From: Muribaculum sp. An289 | Lineage (GTDB): Bacteria > Bacteroidota > Bacteroidia > Bacteroidales > UBA932 | DNA length: 64,000 bases | Reading direction: 5' to 3' | Assembly: GCF_002159555.1 (NCBI RefSeq) | Contig: NZ_NFIV01000009.1 | Location: forward strand, 1-64,000 | In this document: positions 1 to 64,000 of the stretch, in pieces | Layout: each line of letters starts with the position of its first letter | Numbering within the stretch: position 1 is the stretch's first letter | Made by a program: the position numbers and the translations under genes | Notes under the pieces: generated by a model | The model's input: only the letters and a program-made list of their open reading frames with translations | Databases searched by the model: none | Told to the model about the DNA's origin: nothing

Positions 1-295
1 AGTGGACGTTGCCGTTAAGATGCTCCATCAACTTCGGGCTGCTCAGACCTGTGTACATCTTCAGGAACATCAGCGCAACCTTGCCCTCCGGGGTGAAGTA
101 TGTTTTTCGTCCTTTCTTCGCTCTCATGCTCTTGCTTATCAGTCCAAAGTTCTCTGCCATCTCACCAAGCGGCAGCCTCTTCCTGATTTTTCCCAGCTCG
201 CTAGTCGCGAATGTCCGCCTATACAATTCATAAAAATCGAACTCCGTGAAAGGGAGATCGGGTGATATTCCAGAGAAATTTTGTACCTTAGCCAT
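1..295 (-). CDS. Transposase, N-terminal part (runs off the window)
   Basis: The reverse strand is open from an ATG at 295 to the left edge, giving 98 residues with no stop. The protein starts MAKVQNFSGISPDLPFTEFD. It contains a segment GKVALMFLKMYTGLSSPKLM like the N-terminal (DUF772/InsH-type) domain of IS5/IS1182-group transposases, where a helix with a pattern like K-x-L-y-x-G-L-S recurs. The DDE catalytic part would lie outside the window, so intactness and IS family cannot be judged. A stem-loop with a T-run sits just upstream of the start. The neighbouring AT-rich DUF4062 gene fits an accessory locus. Confidence 0.65.
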   Translation of the reverse strand, partial: MAKVQNFSGISPDLPFTEFDFYELYRRTFATSELGKIRKRLPLGEMAENFGLISKSMRAKKGRKTYFTPEGKVALMFLKMYTGLSSPKLMEHLNGNVH

Positions 296-313
296 GCAGA
301 TTAATTTTTTGCG

Positions 314-358
314 ATACCTCCAAATTTGGCTTTTCTAGGGCAATTGGAGGTATTCTTT
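314..358. terminator. Stem-loop with T-run upstream of the transposase
   Basis: ATACCTCCAA (314-323) and TTGGAGGTAT (344-353) are a perfect 10-bp inverted repeat with a 20-nt loop. A T-rich run follows on the plus strand. It could be a terminator for plus-strand transcription, or a hairpin in the transposase leader that blocks read-through from outside, as seen in several IS elements. It could also lie near the IS end; no second end is visible. Confidence 0.4.
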
Positions 359-482
359 TTATCTTTAGCTAAGATATAAATTTTATATTACATTGGCAAT
401 CAATTCGTTATAAAGTTTTTATTCTTTTTACGACAGTCCCTATTCTATCCTTCCCCATTTTTCAAACAAGAGAAAAATATAG

Positions 483-543
483 CGTAACGAAATCTTTTTC
501 AGTCTGTTCGCTACGCTTTACATTTTTATGCTACTTCGTTACG
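483..543. repeat. 9-bp inverted repeat CGTAACGAA / TTCGTTACG
   Basis: CGTAACGAA (483-491) and TTCGTTACG (535-543) are perfect inverted copies 43 bp apart, in AT-rich DNA between the transposase fragment and the DUF4062 gene. They may be an element end or a weak hairpin. No coding sequence was recognised between 296 and 603. Confidence 0.3.
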
Positions 544-603
544 TGTTTATTTTAGATTTTCAACGTTTCGCTATGTTCGACTGTCAAATAACCCAACCTT
601 ATC

Positions 604-2067
604 TTATTTATCAATTATTATCCATTTTCCTGTTTTACCTCCTTTTCTGGTTAGTCTTTCATCTGCTCGTAACTGATCCATCATCTTACGCACTTGTCGT
701 TCACTCAAAGCAAGTTGTCTTGCAAGTTCCGCTCTTGATATCGAAGGATTATTTTTTATCAATCTTATAAGGTCTTCTACTTCTTTTGGATCGCTTTGGA
801 TCGCCTTTGGATCATCTTTGGATCGCTTTGGATCGCTTTGCTCTTCTTCTGCTGCTCTCCAGATGACTACTCTGAAATCTTCCTCTTGATAAAACTCCGG
901 AGTCTTCAATCCATAATCACGACATTTCTCAATAATATCCTCCGTACCGGTACCAACCTTCTCGATATACCCCTTCCAATACATCGGATCAGCTATCAGA
1001 GGATTAGTCGGCAACGACTTATGAGGGCCTTGAAGTTTCTGTACCGTAAGTCCATACGGCAATTGTCCCGGATTCCATATCTCCAGCCTATTTCGGAACA
1101 GCATCACCTGAACACTTGCATTGCTTGTGTAATCTCTATGGCAAACGGCATTGACAATCGCCTCTTTAACTGCATCAATAGGCAATTCCGGACGCGTTGG
1201 AACAGATGCTGTTTCTCCTTCGTCACGAGTTCCTACCCAATTATCCACACGACTCATCACAAAACTTGTTGCCTGATCCACCAATTCAAACACATCACCG
1301 CGATATATTTGATATGCAGGCATCGGTTTTCTCACGACATTACCATAGAACTGTACACACTTCACTTCCGAAGTGATAAAATATTTCTGAGGTTTCTTTC
1401 CGAAAAGCAGAATTGCAGCATTGGCAATCCTATCATTCTCATCGATTAAATCTAAATGAGTAAGCAACTCTTTAATTGGCGTATCCACTGAAAGTGGAAA
1501 ATTTCGTTTTGAACGGGCAACCTGAATGAAACTGCGAATCTTATCTTCATCCAAATCATCTATCGTCGCCCCATTGTCGTAAGAGGCATCGAATGGCCTC
1601 CACCTGATATACTCCTTTTCTTCCAAATAACGAATCAAGGAGGCATACACAGAAGTCCGCAATCCATCCATATCTACAAAGGTCTTACGGACTATATCTC
1701 GCTCAACCTTTCTTATGAAAGCTGTCTCTTTCGGATGCCTGTTACTCTCATTAATGCTCTTGATATAAATCAAACGGCTCTTATGTAATTCAGCAGCTAA
1801 ATCATACTCCCGTTCTGTAGGTGAAATGCCCTCCGCATCTTCATATCCGTACAAATTACCATACAATCCCAAATATATATCGCACAGTTCCACCTCCTTT
1901 AAATACACATGGCTTGTAGGATACTCATTTGCCGGAACTTCTTCAAATATAAATGGCTCAAAGAACTTTCCCAATAGCGCATCTGTTCGGATATAATGGC
2001 AAAGCATAGCCCGCTCTTCCGCAAACTCACTCTGCACACTGCTTATGAATATTTTGATTCGTTTCAT
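604..2067 (-). CDS. DUF4062 / HATPase_c_4 (RecG-like ATP-binding) / winged-helix protein
   Basis: 487 residues in three parts. Residues 1-100 match DUF4062 (start MKRIKIFISSVQSEFAEER), a domain that often begins signalling or defence proteins. Residues about 190-405 match the AlbA/HATPase_c_4 group once annotated as RecG-like: an N-box EAIVNAVCHRDY at 302-313, NPGQLP at 332-337 and a VGTGTEDI loop at 371-378. Residues about 428-487 form a winged helix (SRAELARQLALSERQVRKMM). The linker at 410-428 is low complexity, SDPKRSKDDPKAIQSDPKE, and is encoded by decamer-like DNA repeats. Base composition is more AT-rich than the downstream housekeeping genes, and a transposase lies close by, so horizontal acquisition is likely. 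Function is unknown; a transcriptional or defence role is inference. Confidence 0.8.
   Translation of the reverse strand: MKRIKIFISSVQSEFAEERAMLCHYIRTDALLGKFFEPFIFEEVPANEYPTSHVYLKEVELCDIYLGLYGNLYGYEDAEGISPTEREYDLAAELHKSRLIYIKSINESNRHPKETAFIRKVERDIVRKTFVDMDGLRTSVYASLIRYLEEKEYIRWRPFDASYDNGATIDDLDEDKIRSFIQVARSKRNFPLSVDTPIKELLTHLDLIDENDRIANAAILLFGKKPQKYFITSEVKCVQFYGNVVRKPMPAYQIYRGDVFELVDQATSFVMSRVDNWVGTRDEGETASVPTRPELPIDAVKEAIVNAVCHRDYTSNASVQVMLFRNRLEIWNPGQLPYGLTVQKLQGPHKSLPTNPLIADPMYWKGYIEKVGTGTEDIIEKCRDYGLKTPEFYQEEDFRVVIWRAAEEEQSDPKRSKDDPKAIQSDPKEVEDLIRLIKNNPSISRAELARQLALSERQVRKMMDQLRADERLTRKGGKTGKWIIIDK
788..840. repeat. Five imperfect GGATCgcttt repeats inside a gene
   Basis: GGATC recurs at 788, 798, 809, 820 and 830 in units GGATCGCTTT or GGATC-GCCTTT/ATCTTT, spaced 10, 11, 11 and 10 bp. 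The units encode the linker before the winged helix of the DUF4062 protein. Unit length is not a multiple of three, so gain or loss of one unit would shift the frame and remove the winged helix. Confidence 0.75.
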
Positions 2068-2525
2068 TGTTACAATATATCATAAAAATTAAAAAACATA
2101 TAAAAATCAATAATTTACAATATCAATAGCCCTCCAATATGGGTCTGTAGACACCTGCGGAGCAGCTAAAACAAAAGGCTGAAAAAAGTGTTAAAAAAGT
2201 GTGGAAACTCCGGAAATTTGCAGGCAAGGTTGACCTGTCAATGTCGCCAGGGCTTATGCACGAAAAGAAGGGTACTGTCTTTCCGTCGGCGCAACTAAAA
2301 CCCTATTGCACAATGCTGCGATGCTGAATAGATTTAATTCCATGTCCGCAAAACATGCGGACAGACGATTAAATAACACTGATTTCAAAGAACTTCTATT
2401 CTATGGCGTTAGAAACGCTGGATGATTTTTATAAAATTAACGAACTATTGACTCTTGAGGTTTAAATAATTATTGAGCATATTTTTCACAAATTTAATTA
2501 CATTTTCCGACTTCTTCATATATCA
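2068..2525. other. Intergenic gap with coding-like remnants and a hairpin
   Basis: No confident gene. The plus strand has a short open stretch around 2200-2330 (reading ...GKVDLSMSPGLMHEKKGT...) and a 20-codon reading frame from 2403 (MALETLDDFYKINELLTLEV). Both look like degraded gene pieces, but neither could be assigned. TGTCCGCA (2343-2350) and TGCGGACA (2356-2363) form a perfect 8-bp inverted repeat with a 5-nt loop. The gap marks the boundary between the accessory left end and the yifB housekeeping block. Confidence 0.45.
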
Positions 2526-4061
2526 TCAGATATCAAGCGGTCCGGCTTTCCGGTACGAAACGGCTTCGGCTATGTGTTCCCGGGATACTTTTTCCTCCCC
2601 CGCAAGGTCGGCTATCGTGCGTGCCGTGCGCATTATGCGTACATATCCACGGGCGGAAAGGCCGAAACTCTCGACAATCCTTTTGCAGAAGGCCTCTTCC
2701 CCTGGCCCGGCGATGCAATATTTCCGTATTTCTTCCATGCCCATCATGCTGTTCAGGGCGATGCCCTGTCCCGAGAAACGTTTTTTCTGGATTTCGCGGG
2801 CCTTCAGTACCCTTTGCGCCACTTTCACGGTGCAGTCGTCCTTGCTTCCGCCGACAAGGACGTCGGCATCTACGGGCGGCATGTATATGCGCAGGTCTAT
2901 CCTGTCCAGCAATGTGCCAGATATCTTTCCCAGATGCCTCTCTATGGAGGTCTGGCTGCATTTGCACCGTCCTTTCTCTCCGTAATATCCGCAGGGACAT
3001 GGATTTGCGGCAAGAATCAGCAGGAACGAGGCCGGGTAACGGATTCTGTGGTAAAGCCGCGAGATGATTATCTCCCTGTTTTCCATAGGCTCTTTCAGTG
3101 AGTCGAGAATTCCTCCGCGTATTTCTGTCGCCTCATCTATGAACAGCACGCCGTTGTGTGCCAGGGAAATTTCCCCCGGAAGCGCATTCCTGCCTCCGCC
3201 TATCAGCGATGCTACGGTAATGTTCCTGTTCGGGGAACGGAACGGCCTTTCCCTGCCGGGCGGCATCGGGATTCCCGAAATGGAATAAATCTTGCCGGTT
3301 TCTATGGCCTCGTCCTTCTCTAATGGCGGCATAATGCCTCTGACAGCCCTTGCCAATGTGCTTTTCCCGCTGCCCGGAGTCCCTATCATCAGTATATTGT
3401 GTCCCCCTGAAACCGCTATCTCCACAGCTCTTTTCGCCGCATGCTGTCCTATGATTTCTGCCATGTCCGGAATGTCCTGCCTTGTACCATTGCCTTCTCC
3501 GTCCTGCGGCCTGTCAGGCAGTATGCCGTGGGCGTCATGCAGGACTCTCAGACCGCTTTCCGAAACAATATGCAGTATGTCGGAGAGCCTTTCCGCGTAT
3601 AATATCTCGATGTTCTCTATCGCCGTGGCCTCTATGGCGGAATCCTTTGGAAGTATGACCCCTTTAAGCCCCGAGGTCGCTGCCAGTTGCGCTACGGGCA
3701 ATCCTCCCGGCACGCTTCTCAGACTTCCATCGAGGCCGAGCTCTCCCATTACGATATATTCGGATATCTTCCCCGTGGGCGCCTGCTCCGATGAGAAAAT
3801 CATTCCCAGGGCGATGGCCGCATCATAGCCGGTACCGCTTTTCCGCATGTCTCCCGGGGCCAGATTTATCACTATCCTGTGCCCGGGTATCCTGAACCCT
3901 TCCGCCCTCATGGCCGTCGTTATCCTCATTACGCTTTCCTTTATGGCGGTATCCGGCAGGCCGGTAAGGTGTATCCCGATACCGGGCGATATGTCCACTT
4001 CGACCGTTACCGGTACGGCTTCAGTGCCGATGCATTTTGCACAATTGATTTTCGTAAGCAT
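2526..4061 (-). CDS. yifB: YifB/ComM-family Mg chelatase-like AAA+ ATPase
   Basis: 511 residues from the ATG at 4061, which follows an AAGGA-like ribosome site; the family is usually about 510 residues. The longer frame reaching 4397 overlaps the divergent mlaE and adds no family sequence. The N-terminal Lon-like/ChlI domain (1-180) carries ISPGIGIHLTGLPDTAIKES and GYDAAIALGM. The AAA+ core has Walker A GTPGSGKST at 227-235, Walker B VLFIDE at 305-310 and the family signature NPCPCG at 353-358. The C-terminal Mg_chelatase_C region ends the protein. ComM homologues are hexameric helicases that help branch migration during natural transformation in other bacteria; that role here is inference. 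The gene is transcribed divergently from mlaE. Confidence 0.93.
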   Translation of the reverse strand: MLTKINCAKCIGTEAVPVTVEVDISPGIGIHLTGLPDTAIKESVMRITTAMRAEGFRIPGHRIVINLAPGDMRKSGTGYDAAIALGMIFSSEQAPTGKISEYIVMGELGLDGSLRSVPGGLPVAQLAATSGLKGVILPKDSAIEATAIENIEILYAERLSDILHIVSESGLRVLHDAHGILPDRPQDGEGNGTRQDIPDMAEIIGQHAAKRAVEIAVSGGHNILMIGTPGSGKSTLARAVRGIMPPLEKDEAIETGKIYSISGIPMPPGRERPFRSPNRNITVASLIGGGRNALPGEISLAHNGVLFIDEATEIRGGILDSLKEPMENREIIISRLYHRIRYPASFLLILAANPCPCGYYGEKGRCKCSQTSIERHLGKISGTLLDRIDLRIYMPPVDADVLVGGSKDDCTVKVAQRVLKAREIQKKRFSGQGIALNSMMGMEEIRKYCIAGPGEEAFCKRIVESFGLSARGYVRIMRTARTIADLAGEEKVSREHIAEAVSYRKAGPLDI

Positions 4062-4220
4062 GGAAAATTCCTTTTTTTTGTTCAGGCCGTTTTTTCGGCT
4101 CTTCCCGCGAAAATAGACCGCCGTTCCGTGAAAAATTCCCAAAAATCGAAAAATGTGGCAGCCGTGGCGGAAAATTATCTTTTTTTGACAGTTACGGGGC
4201 GAATTTTCTAAACAGTTTCT

Positions 4221-4228
4221 TAACTTTG
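4221..4228 (+). promoter_or_regulatory. -7 box TAACTTTG of the mlaE promoter
   Basis: TAACTTTG fits the Bacteroidetes -7 consensus TAnnTTTG. It ends 8 bp before the mlaE start, so the leader would be very short. No good -33 TTTG lies at the usual distance. It is the core of a longer sequence, AAACAGTTTCTTAACTTTG (4210-4228), that resembles the regions upstream of genes at 44257 and 45844. Confidence 0.45.
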
Positions 4229-4236
4229 AATCCGAA

Positions 4237-4980
4237 ATGAGAAAATATTTTGAGATCATAGGAAAATACTGTCTTTTTCTGAAACGGGTTTTTGCCCGTC
4301 CGGAAAAATGGCGTTTGTTTTTCAGGCAATTTTTAATCGAGTCCGACAAGCTGGTGGTTTCTTCCGTCCTTTTAGTCGCGTTCATATCCGTCTTCATCGG
4401 CGGGGTTATCGTGATTCAGACGGCTGCCAATCTCGAAAATCCTTTCGTGGCCAAGCTTTATGTGGGTTATATGACACGTGAAAGCCTCATACTGGAGTTC
4501 TGTTCCACGATGATAGCATTGGTGCTGGCCGGGAAAATAGGCTCGAATGTCTCTTCCGAGTTAGGCAGCATGCGGATTACCGAGCAGATAGATGCCATGG
4601 AAATGATGGGGGTGAATTCGGCGAATTATCTTGTGCTTCCGAAAATCGCTTCGGCGACCCTCCTCAGTCCTCTGCTTACGCTGATAAGCTTCATAGTCGG
4701 TCTGGCGGGAGGGGCATTGGTCGCCTATACGTCCGACATGGTGACGATTACCGATTATATGGAAGGCATAACGTTCAGCTTCAACGGCTCATACGTAGTA
4801 TACAGCTGTGTCAAGACCGCTGTATTTTCATTCCTGATTACCTCCATATCGGCCTTTAACGGCTATTATGCTTCGGGTGGCTCGCTCGGGGTGGGCCGGT
4901 CGAGTACCAAGGCGATCGTATATTCGAGCATGCTGATACTCGTTTTTGATTTGTTGTTGACACAAACCATGTTGTACTGA
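4237..4980 (+). CDS. mlaE: MlaE/YrbE-family lipid ABC transporter permease
   Basis: 247 residues, the usual family length. It has an amphipathic N-terminus, a first membrane segment at about 40-62, and further hydrophobic segments near 90-100, 138-165, 190-208 and 226-244. The conserved MlaE loop VLAGKIGSNVSSELGSMRITEQIDAMEMMGV (beginning at residue 96) includes the diagnostic EQIDAMEMMG. MlaE is the inner-membrane permease of the Mla/Mce system moving phospholipids between membranes. The ATPase MlaF follows 2 bp downstream; no MlaD/MCE protein is adjacent, so it must be encoded elsewhere if the system is complete. Confidence 0.93.
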   Translation: MRKYFEIIGKYCLFLKRVFARPEKWRLFFRQFLIESDKLVVSSVLLVAFISVFIGGVIVIQTAANLENPFVAKLYVGYMTRESLILEFCSTMIALVLAGKIGSNVSSELGSMRITEQIDAMEMMGVNSANYLVLPKIASATLLSPLLTLISFIVGLAGGALVAYTSDMVTITDYMEGITFSFNGSYVVYSCVKTAVFSFLITSISAFNGYYASGGSLGVGRSSTKAIVYSSMLILVFDLLLTQTMLY

Positions 4981-4982
4981 TT

Positions 4983-5729
4983 ATGATTGAAGTTAAAAAT
5001 CTTACCAAGAGTTTCGGGGACAATAAGGTTCTTGACGATATTTCGATGTCTTTCGAAGCCGGAAAATGCAATATGGTAATAGGTGCCAGCGGTTCCGGCA
5101 AGACCGTGCTGCTCAAGAATATCATGGGGCTCCTGACCCCCGATAGCGGAGAGATACTGTATTCCGGAAAGGATTTGGCCAAGATGCCGCCGAAGGAGAG
5201 AAAACTGCTTTATCGCGAAATGGGTGTCCTTTTTCAAAGCAATGCTTTGTTCGATTTCGCTACGGTAGAGGAAAATATCGGCTTTCCGATGGAGTTTTTC
5301 ACCAGGCTCTCGAAGGCAGAAAAAAAGGAGAAGACGGACATGCTTCTTGAAAGGGTGGGGCTGCCGGGTGTAAACGGAAAATATCCTTCCGAGCTGAGCG
5401 GCGGGATGCAGAAACGTGTGGGCATAGCCAGGGCCCTTGCGCTCAATCCAAAGTACCTTTTCTGCGACGAGCCCAATTCCGGCCTCGACCCCATGACTTC
5501 CGTGAGGATAGACGAACTGATTGCCGGAATCACCGAAGAATACGGCACGACTACTATCATCAACACGCACGACATGAACTCGATTATGGGAATCGGCGAC
5601 AGGATATCATTTATCTATGAAGGAAAACTGAAATGGAAGGGGGACAGGGACTCTTTCCTGCGCCCCGATTGCAGTGAACTTGAGGCTTTCGTGCATTCCA
5701 ACGCACTTGCAAGCAAGCTGATAGGTTAG
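4983..5729 (+). CDS. mlaF: MlaF-like ABC transporter ATPase
   Basis: 248 residues with a complete ABC ATPase set: Walker A GASGSGKT 34-41, Q-loop Q85, signature LSGGM 138-142, Walker B YLFCDEP 158-164 and switch H196. EPNSGLDPMTS after Walker B is typical of the MlaF/Ttg2A subgroup. It starts 2 bp after mlaE, so the two are cotranscribed and form the permease-ATPase core of a phospholipid transporter. The 3' end overlaps the convergent stop of the next gene by 4 bp, leaving no room for a terminator between them. Confidence 0.93.
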   Translation: MIEVKNLTKSFGDNKVLDDISMSFEAGKCNMVIGASGSGKTVLLKNIMGLLTPDSGEILYSGKDLAKMPPKERKLLYREMGVLFQSNALFDFATVEENIGFPMEFFTRLSKAEKKEKTDMLLERVGLPGVNGKYPSELSGGMQKRVGIARALALNPKYLFCDEPNSGLDPMTSVRIDELIAGITEEYGTTTIINTHDMNSIMGIGDRISFIYEGKLKWKGDRDSFLRPDCSELEAFVHSNALASKLIG

Positions 5730-7006
5730 AATCTGAATCGTACGCCAATTTCGAAACCGGTCTGCAAAGGCTGGTCGGTGCGGATGCTCTTGGCCTGGTA
5801 GTTATCGAAATAATATCTTATCGTAGGGTCGAAGTACACTCCCGCAACCGAACTGAACCAATATTCGATGCCTATGCCGGCGGAAACGGAAAACTGCACT
5901 CCCTTGACCGGTTCATGATGCGTAATTACGCTGTTGTCTGCCCCGGTCATCCTGTAAAGGTCGGAAATTCCACGCTCAACGGCCCCTCCGGCCTGAATGT
6001 ACAATGATATCTTGTCGTTTCCTATGATATTGTAATACAGGTTCACCGGGATGCCGATATATTGCTGTATGTTCCGTATTTCGCTATAGTATTCCCCGTT
6101 GAATTCCCCTGCGAGTTTTCTCGACATTATTGTATAATTGAGCCCGATGCCGAGGTCGAATCTTTTGGACAGTCTGATTTTCGCACCGATGCCGACGGAT
6201 ACTGGAATGGAATATGAGCCGGAGTTCCTTTCGATGACCGTGTCTTTCTTGTTGAGGCCGGGGTCGACCTTGTAGGCGTTCATTTTACGAATATGCCGGA
6301 TTTCGGCCGGCGACACTATCCCGTTTGCAAAAGTCCCGGCTTCGGCCGTCGTGCTCAGGTCGAGGACTGCGGCAAGGTAATCCTTTTTATTTTTCCGGAC
6401 TTTTCCCTCTTTCCACGTCCATGTTCCGGATTCATCGAAGTCGTCGATGCTCATCCTGTCAAGTTCTTCCTGGCTGTACCTCGTCTCAGGCTCATCGTCC
6501 GCTCCCGAAGTAGCCTTGGCCGGTGTCCCTGAGGATTGGACAGTGACATCTTCTGTAGCTTTCGTAACTTCCGTAGCATGGACGGCAGAGGTGACCGTCC
6601 CGATTGCATCAACAGCCGCTGCTCCTGTGGCTTCAACAGTCGCAGTTTCTGTGGCACCGAAGGTTTCCCGACGGTCCCCGGCAGGATTTTCAGCAAGGTC
6701 CCCGACAGGATTTCCGGCAGGATTTCCGACACCGTCCTCCGATGCTTCCGGCTCTGTGGATGCTTCCGCCAGCCGCTCCGTTCCTTCTATTACCCTGACC
6801 GCCGTTTCATGGCCCGCCTCCGGTTTCAGCAGTAGGGCGGCGATGACTATTGCGGCAGCGGCGCTTATCATTCCGGCACGTCTGAGAAGTACAAGCCTCC
6901 TCCGGCGGGCCATCCTGCGCTCGATGCCTTCCCATATACCGTCTCCCGGCGTTTCGGTAACGTCGTTCAGGGATTTGAATATGTCATCGAATTCTTTCTC
7001 GGTCAT
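5726..7006 (-). CDS. Anti-sigma-like membrane protein fused to an outer-membrane beta-barrel domain
   Basis: 426 residues with an odd architecture. Residues 1-43 are a soluble, basic N-terminus (start MTEKEFDDIFKSLND) like cytoplasmic anti-sigma tails. Residues 44-60 are one membrane helix. Residues 61-200 are a low-complexity A/T/E/G/P linker with imperfect repeats (GNPAGNPVGDLAENPAGD). Residues about 262-426 are alternating amphipathic strands ending VRFRF, as in PorT/OMP_b-brl proteins. It overlaps the ECF sigma gene upstream by 23 bp, so the two are translationally coupled. The natural reading is an anti-sigma factor for that sigma, with a periplasm- or outer-membrane-directed barrel as sensor. 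This is inference; the barrel domain is clear, the anti-sigma domain is weak. Confidence 0.8.
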   Translation of the reverse strand: MTEKEFDDIFKSLNDVTETPGDGIWEGIERRMARRRRLVLLRRAGMISAAAAIVIAALLLKPEAGHETAVRVIEGTERLAEASTEPEASEDGVGNPAGNPVGDLAENPAGDRRETFGATETATVEATGAAAVDAIGTVTSAVHATEVTKATEDVTVQSSGTPAKATSGADDEPETRYSQEELDRMSIDDFDESGTWTWKEGKVRKNKKDYLAAVLDLSTTAEAGTFANGIVSPAEIRHIRKMNAYKVDPGLNKKDTVIERNSGSYSIPVSVGIGAKIRLSKRFDLGIGLNYTIMSRKLAGEFNGEYYSEIRNIQQYIGIPVNLYYNIIGNDKISLYIQAGGAVERGISDLYRMTGADNSVITHHEPVKGVQFSVSAGIGIEYWFSSVAGVYFDPTIRYYFDNYQAKSIRTDQPLQTGFEIGVRFRF

Positions 7007-7553
7007 TTTCGTTTTCCTTAATCTTTTGCTGCAACCAGAACCTTGCCCTGCTAAGCTGGCTGCGTGATGTGGCTTCGCTGATTCCCAGCATGTCGCTGAT
7101 TTCCTTGTGCGAATACCCCTCTATGACATAGAGGTTGAATACGACCCTGAATCCGGCAGGAAGTCCCGCTACGAGACGGAGCAGTTCCTTGTGCTCCAGC
7201 CTTTGTATTGCAGAACTTTCCATGTCGCCGAGAGTCCGCACTTCGGTTATATCGTCGCTGATTTTCAGCGGGTCCTTTTTTCTTAAATGCATCAGTGCCG
7301 TGGTAACGAAGATTCTCCTCACCCATCCTTCGAACGAACCCCGCCCTTCATATCTGTCAATCTGGTTGAAAAGAGTTATGAATCCGTCCTGCAACACATC
7401 TTCGGCATCTTCACGGTTTCTCATATATCTTATGCAGAGCGGGAGCATCTTGGGGGCAAACTCCTCAAAAAGCTCCTTGTATGCTCTCCTGTCGCGCACG
7501 AGGCATCTTTCAATAAGTTCCTGTATGTCCGGCCTCGGCACGCTCAGTTCCAT
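6984..7553 (-). CDS. ECF-type RNA polymerase sigma factor
   Basis: 189 residues. Sigma region 2 spans about 25-92 (NREDAEDVLQDGFITLFNQI ... GWVRRIFVTTALMHLRKK). Region 4 spans about 128-175 (LPAGFRVVFNLYVIEGYSHKEIS, then ISEATSRSQLSRAR), the DNA-recognition helix-turn-helix. Size and layout fit Bacteroidetes ECF sigma factors of the RpoE type. Its 3' end overlaps the barrel/anti-sigma-like gene, its likely regulator. The upstream region shared with the divergent TPR gene carries two perfect small palindromes. Regulon unknown. Confidence 0.93.
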   Translation of the reverse strand: MELSVPRPDIQELIERCLVRDRRAYKELFEEFAPKMLPLCIRYMRNREDAEDVLQDGFITLFNQIDRYEGRGSFEGWVRRIFVTTALMHLRKKDPLKISDDITEVRTLGDMESSAIQRLEHKELLRLVAGLPAGFRVVFNLYVIEGYSHKEISDMLGISEATSRSQLSRARFWLQQKIKENENDRERIR

Positions 7554-7567
7554 AATACCGTTTTATA

Positions 7568-7599
7568 GATGCAAAGCATCGGTTCAATGTTGCATTGAA
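7568..7599. promoter_or_regulatory. Two small palindromes between ECF sigma and TPR genes
   Basis: GATGC-aaa-GCATC (7568-7580) and TTCAATG-ttg-CATTGAA (7583-7599) are perfect inverted repeats side by side, 14 bp upstream of the ECF sigma start. They may be operators for a dimeric regulator or hairpins in the sigma factor leader. Confidence 0.35.
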
Positions 7600-7676
7600 A
7601 TTCAAATTAATTTTCAAAAATAGTAAAATAAACGACTTTCTGTCCCGGTGGAGCGATTATTGTATGATTAAATTGC

Positions 7677-7684
7677 TATTTTTG
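7677..7684 (+). promoter_or_regulatory. -7 box TATTTTTG of the TPR gene promoter
   Basis: TATTTTTG matches TAnnTTTG and lies 21 bp upstream of the chosen ATG at 7706, a normal leader length. A -33 TTTG at the right distance is not evident. The position supports the start at 7706 over the longer frame from 7595. Confidence 0.4.
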
Positions 7685-7705
7685 TATGATGATAAAAATT
7701 TTCTT

Positions 7706-9442
7706 ATGAAAAGGAAAACCGTGTTCGTGATTATAACCGTTTGCCTTGCCTTCGGAGCGGTCTTCGGGGCCGCCGGTCAGGAAAAGGGCTATAATGACGA
7801 GTCGATGTTGGCGGAGGCTGTAAATAAATTCAACAATAAAGATTTTGCCGGGGCGCACAGGATATTGGGCCGGCTTATGGAAAAGGACCCGGAAAACGAC
7901 GCTGCATTCTATTATATGGGTCTGGTGCGTTTCGCTCTCGGCAATGAAAGCGGCGCGGAGGCTGCCTTGAAAAAGGCTGTGTCAATCGACCCGGGAAATT
8001 TCTGGTACAAATACAGGCTTGCCGTCCTTTATGCCAGGACAGGGAGGCCTGAACTGACGATATCCATGTATGAGCGGCTCCTCGAAGACTTTCCGAAAAA
8101 GACGGAACTGTACTATACGCTGATAGACCTGTACATGCAGGAAAACCGTTATGACGATGCCCTTTCGACCCTTTCGCAGATTGAAACGGTATTCGGCGAG
8201 ACGGACATGACCGCCTATGCCCGCTTCGATTTGCTGAGGATTACCGGTAAGACCGATGAGGGATACCGCCACCTGAAGCGCTACAATGCCTCACATGCGT
8301 CCCCGCAGATATCTTCGCTGCTGGGGGATTATTATCTGAGCCGTTACGACAAGGATTCGGCCATGATTATGTACGAAGAGGCGCTGTCGCTCGAATCGGA
8401 TTATGCGCCGGCGCTGCTTAACATTGCCGGCATTTACCGCATGGACAGCAATTACGACGATTATTTCGACTGTATAGAAAGGTTCATTTCGGACCCTTAT
8501 ATCGATTCGCAGATGAAGGGGAGGTATCTGAACGACGCCTTTTCCCCGAAGGACCCCTATTTTCTCGAAGCCTTCAGGCCGCAGATAGATTCGTTGATGG
8601 AGACGGCCCTGGCTGTCAATGCCAATGATACGCTCATGAACATGTCCGTGGGTTACTATTATTTCTTTACCGGAAGGCCGGACAGGGCTATGGGGCTTTT
8701 CAAGGAAAACGTTTCGATGTTCCCTGACAGCAAGGGGGCGTGGGGAAATTACCTGTCGGCCCTGTATTCATTGCAGAAATGGCCCGAATACTATGCGGCT
8801 TCGGACAAGGCGGCGGAACGCTTTGCCGGGGAGCCGTATTTTGTGGAACAGCGCGGTATAGCATGTATCATGGTAAAGGATTATGACGGTGCGCTGGCCC
8901 AGTTCGACCGGCTTCTGTCGTTGGTGCCGGACGATACGTCGGCGGTTTCCGGCTGTTATGCCATAATCGGGGACATCTACCATGAGAGGGGCAACCCGAA
9001 ACAGGGGAACCGTTATTATGAGAAGGTACTCAAACTGGATCCCGACAATCTGCCGGTGCTCAACAATTACGCCTATTATCTCAGCCTTCAGGGGAAGAAT
9101 CTCAAACGGGCTTCCGAAATGGGGAAGAAATGCGTTGATGCCGAACCGGACAATCCTACATATCTGGATACTTACGGATGGATATTGCATCTTCTCGGCC
9201 GCTCATACGAGGCCAGGGACCTTTTCCGCCACGCCATGCTTTACGGCGGCCGTGAAAGCGCGGTAATCCTCGACCATTATGCGGAAATCCTGTATTCGCT
9301 CGGGGACAAGGATCTCGCCTTCCTGTATTGGAACCAGGCCATAGAGAAGAATGCGGCCGCGGCCCCTTCCGAGAAGATAGAAGGGCTGGAAGAAAAAGTA
9401 TCGCGCTATAAATCCGGAGCTTCCCGCAAAGACTCCAAGTGA
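7706..9442 (+). CDS. Exported tetratricopeptide-repeat protein
   Basis: 578 residues from the ATG at 7706, which gives a clean signal peptide (MKRKTVFVIITVCLAFGAVFGAAGQ, in part). The upstream extension to 7595 lacks a signal peptide and spans the promoter. The mature protein is almost entirely TPR helices, with clear units such as DAAFYYMGLVRFALGNESGAEAALKKAVSIDP and, near the C-terminus, NPTYLDTYGWILHLLGRSYEARDLFRHA. Such periplasmic TPR proteins of Bacteroidetes act as scaffolds for envelope assembly. The EnvC-like gene starts overlapping or just after its stop, so a joint role in peptidoglycan remodelling is likely. No enzymatic domain seen. Confidence 0.88.
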   Translation: MKRKTVFVIITVCLAFGAVFGAAGQEKGYNDESMLAEAVNKFNNKDFAGAHRILGRLMEKDPENDAAFYYMGLVRFALGNESGAEAALKKAVSIDPGNFWYKYRLAVLYARTGRPELTISMYERLLEDFPKKTELYYTLIDLYMQENRYDDALSTLSQIETVFGETDMTAYARFDLLRITGKTDEGYRHLKRYNASHASPQISSLLGDYYLSRYDKDSAMIMYEEALSLESDYAPALLNIAGIYRMDSNYDDYFDCIERFISDPYIDSQMKGRYLNDAFSPKDPYFLEAFRPQIDSLMETALAVNANDTLMNMSVGYYYFFTGRPDRAMGLFKENVSMFPDSKGAWGNYLSALYSLQKWPEYYAASDKAAERFAGEPYFVEQRGIACIMVKDYDGALAQFDRLLSLVPDDTSAVSGCYAIIGDIYHERGNPKQGNRYYEKVLKLDPDNLPVLNNYAYYLSLQGKNLKRASEMGKKCVDAEPDNPTYLDTYGWILHLLGRSYEARDLFRHAMLYGGRESAVILDHYAEILYSLGDKDLAFLYWNQAIEKNAAAAPSEKIEGLEEKVSRYKSGASRKDSK

Positions 9443-9462
9443 AAGCCTGTCAGACCTGCCGG

Positions 9463-10659
9463 ATGAGAATCTTCAGAAACATAGTCCTGTCCCTTTTCCT
9501 TACCTTGTCCTGCATGGCCGGTATTTCCCATGCACAGGACATAGAGTCCCACAAGGCCGAGAAGGCAAGGCTGGAACAGGAAATAGCCATGATAAACCGC
9601 CAGCTTTCTGCCAATACCGACCGCCAGCGGGACAATACCCAGCAATTGCAGCTTATCCGCAGGAAAATCAGCAATAGGCAGTCCATTGTGAATGAAATCG
9701 AAGCCCAAATCAAGTCTTACGACAGATCGATAGCCGAGACATCCAGGAACATCCGCAAGATGGAGGACGAGATGGACACGCTTATGGTGCATTATGAGCA
9801 TCTGGTACGTGTGGCTTACAGGAACAGGGACTCCCGCCTCTGGTTCGCCTACATCCTTTCGGGTGACAACATCGTCCAGACTTACAGGAGGTACATGTAT
9901 TTCAAGAACCTGTCTGCAAGCCTTGATTCAAGGGCTGAGGAAATCAGGAATCTGAAAGAAGAACTGTCCGGGGAGAGGATGAATCTCCAGCGCCTGAGGA
10001 ATGAATCGGTGGCGGCCAAGGACGACAGGATAAAGGAAATCAATTCATTAAAATCGGAGGAGGCCAATGCGCGGAAAGTGGAGGACCGTCTGAAAAAAGA
10101 CCGGAAGTCTTTCGAAAAACAGTTGAAGCAGAAAAACAAGCAGGTGGCTGCCCTGAATGCGGAGATAAAGCGCCTGGTAGAGCAGGCCATGAGGGAAAAA
10201 CAGAAGGCCCGGGATGCGGCTTCCGGTTCAGCTGAAATAGATTACGCCCTTTCGGGAGAATTTTCCAAGAACAAGGGGAAAATACCGTGGCCTACGGAGT
10301 CCCATGCGGTGATAGAGACTTTCGGGCAGCATTACCATCCTGTCTTCAAAGGTGTCAAGATGCCGTACAACTACGGCGTGAACATAGTGACCGATCCGTC
10401 CGCCACCGTGCGCTGTGTCTTCGACGGGGTGGTAAAACAGATTGTCGTGATGCCGGGTTATAACCAGTGCGTTCTCGTGCAGCACGGGGATTATTTTACA
10501 TTTTACTGCAAACTGGGTTCGGTTTCCGTAAAATCCGGGCAGGCTGTAAGTGCCGGTGAAACCATCGGTACGGTAGATACCATAAACGGAGATACGGTCT
10601 TCCATTTCCAGATATGGAAAGGGCAGACCCCTCAGAATCCAGAACATTGGTTGAGATAG
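9463..10659 (+). CDS. EnvC-like murein hydrolase activator with degenerate LytM domain
   Basis: 398 residues from ATG 9463, with a signal peptide (MRIFRNIVLSLFLTLSCMAG then ISHAQ). A GTG at 9439 overlapping the upstream TGA would add 8 residues and is also possible. Two long coiled coils (about 27-120 and 160-245) precede a C-terminal M23/LytM-like fold. The zinc ligands of active M23 peptidases (HxxxD and HLH) are not intact: the first site reads NYGVNIVTD, and only part of the second remains as FHFQIW. This matches EnvC/NlpD-type proteins, which do not cut peptidoglycan but activate N-acetylmuramoyl amidases at division. It is cotranscribed with the TPR gene and ends 4 bp from the convergent nucleoside kinase stop. 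Confidence 0.88.
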   Translation: MRIFRNIVLSLFLTLSCMAGISHAQDIESHKAEKARLEQEIAMINRQLSANTDRQRDNTQQLQLIRRKISNRQSIVNEIEAQIKSYDRSIAETSRNIRKMEDEMDTLMVHYEHLVRVAYRNRDSRLWFAYILSGDNIVQTYRRYMYFKNLSASLDSRAEEIRNLKEELSGERMNLQRLRNESVAAKDDRIKEINSLKSEEANARKVEDRLKKDRKSFEKQLKQKNKQVAALNAEIKRLVEQAMREKQKARDAASGSAEIDYALSGEFSKNKGKIPWPTESHAVIETFGQHYHPVFKGVKMPYNYGVNIVTDPSATVRCVFDGVVKQIVVMPGYNQCVLVQHGDYFTFYCKLGSVSVKSGQAVSAGETIGTVDTINGDTVFHFQIWKGQTPQNPEHWLR

Positions 10660-10663
10660 GAAG

Positions 10664-12358
10664 TTACAGGCTTCCACCTCCGATGAATTCCCTCATAATC
10701 GATGTAGGAGGTATCGCCGCCATTTCTTCAGGCGAGAGGGTCACGACATAATCCAGAAACTTCAGCAGCCTCACGGCTTCCGTATAGGCTTCCGACCGTG
10801 GTGAAATCCGTCTCAGCAGCGGTGCCACATGGAACTTCAATGCCGGAAGTTCGAATATTAGCGCCGAATTGAACATGGCATCCGCATTTTCCTGGAACGG
10901 GAAAATGTTTTTCGTTTCGCCGGAACGCACGCTCGGCCAGCGCAATATTGTGCTTTCAGGGCTCGTCCCCCTCGTCCTGTTGTCCCTTACGATTCTTCTC
11001 AGCAGGCGGTTGTCCGAGGTGGAGATATTGTTGTTTTCATCCAGCGAGAGGGAGGTGAGGGCGGAAGCATAGACTTTGAAAATCCTTTCGTTGTCTATCT
11101 CCGAGGTCATTTCGGGATTCAGCGCATGTATGCCCTCCATTATCAGGATGTCGTCTTCGGACATTTTCAGACGGTCCCCGCGATATTCGCGTTTTCCTTC
11201 CGCAAAATTGAACCTCGGCATCTCTATTTCCTTCCCGTCCAAAAGGTCGTTAAGGTTGGAATTCAGGAGTTTGAGGTCCATTGTCTTCAACGATTCGAAA
11301 TCGTATTCCCCGTTTTCGTCCCTCGGGGTGAATTCCCTGTTGACGAAATAATTGTCGAGTTCGATTACTACCGGATTGAGCCCTAATACCTTGCATTGCA
11401 TGGCAATCCGCTTTGACGTAGTGGTCTTTGCGCTGCTCGAAGGCCCGGCTATCGCGACTATCCGTGTCTTGTCCCTGCGGGAATAAATCATGTCCGCTAT
11501 GCGGGCGTATTTTCTTTCATGAAGGGCCTCGGATATGTTTATCAGGTCTTTGGCCTTCCCTTCGATTATGCACTTGTTCAAAGTCCCGACTCCGGACACT
11601 CCCATGATATGGCACCAGTCGGAGTGCTCTTTCAGTACCGAATAGAGTTTGTCCTGCATTTTGAAAGACGTAAGCCTTTCAGGGTCGTTGATTGATGGCC
11701 ATCTGATGCAGAAGCCTTCCCCGAAGCGATAGATGTCGTATGTGTCCGCGATTCCGGATGACGGGGCGAGCGGGCCGTAAAACGTGTCCTGCCATCCGTC
11801 AAAGGAATACAGGGAGGTCGTGAACCTTCCGAGGCTCTCTATGAGTTCGGCTTTCTGCGGCTGGAAATTTTTCCGGAATATTCCGGCGGCCTCTTCGGCT
11901 TCCGCCTTTTTTTTGATGAACGGGATGTCGGCCTGTATGAGTTCACTGACACGTCCGCGGATGCGCTCCATGTCTTTGTCCGTAATGTTTACGGTCACCG
12001 GTTTTTCTCCCTGGTTGCCGTTGTCAGGTTCGCGTATTTCGGCATAAAGTCCGTTGGGCAGAGAGTAATCGTAGGTGAGGCATCTGTCCGGGAAAATTTC
12101 CGAAACGGCTTTCTGGACAATGAAGCACAGGGAACGCATGTAAGTGCGCCTTCCGTCCGGGTGGGAACGGTCGATGAATCTTATTTTGCATGGGGCGTAA
12201 AGCCTTCTGCCGAGTTCTTTCAGCAGGTTGTTTTCGAGTGCGGCTATGACAGGAAAACGGCATTTGCAGCCGGATATGGCGAGAAGTTCCGAGATTTTCG
12301 TTCCTTCTTCTATGCTATAGGTTTTTCCGTCGTTTTCGCAGAAGATGTCCAGTTTCAT
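10664..12358 (-). CDS. Nucleoside (uridine-type) kinase with TGS and threonyl-tRNA-synthetase-like N-terminus
   Basis: 564 residues. The N-terminus (1-60) is TGS/ubiquitin-like, followed by a domain like the second additional domain of threonyl-tRNA synthetase (to about 250). The kinase domain has P-loop GPSSSAKTTT at 305-314 and ELDNYFVNRE downstream, as in phosphoribulokinase/uridine kinases. This fused form is common in Bacteroidetes and Firmicutes and is usually annotated only as nucleoside kinase; pyrimidine nucleosides are the presumed substrates. It starts 4 bp after the uvrA stop, so it is the last gene of an MBL-uvrA-kinase operon. Confidence 0.9.
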   Translation of the reverse strand: MKLDIFCENDGKTYSIEEGTKISELLAISGCKCRFPVIAALENNLLKELGRRLYAPCKIRFIDRSHPDGRRTYMRSLCFIVQKAVSEIFPDRCLTYDYSLPNGLYAEIREPDNGNQGEKPVTVNITDKDMERIRGRVSELIQADIPFIKKKAEAEEAAGIFRKNFQPQKAELIESLGRFTTSLYSFDGWQDTFYGPLAPSSGIADTYDIYRFGEGFCIRWPSINDPERLTSFKMQDKLYSVLKEHSDWCHIMGVSGVGTLNKCIIEGKAKDLINISEALHERKYARIADMIYSRRDKTRIVAIAGPSSSAKTTTSKRIAMQCKVLGLNPVVIELDNYFVNREFTPRDENGEYDFESLKTMDLKLLNSNLNDLLDGKEIEMPRFNFAEGKREYRGDRLKMSEDDILIMEGIHALNPEMTSEIDNERIFKVYASALTSLSLDENNNISTSDNRLLRRIVRDNRTRGTSPESTILRWPSVRSGETKNIFPFQENADAMFNSALIFELPALKFHVAPLLRRISPRSEAYTEAVRLLKFLDYVVTLSPEEMAAIPPTSIMREFIGGGSL

Positions 12359-12362
12359 GATA

Positions 12363-15113
12363 TCAGATGTTTAATGCCTCCTTCAGGTAGGGTCCGGTTA
12401 CGGACTCGGGATTCCCGGCTATCTCTTCCGGGGTCCCTTCGGCCACGATCCGCCCTCCCTTTTCTCCTCCTTCCGGTCCTAAGTCGAATATGTAATCCAC
12501 GGACTTGAGGATGTCGAGGTTGTGTTCGATTATGATGACGGTATTGCCTTGGTCTACAAGTTTCTGCAATACGTTCAGAAGTATTTTTATATCATCGAAA
12601 TGCAGGCCGGTGGTAGGTTCGTCTAAGATGTACAGAGTGTTCCCGGTCGCCTTTCGGGAAAATTCGGCCGCGAGTTTGATTCTCTGGCTTTCTCCTCCGC
12701 TGAGCGTTACGGACGACTGCCCGAGGCGTATGTAACCGAGCCCGACATCGCACAGGGCCTGCAATTTATAAGCGATTGAAGGGATGTTCCTGAAAAAGCC
12801 GTATGCTTCGCTGACAGGCATTTCAAGCACATCGCTGATGTTTTTCCCCTTGTATTTTACGGCGAGGGTGTCCGGATTGTATCTTTTCCCTCCGCATTGC
12901 GGGCATGTTACGTTCACCGACGGGAGGAAATTCATTTCGATTACCTTGATTCCCGCCCCTTTGCATTCCTCGCACCGGCCTCCGCTTACATTGAATGAAA
13001 ACCGTCCGGATTTGAAGCCGCGTATCTTGGCATCCGGAGTCTCTTCGAAGAGTTTGCGTATGTCGGTGAATACGTCCGTATACGTCGCCGGGTTGCTCCG
13101 CGCGGTTTTCCCTATCGGACTTTGGTCTATCTCGACGAGTTTGTCGATGTTTTCCACTCCCGTTATTTCATCGTATGGCTGTGCTGTGAGGCTGGAGCGG
13201 TAAAATATGTTGCTGAGTACCGGCATCAGCGTTTCGGTTATGAGGGTCGATTTTCCGCTGCCGCTCACGCCGCTTATCCCGACAAAACAGCCTAAAGGTA
13301 TCGATATGTCTACGTTTTTGAGGTTGTTCCCTCTTGCGCCCCTGAGGTTCAGGAAAGTACCGTTGCCTTTCCTTCTTGCCGGAGGAATGTCTATGTTTTT
13401 GAGGCCGTTGAGGTAGTCAAGGGTCGGTGTGGATATACCTTTGATTCCCGAAACGGGGCCGTTGTAAAGGACTTCCCCTCCGAGTTCTCCGGCTCCGGGG
13501 CCCATGTCGATGAGCCAGTCGGCGTTTTCCATCATTTCCCTGTCGTGCTCCACGACCATGACCGAGTTGCCCTCGTCGCGCAGTTTTTTCAGCGAATCAA
13601 TCAGTTTGCGGTTGTCCCTGTAATGGAGCCCTATGCTCGGTTCGTCCAATATATACAGTACGTTCACTAATTTCGAGCCTATCTGGGTTGCGAGCCTGAT
13701 TCTCTGGCTTTCACCTCCGGACAACGACGATGCCGGGCGCGAGAGTGTCAGGTATTCGAGGCCCACGTCCATGAGGAAACCTACCCTGTCGTTCAGTTCC
13801 TTCAGTATGTCACGTGCTATGGTGGACTGCCTGGCGGAGAGTTTTTCAGGGAGTGATCGGAGCCATTTCTGCAATTCGGAAATCTCCATTTGGGAGACCT
13901 CGTAGATGTTTTTCCCGTCTATCCTGAACAGCAGGCTCTCTTCATTGAGCCTCTTTCCGTGGCATACCGGGCATTCGACGGTTTCCGTAACATCGTCCAT
14001 CACCCCTTTGAATGTCACCATTTCGGAATTGGCCCCGCTTCCTATCCTGAACAGTTCATCGGACCCGTATATCAGCAGCGACAGGGCATCCTGTGGTATC
14101 TCGTCAATCGGGTCGAACAGGGAAAAGCCGTATTTCTGGGCGATGGCCCGGACGACATCGAATTTTTTGTTTTCCCGGGATTTTCCGAGCGGGATTATCC
14201 CTCCGTCGGCAATTGATTTGCTTTTATCCGGAATAATGCTGTCTATCTGTATGTTCCGTATCCTTCCGAGGCCTTTGCAGTTGGGGCAGTAGCCTCTCGG
14301 GGAGTTGAATGAAAATGTGTGCGGAGCCGGTTCGGGAAGCGAAATCCCGCTGTCCGGACAAACGAGGTGTTTGGAAAAATATTGCATTTTCCCGTCCTCC
14401 GGATTCATTACGGCCAGTTCTCCCTTTCCTTGGGCAAGGGCGGTGGTGACCGACTCCCTTATGCGCTTTTCGTCTTCGTCCTTGGGCTTCAGTTTGTCTA
14501 TGACGAGTTCTATGAAATGCGGTTTGTAGCGGTCCAACGGCTGGACTTCTTCCAGCAGGACTATCTCGCCGTCTATCCGGGCCTCGTTGAAGCCTTTCTT
14601 GCGAAGTGACGAGATGAGTTCACGGTAATGGCCTTTCCTTCCTTTGACCAATGGGGAGAGCAGGACACATTTCTTTCCCTTGTAGCGTTCGATTATGAGC
14701 GAGACAATCTGCGAGTCGGAATATTTCACCATCTTTTTCCCTGTCACAGGAGAATATGCTTCCGAAGCCTTTGCGTAAAGAAGCCTCAGGAAATCATAGA
14801 TTTCCGTTGTAGTCCCGACGGTGGAGCGCGGGTTGTTGCCGGTCGTCTTCTGCTCGATTGCGATTATGGGGCTGAGGCCCTCGATTTCTTCCACGTCAGG
14901 TTTTTCGAGGATGCCCATGAACTGTTTGGCATAGACCGAGAGTGTGTCCATGTACCTTCTCTGGCCTTCTGCAAAAATGGTGTCGAATGCGAGGGAGGAT
15001 TTTCCGCTCCCGCTGAGCCCTGTGACTACGACAAGGCGGTCCCTCGGTATTTCAAGGGAAACGTTTTTAAGGTTATGGGCCTTTGCCCCGGTTATTTTTA
15101 TCGAATTGTCCAA
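12363..15113 (-). CDS. uvrA: Excinuclease ABC subunit A
   Basis: 916 residues, slightly shorter than the roughly 940 of E. coli. It is the damage-recognition ATPase of nucleotide excision repair, acting with UvrB and UvrC. Two ABC cassettes are present: Walker [10 protein letters not shown] at 32-40 and GVSGSGKST in the second half, with signatures [13 protein letters not shown] and [13 protein letters not shown]. The second zinc module is intact (CEECKGAG ... [10 protein letters not shown]). The first reads CPDSG ... CPNCKGLG, so one cysteine of the usual CPxC is replaced, which appears to be a lineage variant. The gene starts 13 bp after the MBL gene stop. Confidence 0.97.
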
Positions 15114-15126
15114 TCTCTGTTCTGTT

Positions 15127-15771
15127 TTAGTATGGCTGGAGGAACGGGTTCTTTAGCCTTTCTTCACCTATCGTCGTAGGATATCCGTGTCCCGGAATCA
15201 CCTCTATGTCATCGCCTAAAGGGATGATTTTCGTCATGATGCTCTTCATCAGGGCGTCATAGTCTCCCGAAGGGTGGTCTGTCCGTCCGATGCTTCCTGC
15301 AAAAAGCGTGTCCCCCGAAATCAGAAAATTGTTTTCTTTGCTGAAAAAGCAAACGCCGCCGCGGGTGTGGCCCGGTGTCGCTATGACTTCAAGCTGCGAA
15401 TGTCCGAATGTTATCCTGTCCCCGTCATGTATGTCGAGCGTTTTTTCCGGAAGTTCCGGTGTGGCATAGCCCATCATTTCGCAGAATCTCGGGACGTATG
15501 CCCTCTGTTCCTTGTCTTCCGGGGCCATATATGTGTCCGCTTTCCATTTGTCCGTGACGAAACCGAGTCCCAGAACATGGTCGAAGTGCATGTGTGTCAG
15601 CAGTATCTTGACCGGTTTCAACGAATTGTCCGTTATGAACTGCTCCAGCCTTTTCTTTTCCGTATCGGTATAGCATCCAGGGTCGATTATCACCGCCTCT
15701 TTCGTTTCGTCCCACAGCACCATGGTGCATTCGCGCAGGTCGTTGAAGTAAAATCTTTTTATTTCAATCAT
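15127..15771 (-). CDS. MBL-fold metallo-hydrolase (glyoxalase II-like)
   Basis: 214 residues from the ATG at 15771. A longer frame to 16371 runs through the repeat island and is not coding. Metal-binding motifs are complete: THMHFDH 59-65, H135 in TPGHT, D154 in SGDTLF and H195 in PGHGYPTT. This is the glyoxalase II/YcbL subgroup that hydrolyses thioesters such as S-lactoylglutathione in other bacteria; the substrate here is unknown. First gene of an operon with uvrA and a nucleoside kinase. The unusual repeat island lies directly upstream. Confidence 0.9.
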
Positions 15772-15968
15772 AAGTCGCCGGTAAAATTTTATTCTGCAAG
15801 TTATATAAAATTGCTTAAAAATGCGCTCCGATGCGGATATTTTTGTGATTCGGCACCGTTCCGAAAGCCGCTTGTCAGTAAAGCCGCTAGTAAAGCCACT
15901 TGTCGCGGTTTTGCCTCCACGGGCCACCGTATTTCCCACCCCATAGCCATTCCTCTTTTTCGAGGGTG

Positions 15969-16387
15969 TTTGATAATCAATAAGTTGCAAAAATGCAGGC
16001 TGGCTTTGGGTACTTTCCAAGGTACCCAAGCGCAGGGGCGGTTTTGGTAAAACATTGGATATCAATAAGTTGTGAAAGTAGAGGCTGGCTGTGAGGTTGA
16101 AAAATATGCCGGCAAAATATACCGGTAAAATATACCGACAAAATCCGATTCCTACCCGCCTCCTCGGTTTTTCTTCCTTCATGCTTTGTCCCGCAGTTCT
16201 TTCACCGGCGCTGATTCTTTGGCCTCCCGAAAAAGTTTGGAGCGAGTTATGTTTTGCTAAATTATTAATAATCAATGGTTTACCAAAATTCAGCTCGCTT
16301 TTGAGGGGTATACGGACATGATTAAAAGCGAGTTGTATTTTCTTAAATAATTGGCAATCAACTATTTGCAAATATTTTACTCGCTCC
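15969..16387. repeat. Hairpin-module block, copy 1 (homologous to 52724-53057)
   Basis: Four cores of the form TTGATAATCA-(5-7 nt)-TTnTAAAA lie at about 15970, 16055, 16264 and 16350. Each pair is about 85 bp apart. Complementary arms flank them. CTTTGGGTAC (16004-16013) pairs with GTACCCAAG (16022-16030). GAGCGAG (16240-16246), CTCGCTTTT (16294-16302), AAAAGCGAG (16324-16332) and CTCGCTC (16380-16386) can pair in alternative ways. Compared with copy 2 there is an insertion of roughly 110 bp around 16115-16230. Confidence 0.8.
16101..16139. repeat. 13-bp tandem repeat, three units
   Basis: AAAATATGCCGGC, AAAATATACCGGT and AAAATATACCGAC follow each other without a gap. Island 2 has a single unit at the matching place, so this is a local expansion. 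Confidence 0.8.
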
Positions 16388-16410
16388 AGACTTTTGGAAA
16401 ACTGTCATGG

Positions 16411-16456
16411 GACATGGCGGTGCAATTACAGTTGACGTGGCGGTGCAATTACAGTA
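16411..16456. repeat. 23-bp tandem repeat, two units
   Basis: Two units of the form GACRTGGCGGTGCAATTACAG plus two bases, the second starting at 16434. No match was seen in island 2. Confidence 0.8.
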
Positions 16457-16579
16457 GTTCATTTGCTATGCTCTCGGCTTCTTTTTTTTTGCTTTCGGCA
16501 ATTGTGACGGATTTCAATGGACGGATTTAACTGTAGACACGATATGATTAACAGGCAATGGCATGGTCCAGCCTGATGA

Positions 16580-16705
16580 GGGAAAGTGAACCAAATTACC
16601 GGTCATTCGGTGCACTTTCCCCTCGAAAATATTGATTTTACCGCCATTTTCGCCGTTTTTCCCGGGAAAGTGAACCATTTTGCCGCGAATTGGTGGCACT
16701 TTCCC
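16580..16705. repeat. Two GGGAAAGTG...CACTTTCCC hairpins
   Basis: GGGAAAGTG at 16580-16588 pairs with CACTTTCCC at 16613-16621. A second copy pairs 16664-16672 with 16697-16705. Inside each the sequence GAACC...GGTG extends the symmetry. The same element sits at 53343-53380, again directly before the promoter module. Confidence 0.8.
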
Positions 16706-16795
16706 CTAATACGAGGCTCTCGGCTTCTGCGTATAGTTGCCGCTATCGCGCCAGAAATACTGTTGCGCCTCGGCATAGCAATTTGAATAAATTCA

Positions 16796-16827
16796 TTTGC
16801 TCTGCTCTCTGCTTCTGCGTATATTTG
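16796..16827 (+). promoter_or_regulatory. Promoter of the deoxynucleoside kinase gene (TTTG-N20-TATATTTG)
   Basis: TTTG (16796-16799) and TATATTTG (16820-16827) are separated by exactly 20 nt and match the Bacteroidetes -33/-7 consensus. The leader to the ATG at 16848 is about 20 nt. The spacer ends GCTTCTGCG, as in the ahcY promoter at 53693-53724. A related but weaker copy (TATAGTTG) lies about 90 bp upstream. Confidence 0.75.
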
Positions 16828-16847
16828 CCCAATAAAAACAGTTTGTC

Positions 16848-17462
16848 ATGCATATAGCCGTAGCAGGAAACATAGGAAGCGGGAAGACTACGCTTACCCG
16901 CATGCTTTCACAGCATTATGGTTGGAAAGCGAAGTTCGAGAGTGTCGAATACAATCCGTATCTGGCGGATTTTTATGAAGATATGGAAAGGTGGTCCTTC
17001 AACCTCCAGATATATTTTCTCAATAAGCGTTTCAAGGATGTCGTAGAGATTCTTTCGAGCAACGAATGTGTCATCCAGGACAGGACGATATACGAGGATG
17101 CGAAGATTTTCGCCCCGAATCTGCATGCGATGGGGCTGATGTCCACGAGGGATTTTGAAAATTATACCGACCTGTTCAATCTTATGATGTCTCTCGTGCG
17201 CAGGCCTGATCTTCTGATATATCTGAAATCCTCCATCCCGAATCTCGTTGCCAACATACAGAAGCGGGGAAGGGAATACGAAAACAGCATCCGTATCGAT
17301 TATCTTAAAGGCTTGAACGACCGTTACGAAGAGTGGATTTCCGGTTATGACAAGGATAAACTGCTTATTGTCGATACGGACAATTTGAAGTTCGAGTCTT
17401 CGCCGAAGGATTTTGAAAATATCATCGACCGGATCGACGCGCGTTTGAACGGGCTATTCTGA
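16848..17462 (+). CDS. Deoxynucleoside kinase
   Basis: 204 residues. P-loop GNIGSGKTT at 7-15, the dNK signature DRT at 78-80 (VIQDRTIYEDAKIFA) and an arginine-rich lid near NIQKRGREYE place it in the dNK/dGK-dCK family that phosphorylates deoxynucleosides for salvage. Specificity among dA, dG and dC cannot be told by eye. Expression is probably driven by the TATATTTG promoter at the end of repeat island 1. The last 41 bp overlap the 3' end of the convergent membrane-protein gene. Confidence 0.9.
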   Translation: MHIAVAGNIGSGKTTLTRMLSQHYGWKAKFESVEYNPYLADFYEDMERWSFNLQIYFLNKRFKDVVEILSSNECVIQDRTIYEDAKIFAPNLHAMGLMSTRDFENYTDLFNLMMSLVRRPDLLIYLKSSIPNLVANIQKRGREYENSIRIDYLKGLNDRYEEWISGYDKDKLLIVDTDNLKFESSPKDFENIIDRIDARLNGLF

Positions 17463-18429
17463 CAAGGGAGATTACCCCGCACAGTATCATGGTAAGTGCT
17501 TGTGCTTCATGGGAAAGAGTGGCAAAGGCGAGGCCTTCGTTGTATTCGACCCCGTAAACCATAGTCAGGGCCAGGGACACGAGTATATGGAAGGAGCCGA
17601 AGCCTCCGGGCACCGGAATCGCCCATGCTATGCTGCCTACCAGCATCAGGAACATGGCATCGGATGCATTGAGGGCATCGAGTTTCGGGAGGGAGAGCAT
17701 GGTAAGGTAGCTCATGAGCCAGTAAATCACCCAGATTGCTATCGTATAAAGGAGGAAGCGCCATTTTTTCTCCATCCTGAACGCCGAAGTGAAACCTTGC
17801 AGGGCCCCTTTTACGATTGCGCTCAATTTTCCTGAGATTTTATTGGTTTTGCGTGTGCGATATATCAGCACGGCTATCGCTGCGAGCGCCACTGCTACGG
17901 CCGCCACTATCCACCAGAGGCTGAATGAAAGCGATTCGCTCAAAGGCTTCCACATCTGCTCGCTGACAAAATTCCCGAAATTCTTCCATTTTATGAGCAG
18001 GAAGGCGGCGAGGAGTACCAGGAGTGTCAGCATGTCCCAGCTTCTCTCAAGGACGACCGTCCCGAGCACGCGGTCATAGCGGAGTTTCCCGGTGGACGAG
18101 ATTACCCCGCATCTTACGAATTCGCCGGCACGGGGGAATGCGAAATTGGATATGTTCCCTATGTTTATGCCGTCGAATGTCTCTCCGAAACGGATGTTCC
18201 TGTTGAGGGGTTTCATGATTTCGCGCCATCTTGCGGCACGCAGGAAGAAGGCTGAAATGCTGGCGGCCATCGAAAGGAGCACGAGCCAGAAACGGCATTC
18301 CTTAAGCCCGCCGAAAAAATCCTCCCATTTGACCGAGCGGAAAGACAGGTACAGCAGCAGGGCGGCGATGGCCAATGAAATCAGCCATTTGAGTGCTTTC
18401 GTGATTTTCTTCCTCCGCTCCGGTGTCAT
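17422..18429 (-). CDS. YbhN/AglD-like flippase-type integral membrane protein (UPF0104)
   Basis: 335 residues from the ATG at 18429. The longer frame to 18495 adds a poor N-terminus overlapping the divergent kinase region. Multiple hydrophobic segments (about 13-32, 45-62, 125-143, 165-185, 230-255, 265-290 and 300-325) and the motifs FPRAGEFVRCGVIS and IPVPGGFGSFH identify the lysylphosphatidylglycerol synthase transmembrane family (PF03706). These proteins are thought to move or modify lipid-linked substrates; no MprF synthase domain is attached. Its 3' end overlaps the convergent dNK gene by 41 bp. Confidence 0.85.
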   Translation of the reverse strand: MTPERRKKITKALKWLISLAIAALLLYLSFRSVKWEDFFGGLKECRFWLVLLSMAASISAFFLRAARWREIMKPLNRNIRFGETFDGINIGNISNFAFPRAGEFVRCGVISSTGKLRYDRVLGTVVLERSWDMLTLLVLLAAFLLIKWKNFGNFVSEQMWKPLSESLSFSLWWIVAAVAVALAAIAVLIYRTRKTNKISGKLSAIVKGALQGFTSAFRMEKKWRFLLYTIAIWVIYWLMSYLTMLSLPKLDALNASDAMFLMLVGSIAWAIPVPGGFGSFHILVSLALTMVYGVEYNEGLAFATLSHEAQALTMILCGVISLVRIARSNARRSGR

Positions 18430-18547
18430 CGTCGTCCTTACAGATTTTTCTAATCCGATAAAATTTTTAAACGCGGCAAAGTTATGCGTAAACAATCATC
18501 CGAGCAAATTATTCGGAGCCAAATCGGAAAATTTCCCGAAAAAGACT

Positions 18548-18555
18548 TACTTTTG
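18548..18555 (+). promoter_or_regulatory. -7-like box TACTTTTG next to the PfkB start
   Basis: TACTTTTG matches TAnnTTTG, but only 3 bp separate it from the ATG at 18559, so a transcript from it would be leaderless or nearly so. No TTTG lies 20 nt upstream. It may be fortuitous. Confidence 0.25.
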
Positions 18556-18558
18556 AAT

Positions 18559-19554
18559 ATGAAAAAGATTTTGGGAATGGGCAACGCCCTTACGGACATT
18601 CTGGCAGTGTTGCCTGATGATGGATTGTTGAAGAAGTTCCATTTGCCTAAGGGCAGCATGCAGCATGTGGATCAGGCTACGGGGGACAAGATATGGCAGA
18701 CCCTGAGGACAATGGGGGTGCAGTATGTGGCAGGGGGCTCGGCCGCCAATACGATTACGGGTACGGCCATATTCGGCATGCCGTCCGGGTTCATAGGAAA
18801 GGTGGGGGATGACGAACTGGGGCATCTTTTCAAGTCCGATCAGGAGCAGTACGGCATTTCTTCCCGTCTTCTCATAGGAAAACATGCTTCGGGACGGGCG
18901 ATGGTCTTCATCACGGCCCCGAATGCCGAGCGTACTTTTGCCGTTTATCTCGGCGCCGCCCTGGAGCTGGTTCCGGAAGAACTCAGTCCCGATATGTTCC
19001 GGGGGTACGATTATTTTCATGTCGAAGGCTATCTCGTACAGAACCAGTTCCTGATTCGCCGTGCGGTAGAACTGGCGAAAGAGGCGGGGCTTACCGTTTC
19101 GATAGACATGGCCTCCTACAACGTAGTGGAATCCAACAAGGCGTTCCTTCATGACATAGTCGACAATTATGTTGATATTATTTTTGCCAACGAGACAGAG
19201 GCCAAGGCCTTTACCGGGCTTGAACCTCGGGAAGCCCTCGATGAAATGGCCCGTTTCAGCGACATAGCCGTGGTAAAGGTCGGCAAGGACGGCTCGATGG
19301 TAAAGAGCGGCGATGAATACCATTTTATCGAAGCATGGCCGGCAAACACTATCGATGCCACCGGGGCGGGGGATACGTATGCCGCCGGTTTCCTCTATGC
19401 CCATTCTCTCGGGCTTCCGTTGAAGGCCTGCGGGGAGATAGGCTCCATCATTGCCGCAAAGGTAGTTGAGGTAGTAGGTACCAAGATAGACATACCCCGC
19501 TGGAAGGCCGCCAAGCAGGAAATCAGGGAGAAAATATCCGATTACCGGCGGTAG
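18559..19554 (+). CDS. PfkB-family sugar/nucleoside kinase (adenosine kinase-like)
   Basis: 331 residues from the ATG at 18559 (MKKILGMGNALTD); the frame extends upstream to 18484 without family sequence. PfkB signatures are present: GGSAANT at 59-65 and the anion-hole/catalytic GAGD at 269-272 (IDATGAGDTYAAGF). The MGNALTD start and the spacing resemble the adenosine kinase-like subgroup common in Bacteroidetes. Substrate uncertain (adenosine, ribokinase-type sugar or other). The gene ends overlapping the convergent MNT gene by 13 bp. Confidence 0.9.
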   Translation: MKKILGMGNALTDILAVLPDDGLLKKFHLPKGSMQHVDQATGDKIWQTLRTMGVQYVAGGSAANTITGTAIFGMPSGFIGKVGDDELGHLFKSDQEQYGISSRLLIGKHASGRAMVFITAPNAERTFAVYLGAALELVPEELSPDMFRGYDYFHVEGYLVQNQFLIRRAVELAKEAGLTVSIDMASYNVVESNKAFLHDIVDNYVDIIFANETEAKAFTGLEPREALDEMARFSDIAVVKVGKDGSMVKSGDEYHFIEAWPANTIDATGAGDTYAAGFLYAHSLGLPLKACGEIGSIIAAKVVEVVGTKIDIPRWKAAKQEIREKISDYRR

Positions 19555-19844
19555 ATTTCAATCCCCCTTCTGTCGATGTGGTCAATCAGGTCCGGGTTCT
19601 TCAGGCTGTGGTACAACGAAATGTCGAACCTGTAAGGCAACAGGAGGTCATCTATTTCCTGAAGTATGAGATGATAATCTTCGCGGGACAGTGAAGGCCC
19701 GACGAGTGTAATGTCTACGTCGGAAAACGGTTTGAAGTTCCCTTTTGCGCGCGAGCCGTAAAGAATGACTTTTTCGATGCGCCCATTCGCGGCAAAAACT
19801 TCGTTCAGCTTTTGTAATTCTATGTCTGTAAGTCCGTATGGCAT
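19542..19844 (-). CDS. MNT-type nucleotidyltransferase (antitoxin of HEPN/MNT pair)
   Basis: 100 residues from the ATG at 19844. The longer frame to 19961 overlaps the HEPN gene and adds no homologous sequence. It has the minimal nucleotidyltransferase motif GSRAKG at 30-35 followed by SDVD at 41-44, with the third acidic residue likely in FDIS. In type VII systems such as MntA/HepT, this enzyme silences the HEPN toxin by AMPylating its tyrosine. It lies 49 bp after the HEPN gene on the same strand. Confidence 0.88.
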   Translation of the reverse strand: MPYGLTDIELQKLNEVFAANGRIEKVILYGSRAKGNFKPFSDVDITLVGPSLSREDYHLILQEIDDLLLPYRFDISLYHSLKNPDLIDHIDRRGIEIYRR

Positions 19845-19893
19845 TGATAATGGGAATTTAAATACATGTGTATCTTCCAAATGTCCCAGGCTA

Positions 19894-20337
19894 TTATCTG
19901 CCTGTGCCCGAAATCTGCTGCATCTTTTTTTCGAATTCGATGAATAGCGGATGGTACACATCGACTATTGCCCAATAAATTTCCTCGGCAACGTCATCAT
20001 CATAATTGTGAGAAGTCAGATTCCGGTCTTCTATCGAGTCCATCCATCTTTTATCCGAAATCAGTCCCATTTCGAAAGCTTTGCGTATGGCGTCGCGTGA
20101 GCCTCTGATATCCGTGTAGCCCTGGTATTCGGCATAGTCTTTCATTACCTTCCATGCAAGTTCATGTGTGTACTCGAAGCGTTGTATCAGGCCTTCCTTC
20201 AACAGGTCGTCCACTTCTTCCAAGTCTATGGATTCCGTATCTTTGGCAACAATTTCCACTGCCTGTGTCAGTCTTAGCAGGGCATTGCGATAATTGCTGA
20301 AGCGCTGTATCCAGCGTATGTCTTTTTCTTCCGGCAT
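19894..20337 (-). CDS. HEPN-domain protein (HI0074/HepT-type toxin)
   Basis: 147 residues, all-helical, of the nucleotidyltransferase substrate-binding (HI0074) family. It contains RX4HXY: R105-NLTS-H110-N-Y112, the RNase active-site motif and modified tyrosine of HepT-like toxins. Paired with the MNT gene downstream, it forms a type VII toxin-antitoxin candidate. Some HI0073/HI0074 pairs have not been shown to be toxic, so activity is inference. The pair is next to a broken protease and response regulator, consistent with an accessory patch. Confidence 0.88.
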   Translation of the reverse strand: MPEEKDIRWIQRFSNYRNALLRLTQAVEIVAKDTESIDLEEVDDLLKEGLIQRFEYTHELAWKVMKDYAEYQGYTDIRGSRDAIRKAFEMGLISDKRWMDSIEDRNLTSHNYDDDVAEEIYWAIVDVYHPLFIEFEKKMQQISGTGR

Positions 20338-20364
20338 TGTAATATTGTAATGGACTATTAATCT

Positions 20365-20715
20365 TTACAAAGATATTGATTTTTGACTTATGGCCTCTTG
20401 TTTATTGTAAAATAATTTTAAGGAGGATTTCTCGGCCGTTATTATCAGCTGCTTGCTTCCTTCCCGGGATTTGGCTGTCAGCCATTTGTGCTGAACCGTA
20501 ATCATCCCGTCGGTCTTTTCGGAAGAGTGTTCTTCCGTCCCCTCCGCGATTATGAGATAGGAAAAAGTCCGTTTTCCGGTAAAGACCTGTTCTCCTCCGT
20601 CTTTCGGGAATATGATTTTGTGCGGATATCCCATCTGGTTTTCCTCGAATTCGCAGGAAACTGCACATAGCAGTGCCAGTCCCGCAATCAGAATGTGTGT
20701 CAATGTCTTGATCAT
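20365..20715 (-). CDS. Small lipoprotein downstream of a C10 protease remnant
   Basis: 116 residues. The signal peptide ends in a relaxed Bacteroidetes lipobox (CAVS-C21), after which the protein is soluble. A segment ITVQHKWLTAKSREGSKQLI resembles a BACON-like strand pattern (W-L ... I). It overlaps the C10 protease gene stop by 4 bp (translational coupling). In B. fragilis and S. pyogenes, C10 proteases are encoded beside small inhibitors (staphostatin-like Bfi, Spi), so an inhibitor role is possible but is inference from position only. Confidence 0.65.
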   Translation of the reverse strand: MIKTLTHILIAGLALLCAVSCEFEENQMGYPHKIIFPKDGGEQVFTGKRTFSYLIIAEGTEEHSSEKTDGMITVQHKWLTAKSREGSKQLIITAEKSSLKLFYNKQEAISQKSISL

Positions 20716-21257
20716 GGCCTGTTGTATGTGATTATTTTAGTAAAAGTATTATAATTCGTAGACTGTCCGGAGTCTCCGTAATAATCGTGTTCGATATTCG
20801 GGTCGTTCAGTTTGAACACTCCGGAAACATAGTATCCGTTGCATTGCCCTCCCCATCCGAAATCGCAGTGTACCATATTGCAGACTTCCTTTTTCACGGT
20901 TATCGTCTCTACGCGGTCGCCTGTGTACCGTTTGATTGTAATCGTACGCTCCTTGATTTTGTAGCCGTCGATATTCCAGCAATGGCTTTTGAAAATGTTT
21001 GCATTCGGGAGCGAATAAATGATGAGTGGACAGCCTCTGTCTATCATGCCGGTGACCCTCTCGAAACTGTATTTCTGTTTCTGTACGTTGTACAATCCCA
21101 TGGCTTCCATGAACGAGATTGCGTTGCACGGGAATGTAAAAGTCCCTTCATAAAAATACAGGCTCTTGCATCCGGAGCTTATCCCTTTGAGCAGGTATGC
21201 CGCGGAACGTCTTCCGACAGGAGTGGTATATGAGTGAGTTCTGGTGCCAGCCGGCAA
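20712..21257 (-). pseudogene. C10 (streptopain-family) cysteine protease, C-terminal remnant
   Basis: About 180 residues homologous to the C-terminal half of SpeB-like peptidases. The catalytic His region SHCWNIDGYK and the conserved VHCDFGWGGQCNGYY are present. The catalytic Cys box (GCVATA-type), the propeptide and a signal peptide are absent, and the frame has only a TTG start. Immediately upstream, another frame (21294-21240) reads AVRKIVSPLLAKFAGWHQNS, like the N-terminus of mature C10 enzymes (PLL...W.Q). This suggests deletion of the Cys segment plus a frameshift. The gene is very likely inactive. Confidence 0.7.
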
Positions 21258-21294
21258 ATTTTGCGAGAAGCGGGCTGACGATTTTCCTGACGGC

Positions 21295-21822
21295 TCAGAT
21301 ATCCATCCATTGTTTCAGGCTCGTAAGTCCTCCTTCCGAGTAAATGTAGCTGACCGTTCCGACATCTATGGCGAGATAGCCGTCTTTTTTGGACACGAGG
21401 AATCTCTGGCGGTGGCGGAGCCCGTTCTTCATGCCTGTGTTGTCGGGTTTTACGGACTCTTCCGGTTGAAGGTGCGGATTGCGGACTTTCCTTATGGCCT
21501 CGGCCAGTTCTTCCCGTATAACCGGTTTCAACAGATAGTCTATGCCGTTGTATTTGAACGCCTTTATGGCATATTCATCGTACCTGGTGGTAAAAATGAC
21601 CGGACATTTCGCCGGGGAGTCATCGAGGGCCTCGAAAACAAGTCCGTCGGCGAGCCGTATGTCCGCTATGATTAAATCATAACTGTCCTTTCGGAGCAGT
21701 GTCCTGGCAGAGGCTACTGTGCTGGCCGGCCCGATGATTTCGTAATCCCCGGACAATGACTCCAAATGACCTTGCAGGAGCGCGAAGTCCTGCATCCCGT
21801 CTTCAAGTACGAGTATCTTCAT
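21295..21822 (-). CDS. LytTR-type response regulator, truncated in its DNA-binding domain
   Basis: 175 residues from the ATG at 21822. The receiver domain is complete: acidic E7/D8, phospho-acceptor D54 (IIADIRL), T79 and K99 (LLKP). The C-terminal domain starts like LytTR (RQRFLVSKKDGYLAIDVG at about 138) but ends after some 35 residues instead of about 95 and lacks the DNA-contact region. The next sequence is C10 protease remnant, so a deletion probably joined the two genes. No histidine kinase is adjacent. Probably non-functional as a transcription factor. Confidence 0.7.
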   Translation of the reverse strand: MKILVLEDGMQDFALLQGHLESLSGDYEIIGPASTVASARTLLRKDSYDLIIADIRLADGLVFEALDDSPAKCPVIFTTRYDEYAIKAFKYNGIDYLLKPVIREELAEAIRKVRNPHLQPEESVKPDNTGMKNGLRHRQRFLVSKKDGYLAIDVGTVSYIYSEGGLTSLKQWMDI

Positions 21823-21880
21823 CTTCCATGAACCGGACAAATCCGGGTATGAAACGTCCCATGTGCATGTATTAAAGTAA

Positions 21881-21908
21881 GCAAGGCGGCCAGAGGCCGC
21901 CTTGCTTT
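21881..21908 (-). terminator. Rho-independent terminator of the thiol-disulfide operon
   Basis: GCAAGGCGGCC (21881-21891) and GGCCGCCTTGC (21895-21905) form a perfect 11-bp stem with a 3-nt loop, followed on the minus strand by a T-rich stretch. It lies 29 bp past the stop of the last gene of the dsbD operon and separates it from the response regulator. Confidence 0.85.
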
Positions 21909-21936
21909 AAATCATGATAAGCAAACTGATTGTAGC

Positions 21937-23286
21937 TTATATTGTTTCCAATTCTGCATACTCGTATGGAGTAGAACCGTTTAACGCGCACTTGACTACG
22001 TTGTTCACGATATATCCGTCAACTCCTTCTTCTTTGGATATTACGACATATACATGGACATTTTCAAGGTCGTTGTTGATCAGATTCAAGTCTGAAGATT
22101 CAAAAGTCCAGGTGAAGGATTCTATTCCGTTTGCTCCTACGGTTACAGGATCTCCGAATACATCATTAGTATTTGCCAATGTCCTTATCACGTTCATGTG
22201 ATTGTTTACATCATAGTCAGGAACCGCACTTGCATTGGCCTGATTTTGCCTGATGTTGTCTTCAAGAATGTAGCAGTTTACTTTGTAATTGCCGTCTTCA
22301 GCAATTGCTACATTTGCAGAAACATTCAGTTTACCGTTGCTTTCGCTACAGATGACACTTGCTCCGGATGTACATTCATAGGCCTCATTTGCCGTGTCCG
22401 TTTTCTGGCTAAGCTGGCTTGCAATATAAGATACGTTACTCCCCGCACCTTCCGCAACGATATCACTGAAATTCCATCCCAAATAAGGGACTCCAAAGCT
22501 TGAAGCCTGTACTACTGCCTGTCCTACCAGGTTGAAAATAAGCGCATCGTACATTGGGTCTTTGACACCATTTACTCCGGTCGTATGTAATTCCGCTGCG
22601 TATCCCTCATCCCATCCGCTTTGTTCGAGATGTTTTACTGCGGCTTTCATGTAAGCGCATGGAGGGCATCCGGTTGTGGTAATTTCAACCAAAAATGCTC
22701 TTTTCCTGAATGACCAAGATTCTGGTGCATCCCCGAATGCGTTGATTGTAACTGTGTTGGATGAAGCGCTGCCCTTAGTAGCGTAGAATTTATAGCTACC
22801 CTCTTCCGTAGTAGAGAATGTGAAGCCGTCCTGAGCTATAGGTTCACCGCCGTCCTCAGGTATCAGGTACAATGTACTTTCGGAGGTAACATCGATACCG
22901 TCCTGCATTACGGTGAATGTAACTACGTCGCTGCCGTCAGGAGTAATGGTAGTCTTGTCGGCGATAAGTTCCAGATTACCTAATGCCGTTACCGTAACTT
23001 CCACAGATGCCATATCATTGTAGATGGCGTAAAAATTATAGTTCCCTGGAATTGAAGACGAGAACTTTTTGTCTGTAAGCTCTGCATTGTCTGTTGTAAA
23101 TACCTGTGCATCGGCTGTTACGTCTTCTTCACCGTATTGTACGGTAAAGCTGATAGTGTCGATACCGGCGTTGAAACTGTTGCTGCTCGGAAGCAGTGTG
23201 ACGTTTTTCACGCCCGGTGCCGTTTCACATGAAGCAATCATCGTTATTGCGAGAACTGCCGTGAGAATGTAATTGAAAATTTTCAT
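21937..23286 (-). CDS. Omp28-like lipoprotein with thioredoxin-like CPPC domain
   Basis: 449 residues. Lipobox at MIAS-C20. Two Ig-like/BACON-type beta domains occupy about 25-185. They are followed by a domain with ITTTGCPPCAYMKAA (CPPC 207-210), the Omp28-related fold, which resembles thioredoxin. It is the last gene of an operon with DsbD, a TlpA-like protein and a DUF6029 protein. A lipid-anchored CPPC domain together with DsbD suggests a terminal acceptor of electrons or a disulfide-handling surface protein; this is inference. Confidence 0.88.
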   Translation of the reverse strand: MKIFNYILTAVLAITMIASCETAPGVKNVTLLPSSNSFNAGIDTISFTVQYGEEDVTADAQVFTTDNAELTDKKFSSSIPGNYNFYAIYNDMASVEVTVTALGNLELIADKTTITPDGSDVVTFTVMQDGIDVTSESTLYLIPEDGGEPIAQDGFTFSTTEEGSYKFYATKGSASSNTVTINAFGDAPESWSFRKRAFLVEITTTGCPPCAYMKAAVKHLEQSGWDEGYAAELHTTGVNGVKDPMYDALIFNLVGQAVVQASSFGVPYLGWNFSDIVAEGAGSNVSYIASQLSQKTDTANEAYECTSGASVICSESNGKLNVSANVAIAEDGNYKVNCYILEDNIRQNQANASAVPDYDVNNHMNVIRTLANTNDVFGDPVTVGANGIESFTWTFESSDLNLINNDLENVHVYVVISKEEGVDGYIVNNVVKCALNGSTPYEYAELETI

Positions 23287-23310
23287 ATCGTTTAATGTTT
23301 AAATAAGTTT

Positions 23311-24918
23311 CTAAAATGCTGATGTTAATGAAAGGTTGAAACCGGTATATGCAGGGTTGTAACGGCAGGCTCCGCCGGAACAGATATAGCCTGCGCGGTT
23401 GCGGCCGTAACTGAGCTGTACCCTTGTACGGCCTTTGGAATAACTGAAGCCGACATTATAGTAATGCGGATGTGGCATGATTTGATCTATATTGTACATG
23501 TCGCTTGCGTAAAAACTCCAGTTAGGGGCGAAGTTGTATTCGAACAGTGCTGCGACCCAATCGCCCTCGTTGTGATTCGCATTATAATATTGTTCTCCCT
23601 TTAACGGGGCATACAGATATTGGAGCTCAAATCTGAATGAATTGTATGTGTTTATCTTATATGTCATGTCATAGACGAAGATATGGGACTGTGCCGCTTT
23701 GCCGGTCGTGGCAATCATTATATCTTCGGTGTTGTCTGTCTGCCATGAATACAGGAATGAGGTTTTGAGTTTTTTGTTCCATTGTCTTTCGACATCGAAA
23801 TTCAAATCCCTCCAAAGTATGTTTTTGTTCTGGCTTGTGTAATATGTTGAAAAATTAAGGTGGAATGACCATTTCTTACGCCTGTCGTTCTTGTCTCTCA
23901 TGGTATAAAAGGCATCGAACTGTCCTCCGATTTCATCATCGGCATTTACCTGATATGGATGGAGGTTGGTAAGGAGGTAGGTGTATTGTCTTGTCAAAGC
24001 CGGTATGAAGTTCAACGTATTTTCCGGCTGTCCAAGGTTTCCGCCCATTCCCAAAGCGTATGTCAGAGGAGTGCTCATGTGTTTGAGTTTCCTGAATGTC
24101 GCCACGACTGCAAAACCTTTGCCTGTGTATCCTGCCTCCGCAAGGATTGCATTGCCGGGGAGGTCTGCGATGTCCTTGCTTTTATCAACATATTCTCCGG
24201 ACAGATAGAACCCTGAATATTCGAAATTCAGCCTTCCGGAAACAAGGTTTGTATTCGTATTGCTGAGTGTAGGATAGTCGGCCTTGTTTTCATGCCTGTT
24301 GATATAGCTTCCTTCCAGGGACAGCACCCAGTCCCAGGTGTTGAACATGTCGTTTATGGAAACCGAAAGGTCGGCGCCCCTTACCCATGAGTCGGCGTAG
24401 TAGTCGTACAGTCTCGGACGGCCGTAGAGACCTTTGATTTGTACGTAGTTGTTGAAGTTGTATGAAGCGAATACGCCTTCAATCGAGTTGTTAATGCCGA
24501 GGGTACGGTCTTCGAAGCTTCTGAAAACGAGTCCGCTGCCGAACTGTTCATAGATGTCTCCTACATGGACCGTGAAGTTTTCGTCCTGCCATCTTACATA
24601 TTTGTTGGCGAGGAAAAATTTCTTGCCTTCTCCGTAGGTACCTATGTTATATCCCAAAAGCGAAGGAAAATATCCCTCGAACTGTACGCCTATCGACAGA
24701 CGGCCTCTCGTATAGTCCAGTTTCAGATAGTTGTTGGAACCGAAACGTCCGTCAGGCGACTCGGCATTCGAGGCTTTGTCCACCATATAATATATGGTAT
24801 TGGTTTCGAAACTTCCCGAGAGGTTGCCCTTTGGCTTGTCCTTCTTTTCGTCGTCCTGTGCAAATGCAGGAGCCGTCGCCATGGCTGCCGCCAATACGAA
24901 TAGTAAAAACCTTTTCAT
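23311..24918 (-). CDS. DUF6029-type outer-membrane beta-barrel protein
   Basis: 535 residues with a cleavable signal peptide (MKRFLLFVLAAAMATAPAFA). The rest is rich in alternating aromatic/hydrophobic strands (for example FEGYFPSLLGYNIGTYGEGK and YKINTYNSFRFELQYLYAP) and ends in LSLTSAF with a C-terminal aromatic residue, as expected of an outer-membrane barrel. The sequence fits the Bacteroidetes family DUF6029. Its start overlaps the TlpA-like gene stop by one base. The repeated placement with redox partners suggests it exports or anchors a substrate of this system. Confidence 0.85.
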   Translation of the reverse strand: MKRFLLFVLAAAMATAPAFAQDDEKKDKPKGNLSGSFETNTIYYMVDKASNAESPDGRFGSNNYLKLDYTRGRLSIGVQFEGYFPSLLGYNIGTYGEGKKFFLANKYVRWQDENFTVHVGDIYEQFGSGLVFRSFEDRTLGINNSIEGVFASYNFNNYVQIKGLYGRPRLYDYYADSWVRGADLSVSINDMFNTWDWVLSLEGSYINRHENKADYPTLSNTNTNLVSGRLNFEYSGFYLSGEYVDKSKDIADLPGNAILAEAGYTGKGFAVVATFRKLKHMSTPLTYALGMGGNLGQPENTLNFIPALTRQYTYLLTNLHPYQVNADDEIGGQFDAFYTMRDKNDRRKKWSFHLNFSTYYTSQNKNILWRDLNFDVERQWNKKLKTSFLYSWQTDNTEDIMIATTGKAAQSHIFVYDMTYKINTYNSFRFELQYLYAPLKGEQYYNANHNEGDWVAALFEYNFAPNWSFYASDMYNIDQIMPHPHYYNVGFSYSKGRTRVQLSYGRNRAGYICSGGACRYNPAYTGFNLSLTSAF

Positions 24919-25397
24919 TATTCGTTAGCTATTTCTTTGATTTTTTCAAAAAGCTCGACTTCGCTTCCCGGCGTGTATCCGGAGTGCGAGTAAACGATAT
25001 TGCCTTCCGCATCAACGATGAATGTCTGAGGGGTAAGCGATACGTTCATTGCCCTTTTCATGTCCTGGTTGACATCGTACAGGCAGGTGAATTCCCATTC
25101 GCTCGACATGGCCTTTGCCCTTGATGAGCTACGCGCATCGTCGATGGATACTGCAACTATCTCGAAGTCGGCTTCATCCAGCCAGTCGTAATACATGTCG
25201 TTCATGGCGTTGAGTTCCATGATGCATGGCTTGCAGGTTATCGCCCAGAATGAAACTATCATCGGCTTGCCGAGAAGTTCTTTCGTCATTATTTCCTTGC
25301 CGCTCCTGTCCTCCACGCTTACGTTAGGGAAATCCTGTGCGGAAGCGACTGTTATGAATGCCATTACGGCTGCGAGTGTCAATAAAATCTTTTTCAT
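24918..25397 (-). CDS. TlpA-like periplasmic thiol-disulfide oxidoreductase
   Basis: 159 residues. Signal peptide MKKILLTLAAVMAFITVASA, then a thioredoxin/AhpC-TSA fold with active site W-x3-CKPC (C55-C58) and the cis-proline region VSLTPQTFIVD. The family (TlpA/ResA) reduces periplasmic protein disulfides and takes electrons from DsbD/CcdA. It sits 33 bp downstream of the DsbD gene and just upstream of the DUF6029 barrel. Confidence 0.93.
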   Translation of the reverse strand: MKKILLTLAAVMAFITVASAQDFPNVSVEDRSGKEIMTKELLGKPMIVSFWAITCKPCIMELNAMNDMYYDWLDEADFEIVAVSIDDARSSSRAKAMSSEWEFTCLYDVNQDMKRAMNVSLTPQTFIVDAEGNIVYSHSGYTPGSEVELFEKIKEIANE

Positions 25398-25430
25398 ATC
25401 ACAAATTGTTTTTTTTCGTTAGACAAAGTC

Positions 25431-27449
25431 CTATTGTTTCTCGTAAAACGCCTTTTTGCCGTTTTCGAGGAACTGTATGAATGCTTCGATATCGAGGTCA
25501 TAGCTTCTGTTCGGTACGAGCTGGTTGCCCTCATGGTCTACTATCAGGTAATATGGTTGTGCGTTTATGTTGTATCTTTCATTGGCGATATGGGTATTTA
25601 TCTTGCCCAGTGTCTTGAATACCCTTCCGCTTTCGGTTGTCACCCATTCGCTTTCATCGACTTCGGTCTTGTCATCCATGTACAGCGCAACCATCACGAA
25701 GTCGTTGCGGAACATGTCGAGGATGCGCGGGTCTGAAAACACCCTTTCTTCCATCTCGCGGCAGTTCACGCATGCATGTCCGGTAAAATCCACGAATACC
25801 GGTTTGTTGACCTCCCTGGCGTATGCGAGGGCTTCGTCATAGTCGAAGAACCCTTCGAGGTGATGAGGCAGGTGCAGGAAGTCTGCATATTTCCTCCCTT
25901 CTACGTTGCCCGACGTTACTGTCGTCTGGGCGACGGCTCCACCGGCGGTTACCACATAGTCCTGGGTAGCCATAGGAGGCATGTATCCGGAAAGCGCCTT
26001 GAGAGGGGCGCCCCACATTCCAGGGATCATATATACTACGAAAGTGAATACGACAATCGACAGTATGAGCCTTGTTATGCTCACGTGTTCGACCGGAGAA
26101 TCGTTCTTGAAACGCAATTTCCCGAGCAGGTAGAACCCGAGGAGGGTGAATATGACAATCCACAAGGCGAGGTAAATCTCCCTGTCGAGTATCCCCCAGT
26201 GGTATGCCTGATCGGCGGTGCTGAGGAATTTAAGTCCCAATGCAAGCTCTATGAAACCGAGGACGACTTTGACGGAATTCAGCCAGCCTCCGCTCTTCGG
26301 CAGTTTCTTCAGTACGGACGGGAAGAAGGCGAAGAATGTAAATGGAAGTGCGAATGCTATCGAGAATGCCAGCATCGTGATGATAGGATCCCAGAACTTG
26401 CCGCCCTGTACGGATTCTATGAGCACGCTTCCGACAATAGGTCCGGTGCAGGAGAACGAGATGAGCACGAGGGTCAGTGCCATGAAGAATACTCCTCCGA
26501 GGCCTTTCTTGTTGGAACTCTGGTCGCTCTTGTTCACCCATTTGCTCGGCATCGTGATTTCGAAAGCTCCGAAGAACGAAGCCGCAAAAATCATGAATAC
26601 CAGGAAGAAAATGATATTAGGCAGCCAGTGCGTAGCCAGCCAGTTGAAGATATCCGCCGTTACCGCATCGCCTCCGACAATCCTCGTTATAACGATTATT
26701 GCGGCGATAGGGACGGTATACAGGAGTATTATGAACAGTCCGTACATGAATGCGCGGAATCTGCCAATCCTTTTGTTTTCAGAGCCTTTGATGAAGAACG
26801 AAACCGTCATCGGCACCATCGGGAATACGCAAGGCGTGAACAGCATTACGAGTCCCCACATTATTGCGGACAGTATGTTGCTCCACAGGTTCGAAGGTGT
26901 TTCGGAAATGACGGATGCGCTGTCGGCTGCCTTTAATTCACGATGTTCTTCTGCCGAAACGGCCACCGGGACTGCCGCTGACTCCGCTCCCAGAGTGAAT
27001 GTAATTGTAGTATCGGCAGGAGGCAGGCAGTTCATGTCGTTGCATGCCATATATTCAAGGAACATTTCGACGGTCGCGCCCTGAGTCGAGAGTCTCACAT
27101 CCTGGGTGAATACCGCCTTGCCCTCGAAGTAGCCTATTTCCTCACCGTATATTTCATCGAACACTCTTGTAGGTTCCTGATGTTGTTTGAGTGAGCCTTC
27201 CGGCTGTGCCCCTTCACCGTAGGAAAATGTAAACGATGTCGGCATTGCCGGACATGCCGGATCAAGATCATAGATATGCCATCCCTTTTCAATGGTGGCT
27301 TCTATTTCAATCCGGTAAAGGTCTTCGCCGATATTCTTGGCATCCGCTTTCCACGAAACCACTTTGTCTTGCGCGGAAGCTGCCGAAAACATACCTGGCA
27401 GCAGCAATATTGATACTGCTATGGCTTTTATCGTTCTGAATATTTTCAT
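25431..27449 (-). CDS. DsbD-type thiol:disulfide interchange protein
   Basis: 672 residues with the complete three-domain layout. After a signal peptide, the alpha domain contains the cysteine pair C136/C141 (ACNDMNC). The membrane domain (about 190-500, roughly 8 helices) has C207 in FTPCVFPMVP and a second cysteine in ISFSCTGPIVG. The gamma thioredoxin domain has CVNC at 560-563 (FTGHACVNCREME). It carries reducing equivalents from cytoplasmic thioredoxin to periplasmic acceptors. First gene of the operon with the TlpA-like, DUF6029 and Omp28-like genes, which are the probable acceptors. A -7-like box TATTTTTG lies on the minus strand at 27473-27480. Confidence 0.95.
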   Translation of the reverse strand: MKIFRTIKAIAVSILLLPGMFSAASAQDKVVSWKADAKNIGEDLYRIEIEATIEKGWHIYDLDPACPAMPTSFTFSYGEGAQPEGSLKQHQEPTRVFDEIYGEEIGYFEGKAVFTQDVRLSTQGATVEMFLEYMACNDMNCLPPADTTITFTLGAESAAVPVAVSAEEHRELKAADSASVISETPSNLWSNILSAIMWGLVMLFTPCVFPMVPMTVSFFIKGSENKRIGRFRAFMYGLFIILLYTVPIAAIIVITRIVGGDAVTADIFNWLATHWLPNIIFFLVFMIFAASFFGAFEITMPSKWVNKSDQSSNKKGLGGVFFMALTLVLISFSCTGPIVGSVLIESVQGGKFWDPIITMLAFSIAFALPFTFFAFFPSVLKKLPKSGGWLNSVKVVLGFIELALGLKFLSTADQAYHWGILDREIYLALWIVIFTLLGFYLLGKLRFKNDSPVEHVSITRLILSIVVFTFVVYMIPGMWGAPLKALSGYMPPMATQDYVVTAGGAVAQTTVTSGNVEGRKYADFLHLPHHLEGFFDYDEALAYAREVNKPVFVDFTGHACVNCREMEERVFSDPRILDMFRNDFVMVALYMDDKTEVDESEWVTTESGRVFKTLGKINTHIANERYNINAQPYYLIVDHEGNQLVPNRSYDLDIEAFIQFLENGKKAFYEKQ

Positions 27450-27484
27450 TACTGTGCTTTTATATTATGATTCAAAAATATCCG

Positions 27485-30373
27485 TTATTTTTCACGTACC
27501 GCAACAAGGTTTCTGTCACCGTAACCGTTATCCACGCGGGCGCAGGCAGGCCAGAACTTGTTTTCCCTTATCCATTCCAGCGGATAAGCGGCCTGTTCCC
27601 TCCCGTAAGGATGGTTCCAGGTGTCGGCGCAGGTCTCTTCCGCCGTATGAGGGGCCATTTTCAGGAGGTTGTCTTCCTGGTCCGTGATGGCTTCGCATTC
27701 GGCCTTTATTGATTTCATCGCTTCGATGAACCTGTCGAGCTCGTCTTTCGATTCGCTTTCGGTCGGCTCTACCATAAGTGTCTCATGCACAGGGAATGAA
27801 AGGGTAGGGGCATGGAAACCGTAATCCATAAGCCTCTTGGCCACGTCCGTTGCATCCACTCCGTAATCGGCCTTGAAATTCTGCAAATCAATAATGCACT
27901 CGTGTGCGACCCTGCCTGTCTCTCCCGTATAGTAGGTCCTGAATTCCGGGGCGAGCCTTACTGAAACGTAGTTTGCATTGAGTATGGCTATCTCGCTTGC
28001 ACGGCGCAGTCCGTCCGGGCCGAGCATCTTGATGTAGGCGTGTGTGATAGGAAGAAGCAGCGGGCTTCCGTAAGGGCTTGCGCCGACAGCCGTCTGGGAA
28101 GTGCCCCTGAGGCTTTCGGACAGGCCGCAATCCGTTCCGATTTCCTTCAAAGGATACCCCGGAAGGTAAGGAAGCAGTTTCTCCGTTACGCAGATAGGGC
28201 CTACTCCAGGGCCGCCGCCGCCGTGAGGCATGGCGAAGGTCTTGTGCAGATTGAGGTGGCAGACATCCGCTCCGATGAATCCCGGATTCGTTATGCCGAC
28301 CTGGGCATTCATGTTGGCGCCGTCCATATATACGAGACCGCCGTTTTCATGGATGGTGTCCACTATTTTCCTTATATGCACCTCGAATACTCCGTGGGTG
28401 GACGGATATGTAATCATTATGCCTGCAAGGCTGTCCTTGTTCTCGCGCGCTTTTTCGCAGAGTTCTTCCACGTTGATGTTTCCGTTTTCATCGCATCCTA
28501 CAAGCACTATCCTGAAACCTGCCATTGCGGCGGAAGCCGGGTTCGTGCCGTGGGCTGAAGTAGGGATAATCATTACGTCCCTGTTTTCCTGACCCGTGCC
28601 TCTCAGGTATGCCCTGATGGTGGTGAGGCCTGCATATTCGCCGCCGGCCCCCGAAGTTGCCTGGAGCGAGCATCCTGCCATTCCGGTTATGACCGAAAGG
28701 TCGTGTTCTACTTCGCGTACTATCTGCATCGACCCTTCCGTCTGCCATGCCGGTGCGAAAGGATGCACGTCGGCAAATTCGCTCCATGTCACGGCTGCCA
28801 TTTCCGCTGCCGCATTGAGCTTCATCGTGCATGAGCCGAGAGGAATCATCGAATGAGTCAGCGAGATGTCCTTGCGCTCGAGTTTCTTGATGTAGCGCAT
28901 CATCTCGGTCTCGGAATGGTACTTGTTGAATATTTCCTGGGTAAGGGCTTCGTTTTCCCTTGCAAGCATCCTTGTTTTGGTTTCGCAGCATTCGCCTTTG
29001 CCGTGTCCCGCATCGGTCCCGCATTCGCAGGCCGCTCCGAAGATGTCGAGTATGGCGCGTTTCTCCTTGCAGTCGGTGAGTTCGTCGAATGATATCCTGA
29101 TGGTCCCTGCCGGAGTGTAGTAGAAGTTGATTTTCGCTTCTTCGGCCTTCTTGCGGATATCGGCAGTATCAAGAGCCTTGCCTTTGAAATCCATTATTTC
29201 TATGGTGTCGAAGAACTCCTCCGTTCCGCAGGCTCCGTCCACGCCCCTTACGGTGTATCCGGCCGCGCTGAGTTTTTCGGCCACCTTATGCGCCGACTTG
29301 TAGCAGCCGAATGCTATTTTCCTGATGCCGTCGGCTCCGTGGTATGCCGCATACATGCCTGACATTACCGCCATCAATGCGGTGGCCGTGCAGATGTTCG
29401 AAGTCGCCTTTTCTCTCTTTATGTGCTGCTCGCGTGTCTGGAGGGCAAGCCTGTATGCCGGTTTGCCGAGCCTGTCCACCGAGATGCCTATGATTCGTCC
29501 CGGAATGAATCTCTTGTATTCGTCCTTGGTGGCCATCCATCCGGCAACCGGGCCTCCGAAACCCATCGGAAGTCCGAAGCGCTGTGCCGAGCCTACCGCT
29601 ATGTCGGCTCCCCATGCCGCCGGTTCCTTGAAGATTGCGAGTGAAAGCAGGTCGCAGATGGCGGTTACCATCGCTCCGGCTTCGTGGGCCCTGCGGGCAA
29701 AATCGCCATAGTCCCTTACGGAGCCGTCCGCTGCCGGGAACTGCACGATAGCCCCGTAGCATTTCGGATCGAATGTATAGTCCTTATATGAGCCGGTGAC
29801 CACTTCTATGCCGAGGCCTTTTGCACGGGTCATTATTACGGACAGGTTCTGAGGGAAGATGTTTTCATCCACGAAAACAATGTTCCTGCCCTCTTTTACC
29901 GCCGCCCTCGGCCTGAGTTCGTACATCATCCTCATCGCTTCTGCCGCTGCCGTCGAATCGTCGAGCATGGAGCAGTTCGCAAGGTTGAAGCCGGTCAGGC
30001 TCGCTATCATTGTCTGGAAATTCAGAAGGGCTTCGAGACGTCCCTGGGAGATTTCCGCCTGATACGGAGTATATGAAGTATACCAGCTCGGGTTTTCGAG
30101 AATGTTTCTTGTAATAACCGAAGGTGTCGCGGTCCCGTAGAAACCGCAGCCTATCATCGACCTGAAAGGAATGTTCTTCCGGGCCGTGTTCTTGAGTTTT
30201 CCGAGATATTCATGCTCACTCAAAGCCTTGTCCAATGCAAGGGGCTCTTTCAACAATATGTCGGAAGGTACGGTCTGTGCGACAAGCTCGCTCAAATCTT
30301 TAAGTCCAAGAACGGCCAGCATTTCGCCGACCTGCCTTTCGTCCGGACCGTTGTGTCTGTCAACAAATCTCAT
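27485..30373 (-). CDS. gcvP: Glycine dehydrogenase (decarboxylating), P-protein
   Basis: 962 residues, the fused single-chain form (N- and C-terminal halves together, as in E. coli). It is the PLP-dependent decarboxylating subunit of the glycine cleavage system, passing aminomethyl groups to GcvH. The PLP lysine lies in [17 protein letters not shown] in the C-terminal half, and the N-terminal half has [20 protein letters not shown]. The C-terminus ends [20 protein letters not shown], a family hallmark. No gcvT or gcvH is adjacent. A promoter-like pair lies upstream on the minus strand. Confidence 0.97.
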
Positions 30374-30420
30374 TTTAAAAAGATATTAATTTTCTGAATT
30401 AATGTAAAAAATTCAAACTA

Positions 30421-30450
30421 CAAAAGTATGAATTTTTTTGAAAAAACAAA
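30421..30450 (-). promoter_or_regulatory. Promoter of gcvP (TTTG-N18-TACTTTTG)
   Basis: On the minus strand TTTG (30450-30447) is followed by 18 nt and TACTTTTG (30428-30421), fitting the Bacteroidetes consensus with slightly short spacing. The leader to the gcvP ATG at 30373 is about 47 nt. Confidence 0.5.
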
Positions 30451-30469
30451 TAATTTTTCAGTTATTATG

Positions 30470-31897
30470 TCAGCGTTTGTATCTTGCATCAAGAGAGATG
30501 AAGACGGAAAGCATCAGCGTAAAACAGAGCAGGGAGGAGCCGCCGTAACTCAGGAACGGGAGCGGAATGCCGATAACCGGCATTATGCCTATGGTCATGC
30601 CTATGTTTATGAAAAAGTGCATGAAAAAACAGCAGGCTATGCAGTAGCCGTATATGCGCGTGAAGGAATCCGTGCTTTTTTCCGCCCGGGAAATGATTCT
30701 GCAAATCAGCAGCACGTAAAGCGCGATGACCGCGGTGCTTCCGAGGAAGCCCCATTCTTCCCCGACCGTACAGAAAATGAAGTCCGTACTCTGCTCCGGA
30801 ACGAAGCCGTATGCGGTCTGCGTGCCTTTCAGGAAGCCTTTTCCGCTGAAACCGCCCGAACCTATGGCTATCATTGACTGGGTGACGTTGTATCCTATCC
30901 CGGTAGGGTCCTCTTCCATCCCGAGCAGGACTTCTATTCTTTTCCGCTGATGTTCCTGAAGTACTTCGTTGAAAATGAAATCGACTGAAAATATCAGTAT
31001 CGCGCCGGCTATGAATGTTCCGGCCATTATCGCAGCCAGGTCGTCCCTTTTCCTGAAAATCCTGTATGCGGCGAGTCCGATTCCTATCGATGACAAGCCT
31101 AAAAGGATGTATTCGGGGGCCGGAAGCTGCATTTCCTGGAACATTCCGGAGCGTGTAAGGGCGGGGAGGAACGCGAGCAGTGCCGTGCAGGGCAGGACTG
31201 CCAGTGCGGTTTTCAGGGTTTTCCCGGCAAATGCCCCGTAGGCGAGGCCGATTATGCAGGCGAGGGAGAGCAGGCTCACGAAAGGGGATATCGTCAGTGT
31301 GATGATGAACAGCGTTATGAACAGCCCTGCGAGCACTATTATCCAGCCGGAGAGGCCTTCCCTGTACAGCATGAAGACGAAACCTAAGTATACTAAGGCG
31401 GAACCGGTTTCCTTTTCGGCTATTATCAGCAGCATCGGGATAAGTATTATCGCAACGGTCCTTGCCAGGTTGCGCGGAGTGTTTATCCTGAAACCGAACT
31501 GGCTCATCATCGAGGCCAGCATCATGGATGTCGTTATTTTGGACAGCTCGGCAGGCTGGAATGAAACCGGACCTATGCTCAGCCACGAGTGGGAGCCGTT
31601 GATGTCTTTTCCCAAAAATATTGTGACGAAAAGCAGCAGGGCCGTTCCGAGGTAGGCCCAGAATGCCACTACTTCATAAATCCTCGAATTGATGGCCAGA
31701 ACGACGGCGCCTGCGGCGATGGACACCATTATCCACAGGAACTGTTTCCCCGCCCTGTTCCCGATGTCGAATATCGAAGCCGCCGTGTCCGCATGTATGG
31801 ACGCGTAGATGTTGACCCACCCTATGATTACAAGGGCGATATAGCAGAACAGCAGCCACGGGTCGGTTTTCTTATATATGGTTTTCAAGTTGCTCAT
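30470..31897 (-). CDS. rodA: Rod shape-determining SEDS protein RodA
   Basis: 475 residues, about ten transmembrane segments. SEDS-family signatures include GSHSWLSIGPVSFQPAELSKI near 106-126 and, near the C-terminus, GIPLPFLSYGGSSLL. RodA is the glycosyltransferase that polymerises lateral-wall peptidoglycan with its partner PBP2 (encoded just upstream, 7 bp gap). Longer than E. coli RodA (370) because of a large central extracytoplasmic/membrane insert. Last gene of the mreB-mreC-mreD-mrdA-rodA operon. Confidence 0.95.
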   Translation of the reverse strand: MSNLKTIYKKTDPWLLFCYIALVIIGWVNIYASIHADTAASIFDIGNRAGKQFLWIMVSIAAGAVVLAINSRIYEVVAFWAYLGTALLLFVTIFLGKDINGSHSWLSIGPVSFQPAELSKITTSMMLASMMSQFGFRINTPRNLARTVAIILIPMLLIIAEKETGSALVYLGFVFMLYREGLSGWIIVLAGLFITLFIITLTISPFVSLLSLACIIGLAYGAFAGKTLKTALAVLPCTALLAFLPALTRSGMFQEMQLPAPEYILLGLSSIGIGLAAYRIFRKRDDLAAIMAGTFIAGAILIFSVDFIFNEVLQEHQRKRIEVLLGMEEDPTGIGYNVTQSMIAIGSGGFSGKGFLKGTQTAYGFVPEQSTDFIFCTVGEEWGFLGSTAVIALYVLLICRIISRAEKSTDSFTRIYGYCIACCFFMHFFINIGMTIGIMPVIGIPLPFLSYGGSSLLCFTLMLSVFISLDARYKR

Positions 31898-31904
31898 CCG
31901 TTCT

Positions 31905-33740
31905 TCAATAGGCTATTTCTTTTCCTGTTACCATTTTCTCGACACTTTCCCTTTCCGGGGAAATGGCCCCGTTCAGGTATTTTTCAACCACGAGCGAGGC
32001 TATCGGGGCGGCCCATGCCCCTCCCCATCCTCCGTTCTCCACGTAAACGGCAACTGCTATCTTAGGGTCGTCCTTAGGGGCGAAACAGATGAAAACCGAA
32101 TGGTCTTCCCCGTGCGGGTTCTCGGCGGTTCCGGTTTTTCCGCAGATGTCGAGCCCCTTGACGGCGGCGGTCTGTGCGGTGGCTCCCTTGCCTCCGTTGA
32201 CGGCCTGGTACATGCCTTCGACGACAAGAGGGAACAGGGACGTGTCTATGAGGGTATAATTCCGTTGCCTGTATTTGTCGTCGATATTATAGCCCGGGGA
32301 GTCCTTGATGAGGTGCGGGGTCAGGTAGTAGCCCCTGTTGGCTACAGTGGCGCACAGATTGGCCATGTGCAGCGGAGTAAGGCCGAGTTCCCCCTGGCCG
32401 ATGGCCAGCGACAGTACGGTTGTGGCCCTCCACCTGTTTTTGCCGTAAAGCCTGTCGTAATATTGTACCGTAGGAACATTGCCGGAGGTTTCCGAAGGGA
32501 TGTCGCTTCCCAGGGCGGCGCCGAGGCCGAAGCTCCTTGTGTATTTTTCCCATTGTCCGAAGGCCGCTTGTACCGACGGGTAGGACGGGTTCTCCAGTAT
32601 GGCCCTGAAAACATAGCAGAAATATGAGTTGCAGGACATTTTTATGGCTTCGGTAAAATTTATGGGCGATTCATGGCTGTGGCAGCCTACAGTATTGTTC
32701 CCGAAATGGTATCCTTCGGTGCAGGGGTATTTCGTGGCAGGGGTAAAAACCCCTTCCTGCAGGCCGATGAGGCCGTTGATCAGCTTGAATATGGAGCCCG
32801 GAGGGTAAAAAGACTGGACTGCACGGTTGAACATGGGCTTGGACGGGTCGGTTATCATTTCATTGTAATGGCTTCCGATGTCCGCCAGCTGTCCTACTTT
32901 TATGCAGGGGCTCGAAACGAGGGCGAGTATCTCGCCCGAAGAAGGCTCTATGGCCACGATACTGCCCCTTTTGCCGTCCATCAGTTTTTCGCTGTATTGT
33001 TGCAGATAACCGTCGATGGTGGTTTTGATGTCGTTTCCCGGAATTGCGGGCCTGTCGTATTCCCCGTCCTTGTAGGAAGATTCGATTTTGTTGTGTGCGT
33101 TTCGCAGGTATACTTTGTATCCCTTCTGCCCCCGGAGGATGTTTTCATACCTGCCTTCTATCCCTGTCTTCCCCGCATAATCCCCCGATTTGTATTCGCC
33201 TTCATGTCTTTTTATATAGTCAGCGTCCACTTCGGAAACATAGCCGAAAAGGCTTCCCCCGGCTTCGAAAGGGTATTTCCTGATTGTGCGTGCCTGCCCG
33301 TGGAATCCCGGGAACCTGTATTCCTGTTCTGCAAACAGGGCGTATTTTTCCGGTGTCAGTTTTTTCATGAAGACAACGGAACGGAATCCTATGCTTCTGC
33401 GGTTTTCCCTGTATTCCTTCATCCTTTCCCTGATGAATCCCGGTTCCACGTCCAGGATTCCGGCCAGGGCCAGAGTGTCGAAAGCCCCGGTCTCGCTCGG
33501 CGTTACCATCAGGTCGTATGCCATGTCGTTGCTGACCAGTACTTTATCGTTGCGGTCGTAGATGAGGCCTCTCGTAGGGTAGACTACCGAATATACGAGG
33601 GCGTTGTTGTCGGCATTGATTTTATATTTGTCGTTTACTATCTGTATCCCGAAAAGTTTGCCGAGAAGTATGGCTGCGGCCACGATTACGCCTATCGTAA
33701 GCCTGGCATGGCGGCTCATGCCTGTGCGGTAGTCCTTCAT
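31905..33740 (-). CDS. mrdA: Penicillin-binding protein 2 (elongation transpeptidase)
   Basis: 611 residues from the ATG at 33740, which overlaps the mreD stop by 4 bp. The longer frame to 34118 is antisense-like overlap with mreD. A single N-terminal membrane anchor (about 14-32) is followed by the dimerisation/pedestal domain and the transpeptidase: S316-x-x-K319 (GSIFK), SCN 369-371 and KTG 535-537. It crosslinks the glycan strands made by RodA. Confidence 0.96.
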   Translation of the reverse strand: MKDYRTGMSRHARLTIGVIVAAAILLGKLFGIQIVNDKYKINADNNALVYSVVYPTRGLIYDRNDKVLVSNDMAYDLMVTPSETGAFDTLALAGILDVEPGFIRERMKEYRENRRSIGFRSVVFMKKLTPEKYALFAEQEYRFPGFHGQARTIRKYPFEAGGSLFGYVSEVDADYIKRHEGEYKSGDYAGKTGIEGRYENILRGQKGYKVYLRNAHNKIESSYKDGEYDRPAIPGNDIKTTIDGYLQQYSEKLMDGKRGSIVAIEPSSGEILALVSSPCIKVGQLADIGSHYNEMITDPSKPMFNRAVQSFYPPGSIFKLINGLIGLQEGVFTPATKYPCTEGYHFGNNTVGCHSHESPINFTEAIKMSCNSYFCYVFRAILENPSYPSVQAAFGQWEKYTRSFGLGAALGSDIPSETSGNVPTVQYYDRLYGKNRWRATTVLSLAIGQGELGLTPLHMANLCATVANRGYYLTPHLIKDSPGYNIDDKYRQRNYTLIDTSLFPLVVEGMYQAVNGGKGATAQTAAVKGLDICGKTGTAENPHGEDHSVFICFAPKDDPKIAVAVYVENGGWGGAWAAPIASLVVEKYLNGAISPERESVEKMVTGKEIAY

Positions 33741-34255
33741 TTTGTCTTTGACGGTTTTAGGACGGCCTGCCAAAGCAACATGTAGATGGCCATATTTACG
33801 GCGTACGATACGGCTGTCTTGGACAGGATGAAGACGGCGCTCCTTGTGCCCGAGCATTCTATGATTACATACAGGGCAAGGAATACGATGAGTATGACCG
33901 ATATGAAAATAATCATCCTTCCGCGGCCCAGCCAATCGGACGATACGGTCCCTTCCCTTTCCCTTTGCCCTCCTGCCGTAAAAATCCGGATCATCCACTC
34001 CCTGACGAGTGCGGCAGGCAGCAGGGAGGCCATGTTCAGTCCTATTACCCCTTCGGCGAAAACATCCACGGGCAGCGAAACCAGGACGGAGATTACGAGT
34101 ACCCTGGCCGTAGACCACTGCATGGGCAGCATCAGCAATATGAACGGGAGCAGGCTTATGGTGATGTACGCACCGGCGTATATGAAATTGGCTATGATTG
34201 TCTGTATGATGACAATCAGTATGATATAAATGGAGTTATGCTGTACCGTCTTCAT
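33737..34255 (-). CDS. mreD: Rod shape-determining protein MreD
   Basis: 172 residues, strongly hydrophobic, about five membrane segments. The weakly conserved MreD family is recognised mainly by size, topology and position between mreC and mrdA. It overlaps mreC and mrdA by 4 bp on each side, typical of a coupled operon. It links MreC and MreB in the Rod complex. Confidence 0.88.
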   Translation of the reverse strand: MKTVQHNSIYIILIVIIQTIIANFIYAGAYITISLLPFILLMLPMQWSTARVLVISVLVSLPVDVFAEGVIGLNMASLLPAALVREWMIRIFTAGGQREREGTVSSDWLGRGRMIIFISVILIVFLALYVIIECSGTRSAVFILSKTAVSYAVNMAIYMLLWQAVLKPSKTK

Positions 34256-35061
34256 AGTGCCAGTGAATCTATTTCCGCCTTGGACGGATTCCTTACTATG
34301 TTTACGTACCTGAGGCTGCGGAATTCCTGGAGCAGTCTGATTTTCACGTTGAGCGATACTCCGTCAACTATTTCCGTTTCCTCGGCAATCCCTATCGGGA
34401 TGTCGGCAGGGTACAGGTTTGAAAACCCGCTCGTGTACACGGTGTCGCCCCTGATTATTTCAGTGTGCAGCGGTATCTGGCTCAGAAGGGCGCTTCTGGA
34501 GCCCTTCCCGTCCCAGACGAGGCTGCCGGTGATTCCGGAATGGCCCAGCCTTGCGCTGATGTTCATCTCGGGGCTCATGAAGGAAATCACGTATGAATAA
34601 TGCGCCGAAACCGCGTCCACGATTCCGACTACGGCCTTGTCGGTAATCACTCCCATGTCCGTGGTTATCCCGTCGTTTTCGCCCTTGTCGAGGATAAAAT
34701 AATTGTCCTGCCGGTTTACCGAGCCTTTGACGATTTTTGCCGGAATGAGTTCGAATCCCGGGAAGGCTGTGTGGCTGGTATCCGTTTCCTGTGCCGGAAG
34801 CAGGCTCATGTACTGGTAGAGCCGTTCCATAAGGGCGGCGTTGGTTTCAGCCAGCGAATCGTTGGTTTTCCTGAGCCTGAAATAATCGTTTATGCTCTCG
34901 GCGGTTCCGAATAATGCGGCCCTCGAAGCGATTATTCCGCGCATGGCCCATTGGCGGTGGATGATGTCGCTGTTTCCGACCATAAACAATGCCGCCGCTT
35001 CCAATACGATGAAAAGAAGGGCGGTCAATGCTTTTCCCCGGATATTACCATGCCTGCCCAT
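34252..35061 (-). CDS. mreC: Rod shape-determining protein MreC
   Basis: 269 residues. One N-terminal membrane helix (about 12-30), a coiled coil (about 55-80) and the beta-rich MreC domain with VKGSVNRQDNYFILDKGEND and GITTDMGVITDKAVVGIV. MreC is the periplasmic activator that bridges PBP2/RodA. It starts 6 bp after mreB stops. Confidence 0.93.
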   Translation of the reverse strand: MGRHGNIRGKALTALLFIVLEAAALFMVGNSDIIHRQWAMRGIIASRAALFGTAESINDYFRLRKTNDSLAETNAALMERLYQYMSLLPAQETDTSHTAFPGFELIPAKIVKGSVNRQDNYFILDKGENDGITTDMGVITDKAVVGIVDAVSAHYSYVISFMSPEMNISARLGHSGITGSLVWDGKGSRSALLSQIPLHTEIIRGDTVYTSGFSNLYPADIPIGIAEETEIVDGVSLNVKIRLLQEFRSLRYVNIVRNPSKAEIDSLAL

Positions 35062-35067
35062 GATGCC

Positions 35068-36087
35068 TTATCTCATCAGGAAGGCGAAATTGTCCGTATT
35101 CTTCAATGCTATGCACGTGCCGCGCGCCACGGCCCTGAGCGGATCCTCGGATACGTGGAAAGGTATGTTCATCTTGTCTTCGAGCCTCTTGTCGAGCCCT
35201 CTCAGCAATGCCCCTCCTCCGGTAAGGAAGACTCCGTTGTTCACTATGTCCGCATAAAGCTCTGGCGGTGTCCTTTCGAGAACCTGGAGTATGGCATGCT
35301 CGATTCTTGCAAGCTGTTTGTCGAGGCAATGGGCTATTTCCTGTGTCGTTATGGTGGCGTCCACCGGATGCCCGGTCATTATGTTAGGTCCTTTGACAGT
35401 GTACGGCTCCGGCGGATTTTCGAGGTCCTGTATGGCGGAGCCTATGTGCAGTTTTATGTCCTCGGCCGTTATTTCGCCGATTTTTATGTTGTGCTGCTGC
35501 CTCAGGTACTGCTGTATCTCGCTTGTGAAAACGTCTCCCGCCACGCGGATGGATTCCTGGGCCACGATGCCGCCGAGCGAGATTACGGCTATCTCCGTAG
35601 TGCCTCCTCCGATGTCCACTACCATGTTGCCGTGTGGGGCTTCCACATCAAGCCCGATTCCGAGGGCTGCGGCCATAGGCTCGAAAATCAGGTATACGTC
35701 CCTTCCTCCCGCATGTTCGGAAGAGTCCCTGACCGCCCTTATCTCCACTTCGGTGCTGCCCGAAGGTATGCAGACTACCATTTTCAGGTTAGGGGTGAAC
35801 AGTGTCCTCCGCTTGTTTATCATCCGGATGAAGCCCCTTATCATCATTTCGGCCGCATCGAAGTCGGCAATCACTCCGTCGCGCAGCGGCCTTACGGTTT
35901 TCAGGCCCGGATGTACCCTTTCGTGCATCATCTTCGCTTTCTTGCCGTATGCAATCGGTTTGCCCGTAGTCTTGTCTATCGCCACTACGCTCGGTTCGTC
36001 CACGACGATTTCGTCATTCATGAAAATGACCGTATTGGCCGTTCCGAGGTCTATCGCCAGTTCCTGAGTCAAAAAAGAAAATGCCAT
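35068..36087 (-). CDS. mreB: Rod shape-determining actin homologue MreB
   Basis: 339 residues from the ATG at 36087 (MAFSFLTQELAIDLGTANT); the frame runs to 36120 but that start is not conserved. Actin-fold nucleotide motifs are present: IDLGTANT (phosphate 1) and VDIGGGTTEIAV (phosphate 2), plus TGGGALLRGLD near the end. MreB filaments guide lateral wall synthesis. First gene of the operon, divergent from ispD. Confidence 0.97.
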   Translation of the reverse strand: MAFSFLTQELAIDLGTANTVIFMNDEIVVDEPSVVAIDKTTGKPIAYGKKAKMMHERVHPGLKTVRPLRDGVIADFDAAEMMIRGFIRMINKRRTLFTPNLKMVVCIPSGSTEVEIRAVRDSSEHAGGRDVYLIFEPMAAALGIGLDVEAPHGNMVVDIGGGTTEIAVISLGGIVAQESIRVAGDVFTSEIQQYLRQQHNIKIGEITAEDIKLHIGSAIQDLENPPEPYTVKGPNIMTGHPVDATITTQEIAHCLDKQLARIEHAILQVLERTPPELYADIVNNGVFLTGGGALLRGLDKRLEDKMNIPFHVSEDPLRAVARGTCIALKNTDNFAFLMR

Positions 36088-36167
36088 ATATGTGTGAAAT
36101 TTACCGTTTAAAATTTTCAAAACGTAAAATTAAATCAAATCCATGAATTATTATCATAACACTTTCA

Positions 36168-36175
36168 TAATTTTG
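36168..36175 (+). promoter_or_regulatory. -7 box TAATTTTG of the ispD promoter
   Basis: TAATTTTG matches TAnnTTTG and is followed by GCAGTCG, exactly as in the radA upstream region (45814-45828). It lies 24 nt upstream of the ispD ATG. No clear -33 TTTG at 20 nt. Confidence 0.4.
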
Positions 36176-36199
36176 CAGTCGCAAGTAAAAAAATTACCG

Positions 36200-36901
36200 A
36201 TGGACAGACGGAACGTCAGATATTTGATAATAGTCGCCGGCGGCAGCGGCACAAGGATGGGCGGCCCCGTGCCGAAGCAGTTCATGGAACTCGGCGGGAT
36301 TCCTGTGCTCAGGCGCGTAATAGACAGGTTCATTGCGTTTTATGCCGATTTCAGGATTATCATTGTCCTGCCCGAAGGAAAAAAAAGGATTTGGATGGAT
36401 TATTGCGACAGCCATGAATACGATATAGGCCCCCATATCATAGCGGACGGGGGCTTTACCCGTTTCCATTCGGTACGTTCGGCCTTGAGATATGTGGAGC
36501 CGGGAACGGTGGCCGCCGTGCATGACGGTGTAAGGCCGTTCCCTTCCTTCAAGATGCTGGATGAGATGTTTTCCCTTTCATCGGCAGAGCCTGCCCTTTG
36601 TCCTGCAATCAGGTCGGCTGATACGCTCCGCAGGCTTTCCCTGTCCGGAGACTGCCTGTATGCGGAAGAGGATATAGACCGTTCGGGCGTATACAGAATC
36701 CAGACACCCCAGATTTTCCATTCGGAGGTTCTGATTGACGCATATTCGCAGCCTTATTCCGAGATGTTCACTGACGATGCCTCGGTCGTGGAGAGTGCAG
36801 GATACAGGGTGCGTTATGTTCCGGGGAGCCCGTACAATCTTAAACTGACGACTCCCGAAGACATGGTTCTTGCGCAGCGGCTGCTTGAAGCCGGAATATG
36901 A
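36200..36901 (+). CDS. ispD: 2-C-methyl-D-erythritol 4-phosphate cytidylyltransferase
   Basis: 233 residues from the ATG at 36200. The earlier ATG at 36143 spans the promoter and lacks family sequence. The nucleotidyltransferase signature VAGGSGTRMGGPVPKQFMEL is at about 11-30, AAVHDGVRPF in the middle and IQTPQIF later. IspD makes CDP-ME in the non-mevalonate isoprenoid pathway. Convergent with the Lrp-family regulator; the stops are 22 bp apart. Confidence 0.95.
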   Translation: MDRRNVRYLIIVAGGSGTRMGGPVPKQFMELGGIPVLRRVIDRFIAFYADFRIIIVLPEGKKRIWMDYCDSHEYDIGPHIIADGGFTRFHSVRSALRYVEPGTVAAVHDGVRPFPSFKMLDEMFSLSSAEPALCPAIRSADTLRRLSLSGDCLYAEEDIDRSGVYRIQTPQIFHSEVLIDAYSQPYSEMFTDDASVVESAGYRVRYVPGSPYNLKLTTPEDMVLAQRLLEAGI

Positions 36902-36922
36902 AACGCTACCGGAGATTTTCCC

Positions 36923-37435
36923 TTATTTCCTGTTGGGATTGTTGGCTGAAAAGCTCGTGCTCGGGTATTCCCTCACCCATACCTGCCTTTCAATGGCCTG
37001 ATCCAGAGAAATCTGGGTCTCGGTATATTCGACGTAAGGGATTTTCTGGATTGTGTTGACGAGCACTTCCATCAGGTGGTCATGGTTCAGGCAGTACAGT
37101 TTGAGCAGCAGTGCGTGCCTCCCTGTCACGAAGTGGCATTCCACGATTTCGGAAATCTTCCTGAGGGATTCCACCACTTCGGGGTATTTGTTGGCCTGCG
37201 ACAGGGATACCCCTACGAAGGCGCATACGTTGAGCCCCAAAGCCTGCGGTTTGACGAGGAGCCTCGATCCGGTGATGACTCCCATGGTTTCCATCTTCTT
37301 CACTCTCTGATGGATGGCCGCTCCCGAAATCCCGCATTCGCGCGCGATTTCAAGGAAAGGCATCCTGGCGTTTTTCACCAGGAACGACAGGATTTTCTGG
37401 TCGATTTGGTCGATGTGATAGTTTTGCATACACAA
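36923..37435 (-). CDS. Lrp/AsnC-family transcriptional regulator
   Basis: 170 residues. N-terminal winged helix-turn-helix (DQIDQKILSFLVKNARMPFL ... GISGAAIHQRVKKME, about 8-52), then an alpha/beta effector domain (RAM) at about 70-145. A second Met three codons in (MQNYHID) is an equally good start. It begins 6 bp after topA stops, so it is probably cotranscribed with topA. Targets unknown; family members sense amino acids. Confidence 0.93.
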   Translation of the reverse strand: MCMQNYHIDQIDQKILSFLVKNARMPFLEIARECGISGAAIHQRVKKMETMGVITGSRLLVKPQALGLNVCAFVGVSLSQANKYPEVVESLRKISEIVECHFVTGRHALLLKLYCLNHDHLMEVLVNTIQKIPYVEYTETQISLDQAIERQVWVREYPSTSFSANNPNRK

Positions 37436-37441
37436 AATTTT

Positions 37442-39730
37442 TTATTTCTTTCTGGTCTTTTTCTTCGACGGCTGGGTGTTGTTTATGATTTCCCTGCATT
37501 TTTCTACGGTAATCGAGGATACGTCGACGTCTTTCGGGATTTTGTAGTTGCCGCCCTTGTGCCTTATGTACGGCCCGAATCTTCCTTCGATGACGGTTAT
37601 GTCCTCCTCCGGAACCGAAAGTATCGGCTCAGTTGTTTTTTCGAGCTTGTTCCTGATTATTCCAACGGCCTCTTCGAGAGTCGTTGCGGACGGATCGCTG
37701 CCTTTTGGAAGCGGATAGTTTTTCCCCGCACATTTTATATAAGGTCCGTAAGGCCCTTTGTGTATGGATACCGTCCCGTATTGCGATTCTCCGAGCTCTA
37801 TCGGGAAGGCGAAAAGGCGAAGCGCATCTTCGAGAGTGATGTCCTCTATGAGCATATTGCCCGGGAGGCTCGCATATTCGCTCTGTCCGTCTTTTATGCG
37901 TTCTGCGTATGCCCCGTATTTTCCGAATTTTGCATAGATTTCCGCTCCTGTCGACGGATCTTCCCCGAGTTTTTTCGATACCGGATCCGGCATCGGGGAA
38001 TTTTCGACACTTTTGTGGAAGGAGCCGTAGAAATCCGCAATCAGCGAATTCCATATCATTTTGCCTTCGGCGATTTTGTCGAAATATTTTTCCACATCGG
38101 CGGTAAAACCGTAGTCCATGATTCTTTCGAATCCCTTTACCAGATAGTCGCATACCACCATGCCGACATTGTGCGGGATGAGCTTGTTCTTTTCCGCTCC
38201 GACGAGGATTGTCCCTGTCTTGCGGGTCGTCCTGCCTTTCTCCCAGATGATGTCCGTGGTTTCTTCCTTCCTGCCTTCGATGTTACCTATATATATATAA
38301 CCTCTTTCCGTGGTAAGGGTGGATATGGTAGGCGAATAGGTGGACGGCCTTCCGATGCCGAGTTCTTCCAGCCTCTTTACAAGGGTGCCTTCCGAGTAAC
38401 GCGGAGGTGCCTGTGTGAACTTGTTTTCCGCATGGAGGCGGTCCAGTTCCATAGGCTGGCCCTTGTGTACCTTTGGCAGGACAGGCATGGTATCGTCTTC
38501 CGTCCTGTTTTCATCGGGACTTTCGGTGTAAAGTTTCATGAAACCGTCGAAGATTATCCTGACGGCCTGGAGCCCGAATGTCTCTTCCATGCTGCCCGAG
38601 CCTATGGTGACATCCGTCTTTTCCACGGATGCGTCCGACATCTGCGAGGCCAGTGTCCTTTCGCGTATGAGCTTGTAGAGCTTCTTCTCCTGTGCGGTCC
38701 CTTCTATGTCCTCCCTGTCTATGTAGGTAGGGCGGATGGCTTCATGCGCTTCCTGTGCTCCCTTGCTTTTGGTCTTGTACTGGCGCGGATGCGAATATTC
38801 GGGGCCGAAGTTGCGGGTGATGTATTCTTTCGCCGTATTGATTGCAAGGGAAGAAAGGTTCGTAGAGTCGGTCCTCATGTATGTGATAAGACCTTCCTCG
38901 TAAAGTTTCTGGGCTATCCCCATGGTCTGCCTTACCGGGAAACGGAGTTTTTTTGCCGCTTCCTGTTGCAGGGTGGATGTGGTGAAAGGTGCTCCAGGGC
39001 TTCTCGTCCCGGCCTTTGTCTCTATTCCTGTCACTTCCCACCTTGACACGGCCGCCTTTTCCACAAATGAGGAAGCCTCGTCGATGTCATTGAATCTTTT
39101 ATTCAGGATGCCTTTCACCTGTATCCCTTCCGGGGTATGGAAAAATCCTTCCGTCTTGTAGTAGGGCGCCCGTTTGAAGCCGATGATTTCACGCTCCCTG
39201 TCCACAACCAGTCTGAGTGCGACGGACTGTACCCTTCCGGCTGAAAGTTTCGGCTGTATCCTTTTCCAGAGTATCGGCGACAGTTCGAAGCCGACGAGCC
39301 TGTCCAGCACGCGCCTTGCTTGCTGTGCGTTGACGAGATTCATGTCTACGTCCCTCGGCGAGTCGATGGCTGCAAGTATCGCCTTCTGGGTTATTTCATG
39401 GAAAGCTATGCGTTTCGTCTTCGAGTCATCGAGCCCGAGTGTCTCTTTCAGATGCCATGCAATCGCCTCTCCTTCACGGTCTTCATCGGATGCGAGCCAT
39501 ACCGTTTCGGACGATTTTGCCGCATTTGTCAGTTCGGCTACTACCTTCTTCTTGTCTTCAGGAATCACATATTCCGGCTTGAATCCGTGCTCTACGTCCA
39601 CGCTCAGCGTATTCGTTTGCAGGTCCCTGATGTGGCCGAAACTCGATTTTACCGAAAAATCCTTTCCTAAAAACTTCTGAATGGTCTTGGCTTTTGCCGG
39701 AGACTCGACTATGACTAAATTTTTTCCCAT
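37442..39730 (-). CDS. topA: DNA topoisomerase I (type IA)
   Basis: 762 residues from the ATG at 39730 (MGKNLVIVESPAKAKTI). The Toprim metal site SDEDREGE is at 81-88 and the catalytic tyrosine Y284 in GLITYMRTDS. The C-terminus lacks the four-cysteine zinc fingers of E. coli TopA. Instead it has glycine-rich repeats (KFGKYGAY, KGPYGPYIKCAGKNYPL, GRFGPYIRHKGGNYKIP) as in other Bacteroidetes. Removes negative supercoils. Divergent from PBP1A; followed by the Lrp-type gene. Confidence 0.97.
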   Translation of the reverse strand: MGKNLVIVESPAKAKTIQKFLGKDFSVKSSFGHIRDLQTNTLSVDVEHGFKPEYVIPEDKKKVVAELTNAAKSSETVWLASDEDREGEAIAWHLKETLGLDDSKTKRIAFHEITQKAILAAIDSPRDVDMNLVNAQQARRVLDRLVGFELSPILWKRIQPKLSAGRVQSVALRLVVDREREIIGFKRAPYYKTEGFFHTPEGIQVKGILNKRFNDIDEASSFVEKAAVSRWEVTGIETKAGTRSPGAPFTTSTLQQEAAKKLRFPVRQTMGIAQKLYEEGLITYMRTDSTNLSSLAINTAKEYITRNFGPEYSHPRQYKTKSKGAQEAHEAIRPTYIDREDIEGTAQEKKLYKLIRERTLASQMSDASVEKTDVTIGSGSMEETFGLQAVRIIFDGFMKLYTESPDENRTEDDTMPVLPKVHKGQPMELDRLHAENKFTQAPPRYSEGTLVKRLEELGIGRPSTYSPTISTLTTERGYIYIGNIEGRKEETTDIIWEKGRTTRKTGTILVGAEKNKLIPHNVGMVVCDYLVKGFERIMDYGFTADVEKYFDKIAEGKMIWNSLIADFYGSFHKSVENSPMPDPVSKKLGEDPSTGAEIYAKFGKYGAYAERIKDGQSEYASLPGNMLIEDITLEDALRLFAFPIELGESQYGTVSIHKGPYGPYIKCAGKNYPLPKGSDPSATTLEEAVGIIRNKLEKTTEPILSVPEEDITVIEGRFGPYIRHKGGNYKIPKDVDVSSITVEKCREIINNTQPSKKKTRKK

Positions 39731-39794
39731 TGGCTTTTTACAAATCAAACTGCAAAGTAAGGAATAAAGACTGTAAAAATCCAAATTTTATATC

Positions 39795-39802
39795 TATTTT
39801 TG
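39795..39802 (+). promoter_or_regulatory. -7 box TATTTTTG of the PBP1A promoter
   Basis: TATTTTTG fits TAnnTTTG, 22 nt upstream of the PBP1A ATG. A -33 TTTG is not present at 20 nt. Confidence 0.4.
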
Positions 39803-39824
39803 TGACTCGTGAAAAAAGGATGAT

Positions 39825-42176
39825 ATGAAAGAAAAAACGAGAAAGAGGATAATAAAGTGGTGGTGGATAGTGGTTTGTTCCTGCATTGCGGCAGTGCTGC
39901 TCCTTGTGGTCGGAACGGGGCTGTTTGCGGAAATCCCGTCCTTCGAGGAACTGGAAAACCCTGAAAGCAAGGAGGCGACCCTTCTGTTGGCCGACGGCGG
40001 GGAGGTGCTGAGCACATATCATATAGAAAACAGGTCATACGTGGATTACGACGAGCTTTCCCCGTATCTTGTCGAAGCGGCCGTCGCCACCGAGGATGTG
40101 CGTTTCTACAAGCATAGCGGAATAGATTTCAGAAGCCTTGCGAGGGTGGGCGTAAAGACATTGCTTCTCGGCCAGAGCAGCCAGGGAGGCGGAAGTACCA
40201 TTACCCAGCAGCTTGCCAAGACACTGTATCCGAGGGAGGAACTCGGAAGGCGCATCCCTGTCGTATGGCAGGTGAAGATGGTCATTACCAAGATGAAGGA
40301 GTGGATAACCGCCGTAAAACTGGAGCGGAATTATACGAAGGAAGAAATCATGGACATGTACATGAATGCCGTTTTCTTCGGGAGCAATGCATACGGTATA
40401 AAATCGGCTTCGCAGACGTTTTTCGGCAAGGAGCCTTCGGAGCTTACGGTGGAAGAGGCTGCCACGCTTGTGGGAATGGTGAACAAGCCGACAAGGTACA
40501 ATCCCGCCCTCAATCCGGAGTCTTCCCTGAAAAGGCGCAATTTCGTCCTTTCACAGATGGAAAAGGCAGGTTATCTGACTGCTGCCGAGAGGGATTCGAT
40601 ATCCCTGATTCCTATCGAGCTGTCATATCAAGTGCTTGACCACAATTCTGGAATCGCTCCATATTTCAGGGATATGCTGAGGAGGGTGATGAATGCCAAG
40701 GAGCCGAAAAGGAGTTCCTACTCCACATACGAGGATTATGTCGCGGATTCCTTGCTTTGGGCGGATGACGGCCTTTACGGGTGGCTGAACAAAAACTTCA
40801 AGCCGGACGGTTCCAGGTACGATCTGGACAGGGACGGGCTGAGGATTCATACCACTATCAATTACAAGATGCAGCAATATGCCGAGGAGGCCGTGGCCGA
40901 ACATCTCGGCCTCGATTTGCAGAAAGCATTTTTCCGCGACCTCTCAAAAAAACGCAATGCCCCGTTTTCCAATGACATAGATGCGAAGACACGGGACAGG
41001 GTGATGAAACAGGCGAGGCGTTGGAGCGACAGGTACCGTAACATGAAGGCCTCCGGCGCTTCCGAGCAGGAGATTCTGAAGAGTTTCGGCGAGCCTGTGA
41101 AAATGAGGGTGTTCTCATGGAACGCCAAGGGACATATAGACACGGTAATGACCCCTGACGATTCCATCAGATATTATAAGTCCATATTGCGTGCGGCCTT
41201 CATCGCAATGGAACCGAATACCGGTGAGATAAAGGCCTATGTAGGCGGACCGAACTACCGTTATTTCAAGTATGACAATGCCCGTCAGGGAAAGAGGCAG
41301 GTCGGCTCTACAATAAAGCCGTTCCTGTATACGCTTGCCATGCAGGAAGGCATGTCTCCGTGCGACAAGGTCGTGAACGTGCCTCAGACTTTCATCATAG
41401 GCGATACTACCTGGACTCCGAAGAGTACCGACAGGGACGAATGGATAGGCCGTACCGTTACGCTGAAGTGGGGCCTTACCAAGAGCAGCAACAATATATC
41501 GGCGTATCTGATGAAGCGTTTCGGGCCTGAAGCCATAGTCGAGATGTGCCATAAGATGGGTGTCCAGAGTTTTCTGGACCCTGTGCCTTCGCTTTGCGCC
41601 GGTCCGGCGGATTTGAGCCTGTATGAAATGGTGGGTGCCTACAATACTTATCCGAGCAGGGGCGTGCATGTGGATCCGATTTTCGTGACACGTATAGAAG
41701 ATAATATGGGGAATGTCCTCAGTGAGTTCAATGCGAGGAAAAGGGAGGCTATAAGCGAGCAGACGGCATATCTGATGGTCAATCTGATGCAGGGTGTCGT
41801 CAATGACGGTACGGCGATGAGGCTGAGATGGAAATACGGGATAAAGGGAGAGCTTGCCGGCAAGACAGGTACCACCAATGACCAGGCCGACGGCTGGTTC
41901 ATAGGCTATACCCCGAAACTGACTGGCGGAGTGTGGGTCGGTGCCGAAGACAGGCAGGTGCATTTCGAATCCCTGGCCTTGGGAGGAGGTTCCAACATGG
42001 CCCTCCCCGTATGGGGCATTTTCATGAATAAGGTATTGAAGGACGGGACTCTCGGCATTTCCGAGCAGGACAAGTTCATTGCTCCCGTGGGAATGACCCT
42101 GAATCTTGATTGCGACGGGAGCGATGCGGATGCGGAAACCTCGTCGGGCTATGATGAAGAATCTTTTTTCGATTGA
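39825..42176 (+). CDS. Penicillin-binding protein 1A (bifunctional glycosyltransferase/transpeptidase)
   Basis: 783 residues. Cytoplasmic basic tail, membrane helix (about 13-33), then a GT51 domain with catalytic ATEDVRFYKHSGID (E90) and GGSTITQQLAKTLYP. The transpeptidase domain has S495-TI-K498, SSN 554-556 and KTG 680-682. It polymerises and crosslinks peptidoglycan. A ribosome site AAAAAAGGA precedes the ATG. Cotranscribed with ddl, whose ATG is 1 bp after this stop. Confidence 0.96.
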   Translation: MKEKTRKRIIKWWWIVVCSCIAAVLLLVVGTGLFAEIPSFEELENPESKEATLLLADGGEVLSTYHIENRSYVDYDELSPYLVEAAVATEDVRFYKHSGIDFRSLARVGVKTLLLGQSSQGGGSTITQQLAKTLYPREELGRRIPVVWQVKMVITKMKEWITAVKLERNYTKEEIMDMYMNAVFFGSNAYGIKSASQTFFGKEPSELTVEEAATLVGMVNKPTRYNPALNPESSLKRRNFVLSQMEKAGYLTAAERDSISLIPIELSYQVLDHNSGIAPYFRDMLRRVMNAKEPKRSSYSTYEDYVADSLLWADDGLYGWLNKNFKPDGSRYDLDRDGLRIHTTINYKMQQYAEEAVAEHLGLDLQKAFFRDLSKKRNAPFSNDIDAKTRDRVMKQARRWSDRYRNMKASGASEQEILKSFGEPVKMRVFSWNAKGHIDTVMTPDDSIRYYKSILRAAFIAMEPNTGEIKAYVGGPNYRYFKYDNARQGKRQVGSTIKPFLYTLAMQEGMSPCDKVVNVPQTFIIGDTTWTPKSTDRDEWIGRTVTLKWGLTKSSNNISAYLMKRFGPEAIVEMCHKMGVQSFLDPVPSLCAGPADLSLYEMVGAYNTYPSRGVHVDPIFVTRIEDNMGNVLSEFNARKREAISEQTAYLMVNLMQGVVNDGTAMRLRWKYGIKGELAGKTGTTNDQADGWFIGYTPKLTGGVWVGAEDRQVHFESLALGGGSNMALPVWGIFMNKVLKDGTLGISEQDKFIAPVGMTLNLDCDGSDADAETSSGYDEESFFD

Positions 42177-42177
42177 T

Positions 42178-43188
42178 ATGAGACCGGTCATTGCTGTGAT
42201 TTACGGAGGCAATTCCTCCGAATATGAAATATCCGTGCAGAGCGGCAGGTTTGTGGCCGCCAATATAGACACTTCCCGTTATGAAGTCCTGGAAATGGAT
42301 TTCAAGGGCCTTTCATGGCGGATAGTCAGTGTCGACGGCGAAGTTTTGCCGTCAGGCGGAGTCGAAGTGGACAAGAATGACTTCTCGGTAGTTCTCAACG
42401 GCAGGAAAGTGCTGATAGACTATGCGTTCATTATGATTCACGGAACTCCCGGGGAAAACGGGCTTTTGCAGGCCTACCTTGAAATGCTCGGAATCCCTTC
42501 GAGCGGCTGTTCGTCTTTCGTATCCGCTGTCACCTTCGATAAATTTTCGGCCAAAAGTTATCTAAGGGATACCGGAATCTGTCATCTGGCGGATGATATT
42601 CTGTTGCACCCGGGAGATTCGTGCAGTCCTCAGGAGGCCGTTTCGAAACTCGGTCTTCCCATGTTCGTAAAGCCTACGGACAGCGGCAGCAGCTTCGGGG
42701 TGACGAAGGTGAAATCCCCTGAAGAATTCCTTCCCGCCGTGGATTATGCTTTCGCGGAAGGTAAAACCGTTATTGCGGAAAAATTCATTTCCGGGAGGGA
42801 GATCGACGATGCCGTCTATTTTGACGGGAAACAGGTGATAGCCCTGCCTCCGGTGCAGATTGTGCCGCAAAAGGAGTATTTCGATTTCGAAGCGAAATAT
42901 GAAGGCTGGAGTAAGGAAATCTGTCCTGCTCCCATCACGGAGGCGGAAGACCGGATGATACGCGAATGTTCCGTCCGGATATATGAGCGTTTCGGCTGCC
43001 GCGGTTTTGTGAGGGTGGATTATTTCCTTACCGATTCGGGAGAACTCTTCTTTTTGGAAATGAATACCGTTCCGGGTATGACGGCCGAGAGTCTCGTGCC
43101 GAAGGAAATAAGGGCTGCCGGAATGGACGTCCGTGATTTTCTTTCCGTTATAATCGAAACCACTTTCGATGGAGGACGCAGACACTGA
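42178..43188 (+). CDS. ddl: D-alanine--D-alanine ligase
   Basis: 336 residues from the ATG at 42178. Upstream in-frame starts lie inside PBP1A. ATP-grasp ligase that makes the D-Ala-D-Ala peptidoglycan precursor. Motifs: VIYGGNSSEYEISVQSG near the start, KPTDSGSSFGVTKV (ATP-binding), RVDYFLTDSGELFFLEMNTV and PGMT near the end. Ends 1 bp into the prmC start (TGATG). Confidence 0.95.
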   Translation: MRPVIAVIYGGNSSEYEISVQSGRFVAANIDTSRYEVLEMDFKGLSWRIVSVDGEVLPSGGVEVDKNDFSVVLNGRKVLIDYAFIMIHGTPGENGLLQAYLEMLGIPSSGCSSFVSAVTFDKFSAKSYLRDTGICHLADDILLHPGDSCSPQEAVSKLGLPMFVKPTDSGSSFGVTKVKSPEEFLPAVDYAFAEGKTVIAEKFISGREIDDAVYFDGKQVIALPPVQIVPQKEYFDFEAKYEGWSKEICPAPITEAEDRMIRECSVRIYERFGCRGFVRVDYFLTDSGELFFLEMNTVPGMTAESLVPKEIRAAGMDVRDFLSVIIETTFDGGRRH

Positions 43189-44075
43189 TGCCTTTGACCC
43201 TTTCCCGTTTTGTCCGCGATGCCGTTTCGCGCCTGGAAAAATGTTATTCCGGCGATGAAGCGCGTTCCATCGTGCTCGGACTGTGCGGGGATTTTCTCGG
43301 GACGGAGCGTTTCGAGCATGTGATAAACCCGGATTATCCCATATCTGTGGAGAATGAGGCCCGTCTGGAGGAGGCCATGCGGCGTTTGGAAAATATGGAA
43401 CCGCTCCAGTATGTTACGGGCAAGGCTTATTTTTACGGAATGGAACTGTATGTGGACAAGGCGGTACTTATTCCAAGGCAGGAAACGGAGGAGCTGTGCC
43501 GGCTTGCGCTGGATTCATTCCGGACTTCCGGAAACCGTTCCCATGGGGCGGGGAATCTGCCGGGAAGCGGCCTGCGGATTCTGGATGTCTGTACCGGTTC
43601 CGGATGCATCGCCTGGGCCATGTCCGCCAATCTTCCCGGGGCTGCCGTTTTCGGATGCGACATATCGTATCCCGCCCTTGAGATTGCCTCTTCCCAGAAA
43701 ACCGGTGCCCGTTGTCCTGTGTTTTTCCAAAACGATATCCTTTCCGGCGATTTTCCCGTAACCGATGATTTCGATGCGATATTGTCCAATCCGCCCTATG
43801 TGACATCTTCGGAAAAACGGCTGATGTCCCGGAACGTCCTCGATTATGAGCCTCATTCGGCCTTGTTCGTCACAGACGAGGACCCGTTGGTGTTTTACCG
43901 TGCCTTGGCCGGCCTGGCCTCTGCGCATTTGAAACCGGAAGGGTTCGGTATCGTTGAAATCAACGAAGCCTTCGGTGACGGCTGTCGCGGACTCTTTATG
44001 GACTACGGATTTTCAAATAGTGTCATAATCAAGGATTTGAACGGGAAAGACCGGTTCTGCCGCTTTTCAAGATGA
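43188..44075 (+). CDS. prmC: Peptide chain release factor N5-glutamine methyltransferase
   Basis: 295 residues. N-terminal helical release-factor-binding domain, then a Rossmann SAM-methyltransferase with ILDVCTGSGCIAWAMS and the catalytic NPPYV (ILSNPPYVTSSE) near residue 200. It methylates the GGQ glutamine of RF1/RF2. The start overlaps the ddl stop, so it is the third gene of the operon. Confidence 0.95.
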   Translation: MPLTLSRFVRDAVSRLEKCYSGDEARSIVLGLCGDFLGTERFEHVINPDYPISVENEARLEEAMRRLENMEPLQYVTGKAYFYGMELYVDKAVLIPRQETEELCRLALDSFRTSGNRSHGAGNLPGSGLRILDVCTGSGCIAWAMSANLPGAAVFGCDISYPALEIASSQKTGARCPVFFQNDILSGDFPVTDDFDAILSNPPYVTSSEKRLMSRNVLDYEPHSALFVTDEDPLVFYRALAGLASAHLKPEGFGIVEINEAFGDGCRGLFMDYGFSNSVIIKDLNGKDRFCRFSR

Positions 44076-44170
44076 GAGGCGTAACCGCATATTGATTTCC
44101 AAGATTATATAATTTCTTTCACCCCAGGTTTCTTTTTCTTTTTTTGAGTTTTTTTCTCTCCCCGTTGTGA

Positions 44171-44178
44171 TAATTTTG
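44171..44178 (+). promoter_or_regulatory. -7-like box TAATTTTG upstream of a lipoprotein gene
   Basis: TAATTTTG fits TAnnTTTG, about 78 nt before the lipoprotein ATG. A second candidate region, AAACAGCTTCTTAATATTTA (44211-44230), resembles the sequences upstream of mlaE and radA and would give a shorter leader. Which is used cannot be decided by eye. Confidence 0.35.
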
Positions 44179-44256
44179 TCCGCAGAAGCCTGAATTTTTG
44201 GAAAATTTTTAAACAGCTTCTTAATATTTATGGACAAATTTAGAGTGGAGGGTGTT

Positions 44257-45486
44257 ATGAAGAAGAGAAGAATTTTTGTCTTGCCGGCCTTGCTTTTGTC
44301 AGCCGCGGCTGTTGCCAATGTTTCGTGCGAGAAGTCGCCGGATGGTCCGTCGGACAACCGTTATGAGGATATCCAGTACAGTGCCGAAGCCGAAAGGCTG
44401 GAGCGGATTGCGGCGTTCCTGTCCGATGCAGTTTCGGATCCGGCAGTGCTCGATGAAGTCCATTCGGCCGTTGGCGAGTCCTATGACGACGGTTACGATG
44501 AGGAGTATCTTTTTACCAATGTGGTGGCAAATCCCGGGAAAGGTACCGGAAGCAGGGTTGTCAAATCGTCGGAATACGGGCAGGGAGCTTTGTTCAGGCA
44601 GATGGTGGCCACTGTGAGCGGCGATACCGGCTTCCCGGGGATTTCCGTCAAGTCCGACGGATATGCTTCCGCTTTCATGGATTCTCTGGCGGCTTCGGAT
44701 ATCCAGATTTACTGGCCTTATTATGATAGGTGGGACGGAAAGTCGGAGCCGGTAGTCACTTTCGACCATGGCCGGGACGATGAATGGAATTACGGTTTCA
44801 TATTGCGCAAGGACGCTTCCGGAAAGAAGGTTGTGTCGCGGGTGCTCGTCGACGAGGCATACGCAAAAGAGCATCCGGTATGGGTCGTAAACCTTAACAG
44901 GGACAGAAACTATGTGCCGTTGAAAGCTGCGGAAGGTCCTTCGGATTGGGAAAATGGCATTCAGGGCATTCCGACCAAGACGGGTGAAACCATATATTCC
45001 CTGATGCTGAGGAGTTTCACTGCATTGAAGAACTATGACTGCTGGCTTGCGGGCGCATCTGAATATTTTATAAAGGCCGGGGCGATAGAGAGTTTTACGG
45101 CGGCGACCGAGGCGGAGATGGAACTGTTTTCCCCTACGATTACGGATTTTTATCTTGTAGTAAGGAGGAGCGAGGTAGGTGTTCCCAAGGAGGTAAATAC
45201 CATAATGGTTTCAGACTGGACCTTGCAAATGAGCAGTATCGCCCTTATGATAGTGGAGGACGACGGGGGGAAGAAAACGAGCTGGGATACCGAGCTTATG
45301 GTAAAGATAAATTCGAAAAGCTACGGGATTACGGTATCCATTCCTCTCAATTCCCGTGATGACATCGTGTGGAGGGGCTCGTTAAGCAGCCGGTACCTGT
45401 TTGCCACGGATGCTTCCCATACCAAGTTCAACGATGTCCTGCTGGATATAGAGATAGTGGAAACATACAATAATTCCGATTGGTAA
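44257..45486 (+). CDS. Lipoprotein of unknown function
   Basis: 409 residues from the ATG at 44257. A ribosome site GGAGG lies just before; the ATG at 44230 is possible but would spoil the signal peptide. Signal peptide MKKRRIFVLPALLLSAAAVA with C24 in NVSC as probable lipid anchor. The rest is acidic with no recognised domain; segments such as WPYYDRWDGKSEPVVTFDHG look globular and partly beta. It is not similar to the neighbours. A small HTH gene follows, 8 bp after the stop. Function unknown. Confidence 0.75.
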   Translation: MKKRRIFVLPALLLSAAAVANVSCEKSPDGPSDNRYEDIQYSAEAERLERIAAFLSDAVSDPAVLDEVHSAVGESYDDGYDEEYLFTNVVANPGKGTGSRVVKSSEYGQGALFRQMVATVSGDTGFPGISVKSDGYASAFMDSLAASDIQIYWPYYDRWDGKSEPVVTFDHGRDDEWNYGFILRKDASGKKVVSRVLVDEAYAKEHPVWVVNLNRDRNYVPLKAAEGPSDWENGIQGIPTKTGETIYSLMLRSFTALKNYDCWLAGASEYFIKAGAIESFTAATEAEMELFSPTITDFYLVVRRSEVGVPKEVNTIMVSDWTLQMSSIALMIVEDDGGKKTSWDTELMVKINSKSYGITVSIPLNSRDDIVWRGSLSSRYLFATDASHTKFNDVLLDIEIVETYNNSDW

Positions 45487-45494
45487 TATTTATT

Positions 45495-45719
45495 ATGGAA
45501 ATTTACAAAGAAGTGGCATTGAGGATTCAATGGATTTTGCGCTCGAAAGGTATGACACAGAGCGACCTTGCCCGCATGCTCGGGAAAAACGATTCGGAAA
45601 TATCCGTCTGGCTCGGAGGGAACCACAATTTTACCATTTCGACATTGAGGAAGGTGGAAATGGCTCTGGGGAAAAACATAATAAGGGTGGTCGGCTCCCG
45701 GAATGAGGATGGCAATTGA
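45495..45719 (+). CDS. Small XRE-family helix-turn-helix protein
   Basis: 74 residues from the ATG at 45495. The HTH is GMTQSDLARMLGKNDSEISVWLGGNHNFTISTLRKVE, a typical XRE/HigA-like domain, and there is almost nothing else. No toxin gene of the HigB type is adjacent; the upstream neighbour is a lipoprotein. It could be a stand-alone repressor or an orphan antitoxin. It follows the lipoprotein stop by 8 bp, so it may be cotranscribed. Confidence 0.8.
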   Translation: MEIYKEVALRIQWILRSKGMTQSDLARMLGKNDSEISVWLGGNHNFTISTLRKVEMALGKNIIRVVGSRNEDGN

Positions 45720-45813
45720 CGGGCATCGGAAAGCATTGACAGGTATAGGAAGGCATCGTTGGTTTGTCGGAACTGCTTGCTGGATTTGCAGTGCCGTTTT
45801 CAAAACTGTTTGT

Positions 45814-45821
45814 TAATTTTG
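45814..45821 (+). promoter_or_regulatory. -7 box TAATTTTG of the radA promoter
   Basis: TAATTTTG lies 22 nt before the radA ATG, within AAACTGTTTGTTAATTTTG (45803-45821), which resembles the mlaE upstream sequence. The following GCAGTCG also occurs after the ispD -7 box. Confidence 0.45.
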
Positions 45822-45843
45822 CAGTCGTTAAGAGTTTTGTGCC

Positions 45844-47208
45844 ATGGCGAAAAATAAAACTGTATGGTACTGCAAATCCTGCGGTGCCGAAAGTCTCAAA
45901 TGGATGGGAATGTGCCCGGTTTGCGGGGAATGGAATACGATGGTGGAGGCGCCGGCGCCGTCCAGGAAGCATGATTCCAACAGGGAACTTCCCGGAAGCG
46001 GAATGCCCCCGAAACTGATTTCGGAAGTGGATTTGTCGTCCGAGCAGAGGTTTTCGCTCGATTCTCCCGAATTCGACAGATTGTTGGGCGGAGGCATGGT
46101 AAAGGGCTCTCTGATTCTTCTTGGCGGGGAACCGGGAATAGGCAAGTCCACGCTTTCTTTGCAGATACCACTGCATTGCCCTTCCCTGAAGACCCTGTAT
46201 GTTTCCGGGGAGGAGAGCGTAAATCAGGTCAGGATGCGGGCGCAACGGCTCGGAGGCAGTGGGGAGTCCTGTTATGTCTACAGTGAAACCCTTGTCGAGA
46301 ACATTCTTTCGGAAGTCCGTAAGATTGAGCCAGATTTGCTGATTGTGGATTCGATTCAGACTGTTTATTCGGAAAATGTGGAGTCTTCGCCGGGTACGGT
46401 GGGCCAGGTGCGCGAGTGTGCGGCGAAATTCCTGAGGTATGCCAAGGAAAGCGGTGTCCCTGTGATATTGATAGGCCATATAACGAAGGACGGGATGATA
46501 GCAGGGCCTAAGATATTGGAGCATATTGTGGATGTGGTCCTTCAATTCGAGGGTGACAACAGCGGGGCCTACCGTCTGTTGCGGAGCATCAAGAACCGTT
46601 TCGGCTCGACTTCCGAGATTGCCGTATATGAAATGACGTCCAGTGGTTTGCAGGAGGTGGCGAATCCTTCGGACATGCTTATCCCGATGCACGGGGAGCC
46701 CTTGAGCGGCATAGCCGTTTCGGCCATGATGGACGGGACGAGGCCTTTCCTCATAGAGACACAGGCCCTGGTGAGCAGTGCCGCATACGGTACTCCGCAG
46801 CGGTCGGCTACGGGATTCGATGTGCGCAGGATGAATATGCTGCTTGCGGTTCTGGAAAAGCGTGCCGGTTTCCGTATCGGGGTCAAGGATGTGTTTCTGA
46901 ATATGGCCGGAGGTCTGAGGGTAAATGATCCCGCATGCGACCTTGCCGTAATAAGTGCGGTGCTTTCTTCCAACTTCGATTTGCCGATTTCCGCCAAAAC
47001 ATGTTTTTGCGGGGAAGTGGGGCTGAGCGGAGAAATCAGGCCTGTTTCGCAGACAGACAGGATGATAATGGAGGCGTCTAAAATAGGTTTCGACCGGATA
47101 TTCATATCCTCTTTCACTTCTTTGCCGGATGTTTTCGAGCATAAGGGTATCGAAATCGTGAAAATTCCGGACGTTCCACAGCTGTGCCGCATATTGTTTA
47201 AGGAGTGA
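45844..47208 (+). CDS. radA: DNA repair protein RadA/Sms
   Basis: 454 residues. N-terminal zinc finger C10-x2-C13...C24-x2-C27, RecA-like ATPase with Walker A GGEPGIGKST at 94-103, and the RadA-specific KNRFG at 250-254, then a Lon-like C-terminal domain (CGEVGLSGEIRPV). Promotes branch migration in recombinational repair. Convergent with dacB, stops 21 bp apart. Confidence 0.97.
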   Translation: MAKNKTVWYCKSCGAESLKWMGMCPVCGEWNTMVEAPAPSRKHDSNRELPGSGMPPKLISEVDLSSEQRFSLDSPEFDRLLGGGMVKGSLILLGGEPGIGKSTLSLQIPLHCPSLKTLYVSGEESVNQVRMRAQRLGGSGESCYVYSETLVENILSEVRKIEPDLLIVDSIQTVYSENVESSPGTVGQVRECAAKFLRYAKESGVPVILIGHITKDGMIAGPKILEHIVDVVLQFEGDNSGAYRLLRSIKNRFGSTSEIAVYEMTSSGLQEVANPSDMLIPMHGEPLSGIAVSAMMDGTRPFLIETQALVSSAAYGTPQRSATGFDVRRMNMLLAVLEKRAGFRIGVKDVFLNMAGGLRVNDPACDLAVISAVLSSNFDLPISAKTCFCGEVGLSGEIRPVSQTDRMIMEASKIGFDRIFISSFTSLPDVFEHKGIEIVKIPDVPQLCRILFKE

Positions 47209-47229
47209 CTGTTTAAGAAGTGAGGACGG

Positions 47230-48729
47230 TTATAGGACGATGCTTTTCCCGGGCATCAGTTCGGCAAGCAGGGCTTTGAGGATTTCTTCGATTGCTTTCT
47301 GCATGTCGGAACCTTTTCCCGCATGGTTGTTGGACATGAGGGCGAAGGATACAGGTTTTTTTCGGTTGTCCGGGAATATGTAGCCTGCATAGCATCTTAC
47401 TCCGGACATGGAGCCGCTTTTTGCCCTTATCCTCGATGAATATTCCGGCTTCACGTCCTTTAGGACATGTTTGAGCGTGCCTTCATGACCTGGAACGGGC
47501 AGGGACTCGATGAAGGCATCTCCCTCCGGCCCGGCTGCTGCCTTTGACAGGAAGGTGGAAAGGAAACGGGCTGAAACCAGGTTCTGCCTCGAAAGTCCGC
47601 TCCCGTCCGTCTGGCGGTAGCCTTTCGTGTCGATTCCCATCTCATCGAGAAGTTTTCCGGCCGTTTTTATTGCGGTCTCGTAAGATGCGGAGCCTCCTGT
47701 TTGCAGGCCGGTCATTTTGAACAGTGTCTCGGCGTACATGTTGTTACTTTCCATGTTCGTCTTGGCGACAATCGAGGAAAGGGACTCGGAATACGTGGTG
47801 ATTATATAATGCAGGGAGTCCCGGTCGGCGAATTCCGAAGGGTCCCTTGTCGTGAACCGTCCGGTGTCCATCGGCCCGGAGAGGGAATTGATGCCGTTGG
47901 CCGCAAGGTACCGGTCGAAATGGTATGCACAGGTCATTGCCGGATATTTGTTGCAGCATTCTTCGATGTTTATGCCTCCGTTTATGGGATAGCTTCCGCG
48001 GATTTCCGCGACAGGGCAGAGCTCGGAAGTATAGAGAAGGATGGTGTTGGGACTCCACCTCGGGCCTGTGGTGGAGAGATTGTCGATGTGCATCCATGGG
48101 GTTTCTGGGTAAATCTGCTCGGCGTACGGGCGCTGTCCTGTTTTTTCGGCGGGGATTATTCTGATTGAAATGGAGTTTTCATGGAACGAGAGGCCTGATG
48201 CCCCCGCTCCGTAATAAGTCCCCAAATCGCCCCATTCCCAGGAGCCCGGAGCCATTTCGTCGGGAAAGAATCCGGCATCCCCGATTATGGAACCGGCAAT
48301 CGAATCTATCCCGGCCGATTTTACCGCATTGCCCCAAATGTTGAAAAGGGAATCCTGCTTCTTGCGGGTGCTGGCCAATGTAGGATCCGCGCCTCCGATG
48401 ATATAGAGGTCCCCGTGCAGCGTGCCGAGGCTGTCCGTGTAACCGCTGTAAGCTATCGACGTCCTGAAACGGAAACCGCTTCCGAGTTCCTGCAGGGCGA
48501 GTCCGGTGGTGACTGTTTTCATCGTCGATGCCGGAACCATGGGATAGTCCGCGTTCCATTCGGCCAGTGTGTTTCCGCCGGCATCCGCTACGGCCAGCGA
48601 TATTATGCAGCCCTCGCGTATTTCCGTGTCTTTTATCAGGTCGGTCAGGGTCTGTCCGTGTACGTTGGCCGTGATTGCAGACAGTGCCAGTAATGCGGAA
48701 AACGCGTGTGAAAATATTTTATTTGCCAT
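47230..48729 (-). CDS. dacB: D-alanyl-D-alanine carboxypeptidase/endopeptidase (PBP4 class)
   Basis: 499 residues with signal peptide (MANKIFSHAFSALLALSAIT...). Class C/S13 peptidase motifs: S68-TM-K71 (PASTMK), SNN in KTNMESNNMYAE, KSG 437-439. Removes terminal D-Ala or cuts D-Ala-mDAP crosslinks in the periplasm. Divergent from galE; a TACTTTTG box on the minus strand (48783-48776) may be its -7. Confidence 0.95.
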   Translation of the reverse strand: MANKIFSHAFSALLALSAITANVHGQTLTDLIKDTEIREGCIISLAVADAGGNTLAEWNADYPMVPASTMKTVTTGLALQELGSGFRFRTSIAYSGYTDSLGTLHGDLYIIGGADPTLASTRKKQDSLFNIWGNAVKSAGIDSIAGSIIGDAGFFPDEMAPGSWEWGDLGTYYGAGASGLSFHENSISIRIIPAEKTGQRPYAEQIYPETPWMHIDNLSTTGPRWSPNTILLYTSELCPVAEIRGSYPINGGINIEECCNKYPAMTCAYHFDRYLAANGINSLSGPMDTGRFTTRDPSEFADRDSLHYIITTYSESLSSIVAKTNMESNNMYAETLFKMTGLQTGGSASYETAIKTAGKLLDEMGIDTKGYRQTDGSGLSRQNLVSARFLSTFLSKAAAGPEGDAFIESLPVPGHEGTLKHVLKDVKPEYSSRIRAKSGSMSGVRCYAGYIFPDNRKKPVSFALMSNNHAGKGSDMQKAIEEILKALLAELMPGKSIVL

Positions 48730-48839
48730 TATCTTCTTTTTGCCTTTTTTTAAAAATCAAAACAGCTTTTAATTGCAAAAGTAGTCCATATTTTTATTAT
48801 CTTCGTGGCGAAGTATTATGTATCATTAAAAATGCTGAT

Positions 48840-49871
48840 ATGTCCCATACAGTTTTAGTGACCGGAGGCGCCGGTTATATCGGTAGCCACGTGGCTGTCG
48901 AACTCATCGAGGCAGGATACGAAGTGGTTGTTGCGGACAATATGTCCAATTGCGATATGACTTGTTTCGAAGGCGTTAAAAAAGTTACCGGCCGGTCCGA
49001 CATTCCTTTTTACAAGATAGACTGCTGTGATGCGGAATCCGTGGCACGGATTTTTAAAGAGTACCGAATCGATGCGCTGATACATTTCGCGGCTTTCAAG
49101 GCGGTGGGCGAATCAGTGGCGGAACCTTTGAAATATTTCAGGAATAATCTGGATTCGTTCATGACCGTGCTCGGTGCCGCGGCCGGAAACGGAGGGTGCA
49201 ATGTGCTGTTTTCCTCTTCGGCTACGGTTTACGGCGAGGCGGACAGCCTGCCTGTTACGGAAAATTCTCCGCGCAAGCCGGCGACATCGCCTTACGGTGC
49301 GACCAAGCAGATGTGCGAAGATATCCTGGAACATACGGTGAAGGCGGGCATAGGCATAAAGGGTACGGCTTTGAGGTATTTCAATCCGGTAGGGGCCCAT
49401 CCGTCGGCGCTTTTGGGCGAATTGCCGCGCGGGGTTCCCAACAACCTGATTCCTTATGTTACCCAGACGGCTATCGGGAAACGGGAGTGCCTGAGCATTT
49501 TCGGCGATGATTATCCGACTCCCGACGGGACATGCCTGAGGGACTACATAGATGTGACCGACCTGGCGAAAGCCCATGTCGCGGCAGTGGGGAGAATGAT
49601 AGGCGGCAAGATGAAGCGGGACTATGAAATATTCAATATCGGTACCGGTACGCCGGTTTCCGTACTTGAAATAGTGCGCACATTCGAGCAGGCCAATGGA
49701 GTAAAATTGAATTACAGGATGGCGCCGAGAAGGCCCGGGGACGTTACCGCCATTTGGGCCGACCCGTCTTTGGCTAACAGGGAGCTGGGCTGGAAGGCGG
49801 AACGCAGGCTTTCGGATACATTGGAGTCCGCGTGGGCATGGGAAAGGCACCTTGCAGGCAAAGACGATTGA
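48840..49871 (+). CDS. galE: UDP-glucose 4-epimerase
   Basis: 343 residues from the ATG at 48840. The frame extends 55 codons upstream through the promoter region, which is not coding. NAD motif TGGAGYIGSH at 8-17, catalytic Ser in FSSSATVYGE and Y152-x3-K156 (YGATK). Interconverts UDP-Glc and UDP-Gal for surface polysaccharide synthesis and galactose use. Stands alone. Confidence 0.95.
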   Translation: MSHTVLVTGGAGYIGSHVAVELIEAGYEVVVADNMSNCDMTCFEGVKKVTGRSDIPFYKIDCCDAESVARIFKEYRIDALIHFAAFKAVGESVAEPLKYFRNNLDSFMTVLGAAAGNGGCNVLFSSSATVYGEADSLPVTENSPRKPATSPYGATKQMCEDILEHTVKAGIGIKGTALRYFNPVGAHPSALLGELPRGVPNNLIPYVTQTAIGKRECLSIFGDDYPTPDGTCLRDYIDVTDLAKAHVAAVGRMIGGKMKRDYEIFNIGTGTPVSVLEIVRTFEQANGVKLNYRMAPRRPGDVTAIWADPSLANRELGWKAERRLSDTLESAWAWERHLAGKDD

Positions 49872-49916
49872 CAGGAAACAGACAAAGAACTTTTTATAAA
49901 CTTAAAGTCATAAGAT

Positions 49917-50429
49917 ATGAACGGAAAGTATAAAATCGGAGACTTATATTGCGAAAACGGCTTGAAAGGTGTCGTTTTCGCGATTGAACAGGACGGACAG
50001 CATGGTAAAATCCTTTCTTTGGATGAGGCCGAACTCTCCTGGTGCCGCTCGCACGAATGGGTGAAAAAAATCGAAGTCGGGTGTTTTAATCAAAACGACG
50101 GCATGGAAAATATGAAAAAAGTGGTTTCCTTTTTCGGGTGGGAAGAAAATTATCCCGCTTTCAAATGGTGCCGCGACAAGGGCGATGCATGGTACCTTCC
50201 CGCAAAGGAGGAGCTGTCGGCCTTTGCCTTGAAAGAACGCGATGCGGTGAATGCCGGGCTTGCAGAGGCGGGCGGAACACTTATACCGAATGTCGGCGAA
50301 GCCGGCCGTTACTGGTCCTCGACTGAATACGATGCGGCTTCGGCATGGCATGCATATATGCGTTACGGTCTTGAATATTATACTGTAAAATATCTGACAT
50401 ACCGCGTAAGGGCGGTGGCCAGGTTCTAA
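49917..50429 (+). CDS. Lcl/DUF1566 (FISUMP-like) domain protein without signal peptide
   Basis: 170 residues. The C-terminal half contains AWYLPAKEELSAF and YWSSTEYDAASAWHAYM ... YRVRAVARF, the pattern of the Lcl/DUF1566 and Fibrobacter major-paralogue C-type-lectin-like fold. Those domains are normally on exported proteins; here there is no signal peptide, so the product appears cytoplasmic. A related domain forms the C-terminus of the fimbrillin-like gene at 59296. It sits 45 bp after galE and may be cotranscribed. Function unknown. Confidence 0.8.
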   Translation: MNGKYKIGDLYCENGLKGVVFAIEQDGQHGKILSLDEAELSWCRSHEWVKKIEVGCFNQNDGMENMKKVVSFFGWEENYPAFKWCRDKGDAWYLPAKEELSAFALKERDAVNAGLAEAGGTLIPNVGEAGRYWSSTEYDAASAWHAYMRYGLEYYTVKYLTYRVRAVARF

Positions 50430-50718
50430 TATCGGATTCCGGTTCGTGACAGGAACATATCAGGATGTGATGCTCCGTATCGTCTTCTCTTTAGACATTT
50501 TTGCCTATTATCTTCTTTTGCCGGCCGTACTTCAGTAATGTCCGGCAGAGTCATTTGCAAGTTTTCTTTCCTGTATGGGGATTTTGGGAGCCTCGCCGTA
50601 TCTGCGTTGCCGAGCCTGGCCCACTTCCTGATGTTTTATAAGAAACTAAAACGGGCGGCTGTGTTTCCATAGCCCGCCCGTTTTTATTTAGGTTGTTCTG
50701 TCGTTTGTTTCCTGTTCA
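50430..50718. other. Intergenic spacer ending in a terminator
   Basis: No reading frame with recognisable features. The only structure seen is the stem-loop at 50648-50683 near its right end. Confidence 0.4.
50648..50690. terminator. Terminator between the FISUMP-like gene and fabG
   Basis: AAACGGGCGG (50648-50658 region) pairs with CCGCCCGTTT (50674-50683), with a loop of about 13 nt and one bulged C, followed on the plus strand by TTTTTATTTA. It can serve both converging transcripts. Confidence 0.8.
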
Positions 50719-51465
50719 TTACATGTTCATTCCGCCGCAGCAGTGGATGACCTGTCCGCTGACGTATGACGAAAGGTCGCTTGCCAGGAATGTGGCTACA
50801 TTGGCTACGTCTTCAGGCGTACCGCCCCTGCGGAGAGGAATCTTGCTTTCCCAGTCTTTCCTTACAGGCTCAGGAAGGGCTGCCGTCATGTCCGTGATGA
50901 TGAAGCCCGGTGCGATAGCGTTCGCGCGGATGCCCCTTGAACCCATTTCCTTTGCAATAGATTTTGCAAGGCCGATAAGTCCGGCTTTGGAAGCGGAGTA
51001 GTTGCACTGTCCGGCATTGCCCGATACGCCGACTACAGATGACATGTTTATGATGCTGCCTCCTTTCTGGCGTGCCATGATAGGGGTTATGGCATGTATG
51101 AAGTTGAAGGCGGATTTGAGGTTCACGTTGATTACCGCATCCCACTGCGCCTCGCTCATACGGAGCATAAGGCCGTCCTTGGTTATGCCGGCATTGTTCA
51201 CCAGGATGTCTATTTTTCCGAATTCCTTATGGATTTCCTCCACTACCTTGTGCGTTTCTTCGAAAGATGCCGCATTGGAAGCGTAGGCCTTCGCCTTTAC
51301 CCCGAATGCTTCGATTTCCTTTACCGTCTGTTCGGCTGCTTCGTTTATTACAAGGTCTGTGAATGCGATGTCTGCACCTTCCGATGCATATTTGAGCGCG
51401 ATTGCTTTTCCGATTCCGCGTGCCGCTCCTGTGATAAGCGCGACTTTACCAGATAATAATCCCAT
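50719..51465 (-). CDS. fabG: 3-oxoacyl-[acyl-carrier-protein] reductase
   Basis: 248 residues from the ATG at 51465. A frame extending to 51666 is not supported. Short-chain dehydrogenase motifs: TGAARGIGKA at 12-21, NNAG and YSASKAG catalytic triad region. The end PLRRGGTPEDVANVATFLASD ... GQVIHCCGGM is typical of FabG. Reduces 3-oxoacyl-ACP in fatty acid synthesis. Divergent from the endonuclease/phosphatase gene; a TAACTTTG box lies on the minus strand at 51506-51499. Confidence 0.95.
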   Translation of the reverse strand: MGLLSGKVALITGAARGIGKAIALKYASEGADIAFTDLVINEAAEQTVKEIEAFGVKAKAYASNAASFEETHKVVEEIHKEFGKIDILVNNAGITKDGLMLRMSEAQWDAVINVNLKSAFNFIHAITPIMARQKGGSIINMSSVVGVSGNAGQCNYSASKAGLIGLAKSIAKEMGSRGIRANAIAPGFIITDMTAALPEPVRKDWESKIPLRRGGTPEDVANVATFLASDLSSYVSGQVIHCCGGMNM

Positions 51466-51562
51466 GGTTCTGAATTTTAAATGTTCATTATTTTGCGGCA
51501 AAGTTATATAATTTTCCGTGAAAATCTCCGTATTTTTGCCCGAGGTCATTTTATGTAGCGGT

Positions 51563-52675
51563 ATGAAGGCTTTTCCTGCATGTATTAAAATTTTTCTGAA
51601 AACCGTATTATGGGCCGCTGTGGTTTCGGTCGTGCTCGTGCTTGTTTTCCTGGCGGTCGGGGCCATGACGGATTTCCGTCCCGGAGACAGGGAGCCGGTG
51701 TGTGAGTATGCCGGAGCGGGGCTTTGCGGTTCCTCCGGGGGTTATTCCGGCGTTGCGGTTCCGGAATCCGGGAAAATCATTCCGGATACGCTGAAAATAG
51801 TCACATGGAACATCGGTTACGGCGGCCTGGGTGACGATATGGATTTTTTCTATGATGGAGGGACGAGGATGAGATGCAGCGAGGAACGTACCCGTGAAAA
51901 CCTTGCCGCCATTGTCTGTGAACTGAAGTCGATGGATGCGGACATATATCTGTTGCAGGAAGTGGACGAGGCTTCCCGCAGGTCGTACATGATAAATGAA
52001 TTGGAGCTGTTGCGCGAGGCTTTTCCGGACTACTGTCTGTATTTCGCGTACAATTACAAAAGTTTTTTTGTCCCCATACCTCTTTCCAATCCGTTGGGCA
52101 AGGTGTCGAGCGGTGTCGCGATACTGAGCAGATACCGTCCAGAGAAGGTGGAACGGCTTTCCTATCCTTCACGTTTTCCCTTTCCTGTCAGCATGTTCAA
52201 TCTGAAACGTTGCCTGCTGGCCGCCGGGTATCGCCTTCCTGACGGAAGCAGGCTCGTGATAGGGAATACGCACAATACGGCCTACGATACGGGAGGCATG
52301 CGTTTGCAGGAAACGGATTTCCTTGCCGGCTGGGCCGATTCGCTGTGCAGGGAAGGGGCCGTAGTGCTTGTGGGAGGGGACTGGAACCAGTATCCGCCGG
52401 GTTATGTCCCGTCTGAAGAAGAGACATCCAATCCGCATTTTGCCGTAGCCCCGTTGGATTTGTCCGGACTGGGCTCCTGCGGCCGTGTGGTTTATGATAC
52501 GGATGAAAAGACGTTGAGGTATCTGGACAGGCCTTTCAGCGAAGGCCCGGTGCAGAGCGTTACGGATTATTTCTTCATATCCGGCGGTCTTCATGCGGGG
52601 CAGGCGGAAGTCTGCGGCAATTCCGGTTTCAGGCATGGCGACCACAGGCCCGTTGAAGTCAATATCGTTTTGTGA
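51563..52675 (+). CDS. Endonuclease/exonuclease/phosphatase-family protein, membrane-anchored
   Basis: 370 residues from the ATG at 51563. One N-terminal hydrophobic segment (about 8-35, LKTVLWAAVVSVVLVLVFLAV) anchors or exports it. EEP motifs: VTWNIGYGG, YLLQEVD, SSGVAILSR, GGDWNQYP and GDHRPVEV at the C-terminus, so the metal-dependent phosphoesterase site appears complete. Substrate unknown (nucleic acid, phosphoinositide-like or sphingomyelin-like). A -7-like TATTTTTG lies at 51531-51538. Repeat island 2 follows directly. Confidence 0.88.
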   Translation: MKAFPACIKIFLKTVLWAAVVSVVLVLVFLAVGAMTDFRPGDREPVCEYAGAGLCGSSGGYSGVAVPESGKIIPDTLKIVTWNIGYGGLGDDMDFFYDGGTRMRCSEERTRENLAAIVCELKSMDADIYLLQEVDEASRRSYMINELELLREAFPDYCLYFAYNYKSFFVPIPLSNPLGKVSSGVAILSRYRPEKVERLSYPSRFPFPVSMFNLKRCLLAAGYRLPDGSRLVIGNTHNTAYDTGGMRLQETDFLAGWADSLCREGAVVLVGGDWNQYPPGYVPSEEETSNPHFAVAPLDLSGLGSCGRVVYDTDEKTLRYLDRPFSEGPVQSVTDYFFISGGLHAGQAEVCGNSGFRHGDHRPVEVNIVL

Positions 52676-52723
52676 GCGGTCCTTTTTTGTGCGGTCCATT
52701 TTGTGAGCGGCCCCGTTTTTCAT

Positions 52724-53057
52724 CCCATGTCCATCTTACTAATTTTAAACGTATTGATAATCAGTGATTTGTAAAAAAAATATGGGCTGGCTTTGGGTGC
52801 TTTCTGAGGTACCCAAAAGCAGCGACTGTTTTAGTAAAATGTTGGTTATCAATATGTTGTAAAAACGATAGTTGGCTGTGGGGTTGAAAAATATACCGAC
52901 AAAGTTTGGAGCGAGTCGAATTTTGTTAAATTATTTAAAATCAGCGACTTATAAAAATTTAACTCGCTTTTGAGGGGTGTGCGGACATGGTCGAAAGCGA
53001 GTTGTATTTTCTTAAATAATTGATAATTAGGCATTTGTGAATATTTTACTCGCTTCG
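52724..53057. repeat. Hairpin-module block, copy 2 (homologous to 15969-16387)
   Basis: Cores at about 52753, 52842, 52931 and 53019. CCCAT (52724-52728) pairs with ATGGG (52782-52786). TTTGGGTGC (52792-52800) pairs with GTACCCAAA (52809-52817), where a G:T pair replaces the A:T seen in copy 1. GAGCGAG (52909-52915), CTCGCTTTT (52963-52971), AAAGCGAG (52994-53001) and CTCGCTT (53049-53055) give the same four-arm arrangement as copy 1. Confidence 0.8.
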
Positions 53058-53143
53058 AAGTCTGACGGAGGGAAAGTGAACCGTTTGTCGCGAATTTTCA
53101 TCCGCCATTTGGGGAAAGTTTTCCATGTAATTTGGAACAGTCG

Positions 53144-53280
53144 GTGCATGATAATTTTGAATACATTGATAATCAAGTGATTAGTAAAACGAATGCACAT
53201 TTCGAAAGTTTTAAACGGCCGAAATGTGTACTTGAATTTTTAGTGTATTGATATTCAGTTTGTTATAAAATTGTCTGCAC
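53144..53280. repeat. Third hairpin-module pair with different arms
   Basis: Cores TTGATAATCA (53165) and TTGATATTCA (53248). Arms GTGCAT (53144-53149)/ATGCAC (53193-53198), CACATTTCG (53196-53204)/CGAAATGTG (53220-53228) and GTGTA (53226-53230)/TGCAC (53276-53280, one wobble). The arm sequences differ from the other pairs, but the layout is the same. Confidence 0.75.
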
Positions 53281-53342
53281 CCGGACTTCCGTTATGTTCA
53301 CTTATTTGTATCCGGAGAGTGCATTCCCAGTCCGTTCTTCCC

Positions 53343-53380
53343 GGAAAGTGGACCATTGCCGCGAATAAGTGACACTTTCC
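53343..53380. repeat. GGAAAGTG...CACTTTCC hairpin
   Basis: GGAAAGTG (53343-53350) and CACTTTCC (53373-53380) with internal GCCGCGAAT. It matches the second hairpin of island 1 (16664-16705) through its loop and into the following TAATACGAG. A lone GGGAAAGTGAACC near 53070 may be a half copy. Confidence 0.75.
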
Positions 53381-53391
53381 CTTAATACGAG

Positions 53392-53575
53392 GCTCTCGGC
53401 TTCTGCGATATTTGCCTGACGGCAGAAATACTGTTGCGCCTCGGCGTAACAAATAAATTTGTTATGCTCTCGGCTTCTGCGATATTTGCCTGACGGCAGA
53501 AATACTGTTGCGCCTCGGCGTAACAAATAAATTTGTTATGCTCTCGGCTTCTGCGATATTCGGCTACGCCGGAAA
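53392..53575. repeat. 74-bp tandem repeat of the promoter module
   Basis: GCTCTCGGCTTCTGCG begins at 53392, 53466 and 53540, exactly 74 bp apart. The first two units are nearly identical over their full length; the third diverges after its first 20 bp. Each unit carries TTTG-N20-GATATTTG (one base off the -7 consensus) and TAACAAAT-aa-ATTTGTTA just before it. Confidence 0.9.
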
Positions 53576-53591
53576 TACGGTTCACGCCTCG

Positions 53592-53619
53592 GCAATGCAA
53601 GCCCGGCGGCTTGCATTGC
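53592..53619. repeat. Perfect 12-bp inverted repeat in the promoter array
   Basis: GCAATGCAAGCC (53592-53603) and GGCTTGCATTGC (53608-53619) with loop CGGC. No T-run follows on either strand, so it is not a standard terminator. It may be a cruciform or a protein site. Confidence 0.8.
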
Positions 53620-53679
53620 ATGTTCCGCCCGTTGTATCCGTGAGTCCAAGGCCTTCCGTCTCCTCCGGACGAAACATGC

Positions 53680-53701
53680 CAATGCAAATTCATTTGCATT
53701 G
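53680..53701. promoter_or_regulatory. Palindrome overlapping the ahcY -33 box
   Basis: CAATGCAAAT-tc-ATTTGCATTG is a perfect 10-bp inverted repeat that covers TTTG of the promoter. Upstream modules have TAACAAAT/ATTTGTTA at the same position. This suggests a site for a dimeric regulator, or a hairpin, with a variable sequence but fixed place. Confidence 0.55.
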
Positions 53702-53724
53702 CTCTCGGCTTCTGCGTATATTTG
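53693..53724 (+). promoter_or_regulatory. Promoter of ahcY (TTTG-N20-TATATTTG)
   Basis: TTTG (53693-53696), 20 nt, TATATTTG (53717-53724); identical spacing and same spacer end (GCTTCTGCG) as the dNK promoter at 16796-16827. Leader to ATG 53754 is about 29 nt. Confidence 0.75.
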
Positions 53725-53753
53725 CAAATTGAATTTTAATACTATAACATATA

Positions 53754-55010
53754 ATGGCAAGTGAGATAAGAAATGCCGCGCTTTGGGAAAGCGGCGAGAT
53801 GAAAATACAGTGGGTAAAGCAGAATATGCCCCTCCTGAGAGCTTTGGAAGAAGAGTTTTCCGCGGATAAGCCTTTTAAGGGCTTGCGCGTGGCCTTGTCG
53901 GTGCATTTGGAGGCGAAGACGGCCTACCTTTGCAAGGTACTTGCTGCCGGCGGGGCTGAAATGTATGTTACCGGAAGCAACCCTCTTTCGACACAGGACG
54001 ATGTAGCCGCAGCCCTTGTCCATGCCGGGCTTAACGTGTTTGCATGGCACGGTGCTACCGAAGAGGAATACGGCAGGCATATTTCCCGTGTAATCGAGGC
54101 CGCTCCAAATATCATTATCGATGACGGAGGGGATTTGGTGCACACCATCCATATGAAATATCCGGAACTTGTTCCCGGTGTCATAGGCGGTTGCGAAGAA
54201 ACCACGACCGGGATACTGAGGCTGATTGCGATGAACCGCGAGCAGATGCTCAAATTCCCTATGGTACTTGTCAACAATGCGGACTGCAAGCACCTTTTCG
54301 ACAACCGTTACGGCACGGGGCAGTCTGTGTGGGACGGCATAAACCGTACAACCAATCTTATAGTGGCCGGCAAGAAGGTCGTGGTGGCAGGTTATGGCTG
54401 GTGCGGCAAGGGAGTGGCGATGAGGGCTAAAGGCCTTGGTGCGGAAGTCATTGTTACGGAGATAGATCCGGTCAAGGCTCTTGAAGCTATGATGGACGGT
54501 TTCGAGGTCATGAAAATGAACAAGGCGGCAGAAGTCGGGGACTTCTTCGTCACGGTGACAGGTTGCAATGATGTCATAACCGAAAAGGACTTCATGAAGA
54601 TGAAAGACGGTGCAATCTGCTGTAATGCAGGCCATTTCGATTGCGAAGTGGATGTCGCAGGGTTGCGTAAGATATCCGTGCGCAGCTGGCAGGCAAGGAA
54701 CAATATCATGGGATATGAGCTTCCGAACGGCCGCAGCGTGTATGTGATTGCGGAAGGCAGGCTTGTGAACCTTGCCGCCGGGGACGGACATCCGGCGGAA
54801 ATCATGGACATGAGTTTCGCTATCCAGGCTTTGAGCGCACTTTGGCTTGTCAAGCACGGAACGAAAGGCAGGATGCTCGGAAACATGGTCGTGTCTGTCC
54901 CTGAAGAGATAGACAAGAGAGTGGCCGTCATGGAACTGAAGTCCCGCGGACTTGAAATAGATACGCTGACTGTAGATCAGGAGAGGTATCTTAACGGCTG
55001 GCGGGAATAG
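53754..55010 (+). CDS. ahcY: Adenosylhomocysteinase, short archaeal/Thermotoga-type
   Basis: 418 residues, shorter than the roughly 470-residue form usual in bacteria. NAD motif GYGWCGKG at 213-220; catalytic region E149-T-T, K179 and D183 (CKHLFDNRYGTG). VTGSNPLSTQDDVAAAL at 72-88 and GYGWCGKGVAMRAKGLGA resemble the archaeal/Thermotoga group. It hydrolyses S-adenosylhomocysteine; in methanogens a related enzyme prefers S-inosylhomocysteine, so substrate should be left open. Driven by the promoter at the end of repeat island 2 and followed by iorA-iorB, 131 bp away. Confidence 0.93.
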   Translation: MASEIRNAALWESGEMKIQWVKQNMPLLRALEEEFSADKPFKGLRVALSVHLEAKTAYLCKVLAAGGAEMYVTGSNPLSTQDDVAAALVHAGLNVFAWHGATEEEYGRHISRVIEAAPNIIIDDGGDLVHTIHMKYPELVPGVIGGCEETTTGILRLIAMNREQMLKFPMVLVNNADCKHLFDNRYGTGQSVWDGINRTTNLIVAGKKVVVAGYGWCGKGVAMRAKGLGAEVIVTEIDPVKALEAMMDGFEVMKMNKAAEVGDFFVTVTGCNDVITEKDFMKMKDGAICCNAGHFDCEVDVAGLRKISVRSWQARNNIMGYELPNGRSVYVIAEGRLVNLAAGDGHPAEIMDMSFAIQALSALWLVKHGTKGRMLGNMVVSVPEEIDKRVAVMELKSRGLEIDTLTVDQERYLNGWRE

Positions 55011-55141
55011 GGTTCCGTATCCGACTCGGCTTCGGCACCGCTGTGCCGGGAGGGTTAAGTAATCCAGTTCATGTCCGGCCGCCGGTATGTAGCCGGTATG
55101 TAAGAAGGAAAATATAATTGTTATAGAACATAGAGGATTTT

Positions 55142-56749
55142 ATGAAACAGAAACTTTTGTTGTTGGGAGACGAAGCTATAGCCCTCGCTGCCATAAATTC
55201 AGGTATAGCCGGTGTTTATGCTTATCCGGGCACGCCTTCCACTGAGATTACCGAATTTATCCAGGGCAATAAAAAGGCCAGGGAAAACGGAGTGCACAGC
55301 AAATGGTGTACTAATGAAAAGACTGCCATGGAAGCCGCTCTCGGAGTGTCTTACGTGGGAAGGAGGGCGATTGTCTGCATGAAACATGTGGGAATGAACG
55401 TCGCTGCCGACGCCTTTGTCAATTCCGGCATTACCGGAGCTAACGGAGGCGTGCTCGTGATAGCGGCCGACGACCCTTCGATGCACTCGTCGCAGAATGA
55501 ACAGGATTCGAGATTTTATGGAAAATTCGCGTTCATACCTGTTCTGGAGCCTTCCAATCAGCAGGAGGCATACGATATGACACGCTTCGGCCTTGAACTT
55601 TCCGAGAAAATGCGCACTCCAGTGCTTATGAGGATAACGACGAGGATGGCGCATTCGAGGGCTGTCGTGGAAGTGGACGACGAAATTGAAAAACATGTGA
55701 CAATCAAGTTTCCGGATACCCAGTGGGTGCTTCTTCCTGCAATATCTAAAAAGAGGTATGTCGAAGTGCTTGCCAACTATGACAAACTGGAAGAGATGGC
55801 GGATTCGAGCATTTACAACAAATTCATCGACGGTCCGGATCATTCGATGGGTATCATAACCTGCGGAATTGCCTACAACTATCTCATGGAAAACATGAAG
55901 GACGGTTGCAGGTATCCTGTCCTGAAGATTTCGCAGTATCCTTTCCCTAAGGCACTTATCAAAAAGATAGTTGACGAGTGCGAGAAAGTACTTGTTCTTG
56001 AAGAAGGCCAGCCTTTCCTTGAGGAATACCTGCGCGGCATCCTCGATGAGGGCAAGAAGGTAATGGGGCGCATTACCGGCGAAGTTCCACGGACCGGCGA
56101 ATTGAATGCCGACTACATCAAACCTGCACTCGGGCTCGGCGAAGTCCCTTCCGAGGCAATACCTCAGGTAGTTGTGAACCGTCCTCCTGCATTATGCCAG
56201 GGTTGCGGCCACAGGGATGTATACACTGCCCTTAACAAAGTTCTTGAAGAGTATCCTAACCATAGGGTATTCAGCGATATAGGCTGTTATACGCTCGGAG
56301 CCCTTCCACCGTTCCGCGCAATCCATTCCTGCGTTGACATGGGAGCTTCCATTACAATGGCCAAAGGAGCGGCAGATGCCGGCCTCTTCCCTTCCGTTGC
56401 AGTCATTGGAGACTCAACATTCACCCATTCGGGCATAACCGGACTTCTTGATGCTGCAAACTCCAATGCGAATGTAACCATAGTCATATCCGACAACCTT
56501 ACCACCGGCATGACAGGCGGTCAGGACTCGGCAGGCACCGGGAAACTCGAACAGATTTGCGAGGCCGTAGGAGTGGCCAAAGAGCATATCCGTGTAGTCG
56601 TCCCTCTTGCGAAGAACCTTCCTGAAATAGAGAATGTAATCCGCGAAGAGATTGAATACAAGGGAGTTTCGGTTATTATCCCTCGCCGCGAATGCATACA
56701 GACTTATAGCAGGAAAGCCCGTCTCAAAAAAGCCGAGGCTTCAAAATAA
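55142..56749 (+). CDS. iorA: Indolepyruvate ferredoxin oxidoreductase, alpha subunit (no C-terminal ferredoxin domain)
   Basis: 535 residues. Pyruvate-oxidoreductase core: N-terminal domain I (GVYAYPGTPSTEITEFI), domain II, and the thiamine diphosphate domain with CQGCGHRD and GDSTFTHSG ... NLTTGMTGG. It oxidatively decarboxylates aryl pyruvates made from aromatic amino acids to aryl-acetyl-CoA, reducing ferredoxin. Archaeal IorA ends with two [4Fe-4S] motifs (CxxCxxCxxxCP); this protein stops at PRRECIQTYSRKARLKK without them, so the electron exit differs or is on another protein. iorB follows 46 bp downstream. Confidence 0.93.
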   Translation: MKQKLLLLGDEAIALAAINSGIAGVYAYPGTPSTEITEFIQGNKKARENGVHSKWCTNEKTAMEAALGVSYVGRRAIVCMKHVGMNVAADAFVNSGITGANGGVLVIAADDPSMHSSQNEQDSRFYGKFAFIPVLEPSNQQEAYDMTRFGLELSEKMRTPVLMRITTRMAHSRAVVEVDDEIEKHVTIKFPDTQWVLLPAISKKRYVEVLANYDKLEEMADSSIYNKFIDGPDHSMGIITCGIAYNYLMENMKDGCRYPVLKISQYPFPKALIKKIVDECEKVLVLEEGQPFLEEYLRGILDEGKKVMGRITGEVPRTGELNADYIKPALGLGEVPSEAIPQVVVNRPPALCQGCGHRDVYTALNKVLEEYPNHRVFSDIGCYTLGALPPFRAIHSCVDMGASITMAKGAADAGLFPSVAVIGDSTFTHSGITGLLDAANSNANVTIVISDNLTTGMTGGQDSAGTGKLEQICEAVGVAKEHIRVVVPLAKNLPEIENVIREEIEYKGVSVIIPRRECIQTYSRKARLKKAEASK

Positions 56750-56795
56750 TGCTGCGGACGGTTTTTAATTTTTCAACGAAGTAAAATTTATAGAT

Positions 56796-57374
56796 ATGAA
56801 AAAAGATATAATTTTGGCAGGCGTAGGCGGTCAGGGTATCCTGTCGATTGCCACAATCATAGGCGAGGCCGCACTTCACGAAGGTCTGAAAATCAAGCAG
56901 GCCGAAGTCCACGGTATGAGCCAGAGGGGAGGAGATGTCCAGTCGAACCTGAGGATTTCCTCTGAACCTATTTTGTCCGACCTTATTCCGCTTAAAGGTG
57001 CCGATATAATCATTTCCCTGGAGCCGATGGAGGCATTGAGGTACATGCCGTATCTTGCTTCGGACGGGTGGATTGTCACCAACTCGGTTCCGTTTGTCAA
57101 TATTCCGAATTATCCGGAACTTGACAACGTCATGGCCGAGCTTTCCAAGGTGAAGAACCTCGTCATGCTCGATGTCGATACCATAGCAAAGGACTGCGGG
57201 AACTCCCGTGCGGCAAACATGGTGCTCCTCGGAGCGGCTTCTCCGTTCCTCGGCATGGAAGCCAAGAATATCGAAGACGGCATAGAGCGCATCTTCGGCC
57301 GTAAGGGCGCAGACATCGTAGAACTGAACATCAAGGCTCTGCGTGCCGGAAGGGCGGTCGCGGAACAGAAATAA
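56796..57374 (+). CDS. iorB: Indolepyruvate ferredoxin oxidoreductase, beta subunit
   Basis: 192 residues, the gamma/domain III type of 2-oxoacid oxidoreductases: GVGGQGILSIATIIGEAALH at the start and EVHGMSQRGGDVQSNLRIS. It completes the active enzyme with IorA. A strong terminator lies just after the stop. Confidence 0.95.
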   Translation: MKKDIILAGVGGQGILSIATIIGEAALHEGLKIKQAEVHGMSQRGGDVQSNLRISSEPILSDLIPLKGADIIISLEPMEALRYMPYLASDGWIVTNSVPFVNIPNYPELDNVMAELSKVKNLVMLDVDTIAKDCGNSRAANMVLLGAASPFLGMEAKNIEDGIERIFGRKGADIVELNIKALRAGRAVAEQK

Positions 57375-57395
57375 ACAGGAAACATTGTCCAAGGT

Positions 57396-57428
57396 ACATG
57401 GGAGGGATTATTCCCTCCTATGTTTTTT
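57396..57428 (+). terminator. Terminator after iorB
   Basis: ACATGGGAGGGA (57396-57407) pairs with TCCCTCCTATGT (57412-57423) over 12 bp (one G:T), loop of four, then TTTTT. It ends 8 bp before the next ATG, so the following gene must have its promoter within or after it, or rely on read-through. Confidence 0.85.
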
Positions 57429-57435
57429 GACTTTT

Positions 57436-59079
57436 ATGATAGCGAGATTGTGCATTCTGATATTGTTGCTGTCGGTTTCATGTTCGTCCGGAAACGGCCG
57501 GAAAGAAGCCGAGAGGGCGGAATATGCCCTGCAACATACGCAGGAACTGTACGACCGGAACGCTCTTCCGGATAATGATTCATTGATAATGGTAGCCGTG
57601 GATTGGTATGAAAAGAACGGTCCTGAGCGGGAACTGGCTTTGTCTTACTATTATTGCGGATATATCCATTATGTGTGCGGAATGGGCGATAGGGCGGCCG
57701 AATTTTACTCGAAGGCCCTGGTCCATGCCGAAAAATGCGGCGACGGGGCGGCGCTTTCAATGATATGCAATGCCATCGGCTATATGTACAAGCATCAGAA
57801 CGACAATGAAGAAGCACTTGCGATGTTTTCCAGGTCGGCGGATTTGCTGGACAGCATGGGAAGATACAGGTCTTCATTCGTGCCGCGATACAACGAGATA
57901 GAGATGCTTAATCTTCTGGAACGTTATGATGAAGCACTGGAACAGGTGAACAAGGCCTCGGAAATTGCAGAAGCGGTCGGCGATACTTCCGCTATACTGG
58001 AACTTGCGGGCATGAAGGCCGCGATTATAGTCAATGACACGGCAAAACAGGCATCTGTCCATGAAGTGATTGAGGATTTGTCAGGCATATATGCCGAATA
58101 CAATGCAGGAAAGATACCGGAATCACACTATGGCACAGTAGGAATACTCTCGTTCCTCGATGGGGATTCCCGGTCTGCGAGAAGATACATGACGGAAGGC
58201 GCGGCATATTCTCCGGACTATCTTAAAGTGGTGTTGGAGCATTATCTTTCGTTGTTGGAAGAGAGGGCGGGCAACCCCTACGAAGCCTTGGCGCATGAGC
58301 GGAAGGCCTCGGAACTGAAGGATACGTTATACGAGGAAAACAAGACATCCCTTATCCAGGCAGCGGAGAGAAAATACGAGCATGAGTATTTGCAGAAGTC
58401 ATACGACCTGCTCCAGTCGAAACATCTCTATCAGGTTTCGGCCCTCGTAATGATTATATTGCTGTCGGCCGGCATATTTATGGCGATATTCATATTTTAC
58501 CGTCATAAGCTGAAGCAACAGAAAAAACATACGGAAGAAGTAATGGCGTATATCGACACCATCCGCTCCGAATATGACGAGGTCAATGAAAAATATGAAT
58601 CTCTCCGGGAAAAATTTTCAAAACAGAGCGGTGTGGGAGAAAAAATGTCGAAGCTTTTGGGTAAACGCATGGATTCTTTAAGGGGATTGCTCGAAATAGC
58701 TTCGCGTTACGAAAGCCGTCCTGCGCTTTTTTATGCAAAATTCAAAGAGTCTGTCAAGGTAAACTCGCAATATAACCGCCAATGGGAGGACGAAATCATT
58801 TCCATCACCAATCTTTCTTACGGAAATGTCATCGAGGAACTCAGGTCGGCGCATCCTGATCTGACCGTCCACGAACTGTGCTACTGCTGTTTCGTATGTC
58901 TGGGCTTTTCTCCGCAATCCATAAGGGTGCTTTATGACCATACGAACCTTAACAGTATCTATACCGTGAGGTCGAAAATACGCTCCAAACTCGGGCTTGT
59001 AAACAGCAACAAAAGTCTGGACAGTTATTTCGAAGACCTTCTTTCGTCCAAAGGCGGCTCTTTTGTCGATATGATGTAA
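57436..59079 (+). CDS. Membrane TPR protein with cytoplasmic helix-turn-helix (one-component regulator)
   Basis: 547 residues from the ATG at 57436. Signal/lipobox-like start MIARLCILILLLSVSC (C16), TPR helices at about 25-320 (ALSYYYCGYIHYVCGMGDRAAEFYSKAL, AIGYMYKHQNDNEEALAMFSRSA), a membrane helix at about 332-354, a coiled coil at about 360-400 and a C-terminal helix-turn-helix at about 474-525 (LTVHELCYCCFVCLGFSPQS ... YTVRSKIRSKLGL). This is the Bacteroidetes type with periplasmic TPR sensor and cytoplasmic DNA-binding end. The fimbrillin-like genes downstream are its likely targets, by position only. The lipobox and the second membrane helix make its anchoring unusual. Confidence 0.88.
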   Translation: MIARLCILILLLSVSCSSGNGRKEAERAEYALQHTQELYDRNALPDNDSLIMVAVDWYEKNGPERELALSYYYCGYIHYVCGMGDRAAEFYSKALVHAEKCGDGAALSMICNAIGYMYKHQNDNEEALAMFSRSADLLDSMGRYRSSFVPRYNEIEMLNLLERYDEALEQVNKASEIAEAVGDTSAILELAGMKAAIIVNDTAKQASVHEVIEDLSGIYAEYNAGKIPESHYGTVGILSFLDGDSRSARRYMTEGAAYSPDYLKVVLEHYLSLLEERAGNPYEALAHERKASELKDTLYEENKTSLIQAAERKYEHEYLQKSYDLLQSKHLYQVSALVMIILLSAGIFMAIFIFYRHKLKQQKKHTEEVMAYIDTIRSEYDEVNEKYESLREKFSKQSGVGEKMSKLLGKRMDSLRGLLEIASRYESRPALFYAKFKESVKVNSQYNRQWEDEIISITNLSYGNVIEELRSAHPDLTVHELCYCCFVCLGFSPQSIRVLYDHTNLNSIYTVRSKIRSKLGLVNSNKSLDSYFEDLLSSKGGSFVDMM

Positions 59080-59082
59080 TTT

Positions 59083-59178
59083 ATTGATAATCACATTGTT
59101 GGTCGTATTGCCAAAAGGCTATGTCCCGGGTATATGATTATTTTTTCATAATAAACTGACAATCAGTTTGTTGTAAAT
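59083..59178. repeat. Hairpin-module core pair near the regulator gene end
   Basis: TTGATAATCA at about 59084 is flanked by ATATGA (59069-59074, inside the gene end) and TCGTAT (59103-59108), which pair with one wobble. A second core, CTGACAATCAGTTTGTTGTAAA at about 59156, contains AAACTGA-caa-TCAGTTT. It is the same family as in the two repeat islands. Confidence 0.55.
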
Positions 59179-59191
59179 TTAGCTATATGAT

Positions 59192-59218
59192 AAAAAAAGG
59201 CCGAAAAGGCTTTTTTTT
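59192..59218 (+). terminator. Terminator after the TPR/HTH regulator gene
   Basis: Seven A, then GGCC, loop GAAAA, GGC and a run of eight T: the A/T tracts pair and the U-run follows on the plus strand. It lies 110 bp after the regulator stop and separates it from the fimbrillin genes. The -7-like TATCTTTG at 59234-59241 follows it. Confidence 0.8.
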
Positions 59219-59233
59219 GTTATTGGCAGGAAA

Positions 59234-59241
59234 TATCTTTG
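59234..59241 (+). promoter_or_regulatory. -7-like box TATCTTTG before the fimbrillin-like gene
   Basis: TATCTTTG fits TAnnTTTG; the ATG at 59296 is 54 nt further. A TTTG at 59216-59219 is only 14 nt upstream, so the -33 match is weak. Confidence 0.4.
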
Positions 59242-59295
59242 CAGCACTTGCATTTGCGGAAATCCTTTAATAATTTTTTTAATACAAGAAGCGTT

Positions 59296-60825
59296 ATGAA
59301 AAAGGCACTATTGTTTGCGGCGGTTTGTTTGCTCGCTGCCGCCTGTACTAAACAGACTCCGTCCGTTCAGGATTTGCGATTGTCCGTCTCGGAAGAATCG
59401 GGCAGCGACCTGACCGGCAGGGATTTTTCTGTTTATGTAGTTGCAAAGAAATCTTCTTCTGCGGAAAATCTTTATCAAGGCAGACTTTATGACGGGGTTT
59501 ATGCCGGATATAATGACGGTCTCCTGCAATTTTCCGAAAATCCGGTCTATGATGGCAAAAGACCGTATTGCGATTTTTATGTGTTCTCGCCCTACCGTGA
59601 AAATATCATTCCTTCCGGGGGCCCGTTGGCAGATGTGGCGGTGGAGGCTGACCAGTCTGCCGGTCTGGCCGGCAGCGATGTGCTGTTCGGAAAGACCGTC
59701 AATTTCATCCGCGAGGATGAAGACCCTCATGTGGAACTCTCGCACCTGTTCTCAAGGCTCGATTTTGTAGTGGAAACTTCGAATCCGGTCGGGGCTTTCG
59801 ATTGGGTAACCGTGAAAGATGTTTCCCTGGGCGGAACTTATGATACTGAAAAATGCACCTTCCTGCTTTCTTCGTCAAAGGGGGATGTGAAATCATACGG
59901 GAACTTCGTTCTGGCGGATGACGGACTGCTGAAAGGAGTTTCCGTGATAGTCCCTCCCCAGGAGATAGCGGCCGGGAATTTTGCAACCATAATGATAGGG
60001 GGCGAGGAACACAGCCTGCAATTGGACAAGCCCCTTGACCTTGAGGCCGGAAAAATAGCCGAAGTCAGTTTTTCAGTTACGGCCGAGCTTAATCCTGAAC
60101 TCAGAGTGGATGTGACCGTCCGCGATTGGGAAAACGAAACGTTGGATTTCTCATTGGACAAACTGCTCCCTCCAGGGAATACTGTCACGGATATCGAGGG
60201 AAATCAGTATCCTGTGGTTAAAATAGGAAACCAGTATTGGATGGGGACAAATTTAAGGACGACGAAACTGAATGACGGTACCGATATATACAAGGTCGAA
60301 AGTCTGGACGAATGGCCGGTGACGGACAGGGAGGCCTATGCTGTTTACAACATGGATTATGAAGGCAATCCAGACCGTTGGGGGCTGCTCTATAACAGGA
60401 TGTGTGTGGAATACGAGAAGTTGTGTCCCGAGGGTTGGCACGTTCCTACCACTACCGACTGGGATATGTTGGGCATGTCGCAGGGCGGCGTGCCGGATGA
60501 AGCCTCATGTTTTGCGAATGTGACCGAAGGATTGAAATCCACGGACGGATGGAAGGATTTTCCGGGAACCAATGCTACCGGTTTCGACGGTTATCCTGTA
60601 GGTTACCTGTTTTCATACATTCAAAGCTATGATGGCGATACCCCTGTTTATTTCTCCGGTTTCGCATACGATGGCGATACCGCCGGCTGGTGGTCGACAA
60701 GCGGATATTGGGCTGAAAGTGTGTTTTTCAGGGCGTTCGTTTCCTATAGTCATGATATGCAGAGACTTGCATCTCCTTCGTTCAATGCTTTTCCGGTAAG
60801 GTGCGTGGCCGATTATACGGATTGA
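59296..60825 (+). CDS. Fimbrillin-like lipoprotein with C-terminal FISUMP domain
   Basis: 509 residues from the ATG at 59296. Lipobox LLAAA-C17. The N-terminal part (about 25-270) has the Mfa-like/fimbrillin pattern: RPYCDFYVFSPYRE, then VELSHLFSRLDFVV and a strand-rich region ending LRVDVTVRDWENETLD. Residues about 290-509 form a Fibrobacter succinogenes major paralogous domain: GNQYPVVKIGNQYWMGTNLR, CPEGWHVPTTTDWDML, then WWSTSGYW and NAFPVRCVADYTD. Probably a surface adhesin-type protein. First of three consecutive lipoprotein genes. Confidence 0.88.
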   Translation: MKKALLFAAVCLLAAACTKQTPSVQDLRLSVSEESGSDLTGRDFSVYVVAKKSSSAENLYQGRLYDGVYAGYNDGLLQFSENPVYDGKRPYCDFYVFSPYRENIIPSGGPLADVAVEADQSAGLAGSDVLFGKTVNFIREDEDPHVELSHLFSRLDFVVETSNPVGAFDWVTVKDVSLGGTYDTEKCTFLLSSSKGDVKSYGNFVLADDGLLKGVSVIVPPQEIAAGNFATIMIGGEEHSLQLDKPLDLEAGKIAEVSFSVTAELNPELRVDVTVRDWENETLDFSLDKLLPPGNTVTDIEGNQYPVVKIGNQYWMGTNLRTTKLNDGTDIYKVESLDEWPVTDREAYAVYNMDYEGNPDRWGLLYNRMCVEYEKLCPEGWHVPTTTDWDMLGMSQGGVPDEASCFANVTEGLKSTDGWKDFPGTNATGFDGYPVGYLFSYIQSYDGDTPVYFSGFAYDGDTAGWWSTSGYWAESVFFRAFVSYSHDMQRLASPSFNAFPVRCVADYTD

Positions 60826-60873
60826 ACGTTTCGTTAGTTTTTTATGTTTGTTATCAGATTAAAATTCAGAAAA

Positions 60874-61749
60874 ATGAAAAAATATTTTTATTCGCTATTA
60901 ATTCTTGCTGCTGTTTCATGTACGGCGATGCCTGATGCCTCGGAAACCAATGGGAACGGGAGTCTGTTGATAACCAAGGTTTCCGGAGGGGATTTTTCCG
61001 TCGGGGATAAAATAGGCCTGTTCATGTTTGAGGAGTCGGACACTCCTTATGGGGGCAGTGTCATCGCGGATAACCTGCTTGTCGAGATTACAGGGTCCGG
61101 AGCTTCTCTTGATGGTACCGTTTTCTTCCCGGATTCCCGAGTCGATATGTTTGCTTATTATCCGTATTGGGATGACAGCTATATATTGGATAATTTTCTT
61201 TCCGTATATACATACGAAGACCAAAGGCCGTTGGAGCAATATCGCGAATCGGAACATAAATTCGTTAAGTTTCTTGGTTATGAAAATACTGGAAAACCGG
61301 TAGAACTGGCTTTTGAGCGGTTGGTAGGGCGCCTGTCTTTCGAACTCATACCCGGGGACGGATTTTCATCGGCCGATGAACTCATGGATTGTGAAATCGT
61401 AATCCCGAATATAAAATACAACAGCGGCATTTTCATAGAGACGGGAGAATTGAAAGAACCCGAGGGCAACAGGGATTTCTTCCCTTATGTCGATGAGATG
61501 GCCGTAGCGGACGGCAAGGTCTCGGGTATCTATGCGATGATAGTCCCGCAGAGACTGCCGAAAGGTGCTTCCATAGCAAATATCCGTATCGGCGATGATG
61601 TGTTCCGCTGCATCCTCGATAATGACTTTACGATATGCAAAGGTGTGAATTACACTGTTTCGCTTACATTGGAAAAGTCGGCGACCAAAGGCCCGGATGC
61701 AGTATGCGGCGTATCCCGGCTGTCGATATCCGAAAGTCCATGGGAATAA
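60874..61749 (+). CDS. Fimbrillin-family lipoprotein
   Basis: 291 residues from the ATG at 60874 (lipobox AAVS-C16). FSVGDKIGLFMFEESDTPYG, then FPDSRVDMFAYYPYWDD and VELAFERLVGRLSFELIP, the hallmarks of Mfa-like fimbrillins. The protein ends shortly after the second domain (SVSL-like NYTVSLTLEK). It follows the FISUMP fimbrillin gene by 48 bp and is probably cotranscribed with it. Confidence 0.88.
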   Translation: MKKYFYSLLILAAVSCTAMPDASETNGNGSLLITKVSGGDFSVGDKIGLFMFEESDTPYGGSVIADNLLVEITGSGASLDGTVFFPDSRVDMFAYYPYWDDSYILDNFLSVYTYEDQRPLEQYRESEHKFVKFLGYENTGKPVELAFERLVGRLSFELIPGDGFSSADELMDCEIVIPNIKYNSGIFIETGELKEPEGNRDFFPYVDEMAVADGKVSGIYAMIVPQRLPKGASIANIRIGDDVFRCILDNDFTICKGVNYTVSLTLEKSATKGPDAVCGVSRLSISESPWE

Positions 61750-61784
61750 CTGTTTATAACCTGTAAACGGGTGCGTTTTTTGTG

Positions 61785-61824
61785 GGGGTTGTGCCGTGAT
61801 ACCTGACGGCGCAGCCCCTTTGTT
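61785..61824 (+). terminator. Terminator after the fimbrillin genes
   Basis: GGGGTTGTGCCGT (61785-61797) pairs with ACGGCGCAGCCCC (61806-61818) over 13 bp with two G:T pairs, loop of eight, followed by TTTGTTAT. Confidence 0.8.
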
Positions 61825-61844
61825 ATATATTTTTAATATTATAT

Positions 61845-61876
61845 TTTGGCTATTTATCGGGGAATGGTTATTTTTG
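61845..61876 (+). promoter_or_regulatory. Promoter of the BACON/DUF5689 lipoprotein gene (TTTG-N20-TATTTTTG)
   Basis: TTTG (61845-61848), 20 nt, TATTTTTG (61869-61876): a full Bacteroidetes consensus. The leader to the ATG at 61921 is about 44 nt. Confidence 0.75.
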
Positions 61877-61920
61877 CGCCAAAGAATTGGGATAGTAGTA
61901 TTTTTTTATATTTTAATGTT

Positions 61921-64000
61921 ATGAAAATCAAGAATTTGTTTTATGCCCTCATGGTGCCATTCGCATTTATGGCATTCTGGGCTTGCCAGGACGAACCGGT
62001 ATTGCCTCCGGCTGTCAATCTGGCAGAAGATCAGGCTACGATAAATGCAGGCGGTGAAGAGACTTCGGTGCTCATCAAACCTACCCGCGACTGGACGGCT
62101 ACTATTGCCGAGGGTGGCAAATGGCTTACAGTCACTCCTTCCAGCGGAGCTGCTTCCAGCGAAGCTGTCGTTGAGGTAAAACTGAGTGCGGAACCTAACG
62201 AAGGCGAGAAAAGGTCTGTAGAAGTTACTTTTACTGCCGGCAATATCAATGAGGTTCTTACTGTCACCCAGGAAGGGTCTGGCGGTCAGGGAGGCGACGA
62301 CCCTGATATCGAGGAAGGCGTGATAACGATTGCCGAATTCCTCTCAAAACCGGTGGACAATAGTGTCTATTACAAGCTTAAAGGTACGATGAACGATTTG
62401 TTCAATACCGAATATGGTAATTTCCACTTGGTGGACGCTACCGGCGATGTGCTCGTTTACGGCCTTACCGCTGAAAAACAGTCTTCCAACGACAAGAGTT
62501 TCTCGACTCTCGGACTCCAGGAAGGAGATGTGATAGTGATAGAAGGCTACCGCGATGAACATAACGGTGAAGCCCAGGTCGGCGGCGCATATTATATAGG
62601 CAAGGGAAGCGATGAAGGCGGTGACACCCCGGATCCTGAACCTGGCGACTATGTTTCAATCGCGGATATCCGTGCGAAGGCTCCTGCTACACAGAAGGAT
62701 TCCGTATGGATGGATGACGGAGTCGCAATCAAAGCATTCGTTGTCAGCAGCATAGAGGCCAATACCCTCACATCCAAGAAAAATGTTTATGTACAGGACG
62801 AGACAGGCGGTCTTCAGATTCGTTTCACAAGCGACGTTACCTGGAATTTCGGAGATGAACTTTCCATCGACATTTCCGGTGCCAAAATGAAATATTTTGG
62901 CGGTGCGCTTCAGATTGAAAATCTTTCCAACTCAAAGGCGGAAGTGCTTTCTACCGGCAATACAGTTGAGGCAAAGCAGGTTTCCGTGGCTGATTTCATG
63001 GAAGGAAAATATGAAAGCCAGTATGTCGCTCTTCCTGACGTGCAGGTAGTAGAGGCGGACCTCGGCAAGACTTTCGTTATGGGCAGTTCCCATACTTCGA
63101 TTAATGTCGAGGATATTACTGGACATTCGTTTGTAATCTTCTCTTCGAAATACACTGTTTTCGGTACCGAGCAGGTTCCTCAGGGAGCAGGTACGCTGAA
63201 AGGCGTTTCCATGGTTTACAATGGTACCATGCAGATAGGCCTTACTTCTAAGGACGATTATGCCGGAATGACCGGAGCCCGTTTCGACGGACAGGGCGGT
63301 GACACTCCGGATCCAGGCGAAATCGAGGAAGTGACTATTGCAGAATTCCTTGCAAAGGAAGAAGGCGAGACCTATTACAAACTCACCGGTACTGTGACCA
63401 GTATCAAGGACGGTTCATGGGGCAACCTTACTATCGAGGATGAAAGCGGCAACGTTTATGTTTACGGAGTGGCCAAAGACAAGGCTTCTGTCGGCAGCGG
63501 TCCTTCATTCTCCGGCCTCGGGGTTGAAGTAGGAGACATCCTTACCATAGCTGGCAAACGCGCTTCATTCCAAGGCGACCCTCAGGTAGGTGATGCGTAT
63601 TACATCAGCCATGAAAAAGGACAGGGGGGCGGCGACACTCCGGATCCAGGTGAAATCGAAGAAGTGACGGTTTCGGAATTCTTGTCAAAACCGGTGGACG
63701 GCAGTGTGTATTACAGGCTGACAGGTACGATTACGGATCTGTACAATACTACATACGGCAATTTTACCTTGGTAGATGAGACCGGAAGTGTGCTCGTCTA
63801 CGGCCTTACCGCTGAAAAACAGACTTCCAACGACAAGAGTTTCTCGACTCTCGGTCTTAAGGAGGGAGATATAGTTACTCTCGAAGGGACCCGTGATGAG
63901 TATGAGGGCGAGATTCAGGTAGGCGGCCCTGCATATTATATCAGCCACATCGAAGGCGAAACTCCGGAATTGCCGGAATCAGACCCTAAAGCGCTCATAA
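61921..64000 (+). CDS. BACON / OB-fold-repeat / DUF5689 lipoprotein (3' end outside the window)
   Basis: At least 693 residues, open at the right edge. Lipobox around FWA-C22. BACON domain at about 30-118 (VLIKPTRDWTATIAEGGKWLTVTPSSG). Three OB-fold-like units follow: YYKLKGTMNDLFNTEYGNFH, a DUF5689-like central domain (DDGVAIKAFVVSSIEANTL), YYKLTGTVTSIKDGSWGNLT and YYRLTGTITDLYNTTYGNFT. They are joined by GGDTPDPGEIEEV linkers. The first and last OB units are nearly identical in DNA over more than 60 bp. Such proteins often continue into an endonuclease/exonuclease/phosphatase domain; that part cannot be seen here. Confidence 0.85.
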   Translation, partial: MKIKNLFYALMVPFAFMAFWACQDEPVLPPAVNLAEDQATINAGGEETSVLIKPTRDWTATIAEGGKWLTVTPSSGAASSEAVVEVKLSAEPNEGEKRSVEVTFTAGNINEVLTVTQEGSGGQGGDDPDIEEGVITIAEFLSKPVDNSVYYKLKGTMNDLFNTEYGNFHLVDATGDVLVYGLTAEKQSSNDKSFSTLGLQEGDVIVIEGYRDEHNGEAQVGGAYYIGKGSDEGGDTPDPEPGDYVSIADIRAKAPATQKDSVWMDDGVAIKAFVVSSIEANTLTSKKNVYVQDETGGLQIRFTSDVTWNFGDELSIDISGAKMKYFGGALQIENLSNSKAEVLSTGNTVEAKQVSVADFMEGKYESQYVALPDVQVVEADLGKTFVMGSSHTSINVEDITGHSFVIFSSKYTVFGTEQVPQGAGTLKGVSMVYNGTMQIGLTSKDDYAGMTGARFDGQGGDTPDPGEIEEVTIAEFLAKEEGETYYKLTGTVTSIKDGSWGNLTIEDESGNVYVYGVAKDKASVGSGPSFSGLGVEVGDILTIAGKRASFQGDPQVGDAYYISHEKGQGGGDTPDPGEIEEVTVSEFLSKPVDGSVYYRLTGTITDLYNTTYGNFTLVDETGSVLVYGLTAEKQTSNDKSFSTLGLKEGDIVTLEGTRDEYEGEIQVGGPAYYISHIEGETPELPESDPKALI
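62317..63960. repeat. Intragenic repeats of the OB-fold units and linkers
   Basis: The stretch around 62450-62518 recurs at about 63793-63860 with only a few mismatches (GGCCTTACCGCTGAAAAACA and GACAAGAGTTTCTCGACTCT are in both). Linker segments GACACTCCGGATCCAGG occur at about 63300 and 63640. Recombination between them could change the number of units. Confidence 0.8.

Follow-up and report, generated by a model that had tools for sequence, protein, structure and literature searches.

REPINs consist of an inverted pair that folds into one long hairpin, and RAYT genes, which encode REP-associated Y1/HUH transposases, have cognate repeat populations. How REP sequences disseminate is called poorly understood in the available part of PMC8266576. 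In Bacteroidota, REPs are reported for Flavobacterium and Thermoflavifilum in the available tables of PMC12306157, and the available sections of PMC3733652 describe CGTC repeats in Bacteroidetes without transposase genes. The accessible text of PMC6006769 places 'atypical secondary structures' beside the Bacteroidetes TnpA-REP genes of TnpA-REP (RAYT) subclass 2.6.

The DNA analysed here (the window) is a stretch of 64,000 nucleotides from Muribaculum sp. An289, in which the original prediction had reported a repeat family with a conserved core at 13 positions. We found the core at all 13 positions and the family is real: when the whole source genome was searched with TTGATAATCANTNNGTTGTAAAA, allowing ≤3 mismatches, there were 71 matches as compared to 0 for the reversed pattern. 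The core is a dyad, YAANNNNYTGATWATCARNNNNTTR, made of two divergent overlapping copies of the IHF consensus WATCARNNNNTTR that share the W, and a weight matrix trained on the window cores also scores on the opposite strand at the same centres. The IHF consensus has an A/G variant at its sixth place. For E. coli, it is printed as WATCAAnnnnTTR and TAAnnnnTTGATW in the available text of PMC10380432. Twelve of the 13 cores are the halves of six paired elements of ~125-175 bp each, which are listed here with the remaining core:

15932..16103, + strand: type A element, 172 bp, ends TTTCCCACCCCATAGCC .. GGCTGTGAGGTTGAAAA; IHF-consensus sites at 15975-15987 and 16060-16072
16232..16395, + strand: type B element, ends AAAGTTTGGAGCGAGT .. 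ACTCGCTCCAGACTTT; IHF-consensus sites at 16270-16282 and 16356-16368
52716..52890, + strand: type A element, 175 bp; IHF-consensus sites at 52759-52771 and 52847-52859; single-stranded DNA (ssDNA) fold z = -3.7
52901..53062, + strand: type B element; IHF-consensus sites at 52939-52951 (+) and 53013-53025 (-); ssDNA fold z = -3.2
53138..53290, + strand: type C element, ends CGGTGCA .. TGCACCCG, inner hairpin TGCACATTTCG/CGAAATGTGTA; IHF-consensus site at 53171-53183; fold z = -4.0
59065..59190, + strand: type D element, found once, a weaker form of the shared layout (dyad centres 72 bp apart, fold z = -1.0); IHF-consensus sites at 59077-59089 (-) and 59161-59173 (+)
380..420, + strand: lone dyad (core at 392) with an exact IHF consensus at 398-410 and no partner, excluded from the element count

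The window elements are intergenic. Those at 15932-16103 and 16232-16395 lie upstream of uvrA (12363-15113, minus strand) and of the gene at 16848, those within 52716-53290 lie between the gene at 51518-52675 and ahcY (53754), and the type D element lies between the gene at 57343-59079 and the gene at 59239, apart from its left edge, which falls within the last codons of the former. Two minus-strand ORFs that overlap the two element clusters (15127-16371 and 52169-52723) were taken as spurious. The lone dyad at 392 lies in the terminal part of an insertion sequence (IS) that has a second copy at source-genome contig C32:1-330; decayed ends of a known IS, which had been named as an explanation that would speak against the original prediction, fit only this copy, the others being paired elements of types that, except for B and D, are tied to RAYTs. 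Other repeats are found close by: a 74-nt repeat (GCTCTCGGCTTCTGCG..) is present at 53392-53565 as two exact tandem copies and a partial third, with a relative near 16715 (~16715-16830), and dispersed repeats with GGGAAAGTGAACC / GGTGCACTTTCCC-like ends adjoin elements at 16575-16705 and 53060-53380. A plasmid or phage origin was dropped, as window 52724-53290 has no blastn-level match among plasmids and phages in a comparison from which very near records may be absent.

Each element is arranged as terminal arm, dyad, inner hairpin, dyad and terminal arm, where the arms are terminal inverted repeats of ~15-18 bp. The original prediction had placed the core in the loop between inverted arms whose sequence varies while pairing is kept. 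The arms exist and are complementary; however, they extend further than proposed (into terminal inverted repeats plus an inner hairpin), the core is a dyad rather than a loop, and the variation is a wholesale swap between types, as both the terminal arms and the inner hairpin are similar inside a type and unlike between types. The G:T pair that it noted (GGGTGC/GTACCC) is present, in the inner hairpin of 52716-52890. We assigned types by arm motifs, with A as the remainder, because iterated B and C profiles drifted into A. In 212,628 bp of source-genome DNA we found 85 elements (A 55, 50 of them full-length; B 13; C 10; E 5; D 1; F 1), and since this sample was taken around matches these counts are lower bounds. 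Genome BLAST gives 13 near-full C places, 14 near-full B places and, for type A, 68 rows in which both strands are counted and part of the candidates was scored. The type A arm has 90 matches genome-wide as compared to 0 for the control, 64 of which form 32 facing pairs 152-155 bp apart, with 26 single. The 50 full-length type A copies have a mean identity of 67%. Two dyads were detected in 82 of the 85 elements, with centres 84-88 bp apart in A, 85-86 in B, 82-83 in C, 109-110 in E and F and 72 in D; these spacings (82-88, 109-110 and 72) do not support a general rule of helical phasing between the two dyads. A symmetric-PWM scan undercounted the cores, probably owing to variable dyad arms. 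Weak E-profile matches (E 2e-5 to 5e-3) beside A elements at C35:111378, C16:399, C31:99166, C1:295966 and C12:172970 are perhaps one further element type. We also noticed a single, partnerless sequence that resembles the core and has a spacer of 3 nt, in the small gap that precedes a gene resembling fabF by eye (L003:1501-1522); it is probably unrelated to the elements and was not counted.

The repeats are short, non-coding and probably mobile elements. When we joined the flanks of the 83 elements with enough flank and compared these junctions with the 212,628-bp sample, there were 28 junction-spanning matches, and none of the 25 inspected was accepted as an empty site; the interpretable ones were other copies or other repeats. 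Transposition is therefore something we infer. In type A, the sequence bordering the element recurs beside other copies, right up to the boundary, on both sides in 24 of 55 elements, on one side in 23 and on neither in 8, and some A copies have therefore spread within larger repeat mosaics.

To measure how strongly the dyads resemble IHF sites, we compared the density of the IHF consensus inside elements (155 sites in 14,662 bp, 10.57/kb) with that outside (42 in 197,966 bp, 0.212/kb) and found an approximately 50-fold difference. By type, exact sites numbered 104 in A (shuffled expectation 1.7), 30 in B (0.43), 14 in C (0.33), 2 in D (0), 3 in F (0) and 2 in E (0.13). As many copies had been located through the core itself, we limited a recount to the 28 elements that lack a genome-wide core-pattern match; these contain 48 exact IHF sites as compared to 0.72 in shuffled sequence, with at least one site in 25 of 28, and the enrichment is therefore not due to how the copies were found. 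The base that follows TGATWATCA, which is N in the search pattern, is a purine in 115 of 116 cases and in 18 of 18 within the 28-element subset. In type A, the 17 specified columns of the dyads carry 1.47 and 1.44 bits as compared to 0.49 and 0.56 bits for the 8 spacer columns. Exact copies of the full double site are few, with 11 inside elements and 1 outside, and the usual state is one good half-site and one degenerate half-site. What the types have in common is a pair of dyads, each of which fits the IHF consensus at least in part in either direction. Across the 28 E elements of three genomes, the fit to IHF is weaker (13 exact sites as compared to 0.92 shuffled) and the best-conserved parts are the arms and the inner hairpin. 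The source genome encodes one canonical HU/IHF protein (C1:45531), whose top model is IHF-beta at 58 bits, under the cut-off of 115, and two longer, weaker family matches.

The source genome has six RAYT-like genes and one fragment, and the ORFs that we read have NHVH and YVLRNP motifs. A dyad (≤2 mismatches) is present within 500 bp of four of the six, where 0 of 40 shuffles gave one in each of those flanks, and four types (A, C, E and F) adjoin four different RAYT genes:

RAYT C31: broken, in two pieces with one TGA; flanked on either side by A elements
RAYT C35a: E elements on both sides
RAYT C32a: C element on the 3' side
RAYT C8: single F element on the 5' side
RAYT C35b: a different 62-bp GC-rich element on both sides, no dyad
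short C32 RAYT-like gene: abuts the IS that carries the lone dyad

No RAYT was found beside types B (13 copies) and D. Three source-genome RAYTs match NCBIfam REP_Tyr_transpos below the cut-off of that model, with E values of 8e-7 to 6e-10. The structure predicted for the RAYT at locus L180 (pLDDT 85) has one match at E ≤ 0.001, which is 4er8, a RAYT bound to its REP hairpin (E 1.4e-4, 134 columns). The elements seem to depend on this adjacent family of 'domesticated' transposase genes. At L042/L105 (C35, ~63.6-64.7 kb), a RAYT lies between two copies of a GC-rich inverted pair of 62 bp (ACCACCG..CGGTGGT) that lack dyads, and the CAGA..TTCT centre of this pair recalls a RAYT-flanking element of another genus (L081).

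To see how far the arrangement extends, we searched 58 other genomes for the core pattern, and found the highest counts in G043 (42, control 9) and G049 (25, control 7); the two among them that belong to the same genus have 2 and 7 matches. Among 55 extracted RAYT loci, seven have a dyad within 500 bp (≤2 mismatches), two of which (G004 and G005) are without the element layout. On a tree of 50 longer RAYTs, the seven dyad-positives need 4 changes, a number as low in 0 of 500 label shuffles, and in a clade of five (support 98/93) four are dyad-positive and the fifth, G002_C29, has an adjoining E element by profile. In a single scan of genome contigs, 80 RAYT loci were kept and 44 (L180-L222, L238) were tested for a dyad within 600 bp; one was present at 5 of 10 RAYTs that are ≥35% identical to the query as compared to 1 of 34 below 35%, where 0.02 and 0.04 flanks were expected. 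By eye, L180, L181 and L182 (Candidatus Coprenecus) and L191 (uncultured Bacteroidales), whose RAYTs share 55-61% identity with C32a, carry a C-like element 3' of the RAYT. L185, L186 and L218 repeat this layout with different arms, L183 and L184 show part of it and L194 has none. Among the three same-genus genomes, type A DNA is found in the source genome only, and the other two are without a RAYT grouping with C31; type E is in all three, each with an E-type RAYT; type C is in the source genome (13 near-full matches) and as one copy in G002, which keeps a RAYT fragment 48% identical to C32a; and type B is in the source genome only. Type presence thus tracks the matching RAYT for A, C and E. 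Type E has expanded in the relatives (48 BLAST rows in G001, loci L282-L298, and 22 in G002, with both strands and partial rows counted), and in G001 and G002 the RAYT-adjacent E copies differ from the dispersed ones at the dyad.

The original prediction read stem covariation as selection on structure and proposed a structured RNA or a protein-bound cruciform. A structured RNA or leader family under selection for base pairing is something for which the folds of single copies speak: one copy each of A, B, C and E folds as ssDNA better than shuffled DNA (z = -3.7, -3.2, -4.0 and -9.1). The single D and F copies fold hardly better than shuffled DNA (-1.0 and -0.8); the values for two elements of other genomes are -6.2 (the C-like one at L191) and -3.9 (the one at L186). 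Palindromes, however, fold on either strand by construction. When we aligned 50 of the 55 type A copies, omitting five truncated or end-divergent ones, local-hairpin pairings occurred in 79.1% of cells as compared to 79.9% in shuffled alignments (493 of 500 shuffles as high) and fold-back pairings in 79.1% as compared to 82.3% (500 of 500 as high), so that type A copies pair no better than shuffled ones. Both structures beat slid versions (39-50%), a gain that shows only that the consensus is palindromic. RNAalifold gave -8.37 kcal/mol for type A with a covariation term of -0.35 kcal/mol, and the strongest mutual information between type A columns lies off the stems. In Rfam, no family reached the gathering score in the window, and at a relaxed threshold the matches were far below gathering (best E 0.053). 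Without stem covariation in type A, the symmetry is thus kept as sequence, as in a protein site, rather than by compensatory change. We therefore retain the protein-bound DNA dyad from the original proposal and set aside structural covariation, and a structured RNA is very improbable.

The near-constant length of the elements and their ~15-18 bp terminal inverted repeats would also suit ordinary MITEs that share the terminal inverted repeats of a DDE insertion sequence. However, none of the listed A-arm matches (64 paired at 152-155 bp and 26 single) suggests a full-length IS, going by arm positions alone, and four types flank RAYT genes instead; we consider this origin improbable, if slightly less so than a structured RNA. 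A closer rival keeps the same RAYT-linked elements and assigns binding of the dyad to the RAYT, for instance through its C-terminal part, so that the resemblance to IHF sites would be coincidental. Consistent with binding by the RAYT, a single RAYT clade holds most of the dyad-positives that have the layout, helices predominate in the predicted C-terminal half of the protein (L180 model) and IHF proper is said to be restricted to some phyla. In contrast, RAYTs of similar length without dyads exist (C35b in the source genome and G001_C84), and the degenerate letters W, R and R are placed as in the IHF consensus. We regard binding by the RAYT itself as rather unlikely, though well ahead of a DDE origin.

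Taken together, these data favour, with some confidence, the reading that the repeats are non-autonomous, REPIN-like elements of Bacteroidales RAYTs, in which the arms are the signals of the cognate RAYT and the dyads are IHF/HU-type bending sites. The arms and inner hairpin behave as type-specific signals and the dyads as a module common to types with different RAYTs; a dyad shared in this way is likelier to be bound by a host factor than to give the RAYT its specificity. One REPIN-like population per RAYT, carrying IHF/HU-type bending sites, is the most economical account. We propose that the cognate RAYT would recognise the arms and hairpin of its own type in single-stranded form, for instance on the lagging strand, and would spread the element, and that a protein of the IHF/HU family would bind and bend both dyads. 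Such bending may bring the ends and the central hairpin together, or may aid extrusion of the hairpin. More tentatively, there may be an IHF/HU-dependent branch of RAYTs, in which several RAYTs have private arms and share two double dyads at a set spacing, and the nucleoprotein bend together with the hairpin is the RAYT substrate; we see this as possible but doubtful.

Compared to known systems, the elements resemble REPINs and their RAYTs (Bertels and Rainey 2011, PMC3116915, as far as its available text goes) in that an inverted pair makes one long hairpin and RAYTs have cognate repeats. Going by the fold of one copy per type, the inverted pair is able to form one hairpin in A, B, C and E and not in D and F; the repeats are dispersed, multi-copy and palindromic, and an adjacent RAYT with HUH and Y---NP motifs is present except for types B and D. 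Unlike REPINs, they carry IHF-type dyads, and a common dyad recurs in several cognate types of a single genome. The GT[AG]G of the REPIN/RAYT 5' foot is absent as a rule: on the + and - strands, the first 35 nt contain it in 7 and 3 of the 55 A elements, 0 and 1 of the 13 B elements, 1 and 7 of the 10 C elements, 0 and 2 of the 5 E elements and on neither strand of the F element. In type A, GT[AG]G lies near the opposite, 3' end (46 and 40 of 55). Like E. coli RIB and BIME-1 (PMC2817692, available part), they are intergenic, RAYT-linked palindromic pairs, and whereas IHF interacts at the centre of RIB/BIME-1, here the consensus WATCARNNNNTTR lies, by sequence, inside the element as two symmetric double sites ~85 bp apart, with other arms and no 5' GT[AG]G REP units. 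In TIRtrons and TIRYTs, a RAYT-like gene lies between long inverted repeats, which can form dispersed families as well, although no IHF-type dyad is described for them in the accessible part of PMC3733652. The Neisseria Correia/NEMIS and Coxiella QMITE1 MITEs are likewise short inverted-repeat elements with an IHF site; the available portions of PMC2229807 and PMC5896051 mention neither a RAYT partner nor paired dyads for them. A literature search, which subscription papers and supplements lay outside, returned no description of paired IHF-type dyads for Bacteroidales RAYT elements, no paper joining Coprenecus with repetitive extragenic palindromes, and none joining Bacteroides host factor, IHF and CTnDOT.

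With subclass 2.6, in the accessible text of PMC6006769, the elements share Bacteroidetes HUH/Y1 TnpA-REP genes flanked by non-canonical structures that have copies elsewhere in the genome, whereas the anatomy, the IHF site and the shared dyad are not part of that text's description. Of its protein motifs (NH[LIV]H, WQ and YIH[QN]NP), NHVH fits, and the ORFs that we read have WS and YVLRNP in place of the other two. As both the 5' GT[AG]G and the full set of 2.6 motifs are lacking, we file the elements as a variant and as a member of neither class. They address the open question of how RAYTs spread REP-type repeats, as one genome holds several RAYT/element pairs that have clearly different arms and share a host-factor-like module. 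The elements are long and well defined and their arms distinct, so cognate specificity and dependence on a host factor should be separable in simple assays. The repeat class itself is known, and in a poorly described corner of it our analysis gives an anatomy to the 'atypical secondary structures' that the available text of PMC6006769 places beside Bacteroidetes TnpA-REP genes.
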